Assembly (NCBI RefSeq): GCF_025150245.1
Contig: NZ_CP102279.1
Coordinates: 1,485,423-1,549,422, forward strand
Length of the DNA: 64,000 nt
Direction: 5' to 3'
Origin: Dorea formicigenerans
Lineage (GTDB): Bacteria > Bacillota > Clostridia > Lachnospirales > Lachnospiraceae
A program made the position numbers and the translations under genes. Below the pieces are notes generated by a model. That model searched no databases, was not told the DNA's origin, and was given only the letters and a program-made list of their open reading frames with translations. Positions 1 to 64,000 of this stretch are shown here, in pieces. How positions within the stretch are numbered: position 1 is the stretch's first letter; every line of letters starts with the position of its first letter.

Positions 1-738
1 CTGTATGTGGCAACCAGACAGCCCTTATATGTATTGGCAGGACTAGGAGCCGGAAGTGTAGCTTCAGTGGGGGCATATTACTTGTTTAATCACGTTAGGA
101 ACCGTGTAATCGCCTGGAAAGATCCGATTGCTTCATATAGCGGAAGCGGATATCAGGTGGCACAGTCTTTATTTGCAATTGGAACAGGAAGCTGGTTCGG
201 TATGGGACTGTTCCAGGGACAGCCAGATACGATTCCTGTTGCATCGTCAGATTTTATCTTTTCTGCAATCTGCGAGGAGATGGGGCTGATTTTCGGATTA
301 TGCATGACGTTGGTATGTGTTAGTTGTTATGTAATGTTTTTAAACATTGCGATGCAGCTTCGCAATATGTTTTATAAACTGGTAGCACTGGGGCTTGGAA
401 CTTGTTACATTTTTCAGGTGTTCTTGAATATTGGAGGAGTAACAAAATTCATTCCATCTACTGGAGTGACACTTCCGCTTGTCAGTTACGGAGGAAGTTC
501 TATACTCAGTACATTGATCATGTTTGCAATTATTCAGGGACTTTATATTTTAAGAGAAGACGAGGAAGAGAATCTTGAAAGAAAAAAGAAGGAAAGGTTA
601 CGAGCAGAGAGAGGCAGAGGAGAGGTTAAAAAGAGAGCGCGAAAAACGGCAGATGTCCCGCAGAGAGCGAAAAGAAGCAGACCGGCAGGACAAGCGCCGA
701 GAAAAGAAAAAGCGCGCCCGCAACAAAGAGTTCGCTAG
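1..738 (+). CDS. FtsW/RodA/SpoVE family peptidoglycan polymerase, 5'-truncated
   Basis: This is the C-terminal 245 residues of a SEDS-family membrane glycosyltransferase; the reading frame is open from base 1, so the gene begins outside the window. SEDS proteins polymerise lipid II into glycan strands together with a partner class B PBP. Several hydrophobic helices are visible, and the family signature near the C-terminus is present (VTKFIPSTGVTLPLVSYGGSS around residues 148-170). After the last helix comes a strongly basic cytoplasmic tail of about 55 residues. That tail is read from DNA that also encodes the N-terminus of the next gene in another frame (164-nt overlap), so the two are probably translationally coupled. 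Whether it serves division, elongation or sporulation cannot be told here; a second SEDS gene lies at 60436-61560. Confidence 0.93.
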   Translation: MYVATRQPLYVLAGLGAGSVASVGAYYLFNHVRNRVIAWKDPIASYSGSGYQVAQSLFAIGTGSWFGMGLFQGQPDTIPVASSDFIFSAICEEMGLIFGLCMTLVCVSCYVMFLNIAMQLRNMFYKLVALGLGTCYIFQVFLNIGGVTKFIPSTGVTLPLVSYGGSSILSTLIMFAIIQGLYILREDEEENLERKKKERLRAERGRGEVKKRARKTADVPQRAKRSRPAGQAPRKEKARPQQRVR

Positions 739-2107
739 AGTCACATATATTTTTGTAGCACTGTTTATTGCTATGATGGGTTATATCTCTTATTTTAATG
801 TTGTGAAAAGCAGAGATATCATCAGCAGCCCTTATAATAAGAGGCAGGATTCTTATGCGGACCGTGTGATCCGCGGAAAGATTCTGGACAGAAATGGAAA
901 TGTGCTGGCTCAGACAAATGTGGCAGAAGATGGGACAGAGACAAGAGAATATCCGTACAATAATATATTTGCTCATGTGGTCGGTTATACTGCTCAGGGA
1001 AAATCTGGTCTGGAGTCTGTTTCTAACTTTGAACTTCTGACTTCCAATGCATTTTTTGTAGACAAATTAAAAAATGAATTCCAGGATAAGAAAAACCAGG
1101 GAGATAATGTAGTAACGACACTGGATACAAATCTCCAGGAAGCAGCTTATGATGCACTTGGTTCTAATAAAGGCGCAGTAGTTGTTATGGATCCAAGTAC
1201 AGGAAAGATTTTAGCTATGGTTTCAAAACCTGATTTTGATCCGAATACAGTCAGCCAAAACTGGGATGAACTCAGCACAAGTGAGGATAGTGTGCTTCTG
1301 AATCGTGCAACGCAGGGGCAGTATGCACCTGGTTCTACGTTTAAACTTGTAACAACACTGGAGTTCATGCGTGAAAATGCAGATTTTGATTCCTATTCCT
1401 ATAACTGTACAGGTTCTATTGAAAGTGGTGATGTTACAATTCATTGCTATGGTGGACACGTACACGGACAGGTGACTTTGAGGGATAGTCTTGCGTATTC
1501 ATGTAATACTTCATTTTCCAATATCGGAAGATCACTGAATGCAGACACTTACAAGGATACTGCGCAAGAGCTTCTGTTTAATAAGAAACTTCCGTCTGTC
1601 CTGCCGTACAGCAAGAGTCAGTTTACGTTGACTTCATCGGACACGGAGGCAGAGCGGATGATGACTGCCATGGGACAGGGAAAAACACAGGTAAGCCCAT
1701 ATCATATGGCTTTGATCACGTCAGCAATTGCCAATGGCGGAACATTGATGAAACCATATCTGGTAGATTCTGTTACCAACAATGCAGGAAATGTGATCGA
1801 GAAGACAAAACCGGAGAAATATAAAGATCTGATGACTTCCAAAGAGGCGGCGCAGCTCAAAGATTATATGACGGCTGTTACCGATTATGGAACAGCATCT
1901 GTACTTGGTGGACAAAACTACACGGCTGCAGGAAAGACCGGAACGGCAGAATATAGCTCAGATAAGGAAAAAGATCATTCCTGGTTCGTTGGAATTGCTA
2001 ATGTTGACAACCCGGAACTTGTGATCAGTGTGATTATTGAGCAGGCTGACGGTTCTGCAAAAGCAGTTAATATTGCAAAAAAAGTGTTTGATGCATATTA
2101 TCAATAA
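575..2107 (+). CDS. Class B penicillin-binding protein (transpeptidase, PbpA/FtsI type)
   Basis: D,D-transpeptidase of 510 residues that cross-links peptidoglycan, paired with the SEDS gene just upstream. A very basic cytoplasmic N-terminus (about 1-55) precedes one membrane helix (about 56-73) and a short dimerisation region. The transpeptidase domain carries the three penicillin-binding motifs: S254-T-F-K257, S309-C-N311 and KTGT near 454. The start chosen is TTG at 575 after a GAGGAAGAG stretch; an in-frame ATG at 653 is a real alternative and would shorten the overlap with the upstream gene from 164 to 86 nt. It is short for a class B PBP, lacking PASTA domains, and resembles the PbpA type found next to rodA/ftsW in Clostridia and Actinobacteria. 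Confidence 0.93.
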   Translation: MKEKRRKGYEQREAEERLKREREKRQMSRRERKEADRQDKRREKKKRARNKEFARVTYIFVALFIAMMGYISYFNVVKSRDIISSPYNKRQDSYADRVIRGKILDRNGNVLAQTNVAEDGTETREYPYNNIFAHVVGYTAQGKSGLESVSNFELLTSNAFFVDKLKNEFQDKKNQGDNVVTTLDTNLQEAAYDALGSNKGAVVVMDPSTGKILAMVSKPDFDPNTVSQNWDELSTSEDSVLLNRATQGQYAPGSTFKLVTTLEFMRENADFDSYSYNCTGSIESGDVTIHCYGGHVHGQVTLRDSLAYSCNTSFSNIGRSLNADTYKDTAQELLFNKKLPSVLPYSKSQFTLTSSDTEAERMMTAMGQGKTQVSPYHMALITSAIANGGTLMKPYLVDSVTNNAGNVIEKTKPEKYKDLMTSKEAAQLKDYMTAVTDYGTASVLGGQNYTAAGKTGTAEYSSDKEKDHSWFVGIANVDNPELVISVIIEQADGSAKAVNIAKKVFDAYYQ

Positions 2108-2168
2108 AGAAGATTCTGTGATATGTGCAGGTAATAATTGTAAATAGTTGAGAAAATGGAAAGATAAC

Positions 2169-2492
2169 ATGAGATATTATCGCAGACTTTACTGGGGTGA
2201 AGACCTGAAAAAGAAAAAAGAAAAGATTATAAGAAGACTGAATACGGGAAAACTTCAAAGAGATATCTATGTACTGGTATTGCCGGAACATGGGTCGAAT
2301 CAGCTTGAAATTTATAATGCAGCGCTTTTCCTTCAGCCGGATTTTCCAAATGATGATTTCTTTGTTGTAGGAATTGTAAGAGGTTACGAGGCGGCTCTGG
2401 AGCTGGTAGAAGAGATCGCCGGGAAAGTGTATGAACAAACAGGAGCGGCGGATATCCGCACATATCTGTTAGAAAGAGAACAGGAAGGCTAA
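2169..2492 (+). CDS. Conserved hypothetical protein, 107 aa
   Basis: Small soluble protein that I do not recognise by function. It begins with a basic Tyr/Arg/Lys-rich segment (MRYYRRLYWGEDLKKKKE) and continues as a compact alpha/beta-looking domain with alternating hydrophobic strands (IYVLVLP, FFVVGIVRG). No signal peptide, membrane helix or catalytic motif is visible. An in-frame TTG at 2148 would add seven residues, but ATG 2169 has the better ribosome site (GGAAAG at 2158-2163). It sits six bases before the DUF2953 gene and 61 bases after the PBP gene, so it is probably co-transcribed with them. Confidence 0.75.
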   Translation: MRYYRRLYWGEDLKKKKEKIIRRLNTGKLQRDIYVLVLPEHGSNQLEIYNAALFLQPDFPNDDFFVVGIVRGYEAALELVEEIAGKVYEQTGAADIRTYLLEREQEG

Positions 2493-2498
2493 GATGCG

Positions 2499-3536
2499 AT
2501 GCTACATATTTTGATTTTGATATTAAAAATAATCGGCATAATAATCGCTGTAATACTGGGAATCCTATTGCTATTGATTGCTATTTTTCTTTTTGTGCCG
2601 GTTCATTACGAGGTACAGGGAAGGTGTGATGGTGACCTGGATTCTCTGAAGGGAAAAGTGCAAGTTATCTGGCTTTTGCAGCTTGTTCGGGCGGACATCT
2701 TGTATAAGAATGGAAAAATGAAGTGGCGGCTTAGATTTGCATGGATAAAAAGAGGAAATACAGGAGCCGGAAAGAAACAGAAAAAGGTACAGACGCTGCA
2801 GAAACAAGCTGAGAAAGCTGAGATTTCTGGAATAGAAGAAGCTGAGAAAACTGAGATTTCAGAAATAGAAGAAGAGGAGAAATCGAATCATGAGAAGAGT
2901 ATTACAGAAACAGACAAGATTGAAAAGAATGAATCTGAAAAATTTGCAGAAAAATCTGAAGAGAATCTGGCGACGTCGCAGACGATACGCCAAAAGAGTG
3001 CGCATGCTCCGGAATCTGAAAAATGGAAAACTGAAAAAGGAATTCCTGAAAAAGAAAAATCCGTGGACAGTGAAAAGAATGGAAGCTTCTATCAGAGGAT
3101 TCTTTCGTGGATTCAGAAGATAAAATGTACTTTTGGAAAATTGTGTGATAAAATAAAAGCATTGTCGGGAAAGAAAGAAAAGTTGGAAGAATTTCTTCGA
3201 GATGAGGTGCATAAAGGGGCATATCACAAATGTAAAAAAGAACTTTTCAGGCTTATGAAACATTTAAAGCCCAAAAAGGCAGATGTGAGGATTATTTATG
3301 GATTTGATGATCCGTATTATACCGGACAGGCTTTGGCAGTGTTTGGCGTGCTATATCCATTTGTTGGAGGATGTATAAGTGTGACACCTGATTTTGAACA
3401 TCAGGTGCTGAAAGGTTCAGCATATTTAAAAGGAAAGATTTATCTGTGGCATTTTGTTCAGAGCGGCTGGAAACTGATCTGGAATAGAAATGTGCGTCAG
3501 ACTTATCGTGATATTCGTAATTTTAAAATAAAATAA
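2499..3536 (+). CDS. DUF2953 domain membrane protein (YtfI-like)
   Basis: 345-residue protein of the DUF2953 family. Residues 1-32 are one long N-terminal membrane helix, followed by an extracytoplasmic-type domain start (FVPVHYEVQG). The middle (about 90-215) is a low-complexity, highly charged Lys/Glu linker with imperfect repeats of AEKTEIS-type blocks. The C-terminal part (about 225-345) resembles the rest of DUF2953 (ADVRIIYGFDDPYYTGQ). In Bacillus subtilis the homologue ytfI is adjacent to ytfJ, and here too the next gene is the GerW/YtfJ homologue 15 bases on, which supports a sporulation-linked role. Biochemical function is unknown. Confidence 0.8.
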   Translation: MLHILILILKIIGIIIAVILGILLLLIAIFLFVPVHYEVQGRCDGDLDSLKGKVQVIWLLQLVRADILYKNGKMKWRLRFAWIKRGNTGAGKKQKKVQTLQKQAEKAEISGIEEAEKTEISEIEEEEKSNHEKSITETDKIEKNESEKFAEKSEENLATSQTIRQKSAHAPESEKWKTEKGIPEKEKSVDSEKNGSFYQRILSWIQKIKCTFGKLCDKIKALSGKKEKLEEFLRDEVHKGAYHKCKKELFRLMKHLKPKKADVRIIYGFDDPYYTGQALAVFGVLYPFVGGCISVTPDFEHQVLKGSAYLKGKIYLWHFVQSGWKLIWNRNVRQTYRDIRNFKIK

Positions 3537-3551
3537 CAGGAGGATTTTTAT

Positions 3552-3944
3552 ATGGCAGATAATAATTTTAAAGGGACTGTGGAGGCATTGTTCACAGGAA
3601 TTGATGGAGTTGTTTCATCGAAGACAGTAGTAGGAGATGCAATCCATATCGGGGACACAATCATTCTTCCACTGGTGGATGTATCTTTTGCAATTGGAGC
3701 CGGAGCGTTTAATGCGGACAAGAAGGAAAAAGGAGCCGGAGGTGTTGGCGGCAAGATGACACCTTGCGCAGTTCTTGTGATCCAGAATGGACACACAAGA
3801 CTGGTAAATATTAAGAACCAGGATACGATCACAAAGATTCTTGATATGGTGCCTGACATGGTCGACAAATTTACAGGAGGTAAAGATTCAAAACTTGACG
3901 AGAATGATGTGAAGGATATTCTTGACAGCGTAGATGTACAGTAG
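3552..3944 (+). CDS. ytfJ: GerW family sporulation protein (YtfJ)
   Basis: 130-residue GerW/YtfJ family protein. In Bacillus subtilis YtfJ is a forespore protein needed for proper germination. The family core is clear: VEALFTGIDGVVSSKTVVGD at the N-terminus, then DTIILPLVDVSFAIGAGAF, a Gly-rich segment, and MTPCAVLVIQNG. A strong ribosome site (CAGGAGG at 3538-3544) precedes the ATG by 7 bases. It follows the DUF2953 gene closely, the same pairing as ytfI-ytfJ, so the two form a likely operon. No specific forespore promoter was identified. Confidence 0.92.
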   Translation: MADNNFKGTVEALFTGIDGVVSSKTVVGDAIHIGDTIILPLVDVSFAIGAGAFNADKKEKGAGGVGGKMTPCAVLVIQNGHTRLVNIKNQDTITKILDMVPDMVDKFTGGKDSKLDENDVKDILDSVDVQ

Positions 3945-4016
3945 TTATCTGTAATGTCCGGTCTGTGTGAAGCATAGAATAGAGTAAGATACATTATAAG
4001 AGAAGGGTCGATAAAA

Positions 4017-4157
4017 ATGAAACGGGTAGTGGGATTTGCGCTGTTTGGAATAGCAATCGGACTTGTGATCGCCATGCTTTTGCCCAATACATTTGTAACT
4101 GTTCTGTGTGTCATACTATGCCTGCTGGCTGGATATAATTTGTTTTGCTGTAAATAA
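4017..4157 (+). CDS. Small two-helix membrane protein, 46 aa
   Basis: A 46-residue open frame (MKRVVGFALFGIAIG..., ending NLFCCK) with a GAAGGG ribosome site 9 bases upstream. It consists of two hydrophobic segments (about 5-21 and 26-42) separated by a LLPN turn, a hairpin membrane topology. It lies in the otherwise non-coding gap between ytfJ and rpmB, on the same strand. I do not know a function; its composition and start site look like a real gene rather than chance, and similar tiny membrane proteins occur in Lachnospiraceae genomes. Confidence 0.65.
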   Translation: MKRVVGFALFGIAIGLVIAMLLPNTFVTVLCVILCLLAGYNLFCCK

Positions 4158-4216
4158 CAAAAAAGGCAAATATAAATCTTGATTGAAAAATGTCGGAAAA
4201 ATCTTGAAAATAATAC

Positions 4217-4245
4217 TTGCTTTTGTGAGAATTATCTGCTAGTAT
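4217..4245 (+). promoter_or_regulatory. Candidate sigma-A promoter for rpmB
   Basis: TTGCTT (4217-4222) and TAGTAT (4240-4245) are separated by 17 bases, about 55 bases before the rpmB start codon. This is inferred from spacing and similarity to consensus only. Confidence 0.45.
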
Positions 4246-4298
4246 ATTATTGTTGCGAGTCTGAAAAAGACTTATTATGAGCGTTAGGAGGTGCAGTC

Positions 4299-4487
4299 AT
4301 GGCAAAATGTGCTATTTGTGAAAAGGGTGCTCACTTTGGAAACAACGTAAGCCACTCTCATAGAAAATCCCCAAAAATGTGGAAATCTAATGTAAAATCT
4401 GTTCGTGTTAAGACAGAGAACGGAGCTACAAAGAGAATGTATGTTTGTACTTCTTGTTTGAAATCTGGCAAAGTTGAGCGAGCATAA
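4299..4487 (+). CDS. rpmB: 50S ribosomal protein L28
   Basis: 62-residue L28, a late-assembling protein of the large ribosomal subunit. The signature is evident: MAKCAICEKGAHFGNNVSHSHRKS, a basic core, and a C-terminal CTSCLKSGKVERA. Two CxxC pairs (C4/C7 and C50/C53) mark the zinc-binding form. GGAGGTG precedes the ATG by 6 bases. The gene has its own candidate promoter and is followed at once by an intrinsic terminator, so it is probably monocistronic. In Bacillus subtilis rpmB likewise borders the Asp23-fakA (yloU-yloV) pair found next here. Confidence 0.97.
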   Translation: MAKCAICEKGAHFGNNVSHSHRKSPKMWKSNVKSVRVKTENGATKRMYVCTSCLKSGKVERA

Positions 4488-4495
4488 TAGTATAA

Positions 4496-4533
4496 AAGCT
4501 CAGATTCCAGAAATGGAATCTGGGCTTTTTTTC
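4496..4533 (+). terminator. Intrinsic terminator after rpmB
   Basis: A 14-bp stem (4496-4509 with 4514-4527, one G-U pair) closed by a GAAA tetraloop and followed by a T-rich run. It ends rpmB transcription nine bases after the stop codon. Confidence 0.9.
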
Positions 4534-4651
4534 GTTATGTGAAAAATGATGATCAGGCAGAACAGTCGGGACATGCCTGTTTTGCCTTGTAATATATAAT
4601 GAAACAGAGTATAATACATATGTTAAATATACGGATATGGAGGTATCGGAT

Positions 4652-5011
4652 ATGAAAGGTTGTATGAGCACGGATCTCGGAATTATTACGATTGATCCTG
4701 AAGTGATAGCAAAATATGCAGGAACTGTAGCGGTAGAGTGTTTTGGAATCGTTGGAATGGCTGCAGTGAATATGAAGGATGGTCTGGTTCATCTGTTAAA
4801 AAAGGAGAGCCTGACTCGTGGAATTAAGGTGCGTATCTCTGAGGATAACCATGTAAGCTTGAGCTTTCATATCATTGTTGCGTATGGCGTAAGTATTTCA
4901 GCGGTTACGGATAACCTGATCAGCAATGTGAAGTATCGTGTGGAAGAGTTTTCCGGAATGCCGGTAGATAAGATTAATATCTATATCGAGGGCGTACGCG
5001 TCATTGATTAA
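4652..5011 (+). CDS. Asp23/Gls24 family envelope stress response protein
   Basis: 119-residue Asp23/Gls24 family protein (YloU-like), a cytoplasmic or membrane-associated protein linked to envelope stress, biochemical activity unknown. It contains the typical core ITIDPEVIAKYAGTVAVECFGIVGMA followed by a beta/alpha segment ending VDKINIYIEGVRV. ATG 4652 was chosen over ATG 4637 because GGAGGT lies at 4639-4644, seven bases before it. It is 18 bases upstream of fakA, the same pairing as yloU-yloV in Bacillus, suggesting one operon with fakA and recG. Confidence 0.92.
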   Translation: MKGCMSTDLGIITIDPEVIAKYAGTVAVECFGIVGMAAVNMKDGLVHLLKKESLTRGIKVRISEDNHVSLSFHIIVAYGVSISAVTDNLISNVKYRVEEFSGMPVDKINIYIEGVRVID

Positions 5012-5029
5012 TCAAGGAGGACATAAGAA

Positions 5030-6706
5030 GTGGCTACAAAGACAATTGATGCAAATATGCTTGCGAAGATGTTTCTTGCAGGCGCGCAGAATATAGAAGC
5101 AAAGAAAGAATTTATCAACGAACTGAATGTATTCCCTGTTCCGGATGGAGATACGGGAACTAATATGACTTTGACAATCCTGTCAGCAGCTAAGGAAGTG
5201 ACAGCGCTTGCAGATGTTGATATGAAGAACCTGGCAAAAGCAATTTCTTCCGGTTCCTTAAGAGGAGCCAGAGGTAACTCGGGAGTTATTCTTTCTCAGC
5301 TTTTAAGAGGGTTTACAAAGTCGATCCGTGATGAAAAAGAGATTGACACTGCAGCCCTTGCAGCAGCTTGCCAGAGAGCAAGAGACACAGCATACAAGGC
5401 GGTTATGAAGCCGAAGGAAGGAACAATCCTTACTGTTGCAAGTGGAATCGCAGATAAAGCAGCAGAGCTTGCTCTTGAGACAGAAGATCTTGAGGAGTTT
5501 ATCCCGGCAGTTATTGAGCATGCGGATGAAGTCCTTCAGAAGACGCCGGAGATGCTCCCGGTTTTGAAAGAAGCAGGGGTAGTGGATTCTGGTGGACAGG
5601 GACTCTTAGAAGTTATCCGCGGAGCATATGATGCATTTCTTGGGAAAGAGATTGATTATAGCGCAATTGCACCGGCTGCTGGAAATAGTACAGCAGTAAA
5701 AGTCAGCGTCGAGGAAGAAAAAGAGATTAAATTTGGCTACTGTACAGAGTTTATCATTCTTCTCGAAAAGGAATTTACAGAGAACGACGAGCATGAGCTG
5801 AAAGCATACTTGTCATCAATTGGTGATTCTATCGTATGTGTAGCAGATGATGAAATCGTGAAGATTCACGTACACACGAATGATCCAGGACTTGCGATTC
5901 AGAAAGCACTGACTTATGGACAGTTATCACGCATGAAAATAGATAATATGCGTGAGGAGCATAGGGAAAAACTGATTCGTGATTCCGAGAAGCTTGCAAA
6001 AGAACAGGCAGAAGCCGAAGAAGCTAAAAAGACTGCAGAGCCGAAGAAGCCAATGGGATTTATTGCAGTATCTATCGGTGATGGAATGAACGAAATCTTC
6101 CGTGAACTTGGAGCAGATTATATCATTGAGGGTGGACAGACTATGAACCCAAGTACAGATGATATGTTAAAAGCCATTGATCAGGTCAATGCAGAGACAA
6201 TTTTTATTCTTCCAAATAACAAGAATATTATTCTCGCAGCAAATCAGGCAAAAGACCTTGTAGAAGATAAAGAAATCATTGTAATCCCAACAAAGACTGT
6301 TCCACAGGGGATTACTGCAATTATTAACTTTGTTCCGGATGCAGATGCAAAGTCTAACGAAGAGACAATGCTTGATGAAATTAAGAATGTGAAAACCGGA
6401 CAGGTTACTTATGCAGTCCGTGATACACACATTGATGACAAAGAGATTCATCAGGGAGACATTATGGGAATTGGTGATGCAGGAATCCTTTCTGTAGGAC
6501 AGGATATTGCAGAGACTACACTGGAAATGTTAGAACAGCTTGTAGATGATGATTCGGAACTGATCAGTCTGTATTATGGACAGGATGTGACTGAGGAAGA
6601 GGCGGATGCCTTTACACAGGAAGTTGAAAAACTCTATCCAGATATAGATGTTGATGTGCACTGTGGTGGTCAGCCAATCTATTATTATGTATTAGCTGTA
6701 GAATAA
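5030..6706 (+). CDS. fakA: Fatty acid kinase catalytic subunit FakA (DAK2/YloV)
   Basis: 558-residue FakA/YloV protein. FakA phosphorylates fatty acids held by a FakB (DegV) partner, feeding exogenous fatty acids into phospholipid synthesis. The N-terminal DAK2 (DhaL-like) ATP-binding domain (about 1-200) shows NVFPVPDGDTGTNM with the metal-binding Asp residues and SLRGARGNSGVILSQ. A middle domain (about 230-320) holds IKIHVHTNDPG, and the C-terminal DegV-like region (about 340-558) follows a charged linker rich in Glu/Lys. Start is GTG 5030 with AAGGAGG nine bases upstream. No fakB gene is in the window, so the partner is encoded elsewhere. Confidence 0.94.
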   Translation: MATKTIDANMLAKMFLAGAQNIEAKKEFINELNVFPVPDGDTGTNMTLTILSAAKEVTALADVDMKNLAKAISSGSLRGARGNSGVILSQLLRGFTKSIRDEKEIDTAALAAACQRARDTAYKAVMKPKEGTILTVASGIADKAAELALETEDLEEFIPAVIEHADEVLQKTPEMLPVLKEAGVVDSGGQGLLEVIRGAYDAFLGKEIDYSAIAPAAGNSTAVKVSVEEEKEIKFGYCTEFIILLEKEFTENDEHELKAYLSSIGDSIVCVADDEIVKIHVHTNDPGLAIQKALTYGQLSRMKIDNMREEHREKLIRDSEKLAKEQAEAEEAKKTAEPKKPMGFIAVSIGDGMNEIFRELGADYIIEGGQTMNPSTDDMLKAIDQVNAETIFILPNNKNIILAANQAKDLVEDKEIIVIPTKTVPQGITAIINFVPDADAKSNEETMLDEIKNVKTGQVTYAVRDTHIDDKEIHQGDIMGIGDAGILSVGQDIAETTLEMLEQLVDDDSELISLYYGQDVTEEEADAFTQEVEKLYPDIDVDVHCGGQPIYYYVLAVE

Positions 6707-6711
6707 GAGAT

Positions 6712-8742
6712 ATGATTGAACAGAGTAAGATTCATGAAATAAAAGGCGTCGGGGAGAAAACGGAGAAGCTGTTTGCAAAACTGGGAATTTATACAGTTGG
6801 TGACCTTCTCAGGTATTATCCGAGAAATTACGACGTGTATGAGGAGGCCGTCCCTATCGCAGAGGTAGAGGACGGTCGAACTGTTACTGTAACAGGAATG
6901 ATTTTCGGGCGTGTGCAGGTGGGTGGAAGTCGTAACTTACAGGTGACGACCATTTACGTAAAAGATCTGACGGGGACGATCAAAGCAGTCTGGTTTCGTA
7001 TGCCGTTTCTTAAAAATACGCTGGCAGGTGGTGGTCAGATTACCTTGCGCGGCCGGGCTGTGAATCGGCGGGATGGACTTGTACTGGAACATCCGGAAAT
7101 CTTTTATCCAAGTGAAAAATATGAAGAAAAACTGCATACACTACAACCGATTTATAATCTGACAGCAGGCCTGACGAACAATGCGATTTCAAAAGCTGTT
7201 AAGCAGGTCGTAGAAAGCCTTGATCTTACAAAAGAGCATTTGCCTGAAGAAATCCGTCTGCATTATCAGTTGGCAGAATATAATTATGCCATTCGTGGTA
7301 TTCATTTTCCGGAAGATAAAGAAGTCTTTTATCATGCAAGAGAACGGCTTGTATTTGAAGAGTTTTTACAGTTTATACTTGCAATCCGGAAACTAAAAGA
7401 CAGCAATAGCCGCATGGATAATGAATATGTGATTCCATTGGATTTACGGACAGAGGAGTTTCAAAAAGCGTTACCATTTGAACTGACCGGGGCGCAGCAG
7501 AACGTATGGAGAGAAATCCAGCAGGACATGGCATCTGAGCATGCCATGTCAAGACTTGTGCAGGGAGATGTAGGGTCAGGTAAAACAATCGTTGCAGTAT
7601 TAGCGCTTCTTAATACCGCATTAAAAGGCTATCAGGCGGCAATGATGGCACCGACAGAGGTGCTGGCAAGACAACATTATGAATCGATCACCAGTCTTTT
7701 TGAAGCATATAATATTCCGATAAAAGTAGTGCTTTTGACAGGTTCGATGACGGCAAAAGAAAAACGCAGAGCTTACGATCGGATCGAGTGCGGACTTGCG
7801 AAGATCATCGTGGGGACGCATGCACTTATTCAGGACGCAGTTTATTATGATAATCTGGCACTTGTAGTGACAGATGAACAGCATAGATTTGGAGTAAAAC
7901 AAAGAGAGTCATTTGCAAAAAAAGGCGGTGTTCCGCATGTTCTTGTTATGAGTGCGACACCAATCCCGAGAACCCTTGCAATCATTTTATACGGAGATCT
8001 TGATATTTCTGTGATAGATGAACTTCCGGCGAACCGTCTGCCTATTAAGAATTGTGTGGTAGACACCAGTTACCGGCAGACGGCCTACACATTTATGAAA
8101 AAGCAGATTGCAGAAGGAAGACAGTGTTACATTATCTGCCCGATGGTAGAAGAAAGTGAAGCTATGGAGGCGGAAAATGTGACAGATTATTCCAGAATGC
8201 TGCAAGAAGAAATGGGGACTCAGATTGTAGTTGATCATCTTCATGGGAAAATGAAGCAGGCAGCAAAAGACGAGATTATGGAGCGTTTTGGACGTAATGA
8301 AATCCAGATCCTTGTGTCAACGACAGTTATTGAGGTTGGAATTGATGTGCCTAACGCAACCGTTATGATGATTGAAAATGCAGAGCGTTTCGGACTGGCG
8401 CAGCTTCATCAGCTCCGCGGTCGTGTTGGACGAGGAAAATATCAGTCTTATTGTATTTTTATGACCGGCTCAAAGGCAAAAGAAACAAAAAAACGTCTGG
8501 AAATTTTAAATAAAACGAACGATGGATTTAAAATCGCAAGCGAAGATTTAAAACTTCGCGGTCCGGGAGATTTGTTTGGAATCCGTCAAAGCGGACTTAT
8601 GGATTTTGGACTGGGAGACATTTATCAGGACGCGGCAATTTTGCAGAAAGCGAACGAAGCCGCAGAATGGCTCTTAAAAAATAATCCTGAATATGTCCAG
8701 CAAATTCCAGATTATGAAGGAACTTCTAGTGTAATAATTTAA
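6712..8742 (+). CDS. recG: ATP-dependent DNA helicase RecG
   Basis: 676-residue RecG, a branch-migration helicase that remodels stalled forks and Holliday junctions. The N-terminal wedge/OB-fold domain (about 1-230) includes GVGEKTEKLFAKLG and LRYYPRNYDVYE. The helicase core has Walker A GDVGSGKT near 284-291, the DEQH-type box TDEQHRFGVKQR, motif III SATPIPRT, and the C-terminal motifs STTVIEVGIDVPNA and QLRGRVGRG. Length is normal for the family. It starts five bases after fakA, so it is co-transcribed. The same neighbourhood (yloU-yloV...recG) occurs in Bacillus. Confidence 0.97.
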   Translation: MIEQSKIHEIKGVGEKTEKLFAKLGIYTVGDLLRYYPRNYDVYEEAVPIAEVEDGRTVTVTGMIFGRVQVGGSRNLQVTTIYVKDLTGTIKAVWFRMPFLKNTLAGGGQITLRGRAVNRRDGLVLEHPEIFYPSEKYEEKLHTLQPIYNLTAGLTNNAISKAVKQVVESLDLTKEHLPEEIRLHYQLAEYNYAIRGIHFPEDKEVFYHARERLVFEEFLQFILAIRKLKDSNSRMDNEYVIPLDLRTEEFQKALPFELTGAQQNVWREIQQDMASEHAMSRLVQGDVGSGKTIVAVLALLNTALKGYQAAMMAPTEVLARQHYESITSLFEAYNIPIKVVLLTGSMTAKEKRRAYDRIECGLAKIIVGTHALIQDAVYYDNLALVVTDEQHRFGVKQRESFAKKGGVPHVLVMSATPIPRTLAIILYGDLDISVIDELPANRLPIKNCVVDTSYRQTAYTFMKKQIAEGRQCYIICPMVEESEAMEAENVTDYSRMLQEEMGTQIVVDHLHGKMKQAAKDEIMERFGRNEIQILVSTTVIEVGIDVPNATVMMIENAERFGLAQLHQLRGRVGRGKYQSYCIFMTGSKAKETKKRLEILNKTNDGFKIASEDLKLRGPGDLFGIRQSGLMDFGLGDIYQDAAILQKANEAAEWLLKNNPEYVQQIPDYEGTSSVII

Positions 8743-8798
8743 ATCCTCCATATACTAACAACGTAACAAAAACAAAGTTACAAAAGGAGGAGTATAAA

Positions 8799-9005
8799 AT
8801 GGCAAATCGTTCATCTAACAAAGCAGCAGTTCCAGAGGCAAAAGGAGCACTGGACAAATTCAAGTATGAGGTAGCAACAGAACTTGGAGTACCATTAACA
8901 GACGGTTACAATGGTGATCTGACTTCCAGACAGAATGGATCAGTTGGTGGTTATATGGTAAAAAAGATGATTGAACAGCAGGAAAAACAGATGGCCGGTA
9001 AATAA
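8799..9005 (+). CDS. Alpha/beta-type small acid-soluble spore protein (SASP)
   Basis: 68-residue alpha/beta SASP. These proteins coat and protect DNA in dormant spores and are degraded on germination by GPR protease. The family pattern is present: LDKFKYEVATELGVPL, then GDLTSRQNGSVGGYMVKKMIEQQE. The GPR cleavage region, normally around an E-(I/F)A motif, corresponds to the KYEVATELG segment. AAAGGAGGAG ends eight bases before the ATG. Such genes are usually read from a forespore-specific sigma-G promoter, but the upstream gap is only 56 bases and no convincing site was found. This gene is direct evidence that the organism forms endospores. Confidence 0.95.
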   Translation: MANRSSNKAAVPEAKGALDKFKYEVATELGVPLTDGYNGDLTSRQNGSVGGYMVKKMIEQQEKQMAGK

Positions 9006-9030
9006 TATTTAACGGTAACAGAACAAAGAT

Positions 9031-9071
9031 GAAATGGGGATATGACAAGAAAAAGTTGTATCCCTAATTTC
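9031..9071 (+). terminator. Stem-loop downstream of the SASP gene
   Basis: GAAAT-GGGATA-CAA on the left arm pairs with TTG-TATCCC-ATTTC on the right, with small bulges and an A-rich loop. There is no strong T-run, so it may act as a transcript end or as an mRNA-stabilising hairpin. The remaining gap up to 9245 holds only AT-rich sequence. Confidence 0.4.
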
Positions 9072-9245
9072 ATGGAGTCAGTGTCAGAATTTTGCATAGA
9101 ATACAGTACATCGGGGAATCGGATTGACATTTCCATGGGACAAATTTATAATGAACGAGAAACTAAGAAAAATTTACGAAAAATATAGATAAAAATAGAT
9201 GAAATAGTATAAAAAAGAACTGATAAAGATAAAGAGGAATGTGAT

Positions 9246-9797
9246 ATGAGAGTAATTGCAGGAACAGCCAGACGTCTGCAGCTTAAGACACTGGATGGAA
9301 TGGATACAAGACCTACAACAGACCGGATAAAAGAAACATTGTTTAATATGATTTCGGCAGAACTCTATGATAGTAATTTTCTGGATCTCTTTTCCGGAAG
9401 CGGCGGGATTGGGATTGAGGCGCTGAGCCGCGGGGCGGCAAATGCGGTATTCGTAGAGAAGAATCCAAAAGCTATGAAGTGCATACAGGAGAATCTGGAA
9501 TCTACAAAATTAAAAGACCGGGCAAAGACGATGCAGATGGACGTATTTGCGGCGCTTTCGAGACTGAATGGTGAGTGGAAGTTTGAGTATATATTTATGG
9601 ATCCACCGTATAATCACGAATGGGAAAAGCAAGTGCTGGAATTTCTCACTGATACGACTTTGCTGGCGGATGACGGAATTATTATCGTGGAAGCATCGAA
9701 GGAGACAGATCTGTCTTATGCAGAAGAACTGGGCTATTCCATAATAAAAGAAAAGATGTATAAGACAAATAAACACATTTTCCTGGAGAAAGAATAA
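9246..9797 (+). CDS. rsmD: 16S rRNA (guanine(966)-N2)-methyltransferase
   Basis: 183-residue RsmD, which methylates G966 of 16S rRNA using S-adenosylmethionine. The N-terminus MRVIAGTARRLQL and TRPTTDRIKETLFNM are characteristic. Motif I is DLFSGSGGIGIEALSRGA (about 41-58) and the N-methyltransferase catalytic motif is MDPPYNHEW (about 119-127). It is followed nine bases later by coaD, the universal rsmD-coaD pair (ylbH-ylbI in Bacillus). Confidence 0.95.
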   Translation: MRVIAGTARRLQLKTLDGMDTRPTTDRIKETLFNMISAELYDSNFLDLFSGSGGIGIEALSRGAANAVFVEKNPKAMKCIQENLESTKLKDRAKTMQMDVFAALSRLNGEWKFEYIFMDPPYNHEWEKQVLEFLTDTTLLADDGIIIVEASKETDLSYAEELGYSIIKEKMYKTNKHIFLEKE

Positions 9798-9806
9798 GGA
9801 GCAGTT

Positions 9807-10301
9807 ATGAAGAGAGCAATTTATCCCGGAAGTTTTGATCCGGTTACATATGGACATTTGGATATTATCAGAAGATCCGCACCGCTTGTGGACGAGCTGG
9901 TCATCGGAGTATTGAATAATAATGCAAAAACCCCGTTGTTTTCCGTAGAGGAACGTGTTAAAATGTTAAATGAGGTAACACGGGATATGACAAATGTAAT
10001 CGTAGTCCCATTTGATGGGCTGCTGGTAGAATTTGCCAAAAAGATGGATGCCTGTATGATAGTTCGAGGACTCAGGGCGATCACAGATTTTGAATATGAG
10101 CTTCAGATGGCTCAGACGAACCATAAACTGGAGCCAAGTGTTGAGACAGTTTTTTTAACGACAAGCCTGGAGTATTCTTATCTGAGCTCTACCATAGTAA
10201 AAGAAGTAGCTTTCTATCATGGAGATATTTCAAAGTTTGTTCCCGATGTTGTGCGAGAAAGAATAAGGGAGAAAATGAATCAAAAAGGAGAGTGTAGATA
10301 A
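9807..10301 (+). CDS. coaD: Phosphopantetheine adenylyltransferase
   Basis: 164-residue CoaD, the penultimate enzyme of coenzyme A synthesis, making dephospho-CoA from 4'-phosphopantetheine and ATP. The nucleotidyltransferase motif is [16 protein letters not shown] (residues 4-19, T/HxGH type), and the second signature [10 protein letters not shown] is near the C-terminus. GGAG precedes the ATG. Its TAA overlaps the ATG of the next gene by one base (10299-10303), indicating translational coupling. Confidence 0.97.
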
Positions 10302-10939
10302 TGAGCAGCCGTATTGAGCAGATCATTGAAGAAATCGAGGAATATATTGACAGTTGTAAGTTTCAGCCACTGTCTACATCAAAAATTATTGTAAATAAAG
10401 ATCAGATGGACGAGCTCCTTCGTGAGCTTCGTATGAAGACACCAGATGAAATCAAGCGTTATCAGAAGATCATTGCAAATAAAGATGCAATCCTTGCTGA
10501 TGCACAGGCAAAAGCGGACAGCATGCTGGAGGAAGCGCAGATTCATACGAATGAACTGGTGAGCGAGCATGAAATTATGCAGCAGGCATACGCACAGGCG
10601 AATGAGATTGTAACTGCTGCCACAGAGCAGGCACAGGAGATTCTTGATAATGCAACAAGCGATGCGAATGAAATCCGTATCGGAGCTATGCGTTATGCAG
10701 ATAATCTGATGGCGAATGCAGAAGGAATCATCGGACATACACTGGACAGTTATACAACCAAGTATGATAGTCTTGTGAATTCTCTTCAGGAGTGCTATGA
10801 CATGGTTCGTAATAACCGTGCGGAGCTGGATATTCCGGATCAGCCGGTAGCAGCACAGAATGAAGATCAGGGATATGAGCAGGAAGAAGAACCAGCAGAG
10901 GATGCATTCCCGGATTTTGACCTGGACAGTGAGGAGTAG
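10301..10939 (+). CDS. Coiled-coil protein, V-ATPase subunit H-like, unknown function
   Basis: 212-residue protein of unknown role, built largely from an Ala/Glu/Gln-rich helical region (about 50-125) with heptad character (ADAQAKADSMLEEAQ, AYAQANEIVTAATEQAQEIL), as in proteins often labelled ATPase-like or DivIVA-like. The N-terminus (SSRIEQIIEEIEEYIDSCK) and the segment IIVNKDQMDELLRELRMKTPDEI are conserved-looking. The C-terminal 45 residues are acidic and low in complexity. There is no membrane helix. It overlaps coaD by one base and is followed by a terminator at 11057-11087. The context suggests a structural or division-associated cytoplasmic protein, but this is a guess. Confidence 0.75.
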   Translation: MSSRIEQIIEEIEEYIDSCKFQPLSTSKIIVNKDQMDELLRELRMKTPDEIKRYQKIIANKDAILADAQAKADSMLEEAQIHTNELVSEHEIMQQAYAQANEIVTAATEQAQEILDNATSDANEIRIGAMRYADNLMANAEGIIGHTLDSYTTKYDSLVNSLQECYDMVRNNRAELDIPDQPVAAQNEDQGYEQEEEPAEDAFPDFDLDSEE

Positions 10940-11023
10940 ATTCTTTATCCTGTACGAAGATTTGTTTACAGATTCTCAATTAAGAGTCAGGAATTGCTAC
11001 AGATGTGAGTGCAAACACAGTTT

Positions 11024-11971
11024 TTAGGTTGAACGTATATAAAGATAAGCAAACAGACTGGTCACCAGAGCGGTGACCAGTTTTTTTCTTGCATAGGAGT
11101 TGAGAGAAAGTCCGCTTCCATTTATCATGCTGCCTGTCTGAAAAAGTGCACACCAGCCGCCGAAAGCAGTGTGTCCCATACAGAGGCTATAATAGATAGG
11201 AAAAGACAGAGGGATGGTCTGGGCGGTTATTGTTTTGTTTAAGAGAGCGCAGCCGTTAGTTAGTTCTAAAGATGGCAGAAGAAATAACTGATAAAACGGG
11301 TGTGAAAGCGGGAGCTTTTGGAGTAAATTTAAAATGACGGAAAAAAGGATAATATATCCGCCGATTTTAACGATAGCCTCAGAACTATCCATAAGACAGA
11401 AATCGAGAGAACATGAAGGAATTTTTGAAATAGTGAATGGAGATGTAATGTCTGTAGTGTTCGATGATGCGAAATGTTTCTTTATGCGAAAGAAAAAAGT
11501 TAGTAGGATTGGCGTTCCGTATAAGATCAGCACAGATGGGAAAATGAGTCTGGGGTTCTGAAAATATCCGAGAACAATATAATGGATGAGGAATGCAGGG
11601 CTTGTATTATTGCAAAATGACAGTAGATAAGAAGCTTCTGCTTTTGAAATCTGCCTTGCATGAAAGAGATCGGCGGTAATCTTTGCCCCCATAGGATAAC
11701 CACACAGAAATCCTACAATAAAAGCGAAGGAACCTTGGGCGGAAATGCCGAACAGACGGCTTATCACAGGAGCAAGGAGTTTGTTTAAAAGTGAACAGGC
11801 ACAAGAGTCAAGAAGCAGGCGTGAAATGAGAAGAAATGGAAAAAGCGTTGGCAAAACAGTAAGGAACCAAAGTAGAAGTCCGGATTTTGCGCCTTCAAAT
11901 ACTTCAGAAGGAAATAAAAGCATCACAAAAAAGCATAGGATCAGAAAAAACTGAAAAAAATGATTTTTCAT
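11024..11971 (-). CDS. ylbJ: Sporulation integral membrane protein YlbJ
   Basis: 315-residue polytopic membrane protein of the nucleoside-recognition/gate family, matching YlbJ, which is needed for heat-resistant spore cortex in Bacillus. About eight hydrophobic helices are visible, with conserved stretches GLLLWFLTVLPTLFPFLL, GFLCGYPMGAK, SFCNNTSPAF, and LSLCMGHTAFGGW-type residues near the end. The gene faces rsmD-coaD, whereas in Bacillus ylbJ follows coaD in the same direction; so the neighbourhood is kept but the gene is inverted. A + strand terminator for the coaD operon lies within its last codons. Confidence 0.88.
   Translation of the reverse strand: MKNHFFQFFLILCFFVMLLFPSEVFEGAKSGLLLWFLTVLPTLFPFLLISRLLLDSCACSLLNKLLAPVISRLFGISAQGSFAFIVGFLCGYPMGAKITADLFHARQISKAEASYLLSFCNNTSPAFLIHYIVLGYFQNPRLIFPSVLILYGTPILLTFFFRIKKHFASSNTTDITSPFTISKIPSCSLDFCLMDSSEAIVKIGGYIILFSVILNLLQKLPLSHPFYQLFLLPSLELTNGCALLNKTITAQTIPLSFPIYYSLCMGHTAFGGWCALFQTGSMINGSGLSLNSYARKKLVTALVTSLFAYLYIRST
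11057..11087 (+). terminator. Intrinsic terminator of the rsmD-coaD operon, inside ylbJ
   Basis: A perfect 10-bp stem (11057-11066 with 11072-11081), a five-base loop and seven T residues. It is oriented for + strand transcripts and lies wholly within the 3' coding end of the convergent ylbJ (residues LVTALVTSL). Confidence 0.9.
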
Positions 11972-12027
11972 GGAACAAGCCTCCTGCTGAGCAAAATCTT
12001 AAAACTTAATTAACCATATGGAAATAT

Positions 12028-12056
12028 TTGATTTTTTATGACAAATGATACATAAT
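12028..12056 (+). promoter_or_regulatory. Candidate sigma-A promoter for pepD
   Basis: TTGATT (12028-12033) and CATAAT (12051-12056) are spaced by 17 bases, 72 bases before the chosen pepD start, in the gap between divergent ylbJ and pepD. Confidence 0.5.
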
Positions 12057-12127
12057 AGAGAAAAAAATTCGTGGTTGCGCAGATATGGGGTGACCACAAA
12101 AATTATTTCAAAGAGAGGGTTATAAAC

Positions 12128-13573
12128 ATGGTATTAGAAAATTTAGAACCAAAAGAAGTATTTCGATTTTTCGAGGAAATCTGCCAGGTACCTCATGGTA
12201 CATTCGATACAAAGCGAATCAGTGATTACTGCGTAGCATTTGCAAAAGAAAGAGGACTTGCATGCATACAGGATGAGACGAATAACATTATCATTTCCAA
12301 ACCGGGAACAGTGGGATATGAGAACAGTGAACCGGTCATTATTCAGGGACATATGGATATGGTATGCGAGAAACGTCCGGAATCAAATCATGATTTTAAG
12401 AAAGATCCGCTTGAACTGTATGTAGAAGACGGATATGTAAAAGCAAAAGACACTACACTTGGCGGTGATGACGGTATTGCAGTTGCTATGGCACTGGCGA
12501 TTTTGGACAGCAAGGATATTCCGCATCCACCAATTGAGGCTGTGTTTACGGTAGATGAAGAGATTGGAATGGGTGGAGCAGAGAATATTGACTTGTCCGT
12601 ACTTAAAGGAAAGAAGCTTATTAATATTGACTCTGAAGAAGAGGGAATCCTGACAGTTGGCTGTGCAGGCGGATTCGGATATAATACTGAGATTCCAGTC
12701 ACACGCGAGAATGCAGAAGGAGAGAAAATCAGTATCCGTATCCACGGACTTCTTGGAGGACATTCCGGAGCGGAGATTCACAAACAGCGTGGAAATGGAC
12801 ATAAAATGATGGGAAGACTTTTGAATCACGTATCTTCGGAGACTGACATCCGCCTGATCAGCATTGCAGGAGGAACAAAGAACAATGTCATTTCAAGTGA
12901 GTGTAAGGCAGAGATCCTTGTGGCGAAAGAAGATGCTGATAAAGTAAAAGCTTCTGTTGCAGAGTTGAAAGCAACATGGGACAAGGAATTCCTTGGAAAA
13001 GAACCGGGACTTACTGTGGATGTTGAAGAAGAAAGTGTATCTGGTGTGGCAGTTATGAACGCGGAGAGTACAAAACGTGTGATCACATATTTTGTAATCT
13101 GCCCGAACGGAGTACAGTGTTATGACCGTGAACTGGAAGGGCTGGTTGAAACTTCCCTGAATCTTGGTATTGTAGAAACGACTAAGGACGCTGTAAAACT
13201 TGAAAGTCTTGTAAGAAGTTCTATGGAGAGTAAGAAAGCAGATATGAAAGAAATCCTGGATACTTGTGCACAGGCTGTCGGAGCTAACGGAAAGGTGCAG
13301 GGTGGATATCCTGCATGGGAGTACAAAGTAGATTCCGAACTTCGCAAAGTAATGGTAGAGACATTCGTAGAGCAGTATGGAAAAGAACCGGTTGTATCTA
13401 CCATTCACGCCGGACTGGAGTGTGGACTTTTCCTTGGAAAGAAACCAGATTTGGATTGTGTATCTATGGGACCGGATCTTTTGGATATTCATTCCTTTAA
13501 TGAGAAGCTGGATATTGCCTCTACACAGAGAACATGGGAATACTTAAAAGGAGTTCTTGCAAAATTAAAATAG
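12128..13573 (+). CDS. pepD: Aminoacyl-histidine dipeptidase (PepD, M20 family)
   Basis: 481-residue zinc dipeptidase that hydrolyses Xaa-His and other dipeptides in the cytoplasm. Metal-binding signatures are seen in order: IIQGHMDMVCEK, TTLGGDDGIAVAMA, VFTVDEEIGMGGA, and INIDSEEEG; the lid/dimer domain has HGLLGGHSGAEIHKQRGN. The C-terminus includes IHAGLECGLF and PDLLDIHSFNE. The start ATG 12128 follows AGAGAGGGT (12111-12119); an upstream in-frame GTG at 12071 lies within the promoter region and was rejected. The gene is followed by a terminator, so it is likely a single-gene unit. Confidence 0.95.
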   Translation: MVLENLEPKEVFRFFEEICQVPHGTFDTKRISDYCVAFAKERGLACIQDETNNIIISKPGTVGYENSEPVIIQGHMDMVCEKRPESNHDFKKDPLELYVEDGYVKAKDTTLGGDDGIAVAMALAILDSKDIPHPPIEAVFTVDEEIGMGGAENIDLSVLKGKKLINIDSEEEGILTVGCAGGFGYNTEIPVTRENAEGEKISIRIHGLLGGHSGAEIHKQRGNGHKMMGRLLNHVSSETDIRLISIAGGTKNNVISSECKAEILVAKEDADKVKASVAELKATWDKEFLGKEPGLTVDVEEESVSGVAVMNAESTKRVITYFVICPNGVQCYDRELEGLVETSLNLGIVETTKDAVKLESLVRSSMESKKADMKEILDTCAQAVGANGKVQGGYPAWEYKVDSELRKVMVETFVEQYGKEPVVSTIHAGLECGLFLGKKPDLDCVSMGPDLLDIHSFNEKLDIASTQRTWEYLKGVLAKLK

Positions 13574-13644
13574 GATAATGTGGTGTGTAGTATAAAAAAA
13601 TCTACAGACATCATGGCAGTTTGAAAAATAAGAGAATATAAAAG

Positions 13645-13690
13645 TAGAACATATGGAGAAAGAATCTGTATGTTCTATTTTTATTTTTAC
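13645..13690 (+). terminator. Intrinsic terminator after pepD
   Basis: A nine-base stem TAGAACATA/TATGTTCTA (13645-13653 with 13669-13677) is followed by ATTTTTATTTTT. Confidence 0.75.
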
Positions 13691-13774
13691 CATCTGCAGA
13701 GGTGGGGGTTATTTTACATTTGATATAGTCATATAGTAGAAGAAAAATGTGCGGAAAATGAGAATAAAACTGAA

Positions 13775-14521
13775 ATGAAGAAAAACAGGAATCTTAGAAA
13801 TAAACAAGTGTATACCTGGCAGGTAAGCTTGAGGCTGTTTGCAATTCTGCTTGTGATAGCGCTACTGGATGCTGTTGGAATATCAATTTCATATACGTCC
13901 GGAAAACACATGACAGATCGAATGCTGACGTTGGCTGCGCAGCAATTTCGAGATAAATTTTTTTCGGAAGAACTGCGTCAGAATAAATACCTGTCTTTAA
14001 CATGCAGGCAGGCGATGCAAAATGTGGAAAAAGAGGCCTTGTATTTCCCGATTCCAGAGTCTGATTTGGATAAATCCTTGAAAGTAAGTTTTGTGGACAC
14101 CTGGCATATGGAACGTAATTATGGCGGAAAGCGGGTGCATGAAGGAACAGATCTTATGGCGGCTGAAAATAAACGGGGGCTGTATCCGGTGGTGAGCGTC
14201 AGTGACGGAACGGTGAAAAATAAGGGCTGGCTTGAAAAAGGGGGTTGGCGGATTGGTATCATAAGCGATAGTAGTACATATTACTACTACGCGCATCTGG
14301 ACTCTTATACAAACCTGAAAATAGGAGATTATGTAAGAGCAGGAGAATTGCTTGGGTACATGGGAGACAGCGGTTATGGAGCAGAAGGAACGGTGGGACA
14401 GTTTCCCGTACATTTACATTTTGGGATTTATTTTTATGAAAATGGGAAAGAAATCAGCGTTAATCCGTATGAAGTGCTTTTGTTTTTAGAAAATAAAAAA
14501 TTAATCTATTCATATTTCTAG
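13775..14521 (+). CDS. M23 family metallopeptidase (peptidoglycan endopeptidase)
   Basis: 248-residue membrane-anchored LytM/M23 zinc endopeptidase. One N-terminal membrane helix (about 19-41) places the rest outside the cell. The M23 domain (about 110-240) has the zinc ligands H122 and D126 in HEGTD, an unusual YYYYAHLD strand, and H213/H215 in HLHFG. Members cut peptide cross-links in peptidoglycan; some SpoIIQ-like proteins are inactive, but all expected ligands are present here, so activity is likely. No clear ribosome site lies right before ATG 13775 (GAAAATGAGAA), so the start is less certain. It is flanked by a terminator upstream and an rRNA methyltransferase downstream. Confidence 0.88.
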   Translation: MKKNRNLRNKQVYTWQVSLRLFAILLVIALLDAVGISISYTSGKHMTDRMLTLAAQQFRDKFFSEELRQNKYLSLTCRQAMQNVEKEALYFPIPESDLDKSLKVSFVDTWHMERNYGGKRVHEGTDLMAAENKRGLYPVVSVSDGTVKNKGWLEKGGWRIGIISDSSTYYYYAHLDSYTNLKIGDYVRAGELLGYMGDSGYGAEGTVGQFPVHLHFGIYFYENGKEISVNPYEVLLFLENKKLIYSYF

Positions 14522-14584
14522 AGTTATACACCCAGATATGCTATACTACATTATGTATGTTTATGTGCTGGAGGAGAAAAATCA

Positions 14585-15970
14585 ATGAGATTGCCAGAGA
14601 ATTTTGAAAAAAAGATGCGAGATCTTCTGAAAGAAGATTTTGACGATTATATTGCATGTTATGAAGAGCCACGTTATTATGGGCTTCGTGTAAATACGAA
14701 TAAAATTTCCGTAGAAGAGTTTAAAAAGATCTGTCCGTTTGAAATCGAGCCGATTCCCTGGATTGAGAATGGATTCTATTATGACGGGGAGCATGTAACT
14801 CCGTCTAAACATCCATATTATTTTGCAGGGCTTTATTATCTGCAGGAGCCAAGTGCCATGACACCGGCAAACCGGCTTCCGGTGGAACCGGGAGACAAGG
14901 TGTTAGATGTATGTGCGGCACCGGGAGGAAAGGCTACGGAGCTTGGAGCAAAGCTTCAAGGGGAAGGAGTACTTGCGGCCAATGATATTAGTAATTCCAG
15001 AGCCAAGGGACTTCTGAAAAATATTGAGGTGTTCGGTATTGGCAATGTTCTTGTTTTAAGTGAAGAGCCTGGAAAAATGGAAAGCTATTTTACAGAGTAT
15101 TTTGATAAGATTCTGATTGACGCACCGTGTTCCGGAGAAGGAATGTTCCGAAAAGATAAAAAAATGGTATCTGCATGGGAGGAGCATGGGCCGGACTTTT
15201 TCTGTAATATTCAGAAGAGCATTATCTTGCAGGCTGCTCGTATGTTAAAGCAAGGCGGAATGATGCTGTACTCCACCTGTACTTTTGATCCGAAAGAAAA
15301 TGAGCAGGTCATCGAACATTTACTTAAGACCTATCCGGAATTTAGAATCTTGAAGATTGCGCCATATGAAGGCTTTGTTCAGGGAATGCCGGAAGTGACA
15401 GAATCACGGGATCCGTCGCTTGCGGATACTGTCCGCATATTTCCACATAAAATGAAAGGGGAAGGACATTATCTGGCACTTGTACAAAAGGGCGAACCGT
15501 GTGACCGTGTGAAAGGTGAACTGACCGGTGGAAAAGGAAAGAAGAAATTACCAGAGGAACTGGAAGAATTTTTAAATGATGTAAAGAAAGAAATCCGTAC
15601 GGATCTTCTGGATATCCACGGCGAGCGTGTCTATGTAATGCCGGCAGGGCTTCCAAATCTTAAGGGACTTCGGTTCCTGCGTACCGGACTTTTACTTGGA
15701 GAACTTAAGAAAAAACGGTTTGAGCCAAGCCAGGCCTTTGCCATGACCCTCAAAAAAGATGATTATGAGAAGATTGTTGATCTGCCACTAGAAGATGATC
15801 GTGTGAGCCGTTATCTGAAAGGGGAAACACTGGATGTTGATGATTTGGTAGAGATGAAAGCAAAAGGCTGGTATCTGGTCTGCGTGGATGGTTATCCATT
15901 GGGATGGGGAAAGCTTGCTAATGGAACTTTGAAGAATAAATATCTGCCGGGATGGAGGTTGAATTCATGA
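14585..15970 (+). CDS. RsmF-like rRNA cytosine-C5 methyltransferase (NOL1/NOP2/Sun)
   Basis: 461-residue SAM-dependent m5C methyltransferase. The N-terminal region has YYGLRVNTNKIS; motif I is VLDVCAAPGGKATELGA; the catalytic cysteines are in DAPCSGEGMFRK and YSTCTFDPKENE. The C-terminal third (about 290-461) corresponds to the RsmF accessory and PUA-like region (LRTGLLLGELKKKRFEPSQAF). It likely methylates 16S rRNA, though the exact site is uncertain. GGAGGAG lies eight bases before the ATG. It ends in an ATGA overlap with the following pseudouridine synthase gene, so the two modification enzymes are co-translated. Confidence 0.92.
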   Translation: MRLPENFEKKMRDLLKEDFDDYIACYEEPRYYGLRVNTNKISVEEFKKICPFEIEPIPWIENGFYYDGEHVTPSKHPYYFAGLYYLQEPSAMTPANRLPVEPGDKVLDVCAAPGGKATELGAKLQGEGVLAANDISNSRAKGLLKNIEVFGIGNVLVLSEEPGKMESYFTEYFDKILIDAPCSGEGMFRKDKKMVSAWEEHGPDFFCNIQKSIILQAARMLKQGGMMLYSTCTFDPKENEQVIEHLLKTYPEFRILKIAPYEGFVQGMPEVTESRDPSLADTVRIFPHKMKGEGHYLALVQKGEPCDRVKGELTGGKGKKKLPEELEEFLNDVKKEIRTDLLDIHGERVYVMPAGLPNLKGLRFLRTGLLLGELKKKRFEPSQAFAMTLKKDDYEKIVDLPLEDDRVSRYLKGETLDVDDLVEMKAKGWYLVCVDGYPLGWGKLANGTLKNKYLPGWRLNS

Positions 15971-16683
15971 TCCGGTTAGACAAGTTCCTGTCTGAGATGG
16001 GCGTAGGAACCAGGCAGGAAGTGAAGCAGTATATTCGAAAAGGCAAAGTAGAGGTAGATGGCGAGATTGCAAAGCGCCCGGAACTTAAAGTGGACGAGAC
16101 AAAAGCAAATGTTACACTGGACGGTGAACGAATCGGATATGCCTCTTATGTATACTATATGTTGAATAAACCGTCGGGGGTGGTGTCTGCAACAGAAGAT
16201 AAACGCGAGAAGACCGTGATCGATTTGATCAAGGGACAGAAGCGGAAAGATCTGTTCCCGGTGGGTCGTCTGGATAAGGATACGGTGGGACTTCTTTTAA
16301 TTACAAATGATGGAAATCTGGCACACCGGTTACTTTCTCCGAAACATCATGTGGATAAGTGCTATTTTGCAAAAGTGCAGGGGAACGTTACAAAAGACGA
16401 TGCGGAAAAATTTGCAGAAGGTGTAAATATTGGCACAGAAGATGAACCGGAGATCACGATGCCGGGAAAACTCGACATTATAAAAAGTGATGATTTATCC
16501 GAAATACGTCTGACCATCCAGGAAGGAAAGTTTCATCAAGTAAAACGCATGTTCCAGGCAGTGGGAAAAGAGGTTGTTTATCTGAAACGGGAACGTATGG
16601 GCAGCTTGATTCTGGATGATAATCTGGCAGAGGGCGAATACCGCATGCTGACCGAAGAAGAATTAAAGAATTTATTATTTTGA
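15967..16683 (+). CDS. RsuA/RluB/RluE family pseudouridine synthase
   Basis: 238-residue pseudouridine synthase. The N-terminal S4 RNA-binding domain (about 1-60: RLDKFLSEMGVGTRQEVKQ) precedes the catalytic domain with the Asp-containing motif GRLDKDTVGLLLITNDG and the typical KPSGVVSAT and EGKFHQVKRMF segments. RsuA modifies U516 of 16S rRNA; RluB modifies 23S rRNA; the sequence alone does not settle which. ATG 15967 was chosen because GGAGGTT precedes it and the ATGA overlaps the upstream stop; an in-frame ATG at 15952 has no such site. Confidence 0.93.
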   Translation: MIRLDKFLSEMGVGTRQEVKQYIRKGKVEVDGEIAKRPELKVDETKANVTLDGERIGYASYVYYMLNKPSGVVSATEDKREKTVIDLIKGQKRKDLFPVGRLDKDTVGLLLITNDGNLAHRLLSPKHHVDKCYFAKVQGNVTKDDAEKFAEGVNIGTEDEPEITMPGKLDIIKSDDLSEIRLTIQEGKFHQVKRMFQAVGKEVVYLKRERMGSLILDDNLAEGEYRMLTEEELKNLLF

Positions 16684-16706
16684 ACGCTACAAGTGAGGTA
16701 TTATAG

Positions 16707-18608
16707 ATGTCACAGGGATTTTTACCAATATGTAAAAAGGATATGGAAGAACGGGGCTGGGAACAGTTGGACTTTGTGTACATTTCAGGGGACGCTTATG
16801 TAGACCATCCATCATTTGGACCGGCAGTTATTACAAGGCTTCTGGAAGATTATGGATACAAGGTCGGAATCATCGCACAGCCGGATTGGAAAGATAAGAA
16901 CAGCATCACCGTTCTTGGCGAGCCAAGACTTGCTTTTCTGGTATCGGCAGGTAATATGGATTCTATGGTAAATCATTACTCTGTATCAAAAAGGCGTAGA
17001 AGTACAGATGCCTATACTCCAGGCGGTGTTATGGGAAAACGTCCGGATTATGCGGTGACAGTCTATGGCAACCTGATCCGCCAGGTTTATAAAAAGACAC
17101 CAATCATTCTCGGAGGAATCGAGGCGAGTCTTCGAAGACTGGCACATTATGATTATTGGTCCAATAAATTAAAACGCTCCGTGCTATTGGATTCCGGGGC
17201 GGATATTATTTCATATGGAATGGGTGAGCATTCGATCATTGAGATTGCGGAGGCGTTAGATAGTGGACTTAGTATTCAAGATATTACTTACATTCCGGGA
17301 ACTGTGTGTAAGGTCAAGAGTCTGGACAGTGTCTATGAACCGACAATTCTCCCATCCTATGAGCAATTGAAAGAGGACAAGCTCAATTATGCAAGAAGTT
17401 TTTATGTGCAGTATTGTAATACAGATCCGTTTTCGGGGAAATGTCTCGTAGAGCCTTACAGCGATCATCTTTATGTTGTACAGAATCCGCCTGCAAAACC
17501 GCTTTCTCAGGACGAGATGGATCTGGTGTATGGCCTTCCGTATATGAGGACTTACCATCCGAGTTATGAAAAAGACGGAGGGGTTCCGGCAATCAAAGAA
17601 ATCAAGTTCAGTCTGATCAGTAACCGTGGCTGTTTTGGAGGGTGCAGCTTCTGTGCCCTGACCTTTCATCAAGGAAGGATTGTGCAGACGAGAAGTCATG
17701 AGTCCTTATTAAAAGAAGCGAATGAAATGGTGAAGGACAAGGATTTTAAAGGATATATTCATGACGTTGGAGGCCCAACGGCAAACTTCCGTGCACCGTC
17801 CTGTGAAAAGCAGTTAAAATACGGCGTCTGCAAGGAAAAGCAGTGTCTGTTCCCGAAACCGTGTAAAAATATGAAGGTCGATCACCGGGATTACGTGGCA
17901 CTTCTTAGAAAATTGCGTAAAATACCTGGAGTCAAGAAAGTTTTTATCCGTTCCGGAATCCGGTTCGATTACGTTATGGCAGATAAGGATGACACATTTT
18001 TAAAGGAACTGTGCCAGTATCATATAAGCGGGCAGCTTAAGGTTGCACCGGAGCATGTATCAGACGCAGTCCTGGAGAAAATGGGAAAACCGGAGAATTC
18101 TGTCTATAAGGGGTTTGTAAAACGGTATAAAAAAATGAACGAGCGTCTTGGTATGGATCAATATCTTGTGCCGTATCTAATGTCTTCTCACCCGGGGTCA
18201 ACGTTAAAGGAAGCAGTCGAGCTTGCAGAACATTTGCGGGATCTTGGATATATGCCGGAGCAAGTACAGGACTTCTATCCGACACCGTCCACCATATCTA
18301 CCTGTATGTATTACACAGGCGTAGACCCAAGAAATATGAAACCAGTTTATGTACCGAAGAACCCGCATGAAAAAGCAATGCAGAGAGCATTGATCCAGTA
18401 CCGGGATCCGAAGAATTATGATCTGGTCATGGAGGCGCTTAGAAAATCCGGGCGCATGGATCTGGTGGGATTTGACCAGAAATGCTTGATTAAGCCAAGG
18501 AAAATCAAGTCAGACATGTCTGGAGTAAAAAGAAAGCAGAACTGCAAGAATTCAAAAAATGTAAAAAATAACAGAGGCGGAAACAATAAACGCCGAAAGA
18601 GCAGATAA
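16707..18608 (+). CDS. YgiQ family radical SAM protein
   Basis: 633-residue radical SAM protein of the YgiQ (UPF0313) family, function unknown. The N-terminal region (about 1-290) is the YgiQ-specific domain, with FVYISGDAYVDHPSFGPAVI and GGIEASLRRLAHYDYW. The 4Fe-4S cluster motif CFGGCSFC is near residue 310. Downstream segments HDVGGPTANFRAPSC and QVQDFYPTPSTISTCMYYTG are family hallmarks. The last 40 residues are Lys/Asn/Arg-rich and probably disordered. It begins 24 bases after the pseudouridine synthase gene and may share its transcript. Confidence 0.95.
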   Translation: MSQGFLPICKKDMEERGWEQLDFVYISGDAYVDHPSFGPAVITRLLEDYGYKVGIIAQPDWKDKNSITVLGEPRLAFLVSAGNMDSMVNHYSVSKRRRSTDAYTPGGVMGKRPDYAVTVYGNLIRQVYKKTPIILGGIEASLRRLAHYDYWSNKLKRSVLLDSGADIISYGMGEHSIIEIAEALDSGLSIQDITYIPGTVCKVKSLDSVYEPTILPSYEQLKEDKLNYARSFYVQYCNTDPFSGKCLVEPYSDHLYVVQNPPAKPLSQDEMDLVYGLPYMRTYHPSYEKDGGVPAIKEIKFSLISNRGCFGGCSFCALTFHQGRIVQTRSHESLLKEANEMVKDKDFKGYIHDVGGPTANFRAPSCEKQLKYGVCKEKQCLFPKPCKNMKVDHRDYVALLRKLRKIPGVKKVFIRSGIRFDYVMADKDDTFLKELCQYHISGQLKVAPEHVSDAVLEKMGKPENSVYKGFVKRYKKMNERLGMDQYLVPYLMSSHPGSTLKEAVELAEHLRDLGYMPEQVQDFYPTPSTISTCMYYTGVDPRNMKPVYVPKNPHEKAMQRALIQYRDPKNYDLVMEALRKSGRMDLVGFDQKCLIKPRKIKSDMSGVKRKQNCKNSKNVKNNRGGNNKRRKSR

Positions 18609-18655
18609 TAACAGCGAAAGTGATAATTGTAAACACTGCAAGAGGTGATAGGAGT

Positions 18656-19417
18656 ATGATGAAGATAGCATTGATTACAGGGGCATCTTCCGGACTTGGA
18701 AGAGAATTTGCAAGGCAGATTCCAAAGCTTTATCAGAATCTGGATGAAATCTGGGTCGTCGCAAGACGGGCAGAACGTCTGAACGAACTGGAAATGGAAT
18801 TAAAAGTTCCGGTGCGTATTTTTGACGGAGATCTGAACCAGGATTATATTTATAAAAAACTGGGAATAGCACTGGGAAAATCCCACGCCAATGTACGGAT
18901 GCTCGTAAATGCGGCGGGTTATGGAAAGATTGGAACATTCTGCGAGTATGGCTGGAAGGAAGAAACCGGCATGGTAGATCTCAACTGCCGGTCACTGACA
19001 AGAATGACAGCACTTTGTCTTCCGTATATGCATTGTGGCAGCAGAATTGTGAACCTTTCATCAGCTGCAGCATTTGGGCCACAGCCTGGATTTGCAGTGT
19101 ATGCAGCAACAAAATCTTACGTTTACAGCCTGTCCATGGCACTTGGCAGAGAACTCAAAGGAAGCGGTATTTATGTGACTGCCGTGTGTCCGGGACCGGT
19201 GGATACAGAATTCTTTGACCATACCGGAAAAGAAGTCGCAAGTGTGAAAAAGAAATTTCGTGCCGATGCGAAAGACGTGGTCAGAAAAGCTCTGATCGAC
19301 AGCGTGAGAGGCAAAAAGATTTCCGTGTATGGTCTACCCATGAAAGCTGCCTGGGTGGCATCAAAAATTGTGCCGGACAGTGTGATCGTGGCAGTGATGG
19401 AGAAAATTGCAGAATAG
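18656..19417 (+). CDS. Short-chain dehydrogenase/reductase (SDR)
   Basis: 253-residue classical SDR, an NAD(P)-dependent oxidoreductase with unknown substrate. The cofactor motif TGASSGLG starts near residue 8, followed by LVNAAGYG (NAG-type motif), LSSAAAFGP and the catalytic YAATK. The PG motif is VCPGPVDTEFF. The start at ATG 18656 is preceded by AGAGGTGAT; ATG 18659 directly after is also possible, and an in-frame GTG at 18620 lacks a site. It is ten bases before the following membrane protein gene. Confidence 0.88.
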   Translation: MMKIALITGASSGLGREFARQIPKLYQNLDEIWVVARRAERLNELEMELKVPVRIFDGDLNQDYIYKKLGIALGKSHANVRMLVNAAGYGKIGTFCEYGWKEETGMVDLNCRSLTRMTALCLPYMHCGSRIVNLSSAAAFGPQPGFAVYAATKSYVYSLSMALGRELKGSGIYVTAVCPGPVDTEFFDHTGKEVASVKKKFRADAKDVVRKALIDSVRGKKISVYGLPMKAAWVASKIVPDSVIVAVMEKIAE

Positions 19418-19426
19418 GAGGTTCGC

Positions 19427-20005
19427 ATGAAGAAAAAAGAAAAGGGACAGCCTGGTTATATTAAATGGAGAAAAGAAAAATACCTGATCGGAACGATTGC
19501 GGAGTTTGCAGTTGTCATAGCACTTGTCGTGCTTGGTTATGTGCAGACGAAGACCAAGCTGAATCTGCTCACGGTAGTTGCAGTCGTCGGGTGTCTTCCG
19601 GCATCAAAGATGCTGGTCGAATTTATTACCATTGCACCACATCAGAGTATAGAAAAAGATATTTATCAGGAAATCGAGGCGAAAGCGTCACTTTTAAAAA
19701 GAGTTTATGATCTTGTCATTACAAGTCCGGAGAAAGTGATGCCGGTTGACGCTATTGTGATTTCCGGGCATACAGTCATCGGTTATGCGTCGAATACAAA
19801 GACGGACGAGGTAACATGTGCCAGATATTTGAAGGACATGCTCAATGCAAATCATCACGAGAAAATGACGGTCAAGATATTCCACGATTACAAAGCATTT
19901 TTAAGCCGCGTGGAGGGCATGAATAATATTGTTGAGGTGGGACATACAGAGAACGGACGGGAGGACCGTGCAGTCCGGAAACTGATTTTGTCCACTTGTA
20001 TGTAG
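19427..20005 (+). CDS. Conserved membrane protein of unknown function
   Basis: 192-residue protein that I recognise only as a conserved Clostridia hypothetical. A basic N-terminus (KKKEKGQPGYIKWRKEK) precedes two closely spaced hydrophobic segments (about 20-40 and 45-62), then a cytoplasmic-looking domain of about 130 residues with EKDIYQEIEAKASLLKRVYDL and ILSGHTVIGYASNTKTDE-like strands. No catalytic motif stands out. AGGAGG lies five bases before the ATG, and it ends five bases before the pseudouridine synthase gene, so it belongs to a tightly packed run from the SDR gene through recU. Confidence 0.72.
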   Translation: MKKKEKGQPGYIKWRKEKYLIGTIAEFAVVIALVVLGYVQTKTKLNLLTVVAVVGCLPASKMLVEFITIAPHQSIEKDIYQEIEAKASLLKRVYDLVITSPEKVMPVDAIVISGHTVIGYASNTKTDEVTCARYLKDMLNANHHEKMTVKIFHDYKAFLSRVEGMNNIVEVGHTENGREDRAVRKLILSTCM

Positions 20006-20009
20006 AATT

Positions 20010-21017
20010 ATGAAAGAGACGATTATCAAAGAAAATGAGTCCGGTCAGAGGCTGGACAAATATTTGAAAAAATATCTTCCCCAAGCGCCTGGGAGTTTCA
20101 TTTATAAAATGCTCAGAAAGAAGAATATTACATTAAATGGGAAAAAGGCAGCAGGACAGGAGAAACTTAATACCGGAGATTCGATAAAGTTTTTTCTTGC
20201 AGAGGAGACAATCGATAAATTTACAGGAAATGCAGCAGCAAGTGAGTCTTATCCGGTAAAAAAGGATTTGGAGATTATTTATGAAGACGATAATATCCTG
20301 CTTATAAATAAACCGGCAGGCATGTTATCTCAGAAAGCGAAGAAAGAAGATGTGTCACTGGTGGAATATGTGATTGGATATCTTCTGTCAAATGGTTCTG
20401 TTACAAAAGAAGAACTTCTGACATTTCACCCTGGAATCTGCAACCGGCTGGACCGAAACACAAGCGGTATGGTCGTGGCAGGGAAAAGCCTGGCCGGGCT
20501 TCAGATTATGGGGGAAGCTTTTAAAGAAAGAACCCTTGCAAAATATTACCTTTGTCTGGTCAAAGGCTGTATTAAAGAAACTTCACATATTCGTGGATAT
20601 CTGAAAAAAGATGAGAAAACGAATAAAGTTATGATTAGCCGGAAAATGTCGGAAGGGGCAGCAGCCATTGAGACAGAATATGAGCCAGTGGCTTATCAAA
20701 AAGAGCTTACGCTGTTAAAGGTTCATCTGATTACCGGTCGGACGCACCAGATCCGTGCACATCTGGCAAGTATCGGACATCCGTTAATGGGGGACTACAA
20801 ATATGGAAATATATCCTGGAACCACCAGTATGAGACATATGGTGTAAAGACACAAATGCTACATTCTTATGAGCTACATTTTCCGCAGATGCCAAAACCT
20901 TTGGAAAATCTTTCGAAAAATGTATTTCAGGCGCGTGTTCCGGGCAAATTTTATCGACTTATTAAGGAGACAGCATGGGAACATGGAACTCAAGAGGCCT
21001 TAGAGGTTCTACATTAG
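20010..21017 (+). CDS. RluC/RluD-type 23S rRNA pseudouridine synthase
   Basis: 335-residue RluA-family pseudouridine synthase. An N-terminal S4 domain (about 12-75: SGQRLDKYLKKYLPQAP) is followed by the catalytic domain with IYEDDNILLINKPAGML, the Asp motif CNRLDRNTSGMVVAGK, and LITGRTHQIRAHLASIGHPLMGD. It probably targets 23S rRNA. The 3' end overlaps recU by 43 bases in another frame. A second member of the family is at 52656-53564. Confidence 0.93.
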   Translation: MKETIIKENESGQRLDKYLKKYLPQAPGSFIYKMLRKKNITLNGKKAAGQEKLNTGDSIKFFLAEETIDKFTGNAAASESYPVKKDLEIIYEDDNILLINKPAGMLSQKAKKEDVSLVEYVIGYLLSNGSVTKEELLTFHPGICNRLDRNTSGMVVAGKSLAGLQIMGEAFKERTLAKYYLCLVKGCIKETSHIRGYLKKDEKTNKVMISRKMSEGAAAIETEYEPVAYQKELTLLKVHLITGRTHQIRAHLASIGHPLMGDYKYGNISWNHQYETYGVKTQMLHSYELHFPQMPKPLENLSKNVFQARVPGKFYRLIKETAWEHGTQEALEVLH

Positions 21018-21514
21018 AAGAGATGGTCAATTGGACCAACGACCATTATCTGGAAAAGGGACTTGCCCTGATTCAGAAGATACCGACCCCCATTACACCG
21101 GTGCGCATGGACGCAGATCACAAACAGATCACACTGGCGTATTTTGAAAAACGAAGTACGGTAGATTACATTGGAGCAGTCCAGGGAATTCCAGTGTGCT
21201 TTGATGCAAAAGAATGTGTAGCTGATACATTCCCATTACATAATATCCATGAGCATCAGATTACATTTATGACTCAGTTCGAGCATCAAGATGGAATTGC
21301 GTTTATCCTGATTTATTATTCTGAACGGAACGAACTTTATTATATGCGATTTGAAGAAATGATTCGTTTCTGGAACAGAGCATGTGATGGCGGGCGTAAA
21401 AGTATCCGCTACGAGGAATTAGATCCACGATTTTTTATGAAACCAAAAAACGGGTATTATATTCCTTATCTGGACTTCATAAATCTGGATTTGGAACTCC
21501 GTGAGGAAGCTTGA
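20975..21514 (+). CDS. recU: Holliday junction resolvase RecU
   Basis: 179-residue RecU, the Firmicutes Holliday-junction endonuclease acting with RuvAB in recombination and chromosome segregation. Hallmarks are the N-terminal NSRG-LEEMVNWTNDHYL, the PD-(D/E)XK-type core VDYIGAVQGIPVCFDAKEC with catalytic acidic residues and Lys, FPLHNIHEHQ and HQDGIAFILI. The C-terminus ends PYLDFINLDL, as in Bacillus RecU. AAGGAGA precedes ATG 20975, which lies inside the upstream gene. In Bacillus recU is paired with ponA; no ponA is present here. The -35 box of the his promoter overlaps its stop codon. Confidence 0.93.
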   Translation: MGTWNSRGLRGSTLEEMVNWTNDHYLEKGLALIQKIPTPITPVRMDADHKQITLAYFEKRSTVDYIGAVQGIPVCFDAKECVADTFPLHNIHEHQITFMTQFEHQDGIAFILIYYSERNELYYMRFEEMIRFWNRACDGGRKSIRYEELDPRFFMKPKNGYYIPYLDFINLDLELREEA

Positions 21515-21539
21515 CAAAGTGCCTGGAAATGCGTATAAT
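21511..21539 (+). promoter_or_regulatory. Consensus sigma-A promoter of the histidine operon
   Basis: TTGACA (21511-21516) and TATAAT (21534-21539) are perfect consensus boxes with a 17-base spacer. The -35 box overlaps the TGA of recU. The expected transcript has a leader of only about 45 bases containing a small GCAC/GTGC hairpin next to the hisZ ribosome site (GGGAGG). Confidence 0.9.
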
Positions 21540-21589
21540 GCAATAAGGTTTTAATATGGTAGCACGCTAAAGTGCGGGAGGAATGATCT

Positions 21590-22837
21590 ATGGAAAAACT
21601 ACTTCATACGCCGGAGGGAGTCCGGGATATTTATAATGTTGAGTGCGGAAAGAAGCTGGCACTGGAAAATCGACTAAAAAAAACACTGCATTTATTTGGA
21701 TATCATGATATTCAGACTCCGACCTTTGAATATTTTGATGTGTTCCGGAAGGAAATCGGAACAATACCGTCCAAAGATCTGTACAAATTTTTTGATAAAG
21801 AAGGCAACACGTTGGTTTTGCGACCAGATATCACACCGTCCATCGCACGTGTGGCTGCTACATTATTTGGAGAGGAAGATCTCCCGATACGGCTTTGTTA
21901 CACAGGTAATACATTTATTAACCATTCCAACAATCAGGGACGATTAAGAGAAGTGACCCAGATGGGAGCTGAGCTGATTGGGGATGATTCCGTGGAGGCA
22001 GATGCAGAGATGCTTGCTATGGTCATTGAATCTATGCAGGCGATCGGACTTAAGGAATTTCAATTAAGCGTTGGACATCTTGGCTTTTTCCAAAGTCTTA
22101 TTGAAGACGCTGCATTGGACGAAGAAGCACGGGAGCGGGTCGTTGAACTGATCAACAACCGCAATTACTTCGGAGTTGAGGAATATCTGGACAGTATTAT
22201 GGTAAAGAGAAGCTCAAAAGAGGCATTTGCAGCTCTTGGAAATCTGGTCGGAGGCGTGGAAGTTCTTGCGAAAGCAAAGAACATTGCACCCAATTCCAGT
22301 GGAATCATGGCTGTGAAGCGGCTGGAGAAGATTTATGATATCCTCGAACTTTACGGAGTCGAGAAGTTTGTGACTTTTGATCTGAGTATGACAGGAAATT
22401 ATGGATATTATACGGGAATCATCTTCCGTGGTTATACATTTGGAACCGGAGATGCGGTAGTCAAAGGCGGCCGTTATGATCATTTGCTGGAGAAGTTTGG
22501 GAAGACATCAGCATCTATCGGCTTTGCTATTGTCATTGATGAGTTGATGAATGCTCTGATCCGCCAGAAAATCCGCATTGTTTATACAAGAAAGAATGCA
22601 ATTATTCTTTATGATGAGAGCCGTGCAAGAGATGCAATCCGGCTTGCAAAAGATTTCCGGGCGAAGGCAAAGAACACAGAACTGATTAAGAAATCACCGG
22701 AGAAGGGACTGGAAGACTATATCCGGTTCGGCAAGGAATATTACGCCGGAAGTCTTGTATATATTAAGAAAAGCGGTGAAATTACCATGGTAAATCTGGT
22801 GACCGGAGAACAAAAGGAAGTTAATAATAACAAATAA
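21590..22837 (+). CDS. hisZ: ATP phosphoribosyltransferase regulatory subunit HisZ
   Basis: 415-residue HisZ, a catalytically inactive histidyl-tRNA synthetase paralogue that activates the short form of HisG and mediates histidine feedback. The class II synthetase-like core is clear: TPEGVRDIYNVECGKKLALE, LRPDITPSIARVAAT, and YYTGIIFRGYTFGTGDAVVKGGRYDHLL-type segments. It is first in the operon behind a consensus promoter, followed by short-form hisG, which requires it. Confidence 0.96.
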   Translation: MEKLLHTPEGVRDIYNVECGKKLALENRLKKTLHLFGYHDIQTPTFEYFDVFRKEIGTIPSKDLYKFFDKEGNTLVLRPDITPSIARVAATLFGEEDLPIRLCYTGNTFINHSNNQGRLREVTQMGAELIGDDSVEADAEMLAMVIESMQAIGLKEFQLSVGHLGFFQSLIEDAALDEEARERVVELINNRNYFGVEEYLDSIMVKRSSKEAFAALGNLVGGVEVLAKAKNIAPNSSGIMAVKRLEKIYDILELYGVEKFVTFDLSMTGNYGYYTGIIFRGYTFGTGDAVVKGGRYDHLLEKFGKTSASIGFAIVIDELMNALIRQKIRIVYTRKNAIILYDESRARDAIRLAKDFRAKAKNTELIKKSPEKGLEDYIRFGKEYYAGSLVYIKKSGEITMVNLVTGEQKEVNNNK

Positions 22838-22912
22838 AATGTCTGCTTTGGCAGACTCGGATTCGAAAACCCTTGAAAATGGGTTGTGAATTTGACGATA
22901 GGAGTTTTTTAT

Positions 22913-23548
22913 ATGAGATATCTGACATTTGCCCTCGGAAAAGGGCGTCTTGCCAATCAGACCCTGGAATTGTTTGAAAAGATTGGTATTACTTGCGAAG
23001 AGATGAAGGATAAGAATTCCAGAAAGCTGATTTTTACCAATGAAGAATTGAAGCTTCGTTTCTTTCTGGCAAAGGGACCAGATGTACCGACCTATGTAGA
23101 GTATGGTGCAGCTGATATTGGAGTTGTAGGAAAGGACACCATTTTGGAGGAAGGGCGTAAAGTCCACGAGGTTCTGGATCTTGGCTATGGAAAATGTAAA
23201 ATGTGTGTCTGCGGATATAAGGATGCAGTGCCGCTTTTACAGCATCATGAGTTGATCCGTGTGGCAACAAAATATCCGAATATTGCAAAAGATTATTTTT
23301 ATAATAAAAAGCATCAGACTGTGGAGATCATTAAACTGAACGGTTCCATTGAACTGGCACCAATTGTTGGACTTTCTGAGGTCATTGTCGATATTGTGGA
23401 GACCGGTTCTACACTTCGTGAAAATGGACTGGAAGTTCTGGAGGAAGTATGTCCTCTTTCCGCAAGAATGATTGTGAATCCAGTCAGCATGCGTATGGAA
23501 AGCGAGCGGATTAAGAATCTGTTGATGAAGCTTCGCACACAGATTTAA
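22913..23548 (+). CDS. hisG: ATP phosphoribosyltransferase, short form HisG
   Basis: 211-residue HisG(S), the first enzyme of histidine synthesis, joining ATP and PRPP. Typical segments are LTFALGKGRLANQTLELFEKIG, DIGVVGKDTILEE and the PRPP loop IVETGSTLRENGL. The absence of the C-terminal ACT-like regulatory domain identifies the short form that needs HisZ, encoded just upstream. ATG 22913 was chosen for its ATAGGAG site eight bases upstream; a small hairpin GTCTGC-TTTG-GCAGAC lies between hisZ and hisG. Confidence 0.97.
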   Translation: MRYLTFALGKGRLANQTLELFEKIGITCEEMKDKNSRKLIFTNEELKLRFFLAKGPDVPTYVEYGAADIGVVGKDTILEEGRKVHEVLDLGYGKCKMCVCGYKDAVPLLQHHELIRVATKYPNIAKDYFYNKKHQTVEIIKLNGSIELAPIVGLSEVIVDIVETGSTLRENGLEVLEEVCPLSARMIVNPVSMRMESERIKNLLMKLRTQI

Positions 23549-23632
23549 AATAATAAATGGTTTCTGGACAGAAAAAGCAAAAAGACATGTAAGATGATAA
23601 CAGGAGCCTTGAATATAGGAGGAAGAACGGCA

Positions 23633-24925
23633 ATGAGAATACAGAAGTTAGATGAAAACAGCAGAAAAAATCTTTTAGAAGATCTGTTAAAGAGAAGCCC
23701 GAACAATTATGGACAGTATGAGCAGGGAGTGACAGAAATTCTCGCAAATGTAAAGGCAAACGGAGATCAGGCTCTGTTTGAGTACACAAAAAAATTTGAT
23801 CAGGCAGACTTAAATGCAGGAAACATCAAAGTTACAGATGCTGAGATTGAAGAGGCTTATGCACTGGTAGATCGAAAGCTTGTTGAGATTATCCGTAAAT
23901 CACTTGCAAATATACGTACTTATCATGAAAAACAGCGTCAGACAAGCTGGTTTGACAGCAAACCGGACGGAACAATCCTTGGACAGAAAGTGACAGCACT
24001 TCACAGAGTAGGTGTGTATGTACCAGGTGGAAAGGCAGCGTATCCATCTTCTGTATTGATGAACATTGTACCGGCAAAGGTAGCTGGAGTTGATGAGATT
24101 ATTATGGTGACACCTCCGGGAAAAGACGGAAAGGTAACACCGACTACACTGGTGGCAGCAAAAGAGGCCGGAGCAGATGCAATCTATAAAGTCGGCGGAG
24201 CACAGGCAATCGGAGCACTTGCTTATGGAACTGAGAGCATACCAAAAGTTGACAAAATCGTAGGACCTGGTAATATTTATGTGGCACTTGCAAAGAAAGC
24301 AGTTTATGGTTATGTAAGTATTGATGCCATTGCCGGACCAAGTGAGATTCTTGTTATTGCAGACGAGACTGCAAACCCAAGATTCGTGGCAGCAGACCTT
24401 CTGTCACAGGCAGAACATGATGAACTCGCCTCAGCAATCCTTGTAACAACAAGCGAAGAACTTGCCAAGAAAGTTTCTGATGAGACTGACAAGTTCATAA
24501 AAGAATTATCCCGTGGTGAGATTATTCAGAAATCTCTCGATAACTATGGATACATACTGGTTACAGATACGATGGATGAGGCAATTGAGACAGCAAATGA
24601 GATTGCATCCGAGCATCTTGAAATCCAGACAAAGAATCCATTTGATGTCATGACAAAAATTCGTAATGCCGGAGCTATTTTCATCGGAGAGTACGCAAGT
24701 GAGCCACTGGGAGATTATTTTGCCGGACCGAACCATGTTCTTCCGACAAATGGAACTGCAAAATTCTTCTCACCACTTTCCGTAGATGATTTTGTTAAGA
24801 AATCAAGTATAATATCTTATTCTGAAAATGCACTTCGTGCGATCCACGAGGATATTGAAGCATTTGCTACAGCTGAACACTTAACTGCACATGCAAATTC
24901 AATTAAAGTTCGTTTTGAGAAATAA
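23633..24925 (+). CDS. hisD: Histidinol dehydrogenase
   Basis: 430-residue HisD, the zinc enzyme that carries out the last two oxidations from histidinol to histidine. The family signature is seen in VGVYVPGGKAAYPSSVLMN, VGGAQAIGALAYGTE, IDAIAGPSEILVIAD, LLSQAEHD and GPNHVLPT. ATG 23633 has AGGAGGAAG seven bases upstream; an ATG at 23594 would add 13 residues without a site. It is separated from hisB by 15 bases. Confidence 0.97.
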   Translation: MRIQKLDENSRKNLLEDLLKRSPNNYGQYEQGVTEILANVKANGDQALFEYTKKFDQADLNAGNIKVTDAEIEEAYALVDRKLVEIIRKSLANIRTYHEKQRQTSWFDSKPDGTILGQKVTALHRVGVYVPGGKAAYPSSVLMNIVPAKVAGVDEIIMVTPPGKDGKVTPTTLVAAKEAGADAIYKVGGAQAIGALAYGTESIPKVDKIVGPGNIYVALAKKAVYGYVSIDAIAGPSEILVIADETANPRFVAADLLSQAEHDELASAILVTTSEELAKKVSDETDKFIKELSRGEIIQKSLDNYGYILVTDTMDEAIETANEIASEHLEIQTKNPFDVMTKIRNAGAIFIGEYASEPLGDYFAGPNHVLPTNGTAKFFSPLSVDDFVKKSSIISYSENALRAIHEDIEAFATAEHLTAHANSIKVRFEK

Positions 24926-24940
24926 GGAGGCTTGAAAGAT

Positions 24941-25528
24941 ATGGCAAGAATAGCAACAAAGAAACGTACAACAAAAGAAACTGACATTGAAGTAACACTG
25001 AATCTTGATGGAACCGGGAACAATCAGATCGATACAGGAATTGGATTTTTTGATCATATGTTGGACGGAATGGCAAGACATGGGTTGTTCGATCTTACCG
25101 TAAAGGTCAATGGAGATCTGGATGTGGATTGTCATCACACCATAGAGGATACCGGAATCGTAATCGGACAGGCAATTTTGGAAGCGGTAGGAGATAAAGC
25201 CGGAATCAAGCGGTTCGGGCATATGATTCTTCCGATGGACGAGACACTGGCACTGTGTGCAGTAGATCTTTCCGGACGTCCGTATTTGAAATATGATGCA
25301 GAATTTACGGTAGAGAATATCGGTGAGCTGGATACCGAAATGATCAAAGAATTCTTCTATGCCATATCTTACAGTGCAATGATGAATATTCATCTGAAAA
25401 TTATGGACGGAGAAAATAATCACCATATGGCAGAAGCCCTGTTCAAGAGCTTTGGTAAGGCTCTTGACATGGCGACAATGAGAGAACCGCGTATTGATGA
25501 GGCGTGGACAACGAAAGGAAGCCTGTAA
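24941..25528 (+). CDS. hisB: Imidazoleglycerol-phosphate dehydratase
   Basis: 195-residue monofunctional HisB dehydratase, which forms imidazole acetol phosphate. The manganese-binding His-rich motifs are present: GIGFFDHMLDGMARHG, DCHHTIEDTGI, and NNHHMAEALFK near the end. No HisN phosphatase domain is fused, so histidinol phosphatase must be elsewhere. ATG 24941 lies ten bases after AAGGAGG; the TTG at 24932 is too close to that site. Confidence 0.97.
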   Translation: MARIATKKRTTKETDIEVTLNLDGTGNNQIDTGIGFFDHMLDGMARHGLFDLTVKVNGDLDVDCHHTIEDTGIVIGQAILEAVGDKAGIKRFGHMILPMDETLALCAVDLSGRPYLKYDAEFTVENIGELDTEMIKEFFYAISYSAMMNIHLKIMDGENNHHMAEALFKSFGKALDMATMREPRIDEAWTTKGSL

Positions 25529-25550
25529 AAGGAGAGAATAAAACTTAATT

Positions 25551-26837
25551 ATGATAAGTTACAGAAAATTAATCCCATGTATTTATATTGCAGGAGGGAA
25601 AGCGATAAAATGGTTTAATGACCGGGAAGTACTGGCAGATAATGTAGTAGAGCTCGCAAAGCACTACAGCGACCGCGGGGCAGATGAACTTCTGATTTTT
25701 GATTTATCAGATTCTGATGATGATCACGAGGCATCTTTAAATCTTCTCAGACAGATTCATAATGTGATCAGTATTCCAATGGTAGCAGGAGGCAACATCA
25801 AACGTATGGAAGATGTACAGAGAATCCTGTATTCCGGAGCTAAACGAGTGATTTTGAATTTTTCAAAACCGGACAGTGCTGAGATGATGGCAAAAGCGGC
25901 TGAACGTTTCGGAAAAGAGAAGGTTGCAGTTTCGTTAGATGATTTTGACGGATTGTTCAAGCATCAGCATTTGATTGAAGCTAATTGCAGCCAACTGATT
26001 TTTATGCACAGACTGGATCTGAACTCTGTTGTGGCAGTTACAGACATTCCATGTGTCATTGTGACTGATACGATGGAAGAACTGGAATTATTTAAAATTT
26101 TAAAATCCGAAGGAGTCAAAGGTCTGTCTGGACGATATATCAGTCAGCCGGAAATGAATTTTAATGATTTTAAAGAACTCTGCGAAAAAGAAGATATTCA
26201 GATGACTTCATTTGAAAGTATCATGGAGTTCTCGCAGTTTAAGAAAAATCCACAGGGGCTTCTTCCGGTCATCGTACAGCATTACCAGACAGGAGAAGTG
26301 CTGATGCTGGCGTATATGAATGAAGAAGCATTTAACCAGACGGTTAAGACCGGGCGCATGACTTATTACAGCAGAAGCAGACAGAAGCTTTGGCTGAAAG
26401 GAGAGACAAGCGGACATTTTCAGTATGTGAAGTCACTGACAATAGATTGCGATCTGGATACGCTCCTTGCAAAAGTCGATCAGGTGGGAGCAGCTTGTCA
26501 CACAGGAAATCCAACTTGTTTCTTCCAGCCTATTGTTGGAAGTGATAATAATGAGAAGAGCCCGGTACAGGTGTTCGAACATGTTTACCAGACAATTATT
26601 GACAGAAAAAATAATCCAAAGGAGGGGTCTTATACAAATTATCTCTTTGAACAGGGACAGGATAAGATCCTGAAGAAGATTGGAGAAGAAGCAACCGGCA
26701 TTGTGATTGCCTCCAAAAATCCAAATCCGGAAGAATTGAAAACGGAAATGGCAGATTTCCTTTATCATGCTATGGTACTGATGGTGGAAAAAGGAATTAC
26801 ATGGGAAGATATTACAAATCAGTTATTGCAGAAATAG
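25551..26837 (+). CDS. hisIE: HisIE (PR-AMP cyclohydrolase / PR-ATP pyrophosphatase) with N-terminal HisF-like barrel
   Basis: 428-residue fusion. Residues 1-218 resemble the HisF/HisA TIM barrel ([48 protein letters not shown]130DFDG). Residues about 220-330 are the HisI cyclohydrolase with [31 protein letters not shown] and [11 protein letters not shown]. Residues about 340-428 are the HisE pyrophosphatase with [15 protein letters not shown] and [13 protein letters not shown]. The two C-terminal activities look intact and convert PR-ATP to ProFAR. The barrel looks degenerate: the first catalytic Asp of HisF is Tyr12 here, and the second phosphate-binding Gly-Gly loop is not recognisable, so cyclase activity is doubtful. 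No hisA, hisF, hisH or hisC is in the window. The spacing from AAGGAG to the ATG is long. Confidence 0.92.
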
Positions 26838-26922
26838 ATTCCTTGCAGGTATAGGTGCATAAGTAAGTTCATAGATTTAAGAAAGCGATAAATGTTCAAT
26901 AATGAATAAGGTGGAGGAAGCT

Positions 26923-27240
26923 ATGAATGATGCAGAAAGACGCAGGCAGGAGCTTTTGGAGCAGACAAGGGCTCTGTATAATGATAGAAGGACGATACCT
27001 GCAGTACACCCAAGATATGCAAATGCATATCATTACCTGTATGGAAAGTCACAAGAGGATATAAATGAAGATACAAAAGGCGGAACATTTGGAATCCGCC
27101 TTTTTTTGTGTGCATTGATGTTTGCTGCATTTTTAACAATAGATAAACAAAAACAGGAAGTATTTCATATGAGCAGCAGTGATATAGCCAATGAAATTAC
27201 AAAAGATACGGATATTCAGGAAATTTGGAAATCATTGTAA
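26923..27240 (+). CDS. Small single-pass membrane protein, unknown function
   Basis: 105-residue protein with a charged N-terminal half (MNDAERRRQELLEQTRALY, then TIPAVHPRYANAYHYLYG), one membrane helix (about 61-78, FGIRLFLCALMFAAFLTI) and a C-terminal tail of about 27 residues. Similar small proteins with this N-terminal pattern seem widespread in Lachnospiraceae; function unknown. ATG 26923 was preferred over ATG 26902 because GGAGGA lies at 26913-26918. Oddly, a strong intrinsic terminator (27075-27107) sits in the middle of the coding sequence, just before the membrane helix. Confidence 0.65.
   Translation: MNDAERRRQELLEQTRALYNDRRTIPAVHPRYANAYHYLYGKSQEDINEDTKGGTFGIRLFLCALMFAAFLTIDKQKQEVFHMSSSDIANEITKDTDIQEIWKSL
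27075..27107 (+). terminator. Intrinsic terminator inside the small membrane-protein gene
   Basis: AAAAGGCGGA (27075-27084) pairs with TCCGCCTTTT (27095-27104) around a ten-base loop, and the run continues to seven T residues (27101-27107). It may be the real end of many his-operon transcripts. Confidence 0.75.
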
Positions 27241-27293
27241 CAGGTTGTAATAAGTTGTAACAAAACCTTAAGAAATTCCTAATAACTATCCCG

Positions 27294-27322
27294 TTGAGAA
27301 AAATGTCGAACTGAGCTATACT
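27294..27322 (+). promoter_or_regulatory. Candidate sigma-A promoter for the polysaccharide deacetylase gene
   Basis: TTGAGA (27294-27299) and TATACT (27317-27322) with 17-base spacing lie 41 bases before the ATG at 27364. Confidence 0.6.
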
Positions 27323-27363
27323 TAACTGAGAATAAGAAAAGGAAAAGTGGAGAAAGAATACCT

Positions 27364-29322
27364 ATGAGTAAATTTCGAGATGAAGATGAATTTAATATAG
27401 ATGAAGATCAGAGATATGCTTTTGGTGAAGACTATGATCTGGACGATGAAGACAGTGGATTAGATGACGATGAAGACTATGGAGACTATGATCTGGATGA
27501 AGATTATAATCTGGACGAAGATTATAATCTGGATGATGATTATATAGATTACGGAACAGAAGCAGAAGATTCGGAGAGGTATTCTGACCATGACGAAGAC
27601 GATGATTGGATTTCTCATGAGAATAGAAGAATCCATGGAAACCATTCAAAGAAAAAATCGGATGATCTGAAAGGGCATGATAGCAGAAGTGAAAGACATG
27701 AAACCCTTAAAAACCACCGAAAGAGAAAGAAGAGGAATCAAATCCTGATTTTGGCAGCCTGTTTAGTACTTGCATGTCTGGTCTTGACCGGAATATTAAA
27801 GTTTGCCGGAGTGATTGGTGTTAAGACTGAAGTTACGCTCAAAGCAGACAAGATTGAAATACAACAGAACAGTCAGGATCCGGTAAATCTTACAGCTACG
27901 GCAACATCAGAGGACGAGAAAAAAGCTGCCAAAGTATGGCTGGATAAGAAAAAGGGTTACAGTGTTGCAGATTTCATTAATGAACTGAGAGCTGGAAAGA
28001 ATTATGAGATTTCCACAGATGCCAAGACTGATACAGAAGGAAAATACAAGATCACGATTAAGATGAATTCCGATATCCAGAAAAAGCTGGAGAATGAATG
28101 GAAACATAAAGTCAGACTGACAGTTGAAGGCGGTACATTTGTTGTGACAAATCCAACAGGAACATGGGATGGAGACAAGTTTAAGAAGTACGATGGTACA
28201 TATGTAATGAATGATTTTGTGGTTTCCAAAAGTAAGACTTATTATTTTGATGCAGATGGTAATAAAGTAACCGGAAAGCAGACCATCAATAATGCAACAT
28301 ATTTCTTCAATAAAGACGGTGTTATGCAGACCGGATGGAAGAAAACTGATGACGGAACATATTATCTAGGGGATAATGGTGCGGCAGTCATTGGCTGGCA
28401 GACCATTGAAGATGATGATTATTATTTTGACAATAGTGGAATTATGGCGACCGGAGAAGTTCAGGTAGGTCTTGCAAAATGTACATTTTCCAAAAAAGGT
28501 AAACTGAAATCAAAAGGAGATGTCAATATTGATGCGAGTAAACCGATGGTGGCGCTTACATTTGATGACGGACCGGGAGAACGAACCGGAGAGCTTCTGG
28601 CTCAGTTAGAGAAGTATAATGCACATGCAACATTTTTTATGCAAGGAAAGAATATTCCGGGAAAAGAAGATTTTGTAAAGAAGATGAAAGAAACTGGTTG
28701 TGAATTAGGAAACCATTCTTATGACCATCCGCAGCTTACAAAGCTCAGTGCAGATAAGATCGCAAATCAGATTGGTACAACGAACGATCTGATCCAACAG
28801 GCAGCAGGATCCACGGCAACCGTCATGAGACCACCTTATGGTGCAATCAATGATACGGTAAGATCTTCTGTAGGACTGCCAATGATTTTATGGAGTATTG
28901 ATACCCTGGATTGGAAGACAAGAAATGCGCAGTCAAGCATTGATACGGTTATGAATGATGTACAGGATGGAGATGTTATTCTGATGCATGATATCCATAC
29001 AGAATCTATTGATGCGGCACTTGTCTTGATTCCAAAACTTGAAGAAGCAGGCTATCAGCTCGTGACAGTTTCAGAGATGGCAAAGGCAAAAGGCGTTGCA
29101 TTACAGAACGGTGAGAAGTATGTTGATTTCTGGGCAAAAGATGTAGAAAAGTATAAGAGCAGCGGCTCAGCCCTGACAGATACAAGCAGCAGTTCAACAT
29201 CTGATGCGAAGAGTGAAGCAACATCTGATGCAGACAGCTCAAAGAAAAGTGACAGCACTTCTTCGAAGAATAGCAGTTCTTCAAAAAAAAGCAATTCTAA
29301 AAAGAGCAGTAAGAAGAATTAA
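27364..29322 (+). CDS. Polysaccharide deacetylase (NodB domain) with cell wall-binding repeats
   Basis: 652-residue exported, membrane-anchored protein. Residues 1-120 are cytoplasmic and strongly acidic, with Tyr-Asn-Leu-Asp-Glu repeats, ending in a basic stretch. One membrane helix lies at about 127-148. A beta-rich region (about 150-270) is followed by three or four choline-binding/CW1-type repeats (about 280-375: ITYFFNKDGVMQTGW-like units). The NodB deacetylase domain (about 395-570) has TFDDGPGERT, NHSYDHPQL (metal His), RPPYGAIN and ILMHDIH, all expected for a zinc N-deacetylase of peptidoglycan or another glycan. The last 55 residues are Ser/Lys/Asp-rich and disordered. It is flanked by its own promoter and terminator. 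Confidence 0.92.
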   Translation: MSKFRDEDEFNIDEDQRYAFGEDYDLDDEDSGLDDDEDYGDYDLDEDYNLDEDYNLDDDYIDYGTEAEDSERYSDHDEDDDWISHENRRIHGNHSKKKSDDLKGHDSRSERHETLKNHRKRKKRNQILILAACLVLACLVLTGILKFAGVIGVKTEVTLKADKIEIQQNSQDPVNLTATATSEDEKKAAKVWLDKKKGYSVADFINELRAGKNYEISTDAKTDTEGKYKITIKMNSDIQKKLENEWKHKVRLTVEGGTFVVTNPTGTWDGDKFKKYDGTYVMNDFVVSKSKTYYFDADGNKVTGKQTINNATYFFNKDGVMQTGWKKTDDGTYYLGDNGAAVIGWQTIEDDDYYFDNSGIMATGEVQVGLAKCTFSKKGKLKSKGDVNIDASKPMVALTFDDGPGERTGELLAQLEKYNAHATFFMQGKNIPGKEDFVKKMKETGCELGNHSYDHPQLTKLSADKIANQIGTTNDLIQQAAGSTATVMRPPYGAINDTVRSSVGLPMILWSIDTLDWKTRNAQSSIDTVMNDVQDGDVILMHDIHTESIDAALVLIPKLEEAGYQLVTVSEMAKAKGVALQNGEKYVDFWAKDVEKYKSSGSALTDTSSSSTSDAKSEATSDADSSKKSDSTSSKNSSSSKKSNSKKSSKKN

Positions 29323-29350
29323 AAAAGTATATATAAAACATGAAGTATTA

Positions 29351-29395
29351 AAGAAAGAATCTGCAAGCCACAATCAACAGATTCTTTCTTTTTGC
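29351..29395 (+). terminator. Intrinsic terminator after the deacetylase gene
   Basis: A 13-bp perfect stem (29351-29363 with 29378-29390) with a 14-base loop, ending in a T-rich run. Confidence 0.85.
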
Positions 29396-29469
29396 ATTAT
29401 TTGAAAATCAGATAAATTGTGCTACAATAGACCACAGAAAAAAGATAGATGCAGGAGGCGTTACATTAG

Positions 29470-30060
29470 ATGAGAACAAGTAAGATTACAAGAGACGAGG
29501 CACTAAAATTACTGGAGAAATACAACAAAGAGCCTTTTCATATTCAACATGGACTGACTGTAGAAGGCGTGATGCGCTGGTATGCAAAAGAACTTGGATA
29601 CGGTGAGGAAGAAGAATACTGGGGACAGGTCGGACTGCTCCATGATATTGATTTTGAATTGTATCCAGAACAGCATTGTATTAAAGCACCAGATTTGTTA
29701 AAAGAAGGTGGAGTTGGTGAGGATATGATTTATTCTGTCTGTTCTCATGGATATGGAATCTGCTGTGATATAAAACCAGAGCATGAGATGGAAAAAGTAT
29801 TATTTGCGGCCGATGAGCTGACAGGACTGATCTGGTCAGCGGCACTGATGCGTCCTTCTAAGAGCGTAATGGATATGGAGGTAAAGAGCCTGAAGAAAAA
29901 ATTCAAAGATAAGAAATTTGCGGCAGGCTGTTCCAGAGACGTAATCCGTCAGGGTGCCGAGAATCTTGGCTGGGAGCTGGATGAGTTATTTGAGAAGACG
30001 ATTCTTGCAATGAGAAGCTGCGAGGCAGAGATTCAGAAAGCTATGGCGGAGAGAGCGTAG
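29470..30060 (+). CDS. HD domain hydrolase
   Basis: 196-residue HD superfamily phosphohydrolase of the HDIG type. The metal-binding pattern is spread over HIQHGLTVEG (residues 24-33), LLHDIDFE (H58/D59), CSHGYGICCDI and FAADELTGLIWSAAL, the last being characteristic of this uncharacterised subgroup. The substrate is unknown. AGGAGGCG lies about ten bases before the ATG. It stands alone between two envelope genes. Confidence 0.85.
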   Translation: MRTSKITRDEALKLLEKYNKEPFHIQHGLTVEGVMRWYAKELGYGEEEEYWGQVGLLHDIDFELYPEQHCIKAPDLLKEGGVGEDMIYSVCSHGYGICCDIKPEHEMEKVLFAADELTGLIWSAALMRPSKSVMDMEVKSLKKKFKDKKFAAGCSRDVIRQGAENLGWELDELFEKTILAMRSCEAEIQKAMAERA

Positions 30061-30196
30061 CAGGTACAGGTAAAAATAATATGTAACTTTGAAAGTCATT
30101 GGATTTCGGTCTGAAAAAATCCGGAAGCTGATGTCTGCAAACTGTGAAATAAGTATGAAAATTTCCGATAAGCTTTTTATTTAAGAATAAATGGTG

Positions 30197-30306
30197 TATA
30201 ATGTGTTATTATTCAGATGCCAGCTGAGAGTATAAAGCTATTCGCTGGCATTATGGTTGAGAAAATTTCCTCAGCATTTTATTAAATAGTTAAGAAGGTA
30301 CAACTT
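30197..30306 (+). promoter_or_regulatory. Candidate promoter and structured leader of the NlpC/P60 gene
   Basis: TATAAT (30197-30202) starts an AT-rich stretch. Downstream the leader can fold a TGCCAGC/GCTGGCA stem (from about 30218) and a small TGAG/CTCA hairpin before the ribosome site AAGGT and GTG 30307. No -35 box is clear and no known riboswitch pattern was recognised. Confidence 0.35.
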
Positions 30307-32535
30307 GTGAAAACTAAAAAGACCAACATTATAAAAAAACAAGGAACAAAGACATTGGCAGGGATTCTGGCAGTTGGTATGACATTTGGCACACCGGTCT
30401 CAGTACTTGCAGACGATAATACACCGGACAGTACGATGGAACAACAGGCAGGGGTACAAAATGTACTGGCTAAAAAAGTCGATGGTTCAGAAACTTTGGT
30501 AAAAGTATCTGAAGTAGTACTTGGAATGATTCAGCGCAATGAGGTGAAGCTGGACACCGATAAGTTTCTGAAAGATGTGACGACTGGACAGAAGGTAGAT
30601 CCGACAACCGGAAAACGAGTAACAGAACTGGAAACACCCGTAGAACCGAGCGAACCGGAAATACCGACAACACCGACAGAACCGAGTGAACCGAGTGAAC
30701 CGAGTGAACCGGAAATACCGACAACACCGACAGAACCGAGTGAGCCGGATGAACCGGAAACTCCTGCTGACAATATAGAAAATACAGAGACAGATCAGAA
30801 TGGGCAAGCTAATCAGGAGGAAGCTGTTCAAACTGAGAATACAGAAACAGCAAGTAATGAGGATTTAATTTCCAGGCAGCAGATTGTAAAACTTCCACAG
30901 ATTATTGATGATTTCAGATTTTGGACAGTTGCGAGAACTTATGCATTTGCAAAGGATAATCTGTATGTCAGAGAATCCATTCCGGAAGGAATAGATGGAA
31001 CCGCCGACACATCAGATGAGTCTTTGAAAGCAGATAAAAAGGCTGCGAAAAAAGAAGCAAAAAAGTTAAATGCCATTTACGAAAAGGCAGAGCAGAATAA
31101 AAAAGCAGCAATTCACGCAGAGCCTATTACCGAACAGCAACAGACAGAAGACGATGTGACACTAAACGAGAATGTAACAGATCAGAATGCTGAGCAGGTC
31201 CGTTACATTGGTAAACTTGATAAGAATGGTCTTCTTTACATTTTAAAAGAAGAAGAAAATGGCTGGCTTTACGTAGAGTCCGGTAATGTCAGAGGATTTG
31301 TGAAAGCATCAGAAGTTTATACCAGCAATGCAGCGCAGAAACTTTTGGAAGTTTATCAAAAAGAAGCAAAGAAAACTGCAGCAGAGAATGGGACTGAATA
31401 TACTGGAATTGAAGGAACGGCAGCAATTGCCCAGACATTAGTTTCACCACTGGAAAATCAGGCATATACGTATCTGCGTGCAACGGTAAATCAAACTGTT
31501 GCAGATAAGAATTATGCGACGGTAAATGCGACGATGCTGAATGTACGTGAGGGCAAAGGTACAGAATCCAGAATCGTGGGAACGATGAATCAGGGAGCGC
31601 TTTGTTATGTGCTTGCAGATGCGGATTCTGACTGGGTATATGTGGAGTCCGCAGATGTGCGTGGATTTGTGGCAAGACAATATCTGAATACTGGAGATGA
31701 AGTAACCACACAGGTGGAGATTACAGGTGAGGATCACTATCAGACTGCAGAAGAAATTATATCGCCAGAAGAGAATCAGGCACTTTACTATACACTGACG
31801 TCTACAAAAGAAGGAACTCCGAATGGAGCAGTTCGAGAATCTATTTTGGAATATGCGTCTCAGTTTATAGGTAATCCATATGTCTGGGGAGGAACCAGTC
31901 TGACAGAAGGGGCAGACTGTTCTGGATTTGTGCAGCAGATTTATAAGGCATACGGATATGAACTTCCAAGAGTTGCACAAGATCAGAGTCAGTATGGGAC
32001 ACAGATTCCTGTGGAAGATGCCCAGCCGGGAGATCTGATTTTCTACGCAAAAGCAGGACATGTTTACCATGTAGTCATGTATGCTGGCGATGGAAAAACG
32101 ATTGAGGCAGCCAACACGAAAGCCGGAATTATCAGTGGCACTGTCAATACGGAAAATGCAGTGTGGGCAACTCGTATATTGGAGGATAATGAGGTAGTTG
32201 TTGATGGAGGCATTGGAGAAGTCAATGCAACGACAGATATGTATGGTACATGTCTTGGAAATTTTAAGATTACATACTACTGCGCATGCGAAAAGTGTTG
32301 TAATAAAGCAGATGGAATTACAGCAACAGGAAGCCGTGTGGCAGAAGGAAGAACCATTGCAGTTGATCCAAGTGTAATTCCATACGGAACAAAAGTTATC
32401 ATCGGAGGACATATATTTACAGCAGAAGACTGTGGTGGAGCGATTAAGCAGAATCACATTGATATCTATGTGAACAGCCATGAAGAAGCAGAGGCGCTTG
32501 GCGTGGCAAATGCCTCTGTATATCTGGTGAAGTAA
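30307..32535 (+). CDS. Secreted cell wall hydrolase: SH3 repeats, NlpC/P60 and 3D domain
   Basis: 742-residue secreted protein starting at GTG with a signal peptide (cleavage likely after SVLAD, about residue 35). After an N-terminal region comes a Glu-Pro-Ser/Thr-rich linker (about 112-155), then two bacterial SH3 domains (about 290-335 and 395-445; motifs GWLYVESGNVRGFV and DWVYVESADVRGFV). The NlpC/P60 peptidase (about 505-620) has WGGTSLTEGADCSGFVQQIY with the catalytic Cys, and HVYHVVMYAG with the His. The C-terminal 3D domain (about 645-740; TYYCACEKCC, AVDPSVIPYGTKV, EDCGGAIKQNHIDIYV) is the Asp-triad fold found in RpfB/MltA-type lytic enzymes. It probably remodels peptidoglycan. A terminator follows. 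Confidence 0.93.
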   Translation: MKTKKTNIIKKQGTKTLAGILAVGMTFGTPVSVLADDNTPDSTMEQQAGVQNVLAKKVDGSETLVKVSEVVLGMIQRNEVKLDTDKFLKDVTTGQKVDPTTGKRVTELETPVEPSEPEIPTTPTEPSEPSEPSEPEIPTTPTEPSEPDEPETPADNIENTETDQNGQANQEEAVQTENTETASNEDLISRQQIVKLPQIIDDFRFWTVARTYAFAKDNLYVRESIPEGIDGTADTSDESLKADKKAAKKEAKKLNAIYEKAEQNKKAAIHAEPITEQQQTEDDVTLNENVTDQNAEQVRYIGKLDKNGLLYILKEEENGWLYVESGNVRGFVKASEVYTSNAAQKLLEVYQKEAKKTAAENGTEYTGIEGTAAIAQTLVSPLENQAYTYLRATVNQTVADKNYATVNATMLNVREGKGTESRIVGTMNQGALCYVLADADSDWVYVESADVRGFVARQYLNTGDEVTTQVEITGEDHYQTAEEIISPEENQALYYTLTSTKEGTPNGAVRESILEYASQFIGNPYVWGGTSLTEGADCSGFVQQIYKAYGYELPRVAQDQSQYGTQIPVEDAQPGDLIFYAKAGHVYHVVMYAGDGKTIEAANTKAGIISGTVNTENAVWATRILEDNEVVVDGGIGEVNATTDMYGTCLGNFKITYYCACEKCCNKADGITATGSRVAEGRTIAVDPSVIPYGTKVIIGGHIFTAEDCGGAIKQNHIDIYVNSHEEAEALGVANASVYLVK
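30643..30765 (+). repeat. Tandem repeat coding for the Glu-Pro-Ser linker
   Basis: A 36-base unit starting GAACCGAG at 30643 recurs at 30697 (54 bases, 18 codons, later), with extra nine-base GAACCGAGT units in between. It encodes the EPSEP/IPTTPT wall-spanning linker and is a likely spot for length variation between strains. Confidence 0.8.
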
Positions 32536-32573
32536 GGATTTTTTTTGAAGATTTATTATGAATTGCAAAATGA

Positions 32574-32614
32574 GAGACAGTAAAGTAATGAAATCATGCT
32601 TTGCTGTCTTTTCT
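32574..32614 (+). terminator. Intrinsic terminator after the NlpC/P60 gene
   Basis: GACAGTAAAG (32576-32585) pairs with CTTTGCTGTC (32599-32608, one G-U) and is followed by TTTTCT. Confidence 0.7.
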
Positions 32615-32671
32615 GAGCTAAAAACACAGGCGTTTATTTTCATATAGAGGATAATAAAAAGGAAGAAAATT

Positions 32672-34018
32672 ATGAGCAGGGAAAACAAATACGAGATTGA
32701 TATGTGTAATGGATCAATCATGGACAAGTTAATATCATTTGCATTGCCGTTGATGTTATCCGGTATGCTGCAGTTAATGTTCAATGCGGTGGATATTGTA
32801 GTCGTAGGAAGATTCAGTGGAAGCCAGTCTCTTGCGGCAGTAGGGGCAACGACAGCGCTTATTTATCTTTTTACAAACTTATTTATTGGTATTTCTCTTG
32901 GTGCAAATGTATTAGCTGCCCGATATTATGCAGCGGGAAAGCATGAAGAGATGTCCGAGACCGTTCATACAGCGATGATGTTTGCTTTGATCAGTGGAAT
33001 TATTATGATTTTTGTGGGATTATTTTTTTCAAGACTTGCGCTTGAGATTATGGGTACCCCTTCTGATGTTATTGATCAGGCAACGTTGTATATGAGAATT
33101 TATTTCCTGGGTATGCCTTTTTTTATGCTTTATAATTACGGCGCAGCCATATTAAGAGCTGTCGGAGATACGAAACGGCCGCTGATATTCCTGATTATTT
33201 CCGGAGTGGTCAATGCGTGCTTAAATATGTTGCTTGTTATTGTATTCCATCTGGACGTGGCAGGAGTTGCAATTGCAACGGTGACTTCACAATTTATTTC
33301 CTGTGTACTGGTAATTGGTTGTTTATACAGAACTAAGAGCAGCTACCAGTTACGATTTTCCCGCTTGAAGATACGGAAGGAATATCTGAAACCAATCTGC
33401 CAGGTTGGAATCCCGGCTGGAATTCAAAGTACTGTAATTAATTTTTCAAATGCATTGCTTCAATCTTCGGTGAATTCATTTGGTTCAACGACTATGGCCG
33501 GATATACAGCAGCAAATAATATTTTTGGATTCTTATATGTCTCTGTCAATGCAATCACACAGGCATGTATGAGCTTTACCAGTCAGAACTATGGACTGCG
33601 AAAACTGAAACGTATGGATAAAATATTGATTGATTGCCTAATTCTGACGGTTGTCGTATCGCTTGTATTAGGAGGCGGAGTTTATTTATTTGGAGCAGAG
33701 ATTCTGAGATTATATACAGAAGAGGCGGAAGTAATCCGTTGTGGTATAGAAATTTTTGCATATACCACCGTGACATATTTCCTGTGCGGAATTATGGATC
33801 TTTTTCCAGGGGCACTCCGTGGTATGGATCGTTCAACAGTACCGATGATCTTATCCGTTATTGGTACAGTGGGAACAAGAATTGTATGGGTGTTCTGGTT
33901 GTTCCCGGCTCACCGTTCGCTGGCATTTCTGTTTATTTCATATCCGGCATCATGGCTCATTACAATTGCGATGCAAGTTATTTGCTTTTATCTTGTGAGG
34001 AGAAAAGTGCATGGGTAA
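32672..34018 (+). CDS. MATE family efflux transporter
   Basis: 448-residue integral membrane protein with about twelve hydrophobic helices, of the multidrug and toxic compound extrusion family (DinF/NorM-like). N-terminal signatures include GSIMDKLISFALPLMLSGMLQ, NAVDIVVVGRFSG and the mid-region motif GDTKRPLIF. It likely exports cationic compounds using a Na+ or H+ gradient; the substrate is unknown. GGAAG precedes the ATG. It appears to be a single-gene unit. Confidence 0.93.
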   Translation: MSRENKYEIDMCNGSIMDKLISFALPLMLSGMLQLMFNAVDIVVVGRFSGSQSLAAVGATTALIYLFTNLFIGISLGANVLAARYYAAGKHEEMSETVHTAMMFALISGIIMIFVGLFFSRLALEIMGTPSDVIDQATLYMRIYFLGMPFFMLYNYGAAILRAVGDTKRPLIFLIISGVVNACLNMLLVIVFHLDVAGVAIATVTSQFISCVLVIGCLYRTKSSYQLRFSRLKIRKEYLKPICQVGIPAGIQSTVINFSNALLQSSVNSFGSTTMAGYTAANNIFGFLYVSVNAITQACMSFTSQNYGLRKLKRMDKILIDCLILTVVVSLVLGGGVYLFGAEILRLYTEEAEVIRCGIEIFAYTTVTYFLCGIMDLFPGALRGMDRSTVPMILSVIGTVGTRIVWVFWLFPAHRSLAFLFISYPASWLITIAMQVICFYLVRRKVHG

Positions 34019-34331
34019 CAGTAGATTATGCTAAGATTTGACAGGAAATCCTGGATGTAACCGATAGTGAATAATATGTGGGAAAATATGCAATCGAATT
34101 TAATTGACTATTATCTGATTACCATATATTATTATATATTGTTAACCATTACTAAACGTCAGTCAGTGTTTAGAATTTTGGAAGTTTTGTAGTAATTTAC
34201 GATTTTCACTCTAGAATAGACTAAAATACAGCAAAAAAACAGTTACAAAAAACAACGAAAATTTATGATTTTACAAGAAAAAACAGTAAGAATTTCTTTG
34301 TGTATATTGCATAAAGAATCGAGGAGATTTA
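34019..34331. other. AT-rich intergenic region, no gene
   Basis: A 313-base gap between the MATE gene and the radical SAM gene. It is very AT-rich, with a small CTAAAC/GTTTAG hairpin (around 34153-34175) and the GAGGAG ribosome site of the next gene. No open frame, RNA gene or clear terminator was found. Confidence 0.6.
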
Positions 34332-36197
34332 ATGAGAAAGCTTGCTTTAAATGATGAAATATTACTAAAAATCGAGAAGCCTGCCCGTTATATCGGAGGC
34401 GAGTATAATTCGGTCATGAAAGACCCGGAAAAGGTAGATGTCAGGTTCGCTATGTGTTTTCCGGACGTCTACGAAATTGGAATGTCCCATCTTGGCATCC
34501 AGATTCTTTATGACATGTTCAACCGCCGTGAGGATGTGTGGTGTGAGCGTGTTTATTCTCCGTGGGTAGATCTGGACAAGGTGATGCGCGAGGAACATAT
34601 TCCTCTTTTTGCATTGGAATCTCAGGATCCAGTGAAAGAGTTTGATTTTCTTGGTATTACAATCCAGTACGAAATGTGCTATACGAATATTTTGCAGATT
34701 CTGGATCTGAGTGGAATTCCACTTCACGCGAAAGAAAGGACGGAGGATGATCCAATTGTAATTGGCGGCGGTCCTTGCACCTATAATCCGGAACCAATTG
34801 CAGAATTTTTTGATATGTTTTATATCGGTGAAGGAGAAACGGTTTATGACCAGCTCTTAGATATTTACAAAGAAAATAAGAAAAATGGTGGAAGCAGATG
34901 GGATTATCTGGCGAAGGCTGCAGAGGTAGAAGGTATCTATGTTCCGGCGTTTTATGATGTAACATATAAAGAAGATGGCACGATTGATTCATTTGTACCG
35001 AATCATCCAAATGCAAAAGAAAAGATTAAGAAGCAGCTTGTAATGGATATGAGTGAGGCTGTCTACCCGGAGAATCCGGTTGTTCCATTTATTCGTGCGA
35101 CGCAGGACCGTGTTGTACTTGAGATCCAGCGTGGCTGTATCCGAGGCTGCCGTTTCTGCCAGGCAGGAATGTTGTATCGTCCGACCAGAGAAAAAGATGT
35201 AGAGGTTTTGAAAAAGTATGCTTATAAGATGTTAAAGAGCACCGGGCATGAAGAGATTTCACTAAGTTCCTTAAGTTCCAGTGATTACAGTCAGCTAAAG
35301 GAGCTTGTAAACTTTCTGATTGACGAATTCAAAGGAAAAGGGATCAATATTTCTCTGCCGTCTCTTCGAATTGATGCCTTTTCTCTGGATGTTATGGAAC
35401 GTGTCCAGGATATTAAGAAAAGCAGTGTGACATTTGCACCGGAGGCTGGTTCCCAGAGAATGAGGAATGTGATTAATAAAGGACTTACGGAAGAGGATAT
35501 TCTCGGTGGTGCAGGACAGGCATTTGACGGGGGCTGGAACAAGGTAAAACTTTACTTTATGCTTGGACTTCCGACGGAAACTGAAGAAGATATGAAAGAG
35601 ATTGCGGTTCTGGCAGATAAAATTGCGAGACGCTACTATGAGATTCCAAAGGATCAGCGCAATGGAAAATGTCAGATCACAGCCAGTAGTTCTTTCTTTA
35701 TTCCGAAACCGTTCACTCCATTCCAGTGGGCGCCGATGTATGAAAATACAGAATATATTGCAAGAGCTGCCATTGTGAAACATGCATTTCAAGATCAGCT
35801 TAACCGTAAGAGTCTGAAGTACAACTGGCATGATGCAGAAGTGACTGTTCTGGAAGGTATCCTTGCCAGAGGCGACCGAAAGGTCGGAAAACTGATTGAG
35901 GAAGTATATCGTCTGGGAGCTATTTACGATTCCTGGAGTGATCAGTTCGACAATGATAAATGGATGCAGGCATTTGAAAATACTGGAATTGATATTGGAT
36001 TTTACAATTTACGAGAACGTTATGAAGATGAAGTGTTCCCGTGGGATTTCATTGATATTGGTGTTACGAAAAAATTCTTGAGAAAAGAATGGGACAAAGC
36101 TATGAAAGGAGAAGTAACACCGAACTGCAGAATGCAGTGTTCCGGCTGTGGTGCCGCAAGATGGGGAGGAGGTGTCTGTGTTGAAGGCAAGAATTAA
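34332..36197 (+). CDS. TIGR03960 family B12-binding-like radical SAM protein
   Basis: 621-residue radical SAM protein of the TIGR03960 family. A cobalamin-binding-like N-terminal domain (about 35-190; FPDVYEIGMSHLG and VIGGGPCTYNPEP) precedes the radical SAM core with CIRGCRFC (about 268-275) and FAPEAGSQRMR, and the C-terminus has a further Cys cluster (CRMQCSGCG). These proteins are nearly always encoded with a TIGR03936 partner, as here, where the genes overlap by 20 bases. The substrate is unknown; the usual neighbourhood near L21/L27 hints at RNA or ribosome modification. Length is normal. Confidence 0.93.
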   Translation: MRKLALNDEILLKIEKPARYIGGEYNSVMKDPEKVDVRFAMCFPDVYEIGMSHLGIQILYDMFNRREDVWCERVYSPWVDLDKVMREEHIPLFALESQDPVKEFDFLGITIQYEMCYTNILQILDLSGIPLHAKERTEDDPIVIGGGPCTYNPEPIAEFFDMFYIGEGETVYDQLLDIYKENKKNGGSRWDYLAKAAEVEGIYVPAFYDVTYKEDGTIDSFVPNHPNAKEKIKKQLVMDMSEAVYPENPVVPFIRATQDRVVLEIQRGCIRGCRFCQAGMLYRPTREKDVEVLKKYAYKMLKSTGHEEISLSSLSSSDYSQLKELVNFLIDEFKGKGINISLPSLRIDAFSLDVMERVQDIKKSSVTFAPEAGSQRMRNVINKGLTEEDILGGAGQAFDGGWNKVKLYFMLGLPTETEEDMKEIAVLADKIARRYYEIPKDQRNGKCQITASSSFFIPKPFTPFQWAPMYENTEYIARAAIVKHAFQDQLNRKSLKYNWHDAEVTVLEGILARGDRKVGKLIEEVYRLGAIYDSWSDQFDNDKWMQAFENTGIDIGFYNLRERYEDEVFPWDFIDIGVTKKFLRKEWDKAMKGEVTPNCRMQCSGCGAARWGGGVCVEGKN

Positions 36198-36900
36198 ATT
36201 TCGAAAATACGGATGTATGAAATTTATCGGACATCTGGATGTTATGCGTTTCTTTCAAAAAGTGATGCGGCGGGCAGACATACCGATCGCGTTCAGCGGC
36301 GGATACAGTCCGCATATGATCATGTCATTTGCTCAGCCACTGGGAATCGGCCTTACCAGTGACGGAGAATATCTGGATATTGAATTGACAGAGCCGATTG
36401 ATTCAAAAGAAGCGGTGGCCCGAATGAATGCAGTCAGCGTAGAAGGAATTGAGATGGTAAGTATGGTGCAGATTTCCGAGGAGAAAAAGGCCAGTGGTAT
36501 GACGATTACGGCAGCCTCCGATTATCAGGTGTTTTTACTGGAATCAGGAAAGAGTTCTGATGTTCGAAGAAAGATTCCGTCTGAATGGAAAGAATCCTGG
36601 GAGGAGTTCTTAAGTCAGGAGCAGATTTTGGTTTGGAAGAAGACAAAGAAGAGCGAAAAAGAAGTTGATATTAAGCCGATGATTTACGGGTCAGAAATAA
36701 AGGAAGAATATATATATCTATATCTGGCAACCGGTAGCGAACAGAACTTGAAACCAGATCTTGTAATGGAAACATTTCTGAAATATATTGGGCAGGAAGA
36801 TGCACCGTTGTTCTATAATCGCCTCGATGTATATGCAAGGGACGAGGCTGGAAAACTGGTGCCCCTTGAGGCACTTGGGACACCGATGGTCTGTTCTTAG
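36178..36900 (+). CDS. TIGR03936 family radical SAM-associated protein (DUF2344)
   Basis: 240-residue DUF2344 protein, the standard partner of the TIGR03960 radical SAM gene. Typical segments are RIKFRKYGCMKFIGHLDVMRFFQ and SGGYSPHMIMSFAQPLGIGLTSDGEYLD. GTG 36178 was chosen because GGAGGAGG (36165-36172) lies just upstream; TTG 36181 is an alternative. In related genomes the pair is often followed by ribonuclease G and then rplU; no ribonuclease G gene is present here. Confidence 0.9.
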   Translation: MLKARIKFRKYGCMKFIGHLDVMRFFQKVMRRADIPIAFSGGYSPHMIMSFAQPLGIGLTSDGEYLDIELTEPIDSKEAVARMNAVSVEGIEMVSMVQISEEKKASGMTITAASDYQVFLLESGKSSDVRRKIPSEWKESWEEFLSQEQILVWKKTKKSEKEVDIKPMIYGSEIKEEYIYLYLATGSEQNLKPDLVMETFLKYIGQEDAPLFYNRLDVYARDEAGKLVPLEALGTPMVCS

Positions 36901-36931
36901 TTAGAAAGAGTAGTTTGACGTGTTTTTTACA

Positions 36932-36955
36932 GCGAGAATGTGCCGAGGCGCATTC
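36932..36955 (+). repeat. Hairpin repeat copy 1 (before the Cys-tRNA(Pro) deacylase gene)
   Basis: GAATGTGC (36936-36943) pairs with GCGCATTC (36948-36955) around a CGAG loop, one G-U pair. The sequence GCGAGAATG-CCGAGGCGC is shared with 37484-37501. Confidence 0.6.
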
Positions 36956-36984
36956 TTTGTTCAATAAGACAAGGAGTGATTGAC

Positions 36985-37470
36985 TTGAGTAAAAAAGAAG
37001 TAAAGACAAATGCCATGCGTATGTTGGATCGTATGAAGATTCCATATGAATATGAAGAATATGAATGTGATGAATTTTCAGACGGTATTGAGACTGCAGA
37101 TAAGTTAGGGTATGATCATAAATATGTATACAAGACACTGGTAACAACAGGAAAAAGCGGTGGACATTATGTCTTTGTTATTCCTATCGAGGAAGAAATC
37201 GATTTTAAGAAGGCTGCAAAAGTTGTAGGTGAAAAATCACTGGAGATGCTTCATCTGAAAGAATTGACAAAGGTGACCGGATATGTGCGGGGAGGCTGTA
37301 CATCAATCGGAATGAAGAAACAGTTTCCGACAGTGATCCAGGAAGATGCAAAAGAACTGGAGCATATGCATGTCAGCGGTGGAAAGCTGGGCATGCAATT
37401 GACTTTGTTGCCTGAAGATCTTGCAAAAGCCGCAAACGCACAGTTTGCTGATGTTATTCATAAAGATTAA
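36985..37470 (+). CDS. ybaK: YbaK/EbsC-type Cys-tRNA(Pro) deacylase
   Basis: 161-residue trans-editing protein that removes mischarged Cys from tRNA(Pro). Family segments are YKTLVTTGKSGGHYVFVIP with the conserved catalytic-site Lys, GYVRGGCTSIGMKKQFPTVI, and the C-terminal SGGKLGMQLTL. TTG 36985 was chosen because AGGAG lies at 36972-36976; the upstream in-frame extension to 36940 runs through a hairpin repeat and has no ribosome site. Confidence 0.92.
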   Translation: MSKKEVKTNAMRMLDRMKIPYEYEEYECDEFSDGIETADKLGYDHKYVYKTLVTTGKSGGHYVFVIPIEEEIDFKKAAKVVGEKSLEMLHLKELTKVTGYVRGGCTSIGMKKQFPTVIQEDAKELEHMHVSGGKLGMQLTLLPEDLAKAANAQFADVIHKD

Positions 37471-37483
37471 CAGAGGATTTTTT

Positions 37484-37505
37484 GCGAGAATGCCGAGGCG
37501 CTCTT
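37484..37505 (+). repeat. Hairpin repeat copy 2 (before the HAD gene)
   Basis: GCGAGAATGCCGAGGCGC (37484-37501) matches copy 1 apart from a two-base TG deletion. The arms AGAATGC/GCGCTCT pair with one mismatch around the same CGAG loop. Both copies follow a run of six T residues. Confidence 0.55.
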
Positions 37506-37524
37506 GAAAGAAGGAGAGACAATT

Positions 37525-38133
37525 ATGGATAATTACCTGACAGAAAATATTGATACCGTAATTTTTGATATTGGAAATGTATTGATACATTTTGCGTGGG
37601 AGGACTATCTTCATGATCTTGGTTATGAAGGTGCGATGTTTGACCGTGTGGCAGATGCAGTATTTCGCAGTGATGACTGGGATAAAGGTGATTCCGGACT
37701 TTACACGACACAGGAGTGGCTTGACTCGTTTATTGAAAATGATCCGGAAATCGAAGAAGATATCCGCAAAGTGTTCGAAGGATTTGGCGCGGCCATTGTC
37801 CCGTATCCGGTAACAGAACGTTGGCTTTCGTATATTCGTGAAAAAGGAATGAAAATGTACTATCTGTCCAATTATTCCGACGAAATGTACTGTCAGTCAG
37901 AGGAGCAATTAAGCTTTTTGAAAACATTTGACGGAGGGGTATTTTCCTGGAAAGAGAAATGTATGAAGCCGGATCCAAAGATTTATGAGATACTTCTTAA
38001 GCGTTATAAAATCGTTCCGGAACAGGCACTGTTCTTTGATGACAGACTTGAAAATGTGGAAGGTGCACGAAAGGTGGGCATAAATGGAGTCGTATTTAAT
38101 ACAGATATTCCATTGCAGATGCTTGAAAAATAA
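37525..38133 (+). CDS. HAD family phosphatase (YihX/epoxide-hydrolase-like)
   Basis: 202-residue haloacid dehalogenase superfamily hydrolase. Motif I is VIFDIGNVLIHF (nucleophile Asp near residue 15), motif II YLSNYSDEM, motif III Lys in KCMKPDPKIYEILL and motif IV FFDDRLENVEGA. The helical cap between motifs I and II is typical of the subfamily acting on small phosphorylated metabolites; the substrate cannot be inferred. ATG 37525 has AAGGAGAG six bases upstream. Confidence 0.9.
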   Translation: MDNYLTENIDTVIFDIGNVLIHFAWEDYLHDLGYEGAMFDRVADAVFRSDDWDKGDSGLYTTQEWLDSFIENDPEIEEDIRKVFEGFGAAIVPYPVTERWLSYIREKGMKMYYLSNYSDEMYCQSEEQLSFLKTFDGGVFSWKEKCMKPDPKIYEILLKRYKIVPEQALFFDDRLENVEGARKVGINGVVFNTDIPLQMLEK

Positions 38134-38219
38134 TGTAATATATCAGAAGATAGTTTTTTCATAGGATGATAAATTATTCAGCATTACTAGATTATGTTAT
38201 GTGGAGGAATACAAAAAAG

Positions 38220-39551
38220 ATGATAAAGGTCGTAAAATTCGGAGGAAGTTCACTGGCCAGTGCTGCTCAGTTCAAAAAAGTAGGAGCTATTATCCGAAAA
38301 GAAGAGACAAGACGTTATGTGGTTCCGTCAGCGCCTGGAAAGCGTCATTCTGGTGACACAAAAGTGACAGACCTTTTGTATAAATGTTACGGACAGGCAA
38401 TTTTAGATGATGACAGAGAAGAGGATTTTGAAGAAATCCTGAAAGTTATCAAAGATCGATATGATTCTATTATTAATGGATTGGAGCTTACGATCTCTCT
38501 GGACGATGAATTTAAGACGATCCGGGAAAATTTCAGCAAAAAGATCGGGAGAGATTACGCTGCTTCCAGAGGAGAATATCTGAATGGTATTATCATGGCA
38601 GCTTATCTGGGATATGAATTTATTGATGCAGCTGAAGTCATTTTCTTTGATGAAGAAGGAGAATTTGACGCTGAGAAGACAAACGAAGTATTATCCGAGA
38701 GACTGGCGCATACAGAGCGGGCAGTCATTCCTGGATTCTATGGATCTAATCCGGACGGAACAATCCATACATTTTCCAGAGGAGGATCTGATATTACAGG
38801 TTCTATCGTAGCAAGAGCAGTACATGCAGATATGTATGAGAACTGGACAGACGTATCAGGTTTCCTGATTGCAGATCCGCGTATTATCAAGAATCCAAAG
38901 GCAATCGACGTGATTACTTACAGAGAGCTTCGTGAGTTGTCTTACATGGGTGCAACAGTTCTTCATGAAGACGCAATCTTCCCTGTAAGAAGAGAAGGAA
39001 TTCCAATCAACATCCGGAATACGAATGCTCCGGAAGACAAGGGAACTCTGATTGTTGAAGCAACATGCCAGAAACCGAGATTTACGATCACTGGTGTGGC
39101 TGGTAAGAAGGATTTTGCCTCCATTACAGTCGAAAAAGCCATGATGAACTCAGAGGTAGGGTTCTGTCGTAAAGTTCTGACAGTATTTGAAGATAATGGA
39201 ATTTCTATTGAACATATGCCATCTGGAATTGACACTATGACAATCTTCGTTCATCAGGACGAATTTGCTGAGAGAGAGCAGAAAGTGATTGCGGGAATCC
39301 ATCGTGCAGTTGAACCGGATTTCCTGGAACTGGAATCAGATCTTGCGCTGATCGCGGTTGTAGGACGCGGTATGCGTGCCACAAGAGGAACTTCCGGAAG
39401 AATATTCTCAGCACTGGCACATGCAAATGTTAACGTAAAGATGATCGATCAGGGTTCCAGTGAGCTGAATATTATCATTGGTGTGAGAAATCACGATTTT
39501 GATGCAGCAATTAAAGCAATTTATGACATTTTTGTAAATACAAGAATTTAA
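38220..39551 (+). CDS. Aspartate kinase
   Basis: 443-residue monofunctional aspartokinase, the first step towards lysine, diaminopimelate, threonine and methionine. The N-terminus MIKVVKFGGSSLAS is canonical; FSRGGSDITGS and TDVSGFLIADPRI follow, and two ACT regulatory domains occupy about 305-443 (ITVEKAMMNSEVGFCRKVL, LIAVVGRGMRATRGTSG, INVKMIDQGSSELNI-like). ATG 38220 matches the family start; GGAGG lies 13 bases upstream, which is rather far. In-frame ATG codons at 38166 and 38199 would give unusual extensions. No lysine riboswitch was seen upstream. Confidence 0.95.
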   Translation: MIKVVKFGGSSLASAAQFKKVGAIIRKEETRRYVVPSAPGKRHSGDTKVTDLLYKCYGQAILDDDREEDFEEILKVIKDRYDSIINGLELTISLDDEFKTIRENFSKKIGRDYAASRGEYLNGIIMAAYLGYEFIDAAEVIFFDEEGEFDAEKTNEVLSERLAHTERAVIPGFYGSNPDGTIHTFSRGGSDITGSIVARAVHADMYENWTDVSGFLIADPRIIKNPKAIDVITYRELRELSYMGATVLHEDAIFPVRREGIPINIRNTNAPEDKGTLIVEATCQKPRFTITGVAGKKDFASITVEKAMMNSEVGFCRKVLTVFEDNGISIEHMPSGIDTMTIFVHQDEFAEREQKVIAGIHRAVEPDFLELESDLALIAVVGRGMRATRGTSGRIFSALAHANVNVKMIDQGSSELNIIIGVRNHDFDAAIKAIYDIFVNTRI

Positions 39552-39561
39552 AGGAGAAACT

Positions 39562-40353
39562 ATGATCATAGATTTTCATACGCATATGTTTCCAGATAAA
39601 ATTGCTGCAAGAACAATTGATTTCCTGTCAAAGACAGTCGGTGACATGAATCCGTTTACCGATGGAACATGGAAAGGACTAAAAGAATCTACAAAACAGG
39701 CAGGTATTGATCATTCTATCGTGCTTCCGATTGCAACCAGACCAGGTCAGTTTCATACAATCAATGAATTTGCAACACATTTTCAGGAAGGGACACTCAT
39801 TTCTTTTGGAAGTCTGCATCCGGAAAGTGAGAATTATAAAGAAGAACTGAGACAGATTCAGGATATGGGCATGAAAGGAATCAAACTTCATCCGGATTAT
39901 CAGGATACTTATTTTAACGATATCCGTTATAAGAGAATTATTTCCTATGCTACTGAGCTTGGACTGATAATCAGCGTGCATGCAGGTCAAGATCCGAAGT
40001 GTCCGGATAATATACACTGCACGCCGGCCATGGCAGAAGAAGTATTGAATGAAGTGGAACCAGAGAAACTGGTGCTTGCGCACATGGGTGGTAATGAGCT
40101 CTGGAGTGAGGTGGAAGAACGGCTGGTTGGAAGAAATGTTTATTTCGATACAGGTGTGATTCTTGACCGTATGCCGCAAGAACAGTTTCTTCGTATGGTA
40201 CGCGAACACGGTGCAGACAGGATTGTGTTTGGAACTGATTCTCCGTGGGCAGATCAGAAAAAGTTTGTAGAGATTTTGAAGGAAATGCCTTTGGAAGAGG
40301 AAGAACGAAATCAGATTTTTGCTGGGACAGCAGTAAAATTACTGGGATTATAA
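39562..40353 (+). CDS. Amidohydrolase family (amidohydrolase 2) metal-dependent hydrolase
   Basis: 263-residue TIM-barrel amidohydrolase-2 protein. Metal ligands appear as IIDFHTHMFPDK (HxH), the conserved strand IKLHPDYQ, VHAGQDPKC, LAHMGGNELW and the final Asp in FGTDSPWAD. Members hydrolyse or decarboxylate varied substrates, so the reaction cannot be assigned. It starts ten bases after the aspartokinase gene behind AAAGGAGA and is probably co-transcribed with it. Confidence 0.9.
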   Translation: MIIDFHTHMFPDKIAARTIDFLSKTVGDMNPFTDGTWKGLKESTKQAGIDHSIVLPIATRPGQFHTINEFATHFQEGTLISFGSLHPESENYKEELRQIQDMGMKGIKLHPDYQDTYFNDIRYKRIISYATELGLIISVHAGQDPKCPDNIHCTPAMAEEVLNEVEPEKLVLAHMGGNELWSEVEERLVGRNVYFDTGVILDRMPQEQFLRMVREHGADRIVFGTDSPWADQKKFVEILKEMPLEEEERNQIFAGTAVKLLGL

Positions 40354-40428
40354 TTACACATTAATTGTGAACGGTTCTGCAGTTTTTGATAAGCGATGAA
40401 AATTATTTTTGAATTTTTGGAAAAAGAC

Positions 40429-40457
40429 TTGATTTTTGAAAAATCATATGCTAATAT
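40429..40457 (+). promoter_or_regulatory. Extended -10 promoter of the rplU operon
   Basis: TTGATT (40429-40434), a 17-base spacer and TAATAT (40452-40457) with TGC directly before it (extended -10). Predicted start is about 40464. Confidence 0.75.
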
Positions 40458-40463
40458 ATACAG

Positions 40464-40549
40464 GTATGCCGCACAATGAGGTTTTAAAGTCTTGCAAAAT
40501 TATTTTGCAGACACCGTAATTGGCGAGTAATGATAATAGGAGGTGCCAT
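40464..40549 (+). ncRNA. Candidate ribosomal protein L21 leader
   Basis: The roughly 85-base 5' leader between the rplU promoter and start codon is in the place and size range of the Firmicutes L21 leader family (Rfam RF00559), in which L21 is thought to regulate its own operon. A short CTTGCAAAAT/ATTTTGCAG stem is visible around 40490-40511. Assignment is by position and not by a covariance match. Confidence 0.45.
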
Positions 40550-40858
40550 ATGTACGCAATTATAGCAACAGGTGGTAAACAGTACAAAGTAGCTGAAGGC
40601 GATATCATTAAAGTAGAGAAGCTTGGTGTTGAGGCTGGAGAGACTTATACTTTCGACCAGGTGCTCGCAGTAAGCAACGACGGATTAAAGGTTGGTAATC
40701 CGACTGTTGAAGGTGCAACAGTTGAAGCTTCTGTAGTTGAGAACGGTAAAGCAAGAAAAGTTATCGTTTACAAGTATAAGAGAAAAACTGGATACCATAA
40801 GAAAAACGGTCACAGACAGCAGTACACTGCAGTTAAGATCGAGAAGATTAATGCATAA
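40550..40858 (+). CDS. rplU: 50S ribosomal protein L21
   Basis: 102-residue L21 ([47 protein letters not shown]). ATG 40550 is preceded by AGGAGGTG; the ORF could extend upstream but the canonical family start is here. First gene of the rplU-prp-rpmA set conserved across Firmicutes. Confidence 0.98.
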
Positions 40859-40878
40859 TTAATTTTTGGAGATTATCC

Positions 40879-41211
40879 ATGATTCATGTAGTCATTTATC
40901 AAAATGAGAAGGAAGAATGTACAGGATTTCAGACAGAGGGACATGCTGAATATGCAGATCCAGGACAGGATATTGTGTGTGCAGCAGCATCGGTATTGAT
41001 TATCAATACGATGAATGCAATTGAACTTTATACAGAAGATGCATTTTCTGTATTTTCTGATGAAGAGACAGGCATGATTTCCTGGCATCTGGAAGGTAAT
41101 CCTTCTAAAGAAGCCGGACTTCTTCTGAACACGATGATTCTCGGACTCAAAGGAATGGCTGATGACGAGAACTACGAAGAATATATTGATTTAACTTTCG
41201 AGGAGGTGTAA
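40879..41211 (+). CDS. prp: Ribosomal-processing cysteine protease Prp
   Basis: 110-residue Prp (YsxB), the cysteine protease that removes the N-terminal extension of L27 in Firmicutes; it is essential in Staphylococcus aureus. The active-site pair is in [18 protein letters not shown] (His and Cys). It lies between rplU and rpmA, and its substrate L27 here carries the cleavage motif, so gene and target agree. Its last codons contain the AGGAGGTG ribosome site for rpmA. Confidence 0.95.
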
Positions 41212-41216
41212 CAACC

Positions 41217-41498
41217 ATGATGAACTTAAATCTTCAGTTTTTTGCTCATAAAAAAGGAGTTGGTTCTACAAAGAACGGTAGAGATTCCGAGTCTAAGAGA
41301 CTTGGTGCTAAGAGAGCTGACGGACAGTTTGTAAAAGCTGGTAATATCCTTTACAGACAGCGTGGAACAAAGATTCACCCAGGTCTTAACGTAGGACGTG
41401 GCGGAGATGATACATTATTCGCTCTCGTTGATGGCGTTGTAAGATTTGAAAGAAAAGGAAGAGATAAGAAACAGGTTTCTATCTATCCAGTAGCATAA
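41217..41498 (+). CDS. rpmA: 50S ribosomal protein L27 (Prp-processed form)
   Basis: 93-residue L27, whose N-terminus reaches the peptidyl transferase centre. The precursor begins [14 protein letters not shown]; the LQFF/AHKK junction is the known Prp cleavage site. The rest is typical ([35 protein letters not shown]). ATG 41220 is an equally possible start. A terminator follows, separating it from obg. Confidence 0.98.
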
Positions 41499-41510
41499 TT
41501 AAGAATGAGC

Positions 41511-41567
41511 AAAAGATGCTGCAATATAACTGATGCTAGTTGTTAGTTATGTGCAGCATCTTTTTTC
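41511..41567 (+). terminator. Intrinsic terminator after rpmA
   Basis: AAAAGATGCTGCA (41511-41523) pairs with TGCAGCATCTTTT (41552-41564), enclosing a 28-base loop with an inner TAAC/GTTA hairpin, and is followed by more T residues. Confidence 0.85.
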
Positions 41568-41610
41568 TTTATCATAAAACAGCATTTTATTATAAAAAAG
41601 GAGAAAGAAC

Positions 41611-42900
41611 ATGTTTGCAGACAGAGCGACAATATCGATCAGATCCGGAAAAGGTGGCGATGGACACGTCAGTTTCCGAAGAGAATTATATGTTCCCAAC
41701 GGCGGACCGGACGGCGGTGACGGTGGTCGTGGCGGAGATGTAATCTTTGAAGTAGACGAAGGATTGAATACTCTTCAGGATTACAGACACCGCAGAAAAT
41801 ATGCAGCGAAAGACGGTGAACCAGGCGGAAAGAAGAGATGCCATGGTAAAGACGCTGATGATATCGTATTGAAAGTTCCTGAAGGGACTGTCATCAAAGA
41901 GGCTGAGTCAGGCAAGGTCATTGCCGATATGTCTGGAGACAACAGACGTCAGGTCATCTTAAAAGGTGGAAAAGGAGGCCTTGGAAATCAGCATTTTGCG
42001 ACAGCGACTATGCAGATTCCGAAGTATGCACAGCCTGGACAGCCGGCAAAAGAGCTGATGGTAAAACTTGAGCTTAAGGTAATCGCTGACGTTGGACTGG
42101 TAGGTTTCCCGAATGTCGGAAAATCTACACTTCTTTCCAGAGTAACCAATGCACAGCCGAAAATTGCAAATTATCACTTTACAACACTCAATCCGAACCT
42201 TGGAGTTGTTGATCTTGAAGGCGCAAATGGATTTGTTATCGCAGATATTCCGGGACTTATTGAGGGAGCATCTGAAGGTATCGGACTTGGACATGAGTTT
42301 TTGAGACATATTGAGCGTACAAAGATGATGATTCATGTTGTAGATGCAGCAGGAAGTGAAGGGCGTGATCCAGTGGATGATATTCATAAGATCAATGCAG
42401 AACTACATGCATACAATGCAGAGATTGCAAGCCGTCCACAAGTCATTGCAGCGAATAAAATAGACCTGATTTACGATGATGGTGAGTCAGAAAATCCGGT
42501 AGAACGTTTGAAAAAAGAATTCGAACCACAGGGAATCAAAGTATTTCCAATTTCTGGTGTTACAGGAGCAGGAATCAAAGAACTTCTTTATTATGTTTCT
42601 ACTGAGATCGAGAAGCTGGATGTTGCGCCAATTATCTTCGAGCCTGAGTACTTCCCAGATGAAGAACTTATTAATCTGGATCTTCCATATACAGTTGAGA
42701 AAGAAGACGATATGTATATAGTAGAAGGACCAAAGATTGAGAAGATGCTTGGTTACACGAACCTGGATTCGGAAAAAGGATTTGCGTTCTTCCAGAAGTT
42801 CTTAAAGGATACAGGAATCCTGGAGCAGCTTGAAGAACTTGGAATAGAAGAAGGAGATACTGTGAAAATGTATGGCCTTCAGTTCGATTATTACAAATAA
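41611..42900 (+). CDS. obg: GTPase Obg (CgtA)
   Basis: 429-residue Obg GTPase involved in large-subunit assembly and stress control. The N-terminal glycine-rich Obg fold (about 1-158: FADRATISIRSGKGGDGHVSF, NGGPDGGDGGRGGDV) is followed by the G domain with GFPNVGKSTLLSRV (G1), DIPGLIEGASEGIGLGHEFL (G3) and ANKIDL (G4). A C-terminal OCT domain (about 350-429) ends in MYGLQFDYYK. AAGGAGAAAG precedes the ATG. It begins the obg-yhbY-nadD-yqeK-rsfS run. Confidence 0.98.
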   Translation: MFADRATISIRSGKGGDGHVSFRRELYVPNGGPDGGDGGRGGDVIFEVDEGLNTLQDYRHRRKYAAKDGEPGGKKRCHGKDADDIVLKVPEGTVIKEAESGKVIADMSGDNRRQVILKGGKGGLGNQHFATATMQIPKYAQPGQPAKELMVKLELKVIADVGLVGFPNVGKSTLLSRVTNAQPKIANYHFTTLNPNLGVVDLEGANGFVIADIPGLIEGASEGIGLGHEFLRHIERTKMMIHVVDAAGSEGRDPVDDIHKINAELHAYNAEIASRPQVIAANKIDLIYDDGESENPVERLKKEFEPQGIKVFPISGVTGAGIKELLYYVSTEIEKLDVAPIIFEPEYFPDEELINLDLPYTVEKEDDMYIVEGPKIEKMLGYTNLDSEKGFAFFQKFLKDTGILEQLEELGIEEGDTVKMYGLQFDYYK

Positions 42901-42926
42901 AATAGAAAGGAAATTAAAATCACGTT

Positions 42927-43217
42927 ATGACAACGAAGCAGAGAGCATATTTAAAGGGTCTGGCTATGACTATGGATCCAATCTTTCAGATTGGAAAAAG
43001 CAGTATGACACCAGAATTTACAAAAGCAATCGCTGAGGCACTGGAAGCAAGAGAACTGATTAAGATTAGTGTTCTGAAGAACTGTGCAGACGATCCAAAA
43101 GAATTGGCAAGTATGCTGGCAGAGCGTACACATTCTCAGGTTGTTCAGGTGATCGGCAAAAAAATTGTTCTTTATAAAGAAGGAAAAGATAAGAATAAGA
43201 AGATTGTCCTTCCGTAA
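42927..43217 (+). CDS. yhbY: YhbY family ribosome-assembly RNA-binding protein
   Basis: 96-residue CRM-domain protein (MTTKQRAYLKGLAMTMDPIFQIGKS, then IKISVLKNCADDPKELA and VQVIGKKIVLYKE). YhbY/YqeI binds pre-50S particles. Its position between obg and nadD is conserved in Firmicutes. Confidence 0.95.
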   Translation: MTTKQRAYLKGLAMTMDPIFQIGKSSMTPEFTKAIAEALEARELIKISVLKNCADDPKELASMLAERTHSQVVQVIGKKIVLYKEGKDKNKKIVLP

Positions 43218-43273
43218 ATGATATCAGAAGAAGCAGTAACAAAAAAATGTATGGTATCAGTGAGGTGATATCT

Positions 43274-43900
43274 ATGAAGATAGGAATTATGGGAGGTACA
43301 TTTGATCCGATCCACAATGGACATTTACATCTTGCCCGGACTGCACTTACGCAGTTCGATCTGGATCAGATCTGGTTTATGCCAAATGGAATGCCTCCGC
43401 ATAAAAAACAGTCTTCTATTGAGTCAGATATTCATGAAAGAATTGCCATGACCCGGATTGCAATAAAAGCTAATAAGCAGTTTTATCTGCAGGAATATGA
43501 AGCGAAGCGGGAAAAAGTATCTTACTCCTATAAAACGATGGAACATTTTCGGAAAATGTATCCGGACGATGAATTTTATTTTATTATAGGAGCAGATTCC
43601 CTTTTTTCAATCGAAACATGGAAACACCCGGAAAGACTTTTTAAGGCATGTATTATTCTTGCAGCGTGCAGAGATGAGGCGGCGACCAAAGAGTCCTTAA
43701 ATGGACAGATACAGATGCTTAAAGGAAAATATGGAGCATATATAAAGTTCCTTGCAATGCCTTTAGAACACGTATCGTCTCATGAAATCAGAAAACTTAT
43801 AGAATCAGGAGAACCTGTGTCAGAATACATTCCGGCAGAAGTCGAAGCTTACATCAGAAAGGAAGGACTGTATGGATCAGGAAATCGAAAAAATCAGTAA
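43274..43900 (+). CDS. nadD: Nicotinate-nucleotide adenylyltransferase
   Basis: 208-residue NadD making deamido-NAD+ from nicotinate mononucleotide and ATP. Motifs are GGTFDPIHNGHLHLA (HxGH-type) and VSSHEIRKLIESG. ATG 43274 has GAGGTGAT four bases upstream; an in-frame start at 43247 has none. It overlaps yqeK by 29 bases. Confidence 0.96.
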   Translation: MKIGIMGGTFDPIHNGHLHLARTALTQFDLDQIWFMPNGMPPHKKQSSIESDIHERIAMTRIAIKANKQFYLQEYEAKREKVSYSYKTMEHFRKMYPDDEFYFIIGADSLFSIETWKHPERLFKACIILAACRDEAATKESLNGQIQMLKGKYGAYIKFLAMPLEHVSSHEIRKLIESGEPVSEYIPAEVEAYIRKEGLYGSGNRKNQ

Positions 43901-44453
43901 AAAATTAATGAAAGAACTGGATGAAGACCGCTATCGCCATACACAGGGGGTAATGTATACTTCAGCAGCACTGGCAATGCGTTATGGCGCAGATTTGAAA
44001 AAGGCTTTACTTGCCGGACTTTTACATGATTGCGCAAAATGCATTCCAGGACATACAAAGATAAAAATGTGCGAAAAATACAATCTGGAGATTTCAGAAA
44101 TCGAACGAAAGAATCCAAGTCTCTTGCATGCAAAATTAGGTGCTTATCTAGCGAAAGATAAGTATGATATAGAAGATGAAGAGATTCTTATGGCAATTCG
44201 CTCTCATACGACAGGACGTCCGGGAATGAGTCTTTTAGAAAAGATTGTATATATTGCAGATTATATGGAGCCGGGGCGCAAAGAGCTGCCCAATATGATG
44301 GATGTGAGACATTTGGCATTTGAAGATATTGATAAGTGTCTATATCGTATTTTGCGAGATTCCCTGGTGTATCTGAAAGCGCAGGACATGCCAATTGATC
44401 AGACAACCGAAGAGACTTATCAATATTACAATGAACTTTATTCCAAACATTAA
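43872..44453 (+). CDS. yqeK: YqeK, HD-domain bis(5'-nucleosyl)-tetraphosphatase (symmetrical)
   Basis: 193-residue HD phosphohydrolase. YqeK-type enzymes hydrolyse Ap4A symmetrically. The ligands are visible in YRHTQGVMYTSAALA, LLHDCAKCI (HD), LLHAKLGAYLA and IRSHTTGRPGMS, with YIADYMEPGR characteristic of the family. Its start lies within the 3' end of nadD, indicating coupling, and the order nadD-yqeK-rsfS is conserved. Confidence 0.95.
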   Translation: MDQEIEKISKKLMKELDEDRYRHTQGVMYTSAALAMRYGADLKKALLAGLLHDCAKCIPGHTKIKMCEKYNLEISEIERKNPSLLHAKLGAYLAKDKYDIEDEEILMAIRSHTTGRPGMSLLEKIVYIADYMEPGRKELPNMMDVRHLAFEDIDKCLYRILRDSLVYLKAQDMPIDQTTEETYQYYNELYSKH

Positions 44454-44462
44454 TAATTAATA

Positions 44463-44528
44463 GCAGATATGCGATGGGCGATGGCGTCCACGATAGGTGA
44501 CGGGCAACAAAATCACTCGCATTCCTGC
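44463..44528 (+). ncRNA. Putative structured RNA element between yqeK and rsfS
   Basis: GCAG-AT-ATGCGA (44463-44474) pairs with TCGCAT-TC-CTGC (44517-44528): 10 paired bases with a 2x2 internal loop. Inside, GTGA (44497-44500) pairs with TCAC (44513-44516). The stretch is distinctly richer in G+C than its surroundings, is not coding and sits just before the rsfS ribosome site. Family unknown. Confidence 0.4.
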
Positions 44529-44555
44529 AAATTTAAAATAACAGGAGGAGACAGA

Positions 44556-44909
44556 ATGAATCAGGCACTGGAAATGGCACGCGTAGCATATCAGGCACTG
44601 GATGAGAAAAAGGGTGAAGATATTCGTGTGATCGATATATCTGGGATATCTGTCATTGGAGATTATTTTGTTATAACAAACGGAACCAGTGACAGTCAAG
44701 TACGTGCACTTGTTGACAATGTAGAAGAGAAGATGCATAAAGCCGGATATGAGTTGAAAGAGCAGGAAGGTAATAACAGCGGTACATGGGTACTTCTGGA
44801 TTACGGTGATATCATCATTCATATTTTTGACAGAGAAAACCGTCCATTCTATAATCTAGAGAGAATCTGGAGTGATGGAAAAGACGTTGAGATGAATGAA
44901 TTATCTTAA
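44556..44909 (+). CDS. rsfS: Ribosome silencing factor RsfS
   Basis: 117-residue RsfS (Iojap/YbeB), which binds L14 on the 50S subunit and blocks subunit joining during starvation. Core motifs are DIRVIDISGISVIGDYFVI, NGTSDSQVRALVDNVEE, and the end GTWVLLDYGDIIIHIFDRENRPFYNLERIW. ATG 44556 follows GGAGGAG (44544-44550); reading further upstream would run into the structured element. Confidence 0.97.
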   Translation: MNQALEMARVAYQALDEKKGEDIRVIDISGISVIGDYFVITNGTSDSQVRALVDNVEEKMHKAGYELKEQEGNNSGTWVLLDYGDIIIHIFDRENRPFYNLERIWSDGKDVEMNELS

Positions 44910-44922
44910 TAAATGAATTTAG

Positions 44923-44996
44923 ATGATGCCAGGATTGTGGGAGTGCAACGCACGGAACAATCCGTAGGCATCATAGTTGGGGCTTTTGACCCCAAC
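44923..44996 (+). repeat. Compound palindromic element downstream of rsfS
   Basis: First hairpin: ATGATGCC (44923-44930) with GGCATCAT (44967-44974), then GGATTGT (44932-44938) with ACAATCC (44957-44963), topped by GTGC-AAC-GCAC (44943-44953). Second hairpin: GTTGGGG (44976-44982) with CCCCAAC (44990-44996). No T-run follows, so it is not a simple terminator; it may be a dispersed REP-like palindrome or a structured 3' RNA. Confidence 0.5.
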
Positions 44997-45027
44997 ATCA
45001 TTTAGATACAACAGAAGAGTGGAATAT

Positions 45028-45046
45028 AAAAAACGGTATGGCGCAG
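45028..45046 (+). terminator. Left half of the rsfS/lexA terminator, split by the IS
   Basis: AAAAAACGGTATG ending at 45040, followed by GCG and the CAG target duplication (45044-45046). Its partner arm is at 46517-46530 on the far side of the insertion element. Confidence 0.7.
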
Positions 45047-45083
45047 TGATATGTACCCAGAATCCTGGACACATATTTATGAA

Positions 45084-45971
45084 CTAGGCTGAACACATGG
45101 ATGCTATCCTGTATTGTACAGGTGGCATCCATTTTGTTTTTGCCTGAATTCTTTTGTTATTATAATAATCTATATATTCTTCAACCGCTTGTGAGAATTC
45201 TTCGAAGGAAGAATAGTCTTTCTCATAACCATAATACATCTCATTTTTCAATCTTCCAAAGAATGTCTCCATAATACAATTGTCATAGCAATTACCTTTC
45301 CGTGACATGGATTGTACAATGCCATGTTCTTGTAAGGCATTTCTAAAATTGACATGCTGATACTGCCACCCCTGATTAGAATGAAATATTAATCCTTCGA
45401 CAGAAGGAAATTTTTCAAAAGCTTTATTTAGCATTCTTTCTATCTGGCCAAGATTAGGAGTCCTAGATAAATCATATGAAATAATTTCGTTTGTATTCAT
45501 ATCTAGCACTGGCGATATATAACACTTTCCCCATGAAAAATTGAATTGAGACACATCTGTGGTCCATTTTTGTAAAGGCGAAGTTGTGCTGAAATCTCTG
45601 CCTATTATATTATCAGCAATCTTACCAACTTGTCCCTTATAGGAATGATATTTTTCCTTTGGTCGTTTGCCGGCTAATCCTGATTCATGCATAAGACGCT
45701 GAACTCTCTTATGGTTCACCTGATACCCGCGATTAATAAGTTCCTGGTGAACCCTTCTTACGCCATATCTGCGTTTGTTCTCCTCAAAAATATTTTTTAT
45801 TTCTTCTAGTACTTCTTGATTGCGTTCGGCAACAATATCGTTTCTGTTAATCTCAAAATAGTAAGTAGATTTAGCCATATGCATTGCTTTTAGGAGATAC
45901 TTTAGTTGATATCCTTTTTCTCTGAGTTCTTTGATGATTGCTGCTTTTTCGCCTTGAGTTGCGCAACCCAT
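45084..45971 (-). CDS. IS3 family transposase OrfB (DDE domain, second Asp replaced)
   Basis: 295-residue rve-type integrase domain of an IS150-like transposase. A HTH_21 region (about 25-110; RRYGVRRVHQELINRGYQVNHKRVQRLM) is followed by the catalytic core: D139 in WTTDVSQF, then position 199 in FHSNQGWQYQ, and E235 in DNCIMETFFGRLK with the standard 35-residue spacing. Position 199 should be Asp (HSDQG) but is Asn (AAT, + strand 45375-45377), which should abolish catalysis. OrfB lies in the -1 frame relative to OrfA; the full transposase would need a -1 frameshift, for which G-AAA-AAG (+ strand 45944-45950) is a candidate. Confidence 0.93.
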   Translation of the reverse strand: MGCATQGEKAAIIKELREKGYQLKYLLKAMHMAKSTYYFEINRNDIVAERNQEVLEEIKNIFEENKRRYGVRRVHQELINRGYQVNHKRVQRLMHESGLAGKRPKEKYHSYKGQVGKIADNIIGRDFSTTSPLQKWTTDVSQFNFSWGKCYISPVLDMNTNEIISYDLSRTPNLGQIERMLNKAFEKFPSVEGLIFHSNQGWQYQHVNFRNALQEHGIVQSMSRKGNCYDNCIMETFFGRLKNEMYYGYEKDYSSFEEFSQAVEEYIDYYNNKRIQAKTKWMPPVQYRIASMCSA

Positions 45972-46465
45972 TTTTCTTGCCTCAAGGCAATCCGTTTTTT
46001 TATTACTTCATTCTCGGCTTTGATATATTCATTTTCAGTTCTCAAGCGTATCAGTTCTTCTCGTTCCGATTCTGTTAAAGGTAATGGATTTGTTGATTTT
46101 TTCATTCTCGGTTCCTTTGTTGGTCGTCCTCTTTTACTTTCTACCAATCCATTATATCCTTGTAATTTATATTTGTGTACCCATTGATAAAGCAGTCCTG
46201 CATTAATGCCTGCTTCTATGGCAACTTTCGTTCTTGGTGTGCCTGCAATAACCTTTGAAATCAGTTCAAGTTTTTCTTCGGGTGTCCATACCTTATTAAA
46301 CACCTTATGTTTTAAAACTTCTGGACCATGTAAATCAACCAATCTGGACCATTCTCGTATATGCCTTTTGAGAGTATTGGGATTCAGCCCCTCTGGGATG
46401 TCAGGATACGAACCCGAATGATACAATTCAACACACATCATTTTAAACTCATAACTATAACGCAT
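45902..46465 (-). CDS. IS3 family transposase OrfA (helix-turn-helix)
   Basis: 187-residue DNA-binding subunit with two helix-turn-helix motifs (YSYEFKMMCVELYHSG and TPEEKLELISKVIAGTP...) and a C-terminal coiled-coil leucine zipper (ESEREELIRLRTENEYIKAE). The start at 46465 follows AAGGAGGGTA on the - strand, inside the IS; a longer frame would start in the left-end repeat. It overlaps OrfB by 70 bases. It looks intact. Confidence 0.9.
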   Translation of the reverse strand: MRYSYEFKMMCVELYHSGSYPDIPEGLNPNTLKRHIREWSRLVDLHGPEVLKHKVFNKVWTPEEKLELISKVIAGTPRTKVAIEAGINAGLLYQWVHKYKLQGYNGLVESKRGRPTKEPRMKKSTNPLPLTESEREELIRLRTENEYIKAENEVIKKRIALRQEKWVAQLKAKKQQSSKNSEKKDIN

Positions 46466-46511
46466 AAAAATACCCTCCTTACTGATTGTCCAGTAAAGAG
46501 GGTACATATCA

Positions 46512-46530
46512 CAGGTCATACCGTTTTTAT
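46512..46530 (-). terminator. Right half of the rsfS/lexA terminator, split by the IS
   Basis: CAG duplication, GT, then CATACCGTTTTTAT. Joined to the left half without the IS, it gives a 12-bp stem (A5-CGGTATG with CATACCG-T5) around GCGCAGGT, a hairpin able to terminate rsfS transcription and, being A-flanked on the left, also lexA coming the other way. Confidence 0.7.
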
Positions 46531-46670
46531 AATAAAGATACCAGGGTTCCAATATGAGCATAAAAGTGGAGTGAAAGCAGGATGTGAAAATGAAATCCTA
46601 TGAGTTACTATGGAAAAGCACTTGTGCAATGAAATACACAAGTGCTGAAGCCGTACTAAAAATATGAAAA

Positions 46671-47288
46671 TTATTTAAAGAATCTAAATACACCAATCAC
46701 CTTGCCAAGAATCTGGCAGTCTCTTACGATGATCGGATCCATAAAGTCGTTCTCCGGTTGAAGTCTGATAAATCCCTCTTCTTTATAAAAAGTCTTTACA
46801 GTTGCACCATCATCGATCAATGCAACAACCATATCTCCGTTATCTGCTGTCTGCTGTTGTTCTACCAGTACCATATCCCCGTTAAGAATACCGGCATTGA
46901 CCATACTCTCACCGCAAACAGTCAGCATGAAGGTCTGATTATTCGGCATGAATTCCATCGGAATAGGAAAGTAGTTTTCGATATTCTGCTGTGCCAGAAG
47001 AGGTTCTCCGGCTGCTACACGACCGATTAGCGGAACATTGACCATCTCACGTCTGTTAAAATTAAAAGACTCATCTAAAATCTCAATTGCCCTCGGTTTT
47101 GTCGGGTCACGCTTAATATATCCATTCTTCTCCAAAGTCTCAAGATGAGAATGGACAGAAGAAGTAGATTTTAGATGAACAGCTTCACATATGTCACGTA
47201 CTGCAGGTGGAAATCCACGTTCCAGTATCTGTGATTTGATATAATCTAAAATCTCTTGTTGTTTTGGAGTAATCTTACCCTGTGCCAT
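46671..47288 (-). CDS. lexA: SOS repressor LexA
   Basis: 205-residue LexA. The N-terminal winged helix (about 1-65; KQQEILDYIKSQILERGFPPAVRDICEAV) is followed by the S24 peptidase domain with the self-cleavage site A93-G94 (GRVAAGEPL), nucleophile S128 (CGESM) and K165 (ATVKTFYKE). The start at 47288 has GGGAGGTT nine bases upstream; the GTG 27 bases further out overlaps that site. It is divergent from the YneA-like gene, as in Bacillus. Confidence 0.98.
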   Translation of the reverse strand: MAQGKITPKQQEILDYIKSQILERGFPPAVRDICEAVHLKSTSSVHSHLETLEKNGYIKRDPTKPRAIEILDESFNFNRREMVNVPLIGRVAAGEPLLAQQNIENYFPIPMEFMPNNQTFMLTVCGESMVNAGILNGDMVLVEQQQTADNGDMVVALIDDGATVKTFYKEEGFIRLQPENDFMDPIIVRDCQILGKVIGVFRFFK

Positions 47289-47524
47289 AATTATAATAAC
47301 CTCCCGTATATTCACACCAGCTCTTTTAGATAGTTATAGTTTAGCAGTATATGACAGAGCAACAAGCCCTTTTGTAAAACTATATAAGAACTGTACAAAA
47401 TTGTTTCATTAACGTTCGTTGGCTTGATATAGAGCCTCTAATTTGATGGTTATATTTTATCACAGGGCATATTAAAAAGCAAACAAATGTTTAGAAAATA
47501 TGTTCGGATTTTTATAAAAAGATA

Positions 47525-47553
47525 TTGACATCCAAACAACTGTTCGATATAAT
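47525..47553 (+). promoter_or_regulatory. Consensus sigma-A promoter of the YneA-like gene
   Basis: TTGACA (47525-47530) and TATAAT (47548-47553) at 17 bases. The spacer contains a LexA box. Confidence 0.9.
47533..47546. promoter_or_regulatory. LexA box 1
   Basis: CAAACAACTGTTCG fits the Firmicutes operator CGAAC-N4-GTTCG with one mismatch and lies between -35 and -10. Confidence 0.75.
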
Positions 47554-47560
47554 ATAATCA

Positions 47561-47574
47561 CGAACAAAAGTTCG
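47561..47574. promoter_or_regulatory. LexA box 2
   Basis: CGAACAAAAGTTCG is a perfect CGAAC-N4-GTTCG operator at the expected transcription start. Confidence 0.9.
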
Positions 47575-47659
47575 AGAACATTCATTCGATACTACAAAAA
47601 GATATAGTTACAATTTAGAATTTCATGTTAGGGAATCAAAAAAGAGGAGTGTAAAAGTT

Positions 47660-48049
47660 ATGAGAATGGGTAACGAATATGCAGTAGAAAGAACAATGGG
47701 AAGAACAGAATCAGGAAAGTGTCAATCGAAAACGCATAAGACATACAGAGACACATTAACACTTTGGATTGTAGCATTTATTATGATTGCTGGATTAAGT
47801 ATTGCACTTGGAAGCAATCTGGTATCCGCCCACGATAAGAGTGAACAGCCAGAACAGAAATTTTACAAGAGCATTGAGATCAAAGAAGGTGATACGTTAT
47901 GGGGAATCGCTAAAGAATACAGAGGTGATGACTACGATTCTATTTATGACTATATTGATGAAGTAATGTCTATTAATGGACTTACATCAGATCAGATCCA
48001 CGCAGGACAATACCTTACAGTAGCTTATTATGACACACAGGCAAGATAA
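47660..48049 (+). CDS. YneA-like SOS-induced LysM membrane protein (division inhibitor)
   Basis: 129-residue protein with a charged N-terminus, one membrane helix (about 35-57) and a C-terminal LysM domain (about 72-125; IEIKEGDTLWGIAKEYRG, INGLTSDQIHAGQYLTV). This is the architecture and position of YneA in Bacillus, which stops cell division during SOS and is divergent from lexA. Two LexA boxes on its promoter support the same role. Sequence similarity to YneA is modest, so the function is inferred. AGAGGAG lies ten bases before ATG 47660. Confidence 0.8.
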   Translation: MRMGNEYAVERTMGRTESGKCQSKTHKTYRDTLTLWIVAFIMIAGLSIALGSNLVSAHDKSEQPEQKFYKSIEIKEGDTLWGIAKEYRGDDYDSIYDYIDEVMSINGLTSDQIHAGQYLTVAYYDTQAR

Positions 48050-48100
48050 TTAGTCTGTTGTGTAAATAATATAGCGTTTAAGATATATTTTATTACTCAG

Positions 48101-48186
48101 ATATATAAGAATGTTATTCTCTTATATATAAACACTCACCCATGGACAGGGCATAAGATTAGAGATAGTTTTATGCCCTGTCTTTA
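48101..48186 (+). terminator. Palindrome and candidate terminator after the YneA-like gene
   Basis: An AT-rich imperfect palindrome (48101-48130) is followed by a perfect 12-bp stem GACAGGGCATAA (48145-48156) with TTATGCCCTGTC (48171-48182), then TTTAT. The T-run is short, so termination is plausible but not certain. Confidence 0.6.
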
Positions 48187-48282
48187 TACTAAGAAGAGAA
48201 TTGACAATAGAATTACAAGAAGTTATCATAAATATATTAGACGTAAATAAAATAGTTAATTTCATTATAGGGAGGCATAGAC

Positions 48283-48765
48283 GTGAGTGAAAAATTGAAA
48301 TTTAGTTTGCTGATATGTTTTTTCTTTTTATTAATGATAATTTCAATATGTCTTATTATAAAACGTTGGAATCGATATAGTACATTTTCAAACGGAACAT
48401 ATAAAAATGCAGGGCAAAAATTAATTTTCGAAATTTTCTTTTCGAAGGAGGAAGCAATACAAAGATTATATAGTCCTGCTGAAAGTGATACTTTGGATTA
48501 TGAATTTTGGAACGATAATGGAGAGTATTATATAAAAGTAAAAGGTATTAAACGTTTTCAGCAAATGAACGGAGTTTTAACGGCTGCTTTTAAAGTGGAT
48601 TTTATACAACAGAACGGTAAGAATTATATGGTTGTAGACCACATTAATAATATGCAGCTTTTATATTCGGCTGGATACGAAGCAGAATTATTTGAATTTA
48701 TGACTAAAAAACTAAACTGTGTTCCTGTTTCAGAAGAAATTATAAAAGTAGATTGTTATAATTAA
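48283..48765 (+). CDS. Hypothetical single-pass membrane protein
   Basis: 160-residue protein with a strongly hydrophobic N-terminal helix (about 8-27, LLICFFFLLMIISICLII), then a probably extracytoplasmic domain of about 130 residues (YYIKVKGIKRFQQMNG, FIQQNGKNYMVVDHINN). No family recognised. The DNA is markedly more AT-rich than the flanking core genes, as for the next two genes. Reasonable ribosome site (AGGGAGG). Confidence 0.65.
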   Translation: MSEKLKFSLLICFFFLLMIISICLIIKRWNRYSTFSNGTYKNAGQKLIFEIFFSKEEAIQRLYSPAESDTLDYEFWNDNGEYYIKVKGIKRFQQMNGVLTAAFKVDFIQQNGKNYMVVDHINNMQLLYSAGYEAELFEFMTKKLNCVPVSEEIIKVDCYN

Positions 48766-48819
48766 TTTTAGATTTAGATTTTTTAGCAATATAACATATA
48801 TATATATAGGAGGAACCAA

Positions 48820-49818
48820 ATGGAATATTTAACATTTGTGGAAGAATTAAAAAAACATATACTAAAGAATGAAAAATGGAACATTTCCGAAGAAAATTAT
48901 AAATTTTATCCCGACGGATATAACGCTGAAAGTGATATCGAAAAAGAGTTTATACGAAATACAAATGTAAAATATAATCGTGTGGAATCGGACACGTTAA
49001 TCGGTGACTTTCTTAATTTAACTGTAACATTAGAGGGCAGGACAGATACTTATTGCCGATTCTCTGTCAAAGAGTTATATAATGAATATCAGGAATATGG
49101 CTGGGAGAGAGTTGATTTTATTATCAGTGAAAATATTAAGCTGGCATCATTTTACAGTCCGGATGAGATTATGAAGAATATTACAGATTATGAGTTTATT
49201 CGTAATCGTCTGATTGTCCGGCCAATAAATTTTACCGATAATAAATATGAATTAAAGGATTGTGTATACAAGAAGATTGGTGATATTGCACTTGTATTAT
49301 ATGTATTGCTTTATGACGATGAAAAAATGGGATTAGGCACTGTGAAAGCCCAAAAAGCATTTATTGATAAGTGGGAGAAGGATTATGGGGAGATATGGGA
49401 AGATGCATTACGGAATACGAATGTCTGGGCACCGCCGCGTATGTACATGCGTGCAGAAGATTTAATTGATCCACCATATACTCAGGGAGCGTTTATGGCA
49501 TTTGGATATAAGTTTGAAAAGATAAATCCGTTATTTGCACCGACAATTACGACAGTGAAAAAGAAAAATGGAGCAATTGCAATGTTTTATCCTGGAGTAT
49601 TAGAGAAACTGGCAGAAATTTGTGGCGGAAGTTATTATGTATCATTTACAAGTATTCACGATGTACGAATTCACCCTGTATCAACAGTGCAGCCGAGACG
49701 GATTCTTCGCTCTTTAAAAGATGTAAATAAAATGTTTAATCAAGCGAGTGATATTCTGAGCCGTCAAATATTTGTTTATGATAACGAGAAGAAAGAATTA
49801 AAACCTATGGAAATGTAA
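48820..49818 (+). CDS. DUF5688 family protein
   Basis: 332-residue soluble protein that I place, with moderate confidence, in the DUF5688 family common in Lachnospiraceae and often present in several copies. Visible features are MEYLTFVEELKKHI at the N-terminus, YEFIRNRLIVRPIN, GDIALVLYVLL, and a C-terminal YYVSFTSIHDVRIHPVS. No catalytic motif is evident; function unknown. AGGAGG lies seven bases before the ATG. Confidence 0.7.
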   Translation: MEYLTFVEELKKHILKNEKWNISEENYKFYPDGYNAESDIEKEFIRNTNVKYNRVESDTLIGDFLNLTVTLEGRTDTYCRFSVKELYNEYQEYGWERVDFIISENIKLASFYSPDEIMKNITDYEFIRNRLIVRPINFTDNKYELKDCVYKKIGDIALVLYVLLYDDEKMGLGTVKAQKAFIDKWEKDYGEIWEDALRNTNVWAPPRMYMRAEDLIDPPYTQGAFMAFGYKFEKINPLFAPTITTVKKKNGAIAMFYPGVLEKLAEICGGSYYVSFTSIHDVRIHPVSTVQPRRILRSLKDVNKMFNQASDILSRQIFVYDNEKKELKPMEM

Positions 49819-49901
49819 CTTTGAAATATTTTCAGTTGGCAATCCACCTGTAAATGTTCCAATGTTAATTAGATAATATAAATAAAAGGGAGGTCCTAGT
49901 T

Positions 49902-50447
49902 ATGCCATTACCAAAAGAACAACATAAATATACAGTTGATGATATTTTGGCTTTACCAGATGGTCAGCGTGCAGAATTAATAGACGGACAGATTTATGAT
50001 ATGGGAACACCGACAAAAACACATCAAGATATACTTGGATATTTATTTTTTAGTGTACAGAGCCATATCATGAATAATAAAGGTTCTTGTCAGGCAATGT
50101 TGGCACCATTTTCCATTTTTTTGAATAACGATGATAGAAATTATGTCGAACCGGATTTATCTGTAATATGCAATCCATCAATTCTTGATGAAAAAGGGTG
50201 TCATGGAGCACCGGATTGGATAATTGAAATTGTATCTCCAAGTAGTGAACGGATGGATTATGTTGTAAAAACATTCAAATATCGGACTGCTGGAGTTCGA
50301 GAGTATTGGGTTATAGACAAAACCTTGCAAAAAGTAACAGTTTTTGATTTTGAAAATGACAATATGTTTGAATATGATTTTACACAGAAAATTCCCGTTT
50401 TGATTTATGATGGCGAATTGGAAATTGATTTATCCAGATTTATTTAG
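49902..50447 (+). CDS. Uma2 family (DUF820) PD-(D/E)XK nuclease-like protein
   Basis: 181-residue protein of the Uma2 family, which has a restriction-endonuclease-like fold; biological role unknown and often found in variable regions. Core: YTVDDILALPDGQRAELIDGQIYDM, YVEPDLSVIC (catalytic Asp), DWIIEIVSPSS (Glu) and KTFKYRTAGVREYWVID. All key residues are present. GGGAGG precedes ATG 49902. Confidence 0.88.
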   Translation: MPLPKEQHKYTVDDILALPDGQRAELIDGQIYDMGTPTKTHQDILGYLFFSVQSHIMNNKGSCQAMLAPFSIFLNNDDRNYVEPDLSVICNPSILDEKGCHGAPDWIIEIVSPSSERMDYVVKTFKYRTAGVREYWVIDKTLQKVTVFDFENDNMFEYDFTQKIPVLIYDGELEIDLSRFI

Positions 50448-50568
50448 CTATGATTTAGGAGGCTAAAGTTCATTCTAGAGTTATTTATATATATGTTCAC
50501 ATTAGTAAAATCAATCTATACGACAAACACCGATTTTTCCAAAAGATGTAGATATGAAGATGAAGTTA

Positions 50569-50577
50569 TGGTATAAT
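50569..50577 (+). promoter_or_regulatory. Candidate extended -10 promoter of the recombinase gene
   Basis: TGG-TATAAT (TATAAT at 50572-50577) without a clear -35 box, 91 bases before the ATG at 50668. Confidence 0.45.
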
Positions 50578-50667
50578 TTACGTAGATTTTTATATGAAAT
50601 AAAGGATATTCCAATATTCAAAGGATCATATAGACACATAACGTAATTAATACGAGGGGAAAATATT

Positions 50668-51753
50668 ATGGCAGACAAAACAATAACTAAATCATCAACT
50701 ATGACAAGCGATTATTACAAGCAGACACAGATAGACCAGACACTGAGACTTAGAGAAGTCTTAAAGACTTTGCCGCCATTCGCGAAGGATTATTTCCGGG
50801 CTATGGAGCCCAAATCGTCTGCAAAGACGAGAATCAATTATGCATATGATATCCGGGTGTTCTTTCATTTTTTATTAGAAAATAATCCGATTTACAAGAA
50901 TTATACGATGGATCAGTTCCGGGTTCAGGATCTGGAGCGTATTGAGCCTGTTGATATTGAAGAATATATGGAATATCTGAAGGTTTATAAGCGTGAGGAC
51001 AACGAAATGATTACCAACGGTGAACGTGGGTTAAAACGTAAAATGTCAGCGCTTAGAAGCTTTTATTCGTATTACTTTAAGCATCAGTACATTGCCACGA
51101 ATCCGACGCTTTTAGTAGATATGCCAAAGCTTCATGACAAGGCGATTATACGTTTGGATATTGATGAGGTGGCAATGCTTTTGGATTATGTGGAATCTGC
51201 AGGAGAACATCTGACTGGACAGGCACTTGCATATTATCAGAAAACAAAGAATCGTGATCTGGCGATTCTTACACTTCTTCTCGGTACTGGAATCCGTGTT
51301 TCAGAGTGTGTAGGTTTAAATCTTACAGATGTAGATTTTAAGAATAATGGAATTACGGTTACGCGAAAAGGCGGAAGCCAGATGGTTGTTTATTTTGGTG
51401 ATGAGGTTGCGGATGCACTTGAGAATTACATTGAAGCTGACAGGAAAGTCATTACTCCCCTCTCCGGCCATGAAGAAGCCTTATTTTTGTCAACGCAAAG
51501 AAAGCGTATGGGGGTTCAGGCAATTGAGAATATGGTGAAGAAATATGCCCGTCAGGTAACTCCGAATAAAAAAATCACACCTCATAAGCTTCGTAGTACC
51601 TATGGCACGTCGCTATATAAGGAAACAGGTGATATTTATCTTGTGGCAGATGTCCTGGGGCATAAAGATGTTAATACGACCAAAAAACATTATGCAGCTA
51701 TTGATGAAGACAGACGCCGTATGGCGGCGTCTGCAGTGAAATTAAGAGAATAA
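50668..51753 (+). CDS. XerS-like tyrosine recombinase
   Basis: 361-residue tyrosine recombinase. The N-terminal core-binding SAM-like domain (about 30-145) precedes the catalytic domain with R210 (GTGIRVSE), K234 (TRKGG), H306-x-x-R309 (HKLRST), H332 (GHKD) and the nucleophile Y342 (KKHYAAI). Length, the long N-terminal domain and the segment YYQKTKNRDLAILTLLLGTGIRVSE resemble XerS of streptococci, a single-recombinase chromosome dimer resolution system. A phage or element integrase is less likely because no other phage genes are near. A candidate dif site was not found. Confidence 0.85.
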   Translation: MADKTITKSSTMTSDYYKQTQIDQTLRLREVLKTLPPFAKDYFRAMEPKSSAKTRINYAYDIRVFFHFLLENNPIYKNYTMDQFRVQDLERIEPVDIEEYMEYLKVYKREDNEMITNGERGLKRKMSALRSFYSYYFKHQYIATNPTLLVDMPKLHDKAIIRLDIDEVAMLLDYVESAGEHLTGQALAYYQKTKNRDLAILTLLLGTGIRVSECVGLNLTDVDFKNNGITVTRKGGSQMVVYFGDEVADALENYIEADRKVITPLSGHEEALFLSTQRKRMGVQAIENMVKKYARQVTPNKKITPHKLRSTYGTSLYKETGDIYLVADVLGHKDVNTTKKHYAAIDEDRRRMAASAVKLRE

Positions 51754-51830
51754 ATTTTAAAAATTAAAATTTTTTTGATTTTTGATGTAAGAAAATAGTA
51801 TTCAAACAAAAAACTAAAACAGTTGAATAA

Positions 51831-51889
51831 AAAATAAGAAAGCAGAATCTATTTCTGACTGAGAAAATGTTCCGCTTTCTTATTTTTTA
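51831..51889 (+). terminator. Intrinsic terminator after the recombinase gene
   Basis: AATAAGAAAGC-A-GAA (from about 51833) pairs with TTC-C-GCTTTCTTATT (51870-51884) and is followed by T residues; A-rich on the left, so it can also end the convergent cytidylate kinase-like gene. Confidence 0.8.
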
Positions 51890-51946
51890 TTGTTATATAA
51901 GACTGAAGTTAAAAGGTCTCAACTATGATACCCGGGATTTTTTCAT

Positions 51947-52591
51947 TTAGTATATCTTTTTATTAATTTTCTGATCATCTTTGATTTCAATCAGTTTAAG
52001 AATCGCGTCAACAGTACCTTCAATGCCGAGTTTGGAACTATCCAGACAGAACTGATAGCTGTTTGCATCTCCCCAGCGTTTGTTTGTATAATAATTATAA
52101 TAGCTGCTACGCTGTTTATCTGTCTTACGGATCATATCTTTTGCCTTTGCATCTGTCAGATCAAAATCACGTGCGATACGGCGGATACGGGCATCCATAT
52201 TTGCATGAATAAATACGCTTAAAAGCTCAGGATTATCTTCTAATGCATAATCTGCACATCTTCCGACAAGAACACAAGGTCCGGCTTTTGCAATCTTTTT
52301 TATCGCATCAAATTGTGCAAGAAAAACCTTATGATTTAATGGCATATCCGTATAACTTCCGGATGAATAACCAAAGGAATATGTATCCATTACTAGAGAA
52401 TACAGAAAGCTGTTTGTTGGTTTTTCATCATGGCTTTCAAAAATCTCCTGGCATATTCCGCTTTCTTTTGCTGCAAGATCCAGCATATCTTTGTCGTAAC
52501 ATTTAATACCTAATTTTTCAGCTAATTTATGACCTATCTCGCATCCTCCACTACCAAATTCACGTCCGATTGTAATAATTGTATTTGTCAT
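51947..52591 (-). CDS. Cytidylate kinase-like family protein
   Basis: 214-residue P-loop protein of the cytidylate_kin2 (AAA_26) family. The N-terminus ITIGREFGSGGCEIGHKLAEKLG carries a degenerate nucleotide-binding loop, followed by VLVGRCADYAL and RRIARDFDLTDAKAKDMIRKTDKQR. The substrate is uncertain; it is distinct from the usual Cmk. The start at 52591 has AAGGAGC nine bases upstream on the - strand. Confidence 0.85.
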   Translation of the reverse strand: MTNTIITIGREFGSGGCEIGHKLAEKLGIKCYDKDMLDLAAKESGICQEIFESHDEKPTNSFLYSLVMDTYSFGYSSGSYTDMPLNHKVFLAQFDAIKKIAKAGPCVLVGRCADYALEDNPELLSVFIHANMDARIRRIARDFDLTDAKAKDMIRKTDKQRSSYYNYYTNKRWGDANSYQFCLDSSKLGIEGTVDAILKLIEIKDDQKINKKIY

Positions 52592-52655
52592 ATTTATCAC
52601 GCTCCTTTAAATATATAGACATTATACTATAAATTGCGTGAAATGTATAGAAAAT

Positions 52656-53564
52656 TTAATTTAATTTCTCTAATAAATTCAAAAAATAATCAGGTAAAGG
52701 AGCATTTACTTCAATATATTCATTAGTACGTGGGTGGATAAATCCAAGTGTTCTAGCATGCAGGGTCTGCCCTACGAGCTTAGAAAATGGACATTTTTTG
52801 GGGCCATATACCTGATCACCGAGAAGTGGGTGTCCAATACTTGCCATGTGTACGCGAATTTGATGTGTACGCCCGGTTTCAAGCTTACATTGGATATAAG
52901 TGTAGTCGCCAAAGCGTTTCAGCACTTTGTAATGGGTAATGGCATTTCTTGCATTTTTAGCATGGATGCTCATTTTCTTACGATCTGTTGGATGACGTCC
53001 GATAGGTGCATTTACAGTTCCTTCTTCTTCTTTGATATTTCCATGTACAATGGCTTCGTAAATTCGATTAATAGAGTGTTCTTCTAATTGCACAGCAAGG
53101 CTCTGGTGAGCCATGTCATTTTTACAGATGATCAGAGAACCGGTTGTATCCATATCGATGCGGTGTACGATTCCGGGACGGGAAGTGCCGTTGATACCGG
53201 AGAGCTCATTACCACAATGATACATTAAAGCATTGACCAATGTTCCACTGTAATGCCCAGGGGCAGGATGGACTACCATTTGTTTTGGCTTATTGACGAC
53301 AATTACATCTTCATCTTCATACAAAATGTCCAGAGGAATGTTTTCTGGCTCGATATCGGGTTCTTTTGCCTCTGGGATACATACTTCTACCCTGTCACCT
53401 AAAACAAGCCTGTAATTGGCTTTTACAGGCTTGTTGTTGACTTTAATATATTGTTCTTTAATTAATTTTTGAAGATATGATCTAGATCGTTCCGGCATCT
53501 CCTCAGCAAGATAACGGTCAATACGGTCTCCTTCTTCATTTTCAACTGTGAAATATTCTGTCAA
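52656..53564 (-). CDS. rluD: RluD-type 23S rRNA pseudouridine synthase
   Basis: 302-residue RluA/RluD-family pseudouridine synthase, starting at TTG 53564 behind AAGGAGG. S4 domain (about 1-65; DRIDRYLAEEMPERSRSYLQKLI), then ILYEDEDVIVVNKPKQMVVHP, the Asp motif HRIDMDTTGSLIICK and LETGRTHQIRVHMASIGHPLLGD. The lspA-rluD order is widely conserved (lspA-ylyB in Bacillus), and the genes overlap by 23 bases. Confidence 0.94.
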   Translation of the reverse strand: MTEYFTVENEEGDRIDRYLAEEMPERSRSYLQKLIKEQYIKVNNKPVKANYRLVLGDRVEVCIPEAKEPDIEPENIPLDILYEDEDVIVVNKPKQMVVHPAPGHYSGTLVNALMYHCGNELSGINGTSRPGIVHRIDMDTTGSLIICKNDMAHQSLAVQLEEHSINRIYEAIVHGNIKEEEGTVNAPIGRHPTDRKKMSIHAKNARNAITHYKVLKRFGDYTYIQCKLETGRTHQIRVHMASIGHPLLGDQVYGPKKCPFSKLVGQTLHARTLGFIHPRTNEYIEVNAPLPDYFLNLLEKLN

Positions 53565-54051
53565 GGTCTTCCTCCTTATAATAAAACAACAATAAAAAAG
53601 CAAGTATAAATGTTCCGACTGTTACATAGATGTCAGCTACATTGAAAACTGGAAAGTCGATCAGTTTAAAATAAAAGAAATCCACGACATACCCTAGTTT
53701 TAACCGATCAATAAAATTGCCAATTGCACCAGAGAAAATAAATACGGCACAAATTCGTAATGGCAGTAGTTTTTTTGTCATTGGGACATGCAGATAGAAC
53801 CAGATAATAAATACTGAAATGATCAGTACAATGATAAAAAAGAAAATCTGTTTATTCTGCAGAATGCCAAATGCTGCTCCGTGATTCTCTAGGTATTCAA
53901 ACTGAAACACATTTTTGAACAGAATAAAAGGATCCTGTCCTTTTAGATGATCCACAGCTAAAGTTTTTGTGAACTGATCGAACCATACACCAACTAATAC
54001 AAGTAATATTGCTGAAATATAATGTCTGCCGCGTGATTTTATTGAATCCAT
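53542..54051 (-). CDS. lspA: Lipoprotein signal peptidase
   Basis: 169-residue signal peptidase II, an aspartyl protease that removes lipoprotein signal peptides. Four membrane helices; the catalytic Asp residues are in GNFIDRLKLGYVVDF and FNVADIYV, and ENHGAAFG is conserved. Adjacent genes match the usual context. Confidence 0.97.
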   Translation of the reverse strand: MDSIKSRGRHYISAILLVLVGVWFDQFTKTLAVDHLKGQDPFILFKNVFQFEYLENHGAAFGILQNKQIFFFIIVLIISVFIIWFYLHVPMTKKLLPLRICAVFIFSGAIGNFIDRLKLGYVVDFFYFKLIDFPVFNVADIYVTVGTFILAFLLLFYYKEEDLDRIFHS

Positions 54052-54110
54052 AATTTATAAAAGTCCTTTCTGATTCGAAGTTTCAAAAATACTGTCATAT
54101 TCCGGATATT

Positions 54111-54866
54111 TTAAATATATTTTCTAAGAGAAATCATGTAACGTCCTTTTTTTGTCTCGGACAGAATTCCTGCATAAGCGATTCGTCCAAGTCCACGGAC
54201 GGAAATCAAATCGCCTTCATTCAGATGATAGCCATTATTCGTGATCAGTTTACCGTTTACAAACACTTTTGCAGCTTCGATATATGTGGTCAGTTTACTC
54301 CGGGAAAGTGGGTATGCGACCGAAAGCACAGTGTCAAGGCGCACGGAAGGAACTGTTCCTTTCAATTCCTCAAAATGAGGTTCATAGGAAATATCTGAAA
54401 GTTCTCTGCGTTCCACGGTGATAGTTGTATGCCTGATCCGTGTGAGATTTTTCATAATATAGTCTGAAATCTCCTCTTTTACAAAAACAATAGCACCATC
54501 GTCTGCTTGAATAATATCACCGATCTTGGTACGACTGGTTCCAAGATTCATAATAGCCCCCAGATAATCACGATGTGTCAGATCTTCTGCAAAACGCTTG
54601 TTCACCGGACAGATTTTAAGAGCCTGCATTGGGTAACCGTAGTCATAATAAAGAGCATCAGGTAGAAATGCAACCATCTGACGCTCTGCTAACTCATAAC
54701 CTCCATACGTTTCGAACCTCGCTTTAAACTGATCTTTCGGGGTCCTGTGCAGGATATTCAATTCATTCAAATTCAGAAAATCTGAAAATGTAACAATATC
54801 ACGACTGAATGCAAGATTAGATAATTCAATCAGCCGTTTTTCCAATAATTGTTCCTCTTTATTCAT
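54111..54866 (-). CDS. ylmH: YlmH, S4-domain RNA-binding protein
   Basis: 251-residue YlmH. In Bacillus it takes part in ribosome-associated quality control, binding stalled 50S complexes. The N-terminal domain includes FLNLNELNIL and YGGYELAERQMVAFLPDALYY; the C-terminal S4 domain (about 180-245) has RLDTVLSVAYPLSRSKLTTYIEAAKVFVNGK. It lies in the sepF cluster, as in Bacillus, though YggT (ylmG) and divIVA are missing here. Confidence 0.93.
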   Translation of the reverse strand: MNKEEQLLEKRLIELSNLAFSRDIVTFSDFLNLNELNILHRTPKDQFKARFETYGGYELAERQMVAFLPDALYYDYGYPMQALKICPVNKRFAEDLTHRDYLGAIMNLGTSRTKIGDIIQADDGAIVFVKEEISDYIMKNLTRIRHTTITVERRELSDISYEPHFEELKGTVPSVRLDTVLSVAYPLSRSKLTTYIEAAKVFVNGKLITNNGYHLNEGDLISVRGLGRIAYAGILSETKKGRYMISLRKYI

Positions 54867-54904
54867 AAACGCTCACTATTATAAATACTCTGAAAAACTT
54901 TTAA

Positions 54905-55453
54905 TTAAAATCTTGTACGCATTGAAGATGTGTCAAGAGAAGTGTTCAGTAAATCCTGTAAATCTCCGGAAATGTCAACATTAGTAGGTGTGACAAGGAA
55001 GATGTAATTGGATATCTTCTGAAGATTTCCACTGATTGCATATGTAGCACCAGATGTAAAATCAATGATTCTCTGAGCAACCTCAAGATCCAGTCCTTCC
55101 AGATTCAGAATAACAGTACGTCCGCTTAATAATGTTTCTGTGATCTCTCTGGCATCTTCTACAGATGTCGGTTTAATAACACAGACTTCCATGCTTACAC
55201 CTGTGCGACGTGCTGGCTGACGCATCGGAGTTACTTTATTATTAGAACGGGCCGGACGCTGCTGAGACTTGGCAGGAAGTTCGTAATCGTCTTCGTCACT
55301 TTCATCATGAGTCTTTTCTCTGCGGAAGATACTCTTTTTTGGCTTTTCTTCGTATTCATCATCATATTCGTCATCATCAAAGAAGTCATCTTCATCATAC
55401 TCATCATCATCACTTAACTTCATGATGTCCAAAAACTTATCTAATACTCCCAT
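54905..55453 (-). CDS. sepF: Cell division protein SepF
   Basis: 182-residue SepF, an FtsZ-binding membrane anchor. An N-terminal amphipathic segment (MGVLDKFLDIMKLS) for membrane binding, a long acidic Asp/Glu linker (about 15-75), and the C-terminal SepF core (about 87-175; EVCVIKPTSVEDAREITETLL, GRTVILNLEGLD, VAQRIIDFTSGATYAISG). The linker is unusually acidic and long. Confidence 0.95.
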   Translation of the reverse strand: MGVLDKFLDIMKLSDDDEYDEDDFFDDDEYDDEYEEKPKKSIFRREKTHDESDEDDYELPAKSQQRPARSNNKVTPMRQPARRTGVSMEVCVIKPTSVEDAREITETLLSGRTVILNLEGLDLEVAQRIIDFTSGATYAISGNLQKISNYIFLVTPTNVDISGDLQDLLNTSLDTSSMRTRF

Positions 55454-55466
55454 TTTGTAATATCTC

Positions 55467-56171
55467 CTATCTTACGTTTGTTTGAGCATAATTACGGGCA
55501 CCAAAAATGGCTGTTCCCACACGAACCATTGTTGCACCTTCTTCAATTGCAACTTCATAATCATTGGTCATACCCATGGAAAGTATACTCATAGACATAT
55601 TATGGGCGTTTTTACGCGCTATGTCAACAGATAATTTCCTTAATTCTGCGAAAATTGGTCTATTTTCTTCTGGATTATCAACAAATGGAGCGCTTGTCAT
55701 GAGTCCCATAAACTGAATATGTGAAAAATCAGAAGCTTTTTCAACAAAATCATCTAATTCTTCCGGAAGAAATCCGAATTTGCTCTCTTCTCTTCCTACA
55801 TTTACTTCAATCAGGACTTTTGCAATTACATGTTTCTTAGCTGCTTCTTTTTCAATCGCTTCGGCAAGTCTCAAACTGTCAACAGAATGAATCAAATCCA
55901 CTTTATCAATGATATATTTGATCTTGTTGCGCTGAAGATGGCCGATCATATGCCAGTGAATATCAGCAGGAAGTACTTCCGACTTATCCATGATTTCCTG
56001 AACTTTATTTTCACCGAAAAGACGGATTCCAAGATCATAAGCTTCCTGGACCATTTCTGCCGGTTTGGTTTTACTGACTGCGATCAGAGTAACTTCTGAG
56101 CGGTCACGCCCACTTCTTTCGCATGCAGCCTGAATTTTCTGTTCTACATTTTCCAGATTTTCTTTTAACAT
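55467..56171 (-). CDS. yggS: YggS family pyridoxal phosphate homeostasis protein
   Basis: 234-residue PLP-binding protein with alanine-racemase-like barrel fold (YlmE in Bacillus). The PLP Lys is in LIAVSKTKP, followed by FGENKVQEI, HWHMIGHLQRNK, and SMGMTNDYEVAIEEGATMVRVGTAIFG. Start at 56171 with AAGGAGC upstream; a longer frame reaching 56201 overlaps the preceding gene. It is 13 bases upstream of sepF, the ylmE-ylmF pairing. Confidence 0.95.
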   Translation of the reverse strand: MLKENLENVEQKIQAACERSGRDRSEVTLIAVSKTKPAEMVQEAYDLGIRLFGENKVQEIMDKSEVLPADIHWHMIGHLQRNKIKYIIDKVDLIHSVDSLRLAEAIEKEAAKKHVIAKVLIEVNVGREESKFGFLPEELDDFVEKASDFSHIQFMGLMTSAPFVDNPEENRPIFAELRKLSVDIARKNAHNMSMSILSMGMTNDYEVAIEEGATMVRVGTAIFGARNYAQTNVR

Positions 56172-56184
56172 TTTTATCAGCTCC

Positions 56185-57561
56185 TTAATAAACAATATCA
56201 TTTTCTCTTACATCTTTGCCAACAAGTGCAATATGGTCATAATTAGCCAGACCATAGGAATTTCCAGATTCAACGATATAGTATTCATCACTTTCACACA
56301 GTATATGGATTTGTTTAAATACAGCATATCCTTTATTGATATTATAGACTCCCTGTAAAGATTTTGTTTTCTTAAGCTTGTATGTTTCAGGTGAATCAGG
56401 TTTTATTAAAGTTGTATTTTTATCAAATGCATTTGGATCCAGATAAACCATGCCAGTTTCTGTATCTCGATAATAGATATCAACTTTTTTAAACTGGGCA
56501 TCGTCAGAATCGTTATTGATTAAAACACCAGTTTCTTTACTGTTGCCGCCTTGTGTCAGATAATTTTCCGGTACAAGATAAAAGTCTTTTTTTGTCACAG
56601 AGGACTTTGGAATTTTAAGTCCGGATTCATCTTCTAAAATTAATTCAATATCCAGATAACGGTCTTTCGCATAGCGGACCATGGAAGTATGAAATGTAAG
56701 GATACCAAGGTTTGTGTTTTTGGCACTGTATACTTGAAAAGAGGCACGTTCTTTCACCTGATCTTTTGTGAACTGAACCTTTACGCTTTTCGTATCAGCC
56801 AGATTTTTAGCTGTTTTATCATCCAGTGGAATGACCAGTGACCAGTCATCATCTTTCACAAGTTTATAGATAGCTTCTCCGGAATTTACCTTTGAATTGT
56901 TTTTTATGTTTACGGAATTATAGTTCTTTTTTGAAAGCATATCAGCAGTGACATCACTGACGGTCAGATTCTCATATCCATCTGTAGAATAAAGAATCAC
57001 ACCGTCGGACTGAGCATTGAATACCTGAAGCCCGTCAGTACCTGCCTGTACCATCTCATCTAATTGTGCCTGGCGACTTTGATTAGATTTGCTTTCCAGA
57101 ACAGAGGAAATTTCATCTCTTAAAGAATAAACCTCGTTGAAACTGCTGCCATTGTAATTTTCACTAAAGGACTGGGTCTTTAAATAGATGGAATCTCGTT
57201 CTTCGGCAGTCAGTTCCTGCGAATCTGTAGAAACTGTGTCATTAAATTCTAATTGTTTTGGAGAAAGAGAATATACTTTTGTTTTTGCACCAACTTTGCT
57301 GGCTTCTGACACAAAATAGTTAATATAACCTGACTGCTCGGCAGTCACGACCTCTTCATTGCGGATTGCCAGTCCGGTATAGGCATTATCTTTTAAAATG
57401 CTGCCCTCTCTGACTTCATATGCCGAAATATGCTTACTTGTCAGGTACATAAGAACCGTGACAAGCAGATATATGAATACCACTCCAAAGATGACAATTC
57501 CGATATTAATATTCCATTTTTTCCGAAATGCAGTAATATTTGTAGTATGATTTTCTGCCAA
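56185..57561 (-). CDS. HlyD-like membrane-anchored protein linked to the sepF cluster
   Basis: 458-residue protein with one N-terminal membrane helix (about 18-40) and a large extracytoplasmic domain resembling HlyD-type periplasmic adaptors (AEQSGYINYFVSEASKVGAKTKVY, a helical hairpin, then barrel-sandwich-like return strands NSGEAIYKLVKDDDW). In Gram-positive bacteria such proteins are not canonical efflux adaptors. It ends 13 bases before yggS and appears co-transcribed with yggS-sepF, which suggests a cell-envelope or division role. No ABC transporter is nearby. Confidence 0.78.
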   Translation of the reverse strand: MAENHTTNITAFRKKWNINIGIVIFGVVFIYLLVTVLMYLTSKHISAYEVREGSILKDNAYTGLAIRNEEVVTAEQSGYINYFVSEASKVGAKTKVYSLSPKQLEFNDTVSTDSQELTAEERDSIYLKTQSFSENYNGSSFNEVYSLRDEISSVLESKSNQSRQAQLDEMVQAGTDGLQVFNAQSDGVILYSTDGYENLTVSDVTADMLSKKNYNSVNIKNNSKVNSGEAIYKLVKDDDWSLVIPLDDKTAKNLADTKSVKVQFTKDQVKERASFQVYSAKNTNLGILTFHTSMVRYAKDRYLDIELILEDESGLKIPKSSVTKKDFYLVPENYLTQGGNSKETGVLINNDSDDAQFKKVDIYYRDTETGMVYLDPNAFDKNTTLIKPDSPETYKLKKTKSLQGVYNINKGYAVFKQIHILCESDEYYIVESGNSYGLANYDHIALVGKDVRENDIVY

Positions 57562-57634
57562 CGTCGGCCTCCTTTTAATGATTCAAGATTCTTAGACAAG
57601 TCGTAATATTTAGATCTGCAAAGCAGACAAAGTA

Positions 57635-58585
57635 TTATAAATTATCAGAGCCATCTAAAGACCTTAAAGCTGCTCCATGTAAATAATGATACATTTTTCC
57701 CTGGTAGCTGTCTGTTTTCTGCATCGTGCTAAGTAGTTCATCTTTTAGTTTCCACCAGCTTGTGCCCCAGTTACAAAAAACGGCATCATTTTCGGGAATA
57801 CGGCTGAAAAGCCGTTCCACGGCAATTTCTGGATTAAGGTATTCCAAAAATGTAATTGCACGTGTGATATATTCTTCTTTTGAACACAGAGTTATTGTAC
57901 CATTTTCATAAGCTTCACACAACCTTGTGTTTTTAGCAATATAGAGAGAATGGAGTTTGACTGTGCTGACCTGAAGTGCAGACAGTATCTTTGCAGATTC
58001 AATAGCATCAATCAGATCATCACCTGGCAAGTTGAGAATAACATGTGCACAGGTGTCAAAGTGATAATCTCGGATCATCCACACAGCATCAATAAATTCG
58101 GCTAATGTATGTCCGCGATGTATATTTCTTAATGTATGGTAATTTACAGTCTGAAGTCCAAGTTCCAAAGTAATCTCTACTTGAAATTCTGAACGGATTT
58201 TTTCAAGAATTTTCAAATAATCAGAGCGGATACAGTCCGGTCTGGTCGAAATGGAAATTTCTACAACATCCGGAAAGCTTGCGCCTTCCCGCATATATTT
58301 TTCAAATCTGTCAATGGGTAAAAATGTATTCGTGTAGTTTTGAAAATAAGCAATAAATTTATGTGCATGATATTTTTTTTCAATCTTTTCTCGAGTCAGA
58401 GTTAATTGTTCTCTCACAGATAATTGAGGATTTAAAGCTTCAAATCCTGTTCCCTGTTCCGCACAGAAATCGCAGCCACATGCTCCGTTTAAACGGTTTG
58501 GGCAGGTAACAGGAAGATTGACAGGAAGTTTATAAACCTTTTCATGATATTTATTTTTTAAATAATCTGAATAAGTGTAATACAT
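57635..58585 (-). CDS. TIGR01212 family radical SAM protein (YhcC)
   Basis: 316-residue radical SAM protein. The cluster Cys residues are in CPNRLNGACGCDFC (about 28-41), followed by FIAYFQNYTNTF, ISISTRPDCI, and LELGLQTVNYHTLRNIHRGHT, all typical of TIGR01212/YhcC. Its substrate is unknown. It is immediately divergent from the DUF378 gene. Confidence 0.94.
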   Translation of the reverse strand: MYYTYSDYLKNKYHEKVYKLPVNLPVTCPNRLNGACGCDFCAEQGTGFEALNPQLSVREQLTLTREKIEKKYHAHKFIAYFQNYTNTFLPIDRFEKYMREGASFPDVVEISISTRPDCIRSDYLKILEKIRSEFQVEITLELGLQTVNYHTLRNIHRGHTLAEFIDAVWMIRDYHFDTCAHVILNLPGDDLIDAIESAKILSALQVSTVKLHSLYIAKNTRLCEAYENGTITLCSKEEYITRAITFLEYLNPEIAVERLFSRIPENDAVFCNWGTSWWKLKDELLSTMQKTDSYQGKMYHYLHGAALRSLDGSDNL

Positions 58586-58657
58586 AAATATGGTCCTTTT
58601 GCATAAATCCTTGAACTTTGTACATAATATAGGTAGTACAAAAAAGGAGGAATCTAT

Positions 58658-58870
58658 ATGAAATGGTTTGACAATACAGCTCTTACAATTGTAATTATCG
58701 GGGCTGTCAACTGGTTGCTCGTTGGGATATTCCGGTTTGATCTGGTAGCTTTCTTATTTGGAAATCTGTCCTGGTTATCCAGGATTATCTATACAATCGT
58801 AGGTATCTGTGGACTTTACCTGATCAGCTTGTACGGTCGCATGAAAGATATGACAGATGTCTGCTCATAA
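58658..58870 (+). CDS. DUF378 small membrane protein
   Basis: 70-residue two-helix membrane protein (ALTIVIIGAVNWLLVGIFRFDLVAFLFG, then IIYTIVGICGLYLISLY). This is the DUF378 family, function unknown, often associated with stress regulons. AAGGAGG lies eight bases before the ATG. A terminator follows. Confidence 0.93.
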   Translation: MKWFDNTALTIVIIGAVNWLLVGIFRFDLVAFLFGNLSWLSRIIYTIVGICGLYLISLYGRMKDMTDVCS

Positions 58871-58889
58871 AGCAGGCTAAGAACAAACC

Positions 58890-58920
58890 AAGGGGTATCC
58901 CTATGAGGATGCCCCTTTTG
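58890..58920 (+). terminator. Intrinsic terminator between DUF378 and the convergent carboxypeptidase gene
   Basis: AAGGGGTATCC (58890-58900) pairs with GGATGCCCCTT (58907-58917, one G-U), followed by T residues. Confidence 0.75.
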
Positions 58921-58939
58921 ATATACCTTTTTAGTGCAA

Positions 58940-60043
58940 CTAAATTTTACTGAGCATAGATGTCATATCCTGATAAAGAAGAGGCTTTGATCCGGCTCCC
59001 ATAATAATGGAAATGTAGGGATTTCCAGAACTGTCCTTTGTAAGGAGAATTAGGCAGTTTCCGGCTCCTTTTGTTGTACCGGTCTTGCCGCCGATGATCG
59101 TGACATTATCAGGAGGAGTCGCTTCTCCTTTTGCATAATAGTTGGTAGGCTCCCATTTCACATCTCGTTTTGTTCCATCTGCACCGGTAATATGTGCAGT
59201 ATAGGAACTGCTGTTAATAATCTTTACAAAATCATCATGTTTGATACATTCATTAAAAATCAGATACAGATCATAAGCAGTCGTATAATGGTTATCGTCA
59301 TGAAGACCACTTGGATTCACAAAATGACTGTTTGTTGCCATGAGTTTTTTGGCTTCAGCATTCATCATCTCTGCAAATTTTTCTGTACTGCCTGCAATGT
59401 GGTCAGCAATGGCAACAGCATTGTCGTTGCCGGAATATAAAAGAAGACCGTTCAACAGATCTTCCAGTGTGAGCTGATCACCTGCTTTGATGCCACATGT
59501 CTGTTCATCTGCTGCAAATTTACCAGAATCAGCTTCATCAGCCACTGTGACCGTATCAGATAAATTTCCATTCTCCAAAGCAACCAGGGCGGTCAGGATC
59601 TTCGTTGTGCTTGCAGGATAGATTTTCTTATGAATATTATAAGCACAATCTGTTTCGGCGTTATTCACGTCAAAAAGCCCTACTGCATGTACGGACTCTG
59701 GTTCAAAACCAAGTGGATTACCAGCAGCAGAAGCATTTTCGGAAACTGAGTCAGAACCAGTATCGGAAGATTTAACAGATAACGGAATGTCTTCAGATGC
59801 TGTACACAGATTTTCGGCAAATAGCTGCCCCCGATACAAAGTTTTTGTATAATTGGAAGTTTCATATTCCTGTACCAGAGATTCTGTTTTGTTGCTGCCT
59901 TTATAGATATTGACAGCTGCAATACACTGTATCATAAGAATAACAGACAGGCATGCGACCCATCTGTTTCTTATTTGTTTTTTTCTTTTATTTCGTTTAT
60001 TTCTTGCTCTTCTGCTTTTGGAAGAGTTATCTGTACATTTCAC
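58940..60043 (-). CDS. D-alanyl-D-alanine carboxypeptidase (DacF type)
   Basis: 367-residue low-molecular-weight PBP (S11 peptidase) that trims the terminal D-Ala from peptidoglycan stems. A very basic N-terminal cytoplasmic stretch and one membrane anchor (about 28-46) precede a Ser-rich linker and the catalytic domain with S145-T-T-K148, S204-G-N206 and KTG near 313. It lacks the long C-terminal anchor domain of PBP5. It overlaps mgsA by 17 bases. Confidence 0.94.
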   Translation of the reverse strand: MKCTDNSSKSRRARNKRNKRKKQIRNRWVACLSVILMIQCIAAVNIYKGSNKTESLVQEYETSNYTKTLYRGQLFAENLCTASEDIPLSVKSSDTGSDSVSENASAAGNPLGFEPESVHAVGLFDVNNAETDCAYNIHKKIYPASTTKILTALVALENGNLSDTVTVADEADSGKFAADEQTCGIKAGDQLTLEDLLNGLLLYSGNDNAVAIADHIAGSTEKFAEMMNAEAKKLMATNSHFVNPSGLHDDNHYTTAYDLYLIFNECIKHDDFVKIINSSSYTAHITGADGTKRDVKWEPTNYYAKGEATPPDNVTIIGGKTGTTKGAGNCLILLTKDSSGNPYISIIMGAGSKPLLYQDMTSMLSKI

Positions 60044-60422
60044 GCCAGTCTAAATCTCCTCTGTCAATTGCTAAAATAATCAGTTCAGCTGTTGCAAGAT
60101 TTGTTGCCATTGGGATATTATAAGTATCGCAAAGGCGGAATAAATCATTGACCTCCGGCTCATGAGGTTTTGGGTTCATAGGTTCTCTTAAAAAAATTAA
60201 TGCATCAATATCATTCTGAGCAATCTGAGCTCCGAGCTGTTCCTTTCCACCAAGTGGACCAGCTAGATATTTGTGAACATTCAGATTCGTTACCTCTTCG
60301 ATGAGTCTTCCAGTTGTACCGGTAGCATAAAGTTCGTGTTTACTCAGAATTCCACGGTAAGCAATACAGAAATTCTGCATCAGTGTTTTCTTTGAATCAT
60401 GAGCGACAAGACCTATATTCAT
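60027..60422 (-). CDS. mgsA: Methylglyoxal synthase
   Basis: 131-residue MgsA, which converts dihydroxyacetone phosphate to methylglyoxal and phosphate. Motifs: MNIGLVAHDSKK, ATGTTGRLIEE, AGPLGGKEQLGAQI and LREPMNPKPHE. Start at 60422 with AAGGAG upstream; an in-frame extension to 60467 overlaps rodA. Its place after rodA is common in Clostridia. Confidence 0.96.
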   Translation of the reverse strand: MNIGLVAHDSKKTLMQNFCIAYRGILSKHELYATGTTGRLIEEVTNLNVHKYLAGPLGGKEQLGAQIAQNDIDALIFLREPMNPKPHEPEVNDLFRLCDTYNIPMATNLATAELIILAIDRGDLDWREMYR

Positions 60423-60435
60423 TGCGTTCACTCCT

Positions 60436-61560
60436 TTATTGATATTTTTTTTGTTGCAGTCCGACATTTAAGACAAATCCAATACCGATATATAAACTTA
60501 CAAGTGATGTCAGGCCATAACTGATAAATGGCAACGGTACTCCGGTATTCGGAAGCATATTTGTTGCTACACTTATATTAATAAAACTTTGGAATCCAAT
60601 CAGACCTCCAACGCCACTACATATGATCTTTCCAGCGAGATCCCGCGATCGCATTCCAATCAATATACATTGTATCACAACAAGTAGTAATAACGCAATA
60701 ATAATACAACATCCAACAAACCCAAGTTCCTCGCCAATAATGGCGAAGATAAAATCCGTCTGTGGCTCTGAGATATAGTTACCATTTTTTACAGAGGTAG
60801 TAGTATTGTTATTCAGACCTTTTCCGGTAAGCTGACCAGATCCGATTGCCATCTCAGAGTTATTCTGCTGATATGCTTCATCACTGGCATACTTTTCAGG
60901 CTCCAGGAAAGCAAGAATACGCTTTTGCTGATAGTCTTTCAAAAATGGCTGGTTTGGCTGGACAGCGATACTTAAAAAGATAATAGCCACTGGAACTAAT
61001 ATAAGAAGTACAGTTCCGATAAATTTGTAACTCAGTCCTCCAACATAGATCAACAGGCAGATGACAAGTGCAGTGCAGATCGTAGTAGAAAGGTTCGGCT
61101 CTACCAGAATTAAAGCAAGCGGAATTCCGGCAAGCACTGCATATTTAATCAATGTGACTGTATCGTTAATATCATCTTTGTGATCCATAAGAAATCTTGC
61201 AAAAAACAAAATTAAAAGAATTTTTGCTAGTTCTGATGGCTGAAAAGTTGTAAATCCCAAGTCAATCCAACGCTTTGCGCCGTTGGCTGTGTGCCCGAAG
61301 ACAAGTACAGATAACAAACTTAATATTGCAACTGCGTATATAATCCAGTAAAAATTAAGAATCCATATATAATCGATCAAAGATACAATCATCATAAGAA
61401 TGAATCCTACACAGACACCAAAAATCTGCTTGTTCTGAACAGATGCCTTCGCACTGCCTACAACCATAACGCCAATCACGGATAATGCAAATACAAGCAG
61501 AACAAGGCTGAACTTGTAATCTCTGAGTTTATAAGGTTTTGTTAATCTTGGTAATCTCAC
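60436..61560 (-). CDS. rodA: RodA/FtsW/SpoVE family peptidoglycan glycosyltransferase
   Basis: 374-residue SEDS protein with about ten helices. The signatures are GAKRWIDLGFTTFQPSELAKI, ISEPQTDFIFAIIGEELGF and NTGVPLPFISYG. Its place after minDE and near PBP2 indicates the elongation-type RodA partner of that PBP. It overlaps minE by an ATGA (61557-61560). Confidence 0.94.
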   Translation of the reverse strand: MRLPRLTKPYKLRDYKFSLVLLVFALSVIGVMVVGSAKASVQNKQIFGVCVGFILMMIVSLIDYIWILNFYWIIYAVAILSLLSVLVFGHTANGAKRWIDLGFTTFQPSELAKILLILFFARFLMDHKDDINDTVTLIKYAVLAGIPLALILVEPNLSTTICTALVICLLIYVGGLSYKFIGTVLLILVPVAIIFLSIAVQPNQPFLKDYQQKRILAFLEPEKYASDEAYQQNNSEMAIGSGQLTGKGLNNNTTTSVKNGNYISEPQTDFIFAIIGEELGFVGCCIIIALLLLVVIQCILIGMRSRDLAGKIICSGVGGLIGFQSFINISVATNMLPNTGVPLPFISYGLTSLVSLYIGIGFVLNVGLQQKKYQ

Positions 61561-61769
61561 GTTTCTTCTCCTACATATGAAATGAAAATATGTGTTCTGT
61601 ATATTTCAACATGAAAGTTATCTTCTGTAAGTTCCAGATATTTGGATAATGTCTGGAATAAATCTCTGGAAATGTTCTCATATTCTGCCGGAGAACAGCT
61701 TATGCGGTCTGACACGATCAGCAGTTTCAATCTGCTTTTCGCAACAGACACAGAAGATTTTTTTAACAT
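61557..61769 (-). CDS. minE: Cell division topological specificity factor MinE
   Basis: 70-residue MinE-like protein. The MinD-interacting and anti-MinC segment SVAKSRLKLLIVSDR and the dimerisation region LSKYLELTEDNFHVEIYR are seen. It is shorter than E. coli MinE (88) but complete. It is directly after minD. Confidence 0.88.
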   Translation of the reverse strand: MLKKSSVSVAKSRLKLLIVSDRISCSPAEYENISRDLFQTLSKYLELTEDNFHVEIYRTHIFISYVGEET

Positions 61770-61784
61770 GCTGTATGTACCCTC

Positions 61785-62576
61785 CTATTTTTTATGAAAG
61801 ACACCGGACAGCTTTGAAAATAGTCCTTGATGTCCGGAAAGATTCAAGAAAGGTACTTCAAGGCCGAGAATACGCTTGCATATATTTGTATAGGCTTTTC
61901 CGGCCAGGGAATCCAGGCTGATGACCGGTTCCCCCTGATTCGTGGCAACAACAACCTGCTCGTCATCTGGAATGGCTCCAATCAGTGGAATGGAGAGAAT
62001 TTCAGTCACATCATCAATGGACATCATATCCCCTCGTCTGACCATATCCATTCGGATGCGATTAACGATTAGCGAACTATTGCGAATCTGATTTTTTTCC
62101 AACAGTCCAATGATGCGGTCAGCATCACGGATTGCGGAAACCTCCGGTGTTGTGACAACAAGAGCACGATCAGCTCCGGCTATTGCATTTTGGAATCCCT
62201 GTTCGATTCCGGCCGGACAGTCTAAAAGTACATAATCAAATTCCTCTTTCAATTCTGAAGCCAGCTTTTTCATCTGTTCCGGTGAAATTGCTGATTTATC
62301 TTTTGTCTGGGCAGATGGAAGCAGATAGAGATTTTCATATCTGCGATCCCGGATTGCTGCCTGTTTCAATCGACAGGTTCCTTCAATCACATCGACCAGA
62401 TTATAGACAATCTGATTTTCCAGTCCCATAACTACGTCAAGGTTGCGAAGACCAAGATCGGTATCAATGACAATGACTTTCTTTCCTAACCAAGAGAGTC
62501 CCGCACCAATATTTGCTGTTGTAGTGGTCTTACCTACACCGCCTTTTCCTGATGTAATAACAATTACTTCGCCCAT
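61785..62576 (-). CDS. minD: Septum site-determining ATPase MinD
   Basis: 263-residue MinD. Deviant Walker A GKGGVGKTT, then VIDTDLGLRNLD and LLDCPAGIEQGF; the C-terminus VPFLNLSGHQGLFSKLSGVFHKK-type end is amphipathic for membrane binding. In Clostridia minD is usually preceded by minC, but only 100 bases separate it here from the PBP gene, so no minC fits. Confidence 0.97.
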   Translation of the reverse strand: MGEVIVITSGKGGVGKTTTTANIGAGLSWLGKKVIVIDTDLGLRNLDVVMGLENQIVYNLVDVIEGTCRLKQAAIRDRRYENLYLLPSAQTKDKSAISPEQMKKLASELKEEFDYVLLDCPAGIEQGFQNAIAGADRALVVTTPEVSAIRDADRIIGLLEKNQIRNSSLIVNRIRMDMVRRGDMMSIDDVTEILSIPLIGAIPDDEQVVVATNQGEPVISLDSLAGKAYTNICKRILGLEVPFLNLSGHQGLFSKLSGVFHKK

Positions 62577-62676
62577 GAATAACTTCCTCCTGTCAATGGC
62601 TTTGTTTCATGCTTTTAAATATTCTTTTCGCTATGTGTTTCATGAACCATTTTGTCTTTTGAAAGGCAAGCTGCTC

Positions 62677-64000
62677 CTAGCCTTCATTTGAAGCATTTGA
62701 ACCAATGCTTGAAGCTGTTCCGGTTATCAATTCATTTTCCGGAGTGAGCTGGTAATAATATTTCATAACGTCTCTGGCTACTTCTGCTGCATAAGTAGAA
62801 CTATAACCATTGGCGATACGAGTTGCAAAAGCAACTTCCGGTGAATCGCTTGGCGCAAATCCTATGAAAAGCGCATGGTCCGGATGCGTTTTACTCTGCT
62901 GAGCTGTTCCGGTCTTACCGGATAACTGGAATCCGCTCCTGTTAATATCCGAAAATGTACTACTATGAGATACAAGTACTACATTACGCATTCCTTCGTG
63001 TACAGCATCCCATGTGCTCGCAGAAATATCTGACAGAGTATTATCGATTTTTGGCTGTGATTCTTCAATGACATTGCCTTTGACATCAGTGGTCTTGTTC
63101 AGGAGTGTCAGATCAAAAAGTGTTCCTTTATTTGCAATCGTAGTAACATAGCGGGCAAGCTGACTTGTCGTGTAGTTGTTGGTACCCTGTCCAATTGCAG
63201 ATGGTACAGAAGAATCATCGGAAATTTGTGGATCAGCCTCTGGAATTTCCATTCCAGAAGTGGTTCCAAGTCCAAACATCTGAGCATATTTTGAAAGCTT
63301 CTGGAGTCCAAGTTCACTGGAATAGTAAGCATTCGTTGCATCACCTTGATTATTATCCTGGCTGATGGAATTGATTCCGTTGTCTTTCAGACTTAATCTG
63401 TAACCGACTTCATAAAAGAAACTGTTACAAGAGTTCTCAATTGCACCTGACACATCCAGACTGCCATGTGCATTTGGGTAAATCCAGCATTTTGGATTTG
63501 GTTCAATCTTTTCATAAATACCATGGCACGGAAGATGGGAATCTGTACTGATAACACCTTCGGTAAGTCCGGCTATGGCAGACAAAGGTTTGTAAGTAGA
63601 TCCCGGTGCGGTCTTTTCCTGTGTCGCATTATTGTAGAATGGACGGGAACTTGCTGTTACAAGCTGATTGTAATAAGTTGAGTCCATATTGTTTGCAAGT
63701 CGGTTATTGTCATATCCCGGATAAGATACACATGCCAGAACCTGACCTGTGGAAGTATCTGTCATGACAAAAGAACCTGTACATGGTTCCAGACCGAGCT
63801 GTCCAGGTGTAATCTCCAGTGTCTGGATCTTTCCACGCATAAAGTCATAAGCTGTTGTTGCGCCACTTGCGAGTGCATTATATTGAGATTCATCGTAATT
63901 AAGTATATTCTGCTCGTAGAGAATCGTACAAAGTTCACGACCAGTAATGGATCCGGCTTTGATCATGTATTTGTAGATCAGCTTGTCAAAACTGTTATCT
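62677..64000 (-). CDS. Penicillin-binding protein 2 (class B), 5'-truncated
   Basis: C-terminal 440 residues of a class B PBP; the frame is open to the window edge. The catalytic motifs are STYK (APGSTYKPLS), SCN (ENSCNSFF) and KTGT (SGKTGTAQQSK). It probably pairs with RodA in elongation (mrdA-like). Its distal part is outside the window. mreBCD would be expected further along. Confidence 0.93.
   Translation of the reverse strand, partial: DNSFDKLIYKYMIKAGSITGRELCTILYEQNILNYDESQYNALASGATTAYDFMRGKIQTLEITPGQLGLEPCTGSFVMTDTSTGQVLACVSYPGYDNNRLANNMDSTYYNQLVTASSRPFYNNATQEKTAPGSTYKPLSAIAGLTEGVISTDSHLPCHGIYEKIEPNPKCWIYPNAHGSLDVSGAIENSCNSFFYEVGYRLSLKDNGINSISQDNNQGDATNAYYSSELGLQKLSKYAQMFGLGTTSGMEIPEADPQISDDSSVPSAIGQGTNNYTTSQLARYVTTIANKGTLFDLTLLNKTTDVKGNVIEESQPKIDNTLSDISASTWDAVHEGMRNVVLVSHSSTFSDINRSGFQLSGKTGTAQQSKTHPDHALFIGFAPSDSPEVAFATRIANGYSSTYAAEVARDVMKYYYQLTPENELITGTASSIGSNASNEG

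Follow-up and report, generated by a model that had tools for sequence, protein, structure and literature searches.

An IS150-branch insertion sequence in the loop of a terminator-like hairpin, and hairpin targets among its relatives

Results

An insertion sequence splits a terminator-like hairpin between rsfS and lexA

The window, the whole 64,000-nucleotide stretch of Dorea formicigenerans DNA analyzed here, carries the convergent genes rsfS (44556..44909, + strand; listed as an open reading frame at 44469-44909, with its start likely at 44556) and lexA (46671..47315, - strand), both identities being backed by Pfam (RsfS, together with the translation, and Peptidase_S24 and LexA_DNA_bind, respectively). 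Between them lies an insertion sequence (IS) of 1465 bp (45047..46511, transposase on the - strand), bordered by two copies of the trinucleotide CAG at 45044-45046 and 46512-46514. On the rsfS side, the CAG closes the left loop part GCGCAG (45041..45046), which follows the left arm of a split hairpin, AAAAACGGTATG (A5-CGGTATG; 45029-45040); on the lexA side, the CAG and the final two loop bases GT (46512..46516) precede the right arm, CATACCGTTTTT (CATACCG-T5; 46517-46528). The two arms are 100% complementary over 12 nt. A preliminary description of this DNA had claimed that removal of 45047-46511 and one CAG rebuilds a hairpin between rsfS and lexA, and this proved right to the base: the rebuilt hairpin has a perfect 12-bp stem, the base of which is formed by A5 and T5, and, as claimed, the 8-nt loop GCGCAGGT. 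The rebuilt site folds at -19.5 kcal/mol (40-nt fold), its loop centre lies 0.5 nt off the duplication centre, and the stable hairpin is followed by a T tract as in an intrinsic terminator (T/A tracts 7 and 6 of 8). The undivided site is thus predicted to be a bidirectional, terminator-like hairpin between convergent genes.

A match to the Clostridiales-1 RNA family (RF01699; window 44807-44973, + strand; 43.1 bits, E 3.3e-7, below the gathering score of 48) extends over the rsfS end and finishes a short way before the split terminator, which may thus serve this RNA as well.

The element belongs to the IS150 branch of the IS3 family

The ends of the IS, TGATATGTACCC and GGGTACATATCA, are imperfect inverted repeats. 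OrfA (45902..46465, - strand; start codon read from the sequence) is a helix-turn-helix protein matching Pfam HTH_Tnp_1, and OrfB (45084..45971, - strand) is a transposase with HTH_21 and rve domains that scores 296.8 bits against NCBIfam transpos_IS3 (cut-off 160). The two frames overlap at 45902-45971, and an A run lies within the overlap. A helix-turn-helix OrfA and an rve (DDE) OrfB in overlapping frames, together with inverted repeats of the form 5'-TG...CA-3' and a short direct repeat, place the element in the IS3 family. Within the family it falls into the IS150 subgroup, since its transposase groups with that of IS150 and not with those of IS3 or IS2, both by OrfB identity (IS150 InsK 43.6%, IS3 InsF 26.5%, IS2 InsD 21.6%) and in a phylogenetic tree.

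No second full copy was found in the element's own genome, where it is present as a single copy only. A 40-nt stretch elsewhere in that genome (G000:C1:388741-388780) is 90% identical to the IS hairpin at the orfB end and stands there without the rest of the element. A search of E. coli gave no match to the window IS, and a phage search gave three records, one of which covers 80% of it.

Both ends of the IS carry a strong hairpin

The rsfS-side end holds a conserved, strongly folding hairpin with a T-rich tail (45097..45145, + strand), the proposed stop for rsfS transcription; the segment 45085-45150 folds at -32.8 kcal/mol (z -7.2), the arms are also OrfB coding sequence, and the hairpin was not listed by the terminator pattern scan. 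At the lexA-side end, just before the OrfA start, pattern scan and fold located a terminator-like hairpin (46470..46505, - strand; -23.4 kcal/mol, z -5.3) that is followed by a T run and faces transcription from lexA. Across 49 distinct rows, 717 of 734 pair cells of this hairpin are kept, with paired changes, and its 3' arm, judged by the sequence, seems to hold the OrfA ribosome site. Moreover, both end hairpins fold strongly in all 58 of 58 distinct full copies. The preliminary description had expected read-through once the terminator arms were separated. The anatomy of the element makes this doubtful, as each of its two ends has a conserved strong hairpin that faces incoming transcription, and the IS may itself provide replacement terminators.

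Relatives of the element sit at hairpins of differing sequence

Relatives were collected by similarity of the transposase or of the whole IS, not of the flanks, from the best 80 of 356 confirmed relatives, from 397 genomes of the family (up to 30 loci) and from 291 genomes of the class, the last supplying multi-copy groups and single copies chosen by hand. Long IS matches were present at 90 loci, 41 of which were left out before the main count (21 with a flank shorter than 30 nt or containing N, 15 with an alignment short of both ends, 4 repeats of a site and 1 duplicate of the window). Also left out were L056, whose match is too short, L161 and L162, which repeat L160, and the family-genome loci L011-L031, which are mostly partial or at contig ends. 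Sites were scored by a 40-nt local fold, with thresholds set after the first flanks had been viewed. A 70-nt fold was dropped as a hairpin test, 734 of 960 random positions having passed it.

The junctions in the relatives are alike, with an A run, a stem, the IS, a stem and a T run, and the stem sequence differs each time. Counting distinct sites by the 40-nt test, a strong hairpin was found at 44/49 near sites and a hairpin with an A/T tract at 40/49; once 30 sites from seven groups of greater divergence were added, the figures were 69/79 and 61/79, respectively. The ten sites that failed were L148, L154, L158, L167, L172, L009, L010, L038, L049 and L076. A matching repeat of at least 3 bp was present at 66 of the 79 sites and absent from 13, with 33 different trinucleotides among the 66. 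Furthermore, the dyad lay within 1 nt of the duplication centre in 38/58 scored stems, a figure that is partly by construction, as stems were sought only within 6 nt. The T tract lay to the right only at 17 sites and the A tract to the left only at 12 (p 0.46), giving no clear bias in orientation. The window copy and most copies of its relatives therefore sit at predicted hairpins whose stem sequences differ.

In a further set of elements, whose ends were defined solely by the end repeats and the duplication, 17 were tried and 13 could be resolved, and 12 of the 13 had a hairpin. Among the 13, L115 is a repeat of L085 from the near set, and L135 and L175 represent a single element present twice, the flanks of the two copies being similar. 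Copies that passed came, among others, from Eubacteriaceae, Lachnospiraceae, Coprobacillaceae, Erysipelotrichaceae, Veillonellaceae, Gemellaceae, Treponemataceae and Succinivibrionaceae, several of these labels deriving from metagenome bins or draft genomes and possibly being wrong. Among plasmid elements, represented by one copy each with automatically set ends, ISEnfa3, ISLla3, ISKpn38 (ends uncertain) and an unannotated Moraxella element passed and ISKpn8 failed; three of the five lack a duplication. On a Moraxella osloensis plasmid (L282), an IS150-like element occupies the exact centre of a near-perfect palindrome with more than 30 bp per arm.

The stems differ between copies, even within one genome, and so do not represent one repeated host palindrome of the REP type. 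There were two exceptions. A more distant element of genome G593 (L168-L171; OrfB identity 36%), counted separately, resembles the REP-targeting elements in that 4/4 copies occupy the loop of one repeated palindrome; all four targets are hairpins without an A/T tract. The target of L143, in genome G577, is likewise a repeated palindrome, and five full copies of it in genome G699 (L266, L269, L272, L276 and L277) are identical and free of the IS.

At five loci (L003, L034, L040, L047 and L071) the left IS end deviates and the sequence there resembles another IS end, suggesting nested insertions. Many family genomes match only query positions 1415-1465, the last 40-50 bases, which form the lexA-side end with its hairpin; such matches could represent diverged elements, remnants of the IS or short copies of a non-autonomous kind. 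L257 and L258, which may be short copies lacking a transposase, gave no complete end pair by exact motif.

Predicted pairing of the flanks distinguishes real sites from controls

At random intergenic positions of the same loci, a hairpin was found at 189/1381 and a hairpin with a tract at 40/1381, and at random positions of any kind the counts were 282/1440 and 23/1440. The targeting of hairpins, which had been a guess from a single copy, is supported by the other copies (69/79 vs 189/1381 random intergenic positions): their targets are not random, and the rule rests on other genomes, the element being single-copy in its own. When left and right flanks of different sites were joined, 165/784 pairs formed a hairpin and 157/784 a hairpin with a tract; mismatched flanks share the tracts by construction, so the hairpin figure (21%) is the proper comparison with the 87% of real sites. 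An ungapped stem test agreed with the 40-nt hairpin test, 39/49 near sites reaching a score met by 2.5% of 1920 random positions and by 5.9% of 783 mismatched flank pairs. Thus, the left and right flanks of one site are predicted to pair far better than flanks from different sites.

A same-genome control was available in genome G529, where the IS150-type element lies in hairpins at 5/6 distinct sites and a different IS3-family element at 0/7; this control comprises G529 only, as four IS3-type copies in G576 and two loci in G582 had unresolved ends and were not counted. Other groups lay off hairpins, with 0/7 sites for G514, G576 and G534 together, all of them small groups.

IS-free sites have predicted hairpins

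We also examined sites without the IS. Among 30 lexA loci, our own included, rsfS lay within 1.5 kb in 14 and was convergent with lexA in 14/14. In 12 of these 14 the genes are at most about 400 bp apart, a gap too small for an IS of this size, and the best 40-nt hairpin between them, chosen as the best window and without a control, reaches -14.5 kcal/mol or stronger; the remaining two pairs are 0.8 and 1.4 kb apart. IS-free relatives accordingly do have a hairpin between rsfS and lexA, as the preliminary description would have it. Furthermore, three relatives are empty at the orthologue of the L157 site, and each has at that place a strong hairpin whose sequence is particular to that relative (-27.1, -15.9 and -18.7 kcal/mol; 3/3).

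Hairpin-targeting elements group with E. coli IS150

In a single, midpoint-rooted tree built from 30 transposases, 23 rows comprising IS150 and the targeting elements are set apart from IS2, IS3 and the groups without hairpin targeting by a split supported at 91/75, which lies below the tool's own mark of 95/80; 20 rows with IS150 reach 98/96 and the 15 nearest rows 100/99. The tree therefore places the targeting elements and IS150 on one side with moderate support.

IS150 itself was sampled at one place per record in 20 of the 40 matches listed (of 3429 matching records). Of these E. coli stretches (L187-L206), 17/20 have an annotated hok or mok gene within 400 bp of IS150, or 10/13 by distinct site; a link between IS150 and hokA is known in E. 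coli K-12. IS150 usually lies in the hairpin-forming part of the hok/sok locus, off the axis, and passed the strict hairpin test at 2/14 sites. We interpret this site choice as a possible narrowed form of the hairpin rule, although it may equally reflect a rule of another kind.

Discussion

We consider it very probable that the window element represents IS150-branch elements of the IS3 family whose targets are hairpin-forming sequences, in most cases intrinsic terminators, and which enter them on the symmetry axis or close to it, usually duplicating 3 bp. Judged from predicted folds, it is the hairpin as such that seems to mark the landing site.

Three other explanations bear on these data. 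Insertion might be guided by transcription, with an RNA polymerase that has paused or is terminating, or the hairpin in its transcript, directing the element. Most targets do look like intrinsic terminators (hairpin with tract at 61/79), yet the 17 vs 12 orientations show no clear bias, and repeated palindromes and a long perfect palindrome, which may or may not be transcribed, are also targeted; we regard this explanation as unlikely. Somewhat less likely still is recognition of sequence, in which the transposase would read an A-rich, GC-rich, T-rich pattern or a motif and not the pairing. Terminators share that composition, and IS150 favours one class of site, the hok/sok loci; however, mismatched flanks of the same composition form hairpins far less often than real flanks (165/784 vs 69/79), the duplicated trinucleotides vary widely, and the G593 element uses hairpins without an A/T tract at 4/4 sites. 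Since all terminators pair, pairing and terminator identity are incompletely separated in these comparisons. Survivorship, by which the element would insert in many places and insertions would last only where they do no harm, as in terminators, is highly improbable: terminators do lie between genes and the window copy leaves all genes intact, but random intergenic positions of the same loci have a hairpin far less often than real sites (189/1381 vs 69/79), the duplication centres cluster at the dyad (38/58 scored stems, partly by construction), and the IS3-type element of G529, under the same selection, lies in hairpins at 0/7 sites.

If the hairpin is indeed the signal, the transposase would recognize it as folded DNA, either as an extruded cruciform or as single strands exposed by replication or transcription, and would join the IS across the hairpin loop. 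The hairpins predicted inside both IS ends would stop incoming transcription, so that the split terminator would be replaced and the transposase gene shielded. A wider reading, which we put forward tentatively and as somewhat short of probable, is that the whole IS150 branch targets the shape of DNA: its transposases would bind extruded hairpins whatever their sequence and insert the IS across the loop, IS150 and the G593 element would have narrowed to particular hairpins, and the hairpins of the element's own ends would restore termination and make insertion into terminators nearly cost-free.

Several known systems share parts of this behaviour. Group IIC introns, retroelements with a ribozyme, insert beside intrinsic terminators; they do so after the stem, whereas the window IS lies in the loop. 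IS150 is the nearest of the three E. coli references and has hairpin-forming hok/sok targets at most sites, but differs in being mostly off the axis and in using one class of site. Passages of PMC1525189 describe ISPsy8, IS1397 and ISKpn1 as IS3-family elements that target REP sequences, ISPsy8 producing a 3-bp duplication and sitting at the symmetry axis of the REP-element hairpin. By these descriptions, each of these elements uses one repeated host palindrome, whereas the stems of the window IS relatives vary. IS1272/TnSha1, of the IS1182 family, targets hairpins with little primary sequence conservation, several of them terminators, according to passages of PMC4923244; it differs in family and in inserting bluntly, with deletion of part of the stem-loop and no duplication (PMC4923244), and the window IS instead has a CAG duplication and intact 12-bp arms. 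IS1447, a Firmicutes-enriched IS3-family element, resembles the window IS by its annotation as IS150 subgroup; the passages of PMC6211511 that treat it deal with +1 transcriptional slippage and do not describe terminator targeting. Finally, IS3-family copies are over-represented between convergent genes in a large survey, as part of PMC9208149 reports, an excess that fits terminator targeting. No rule by which the IS150 branch enters terminators at the loop centre and independently of sequence was found in a library of open-licence papers, a scope outside which most subscription papers fall; with the REP-targeting elements and IS1272 as precedents, the breadth and sequence-independence of the rule would be the new part, on what is weak evidence of absence.

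The finding turns an oddity at one site into a testable target rule for a large group of insertion sequences that are relatives of the laboratory element IS150. An IS at the end of a gene need not mean lost termination, given the strong hairpins that the IS ends have of their own. Moreover, the rule would account for the way such elements increase in number while leaving genes intact, would predict where they land, and would offer a DDE transposase that apparently reads the shape of DNA and not its sequence.
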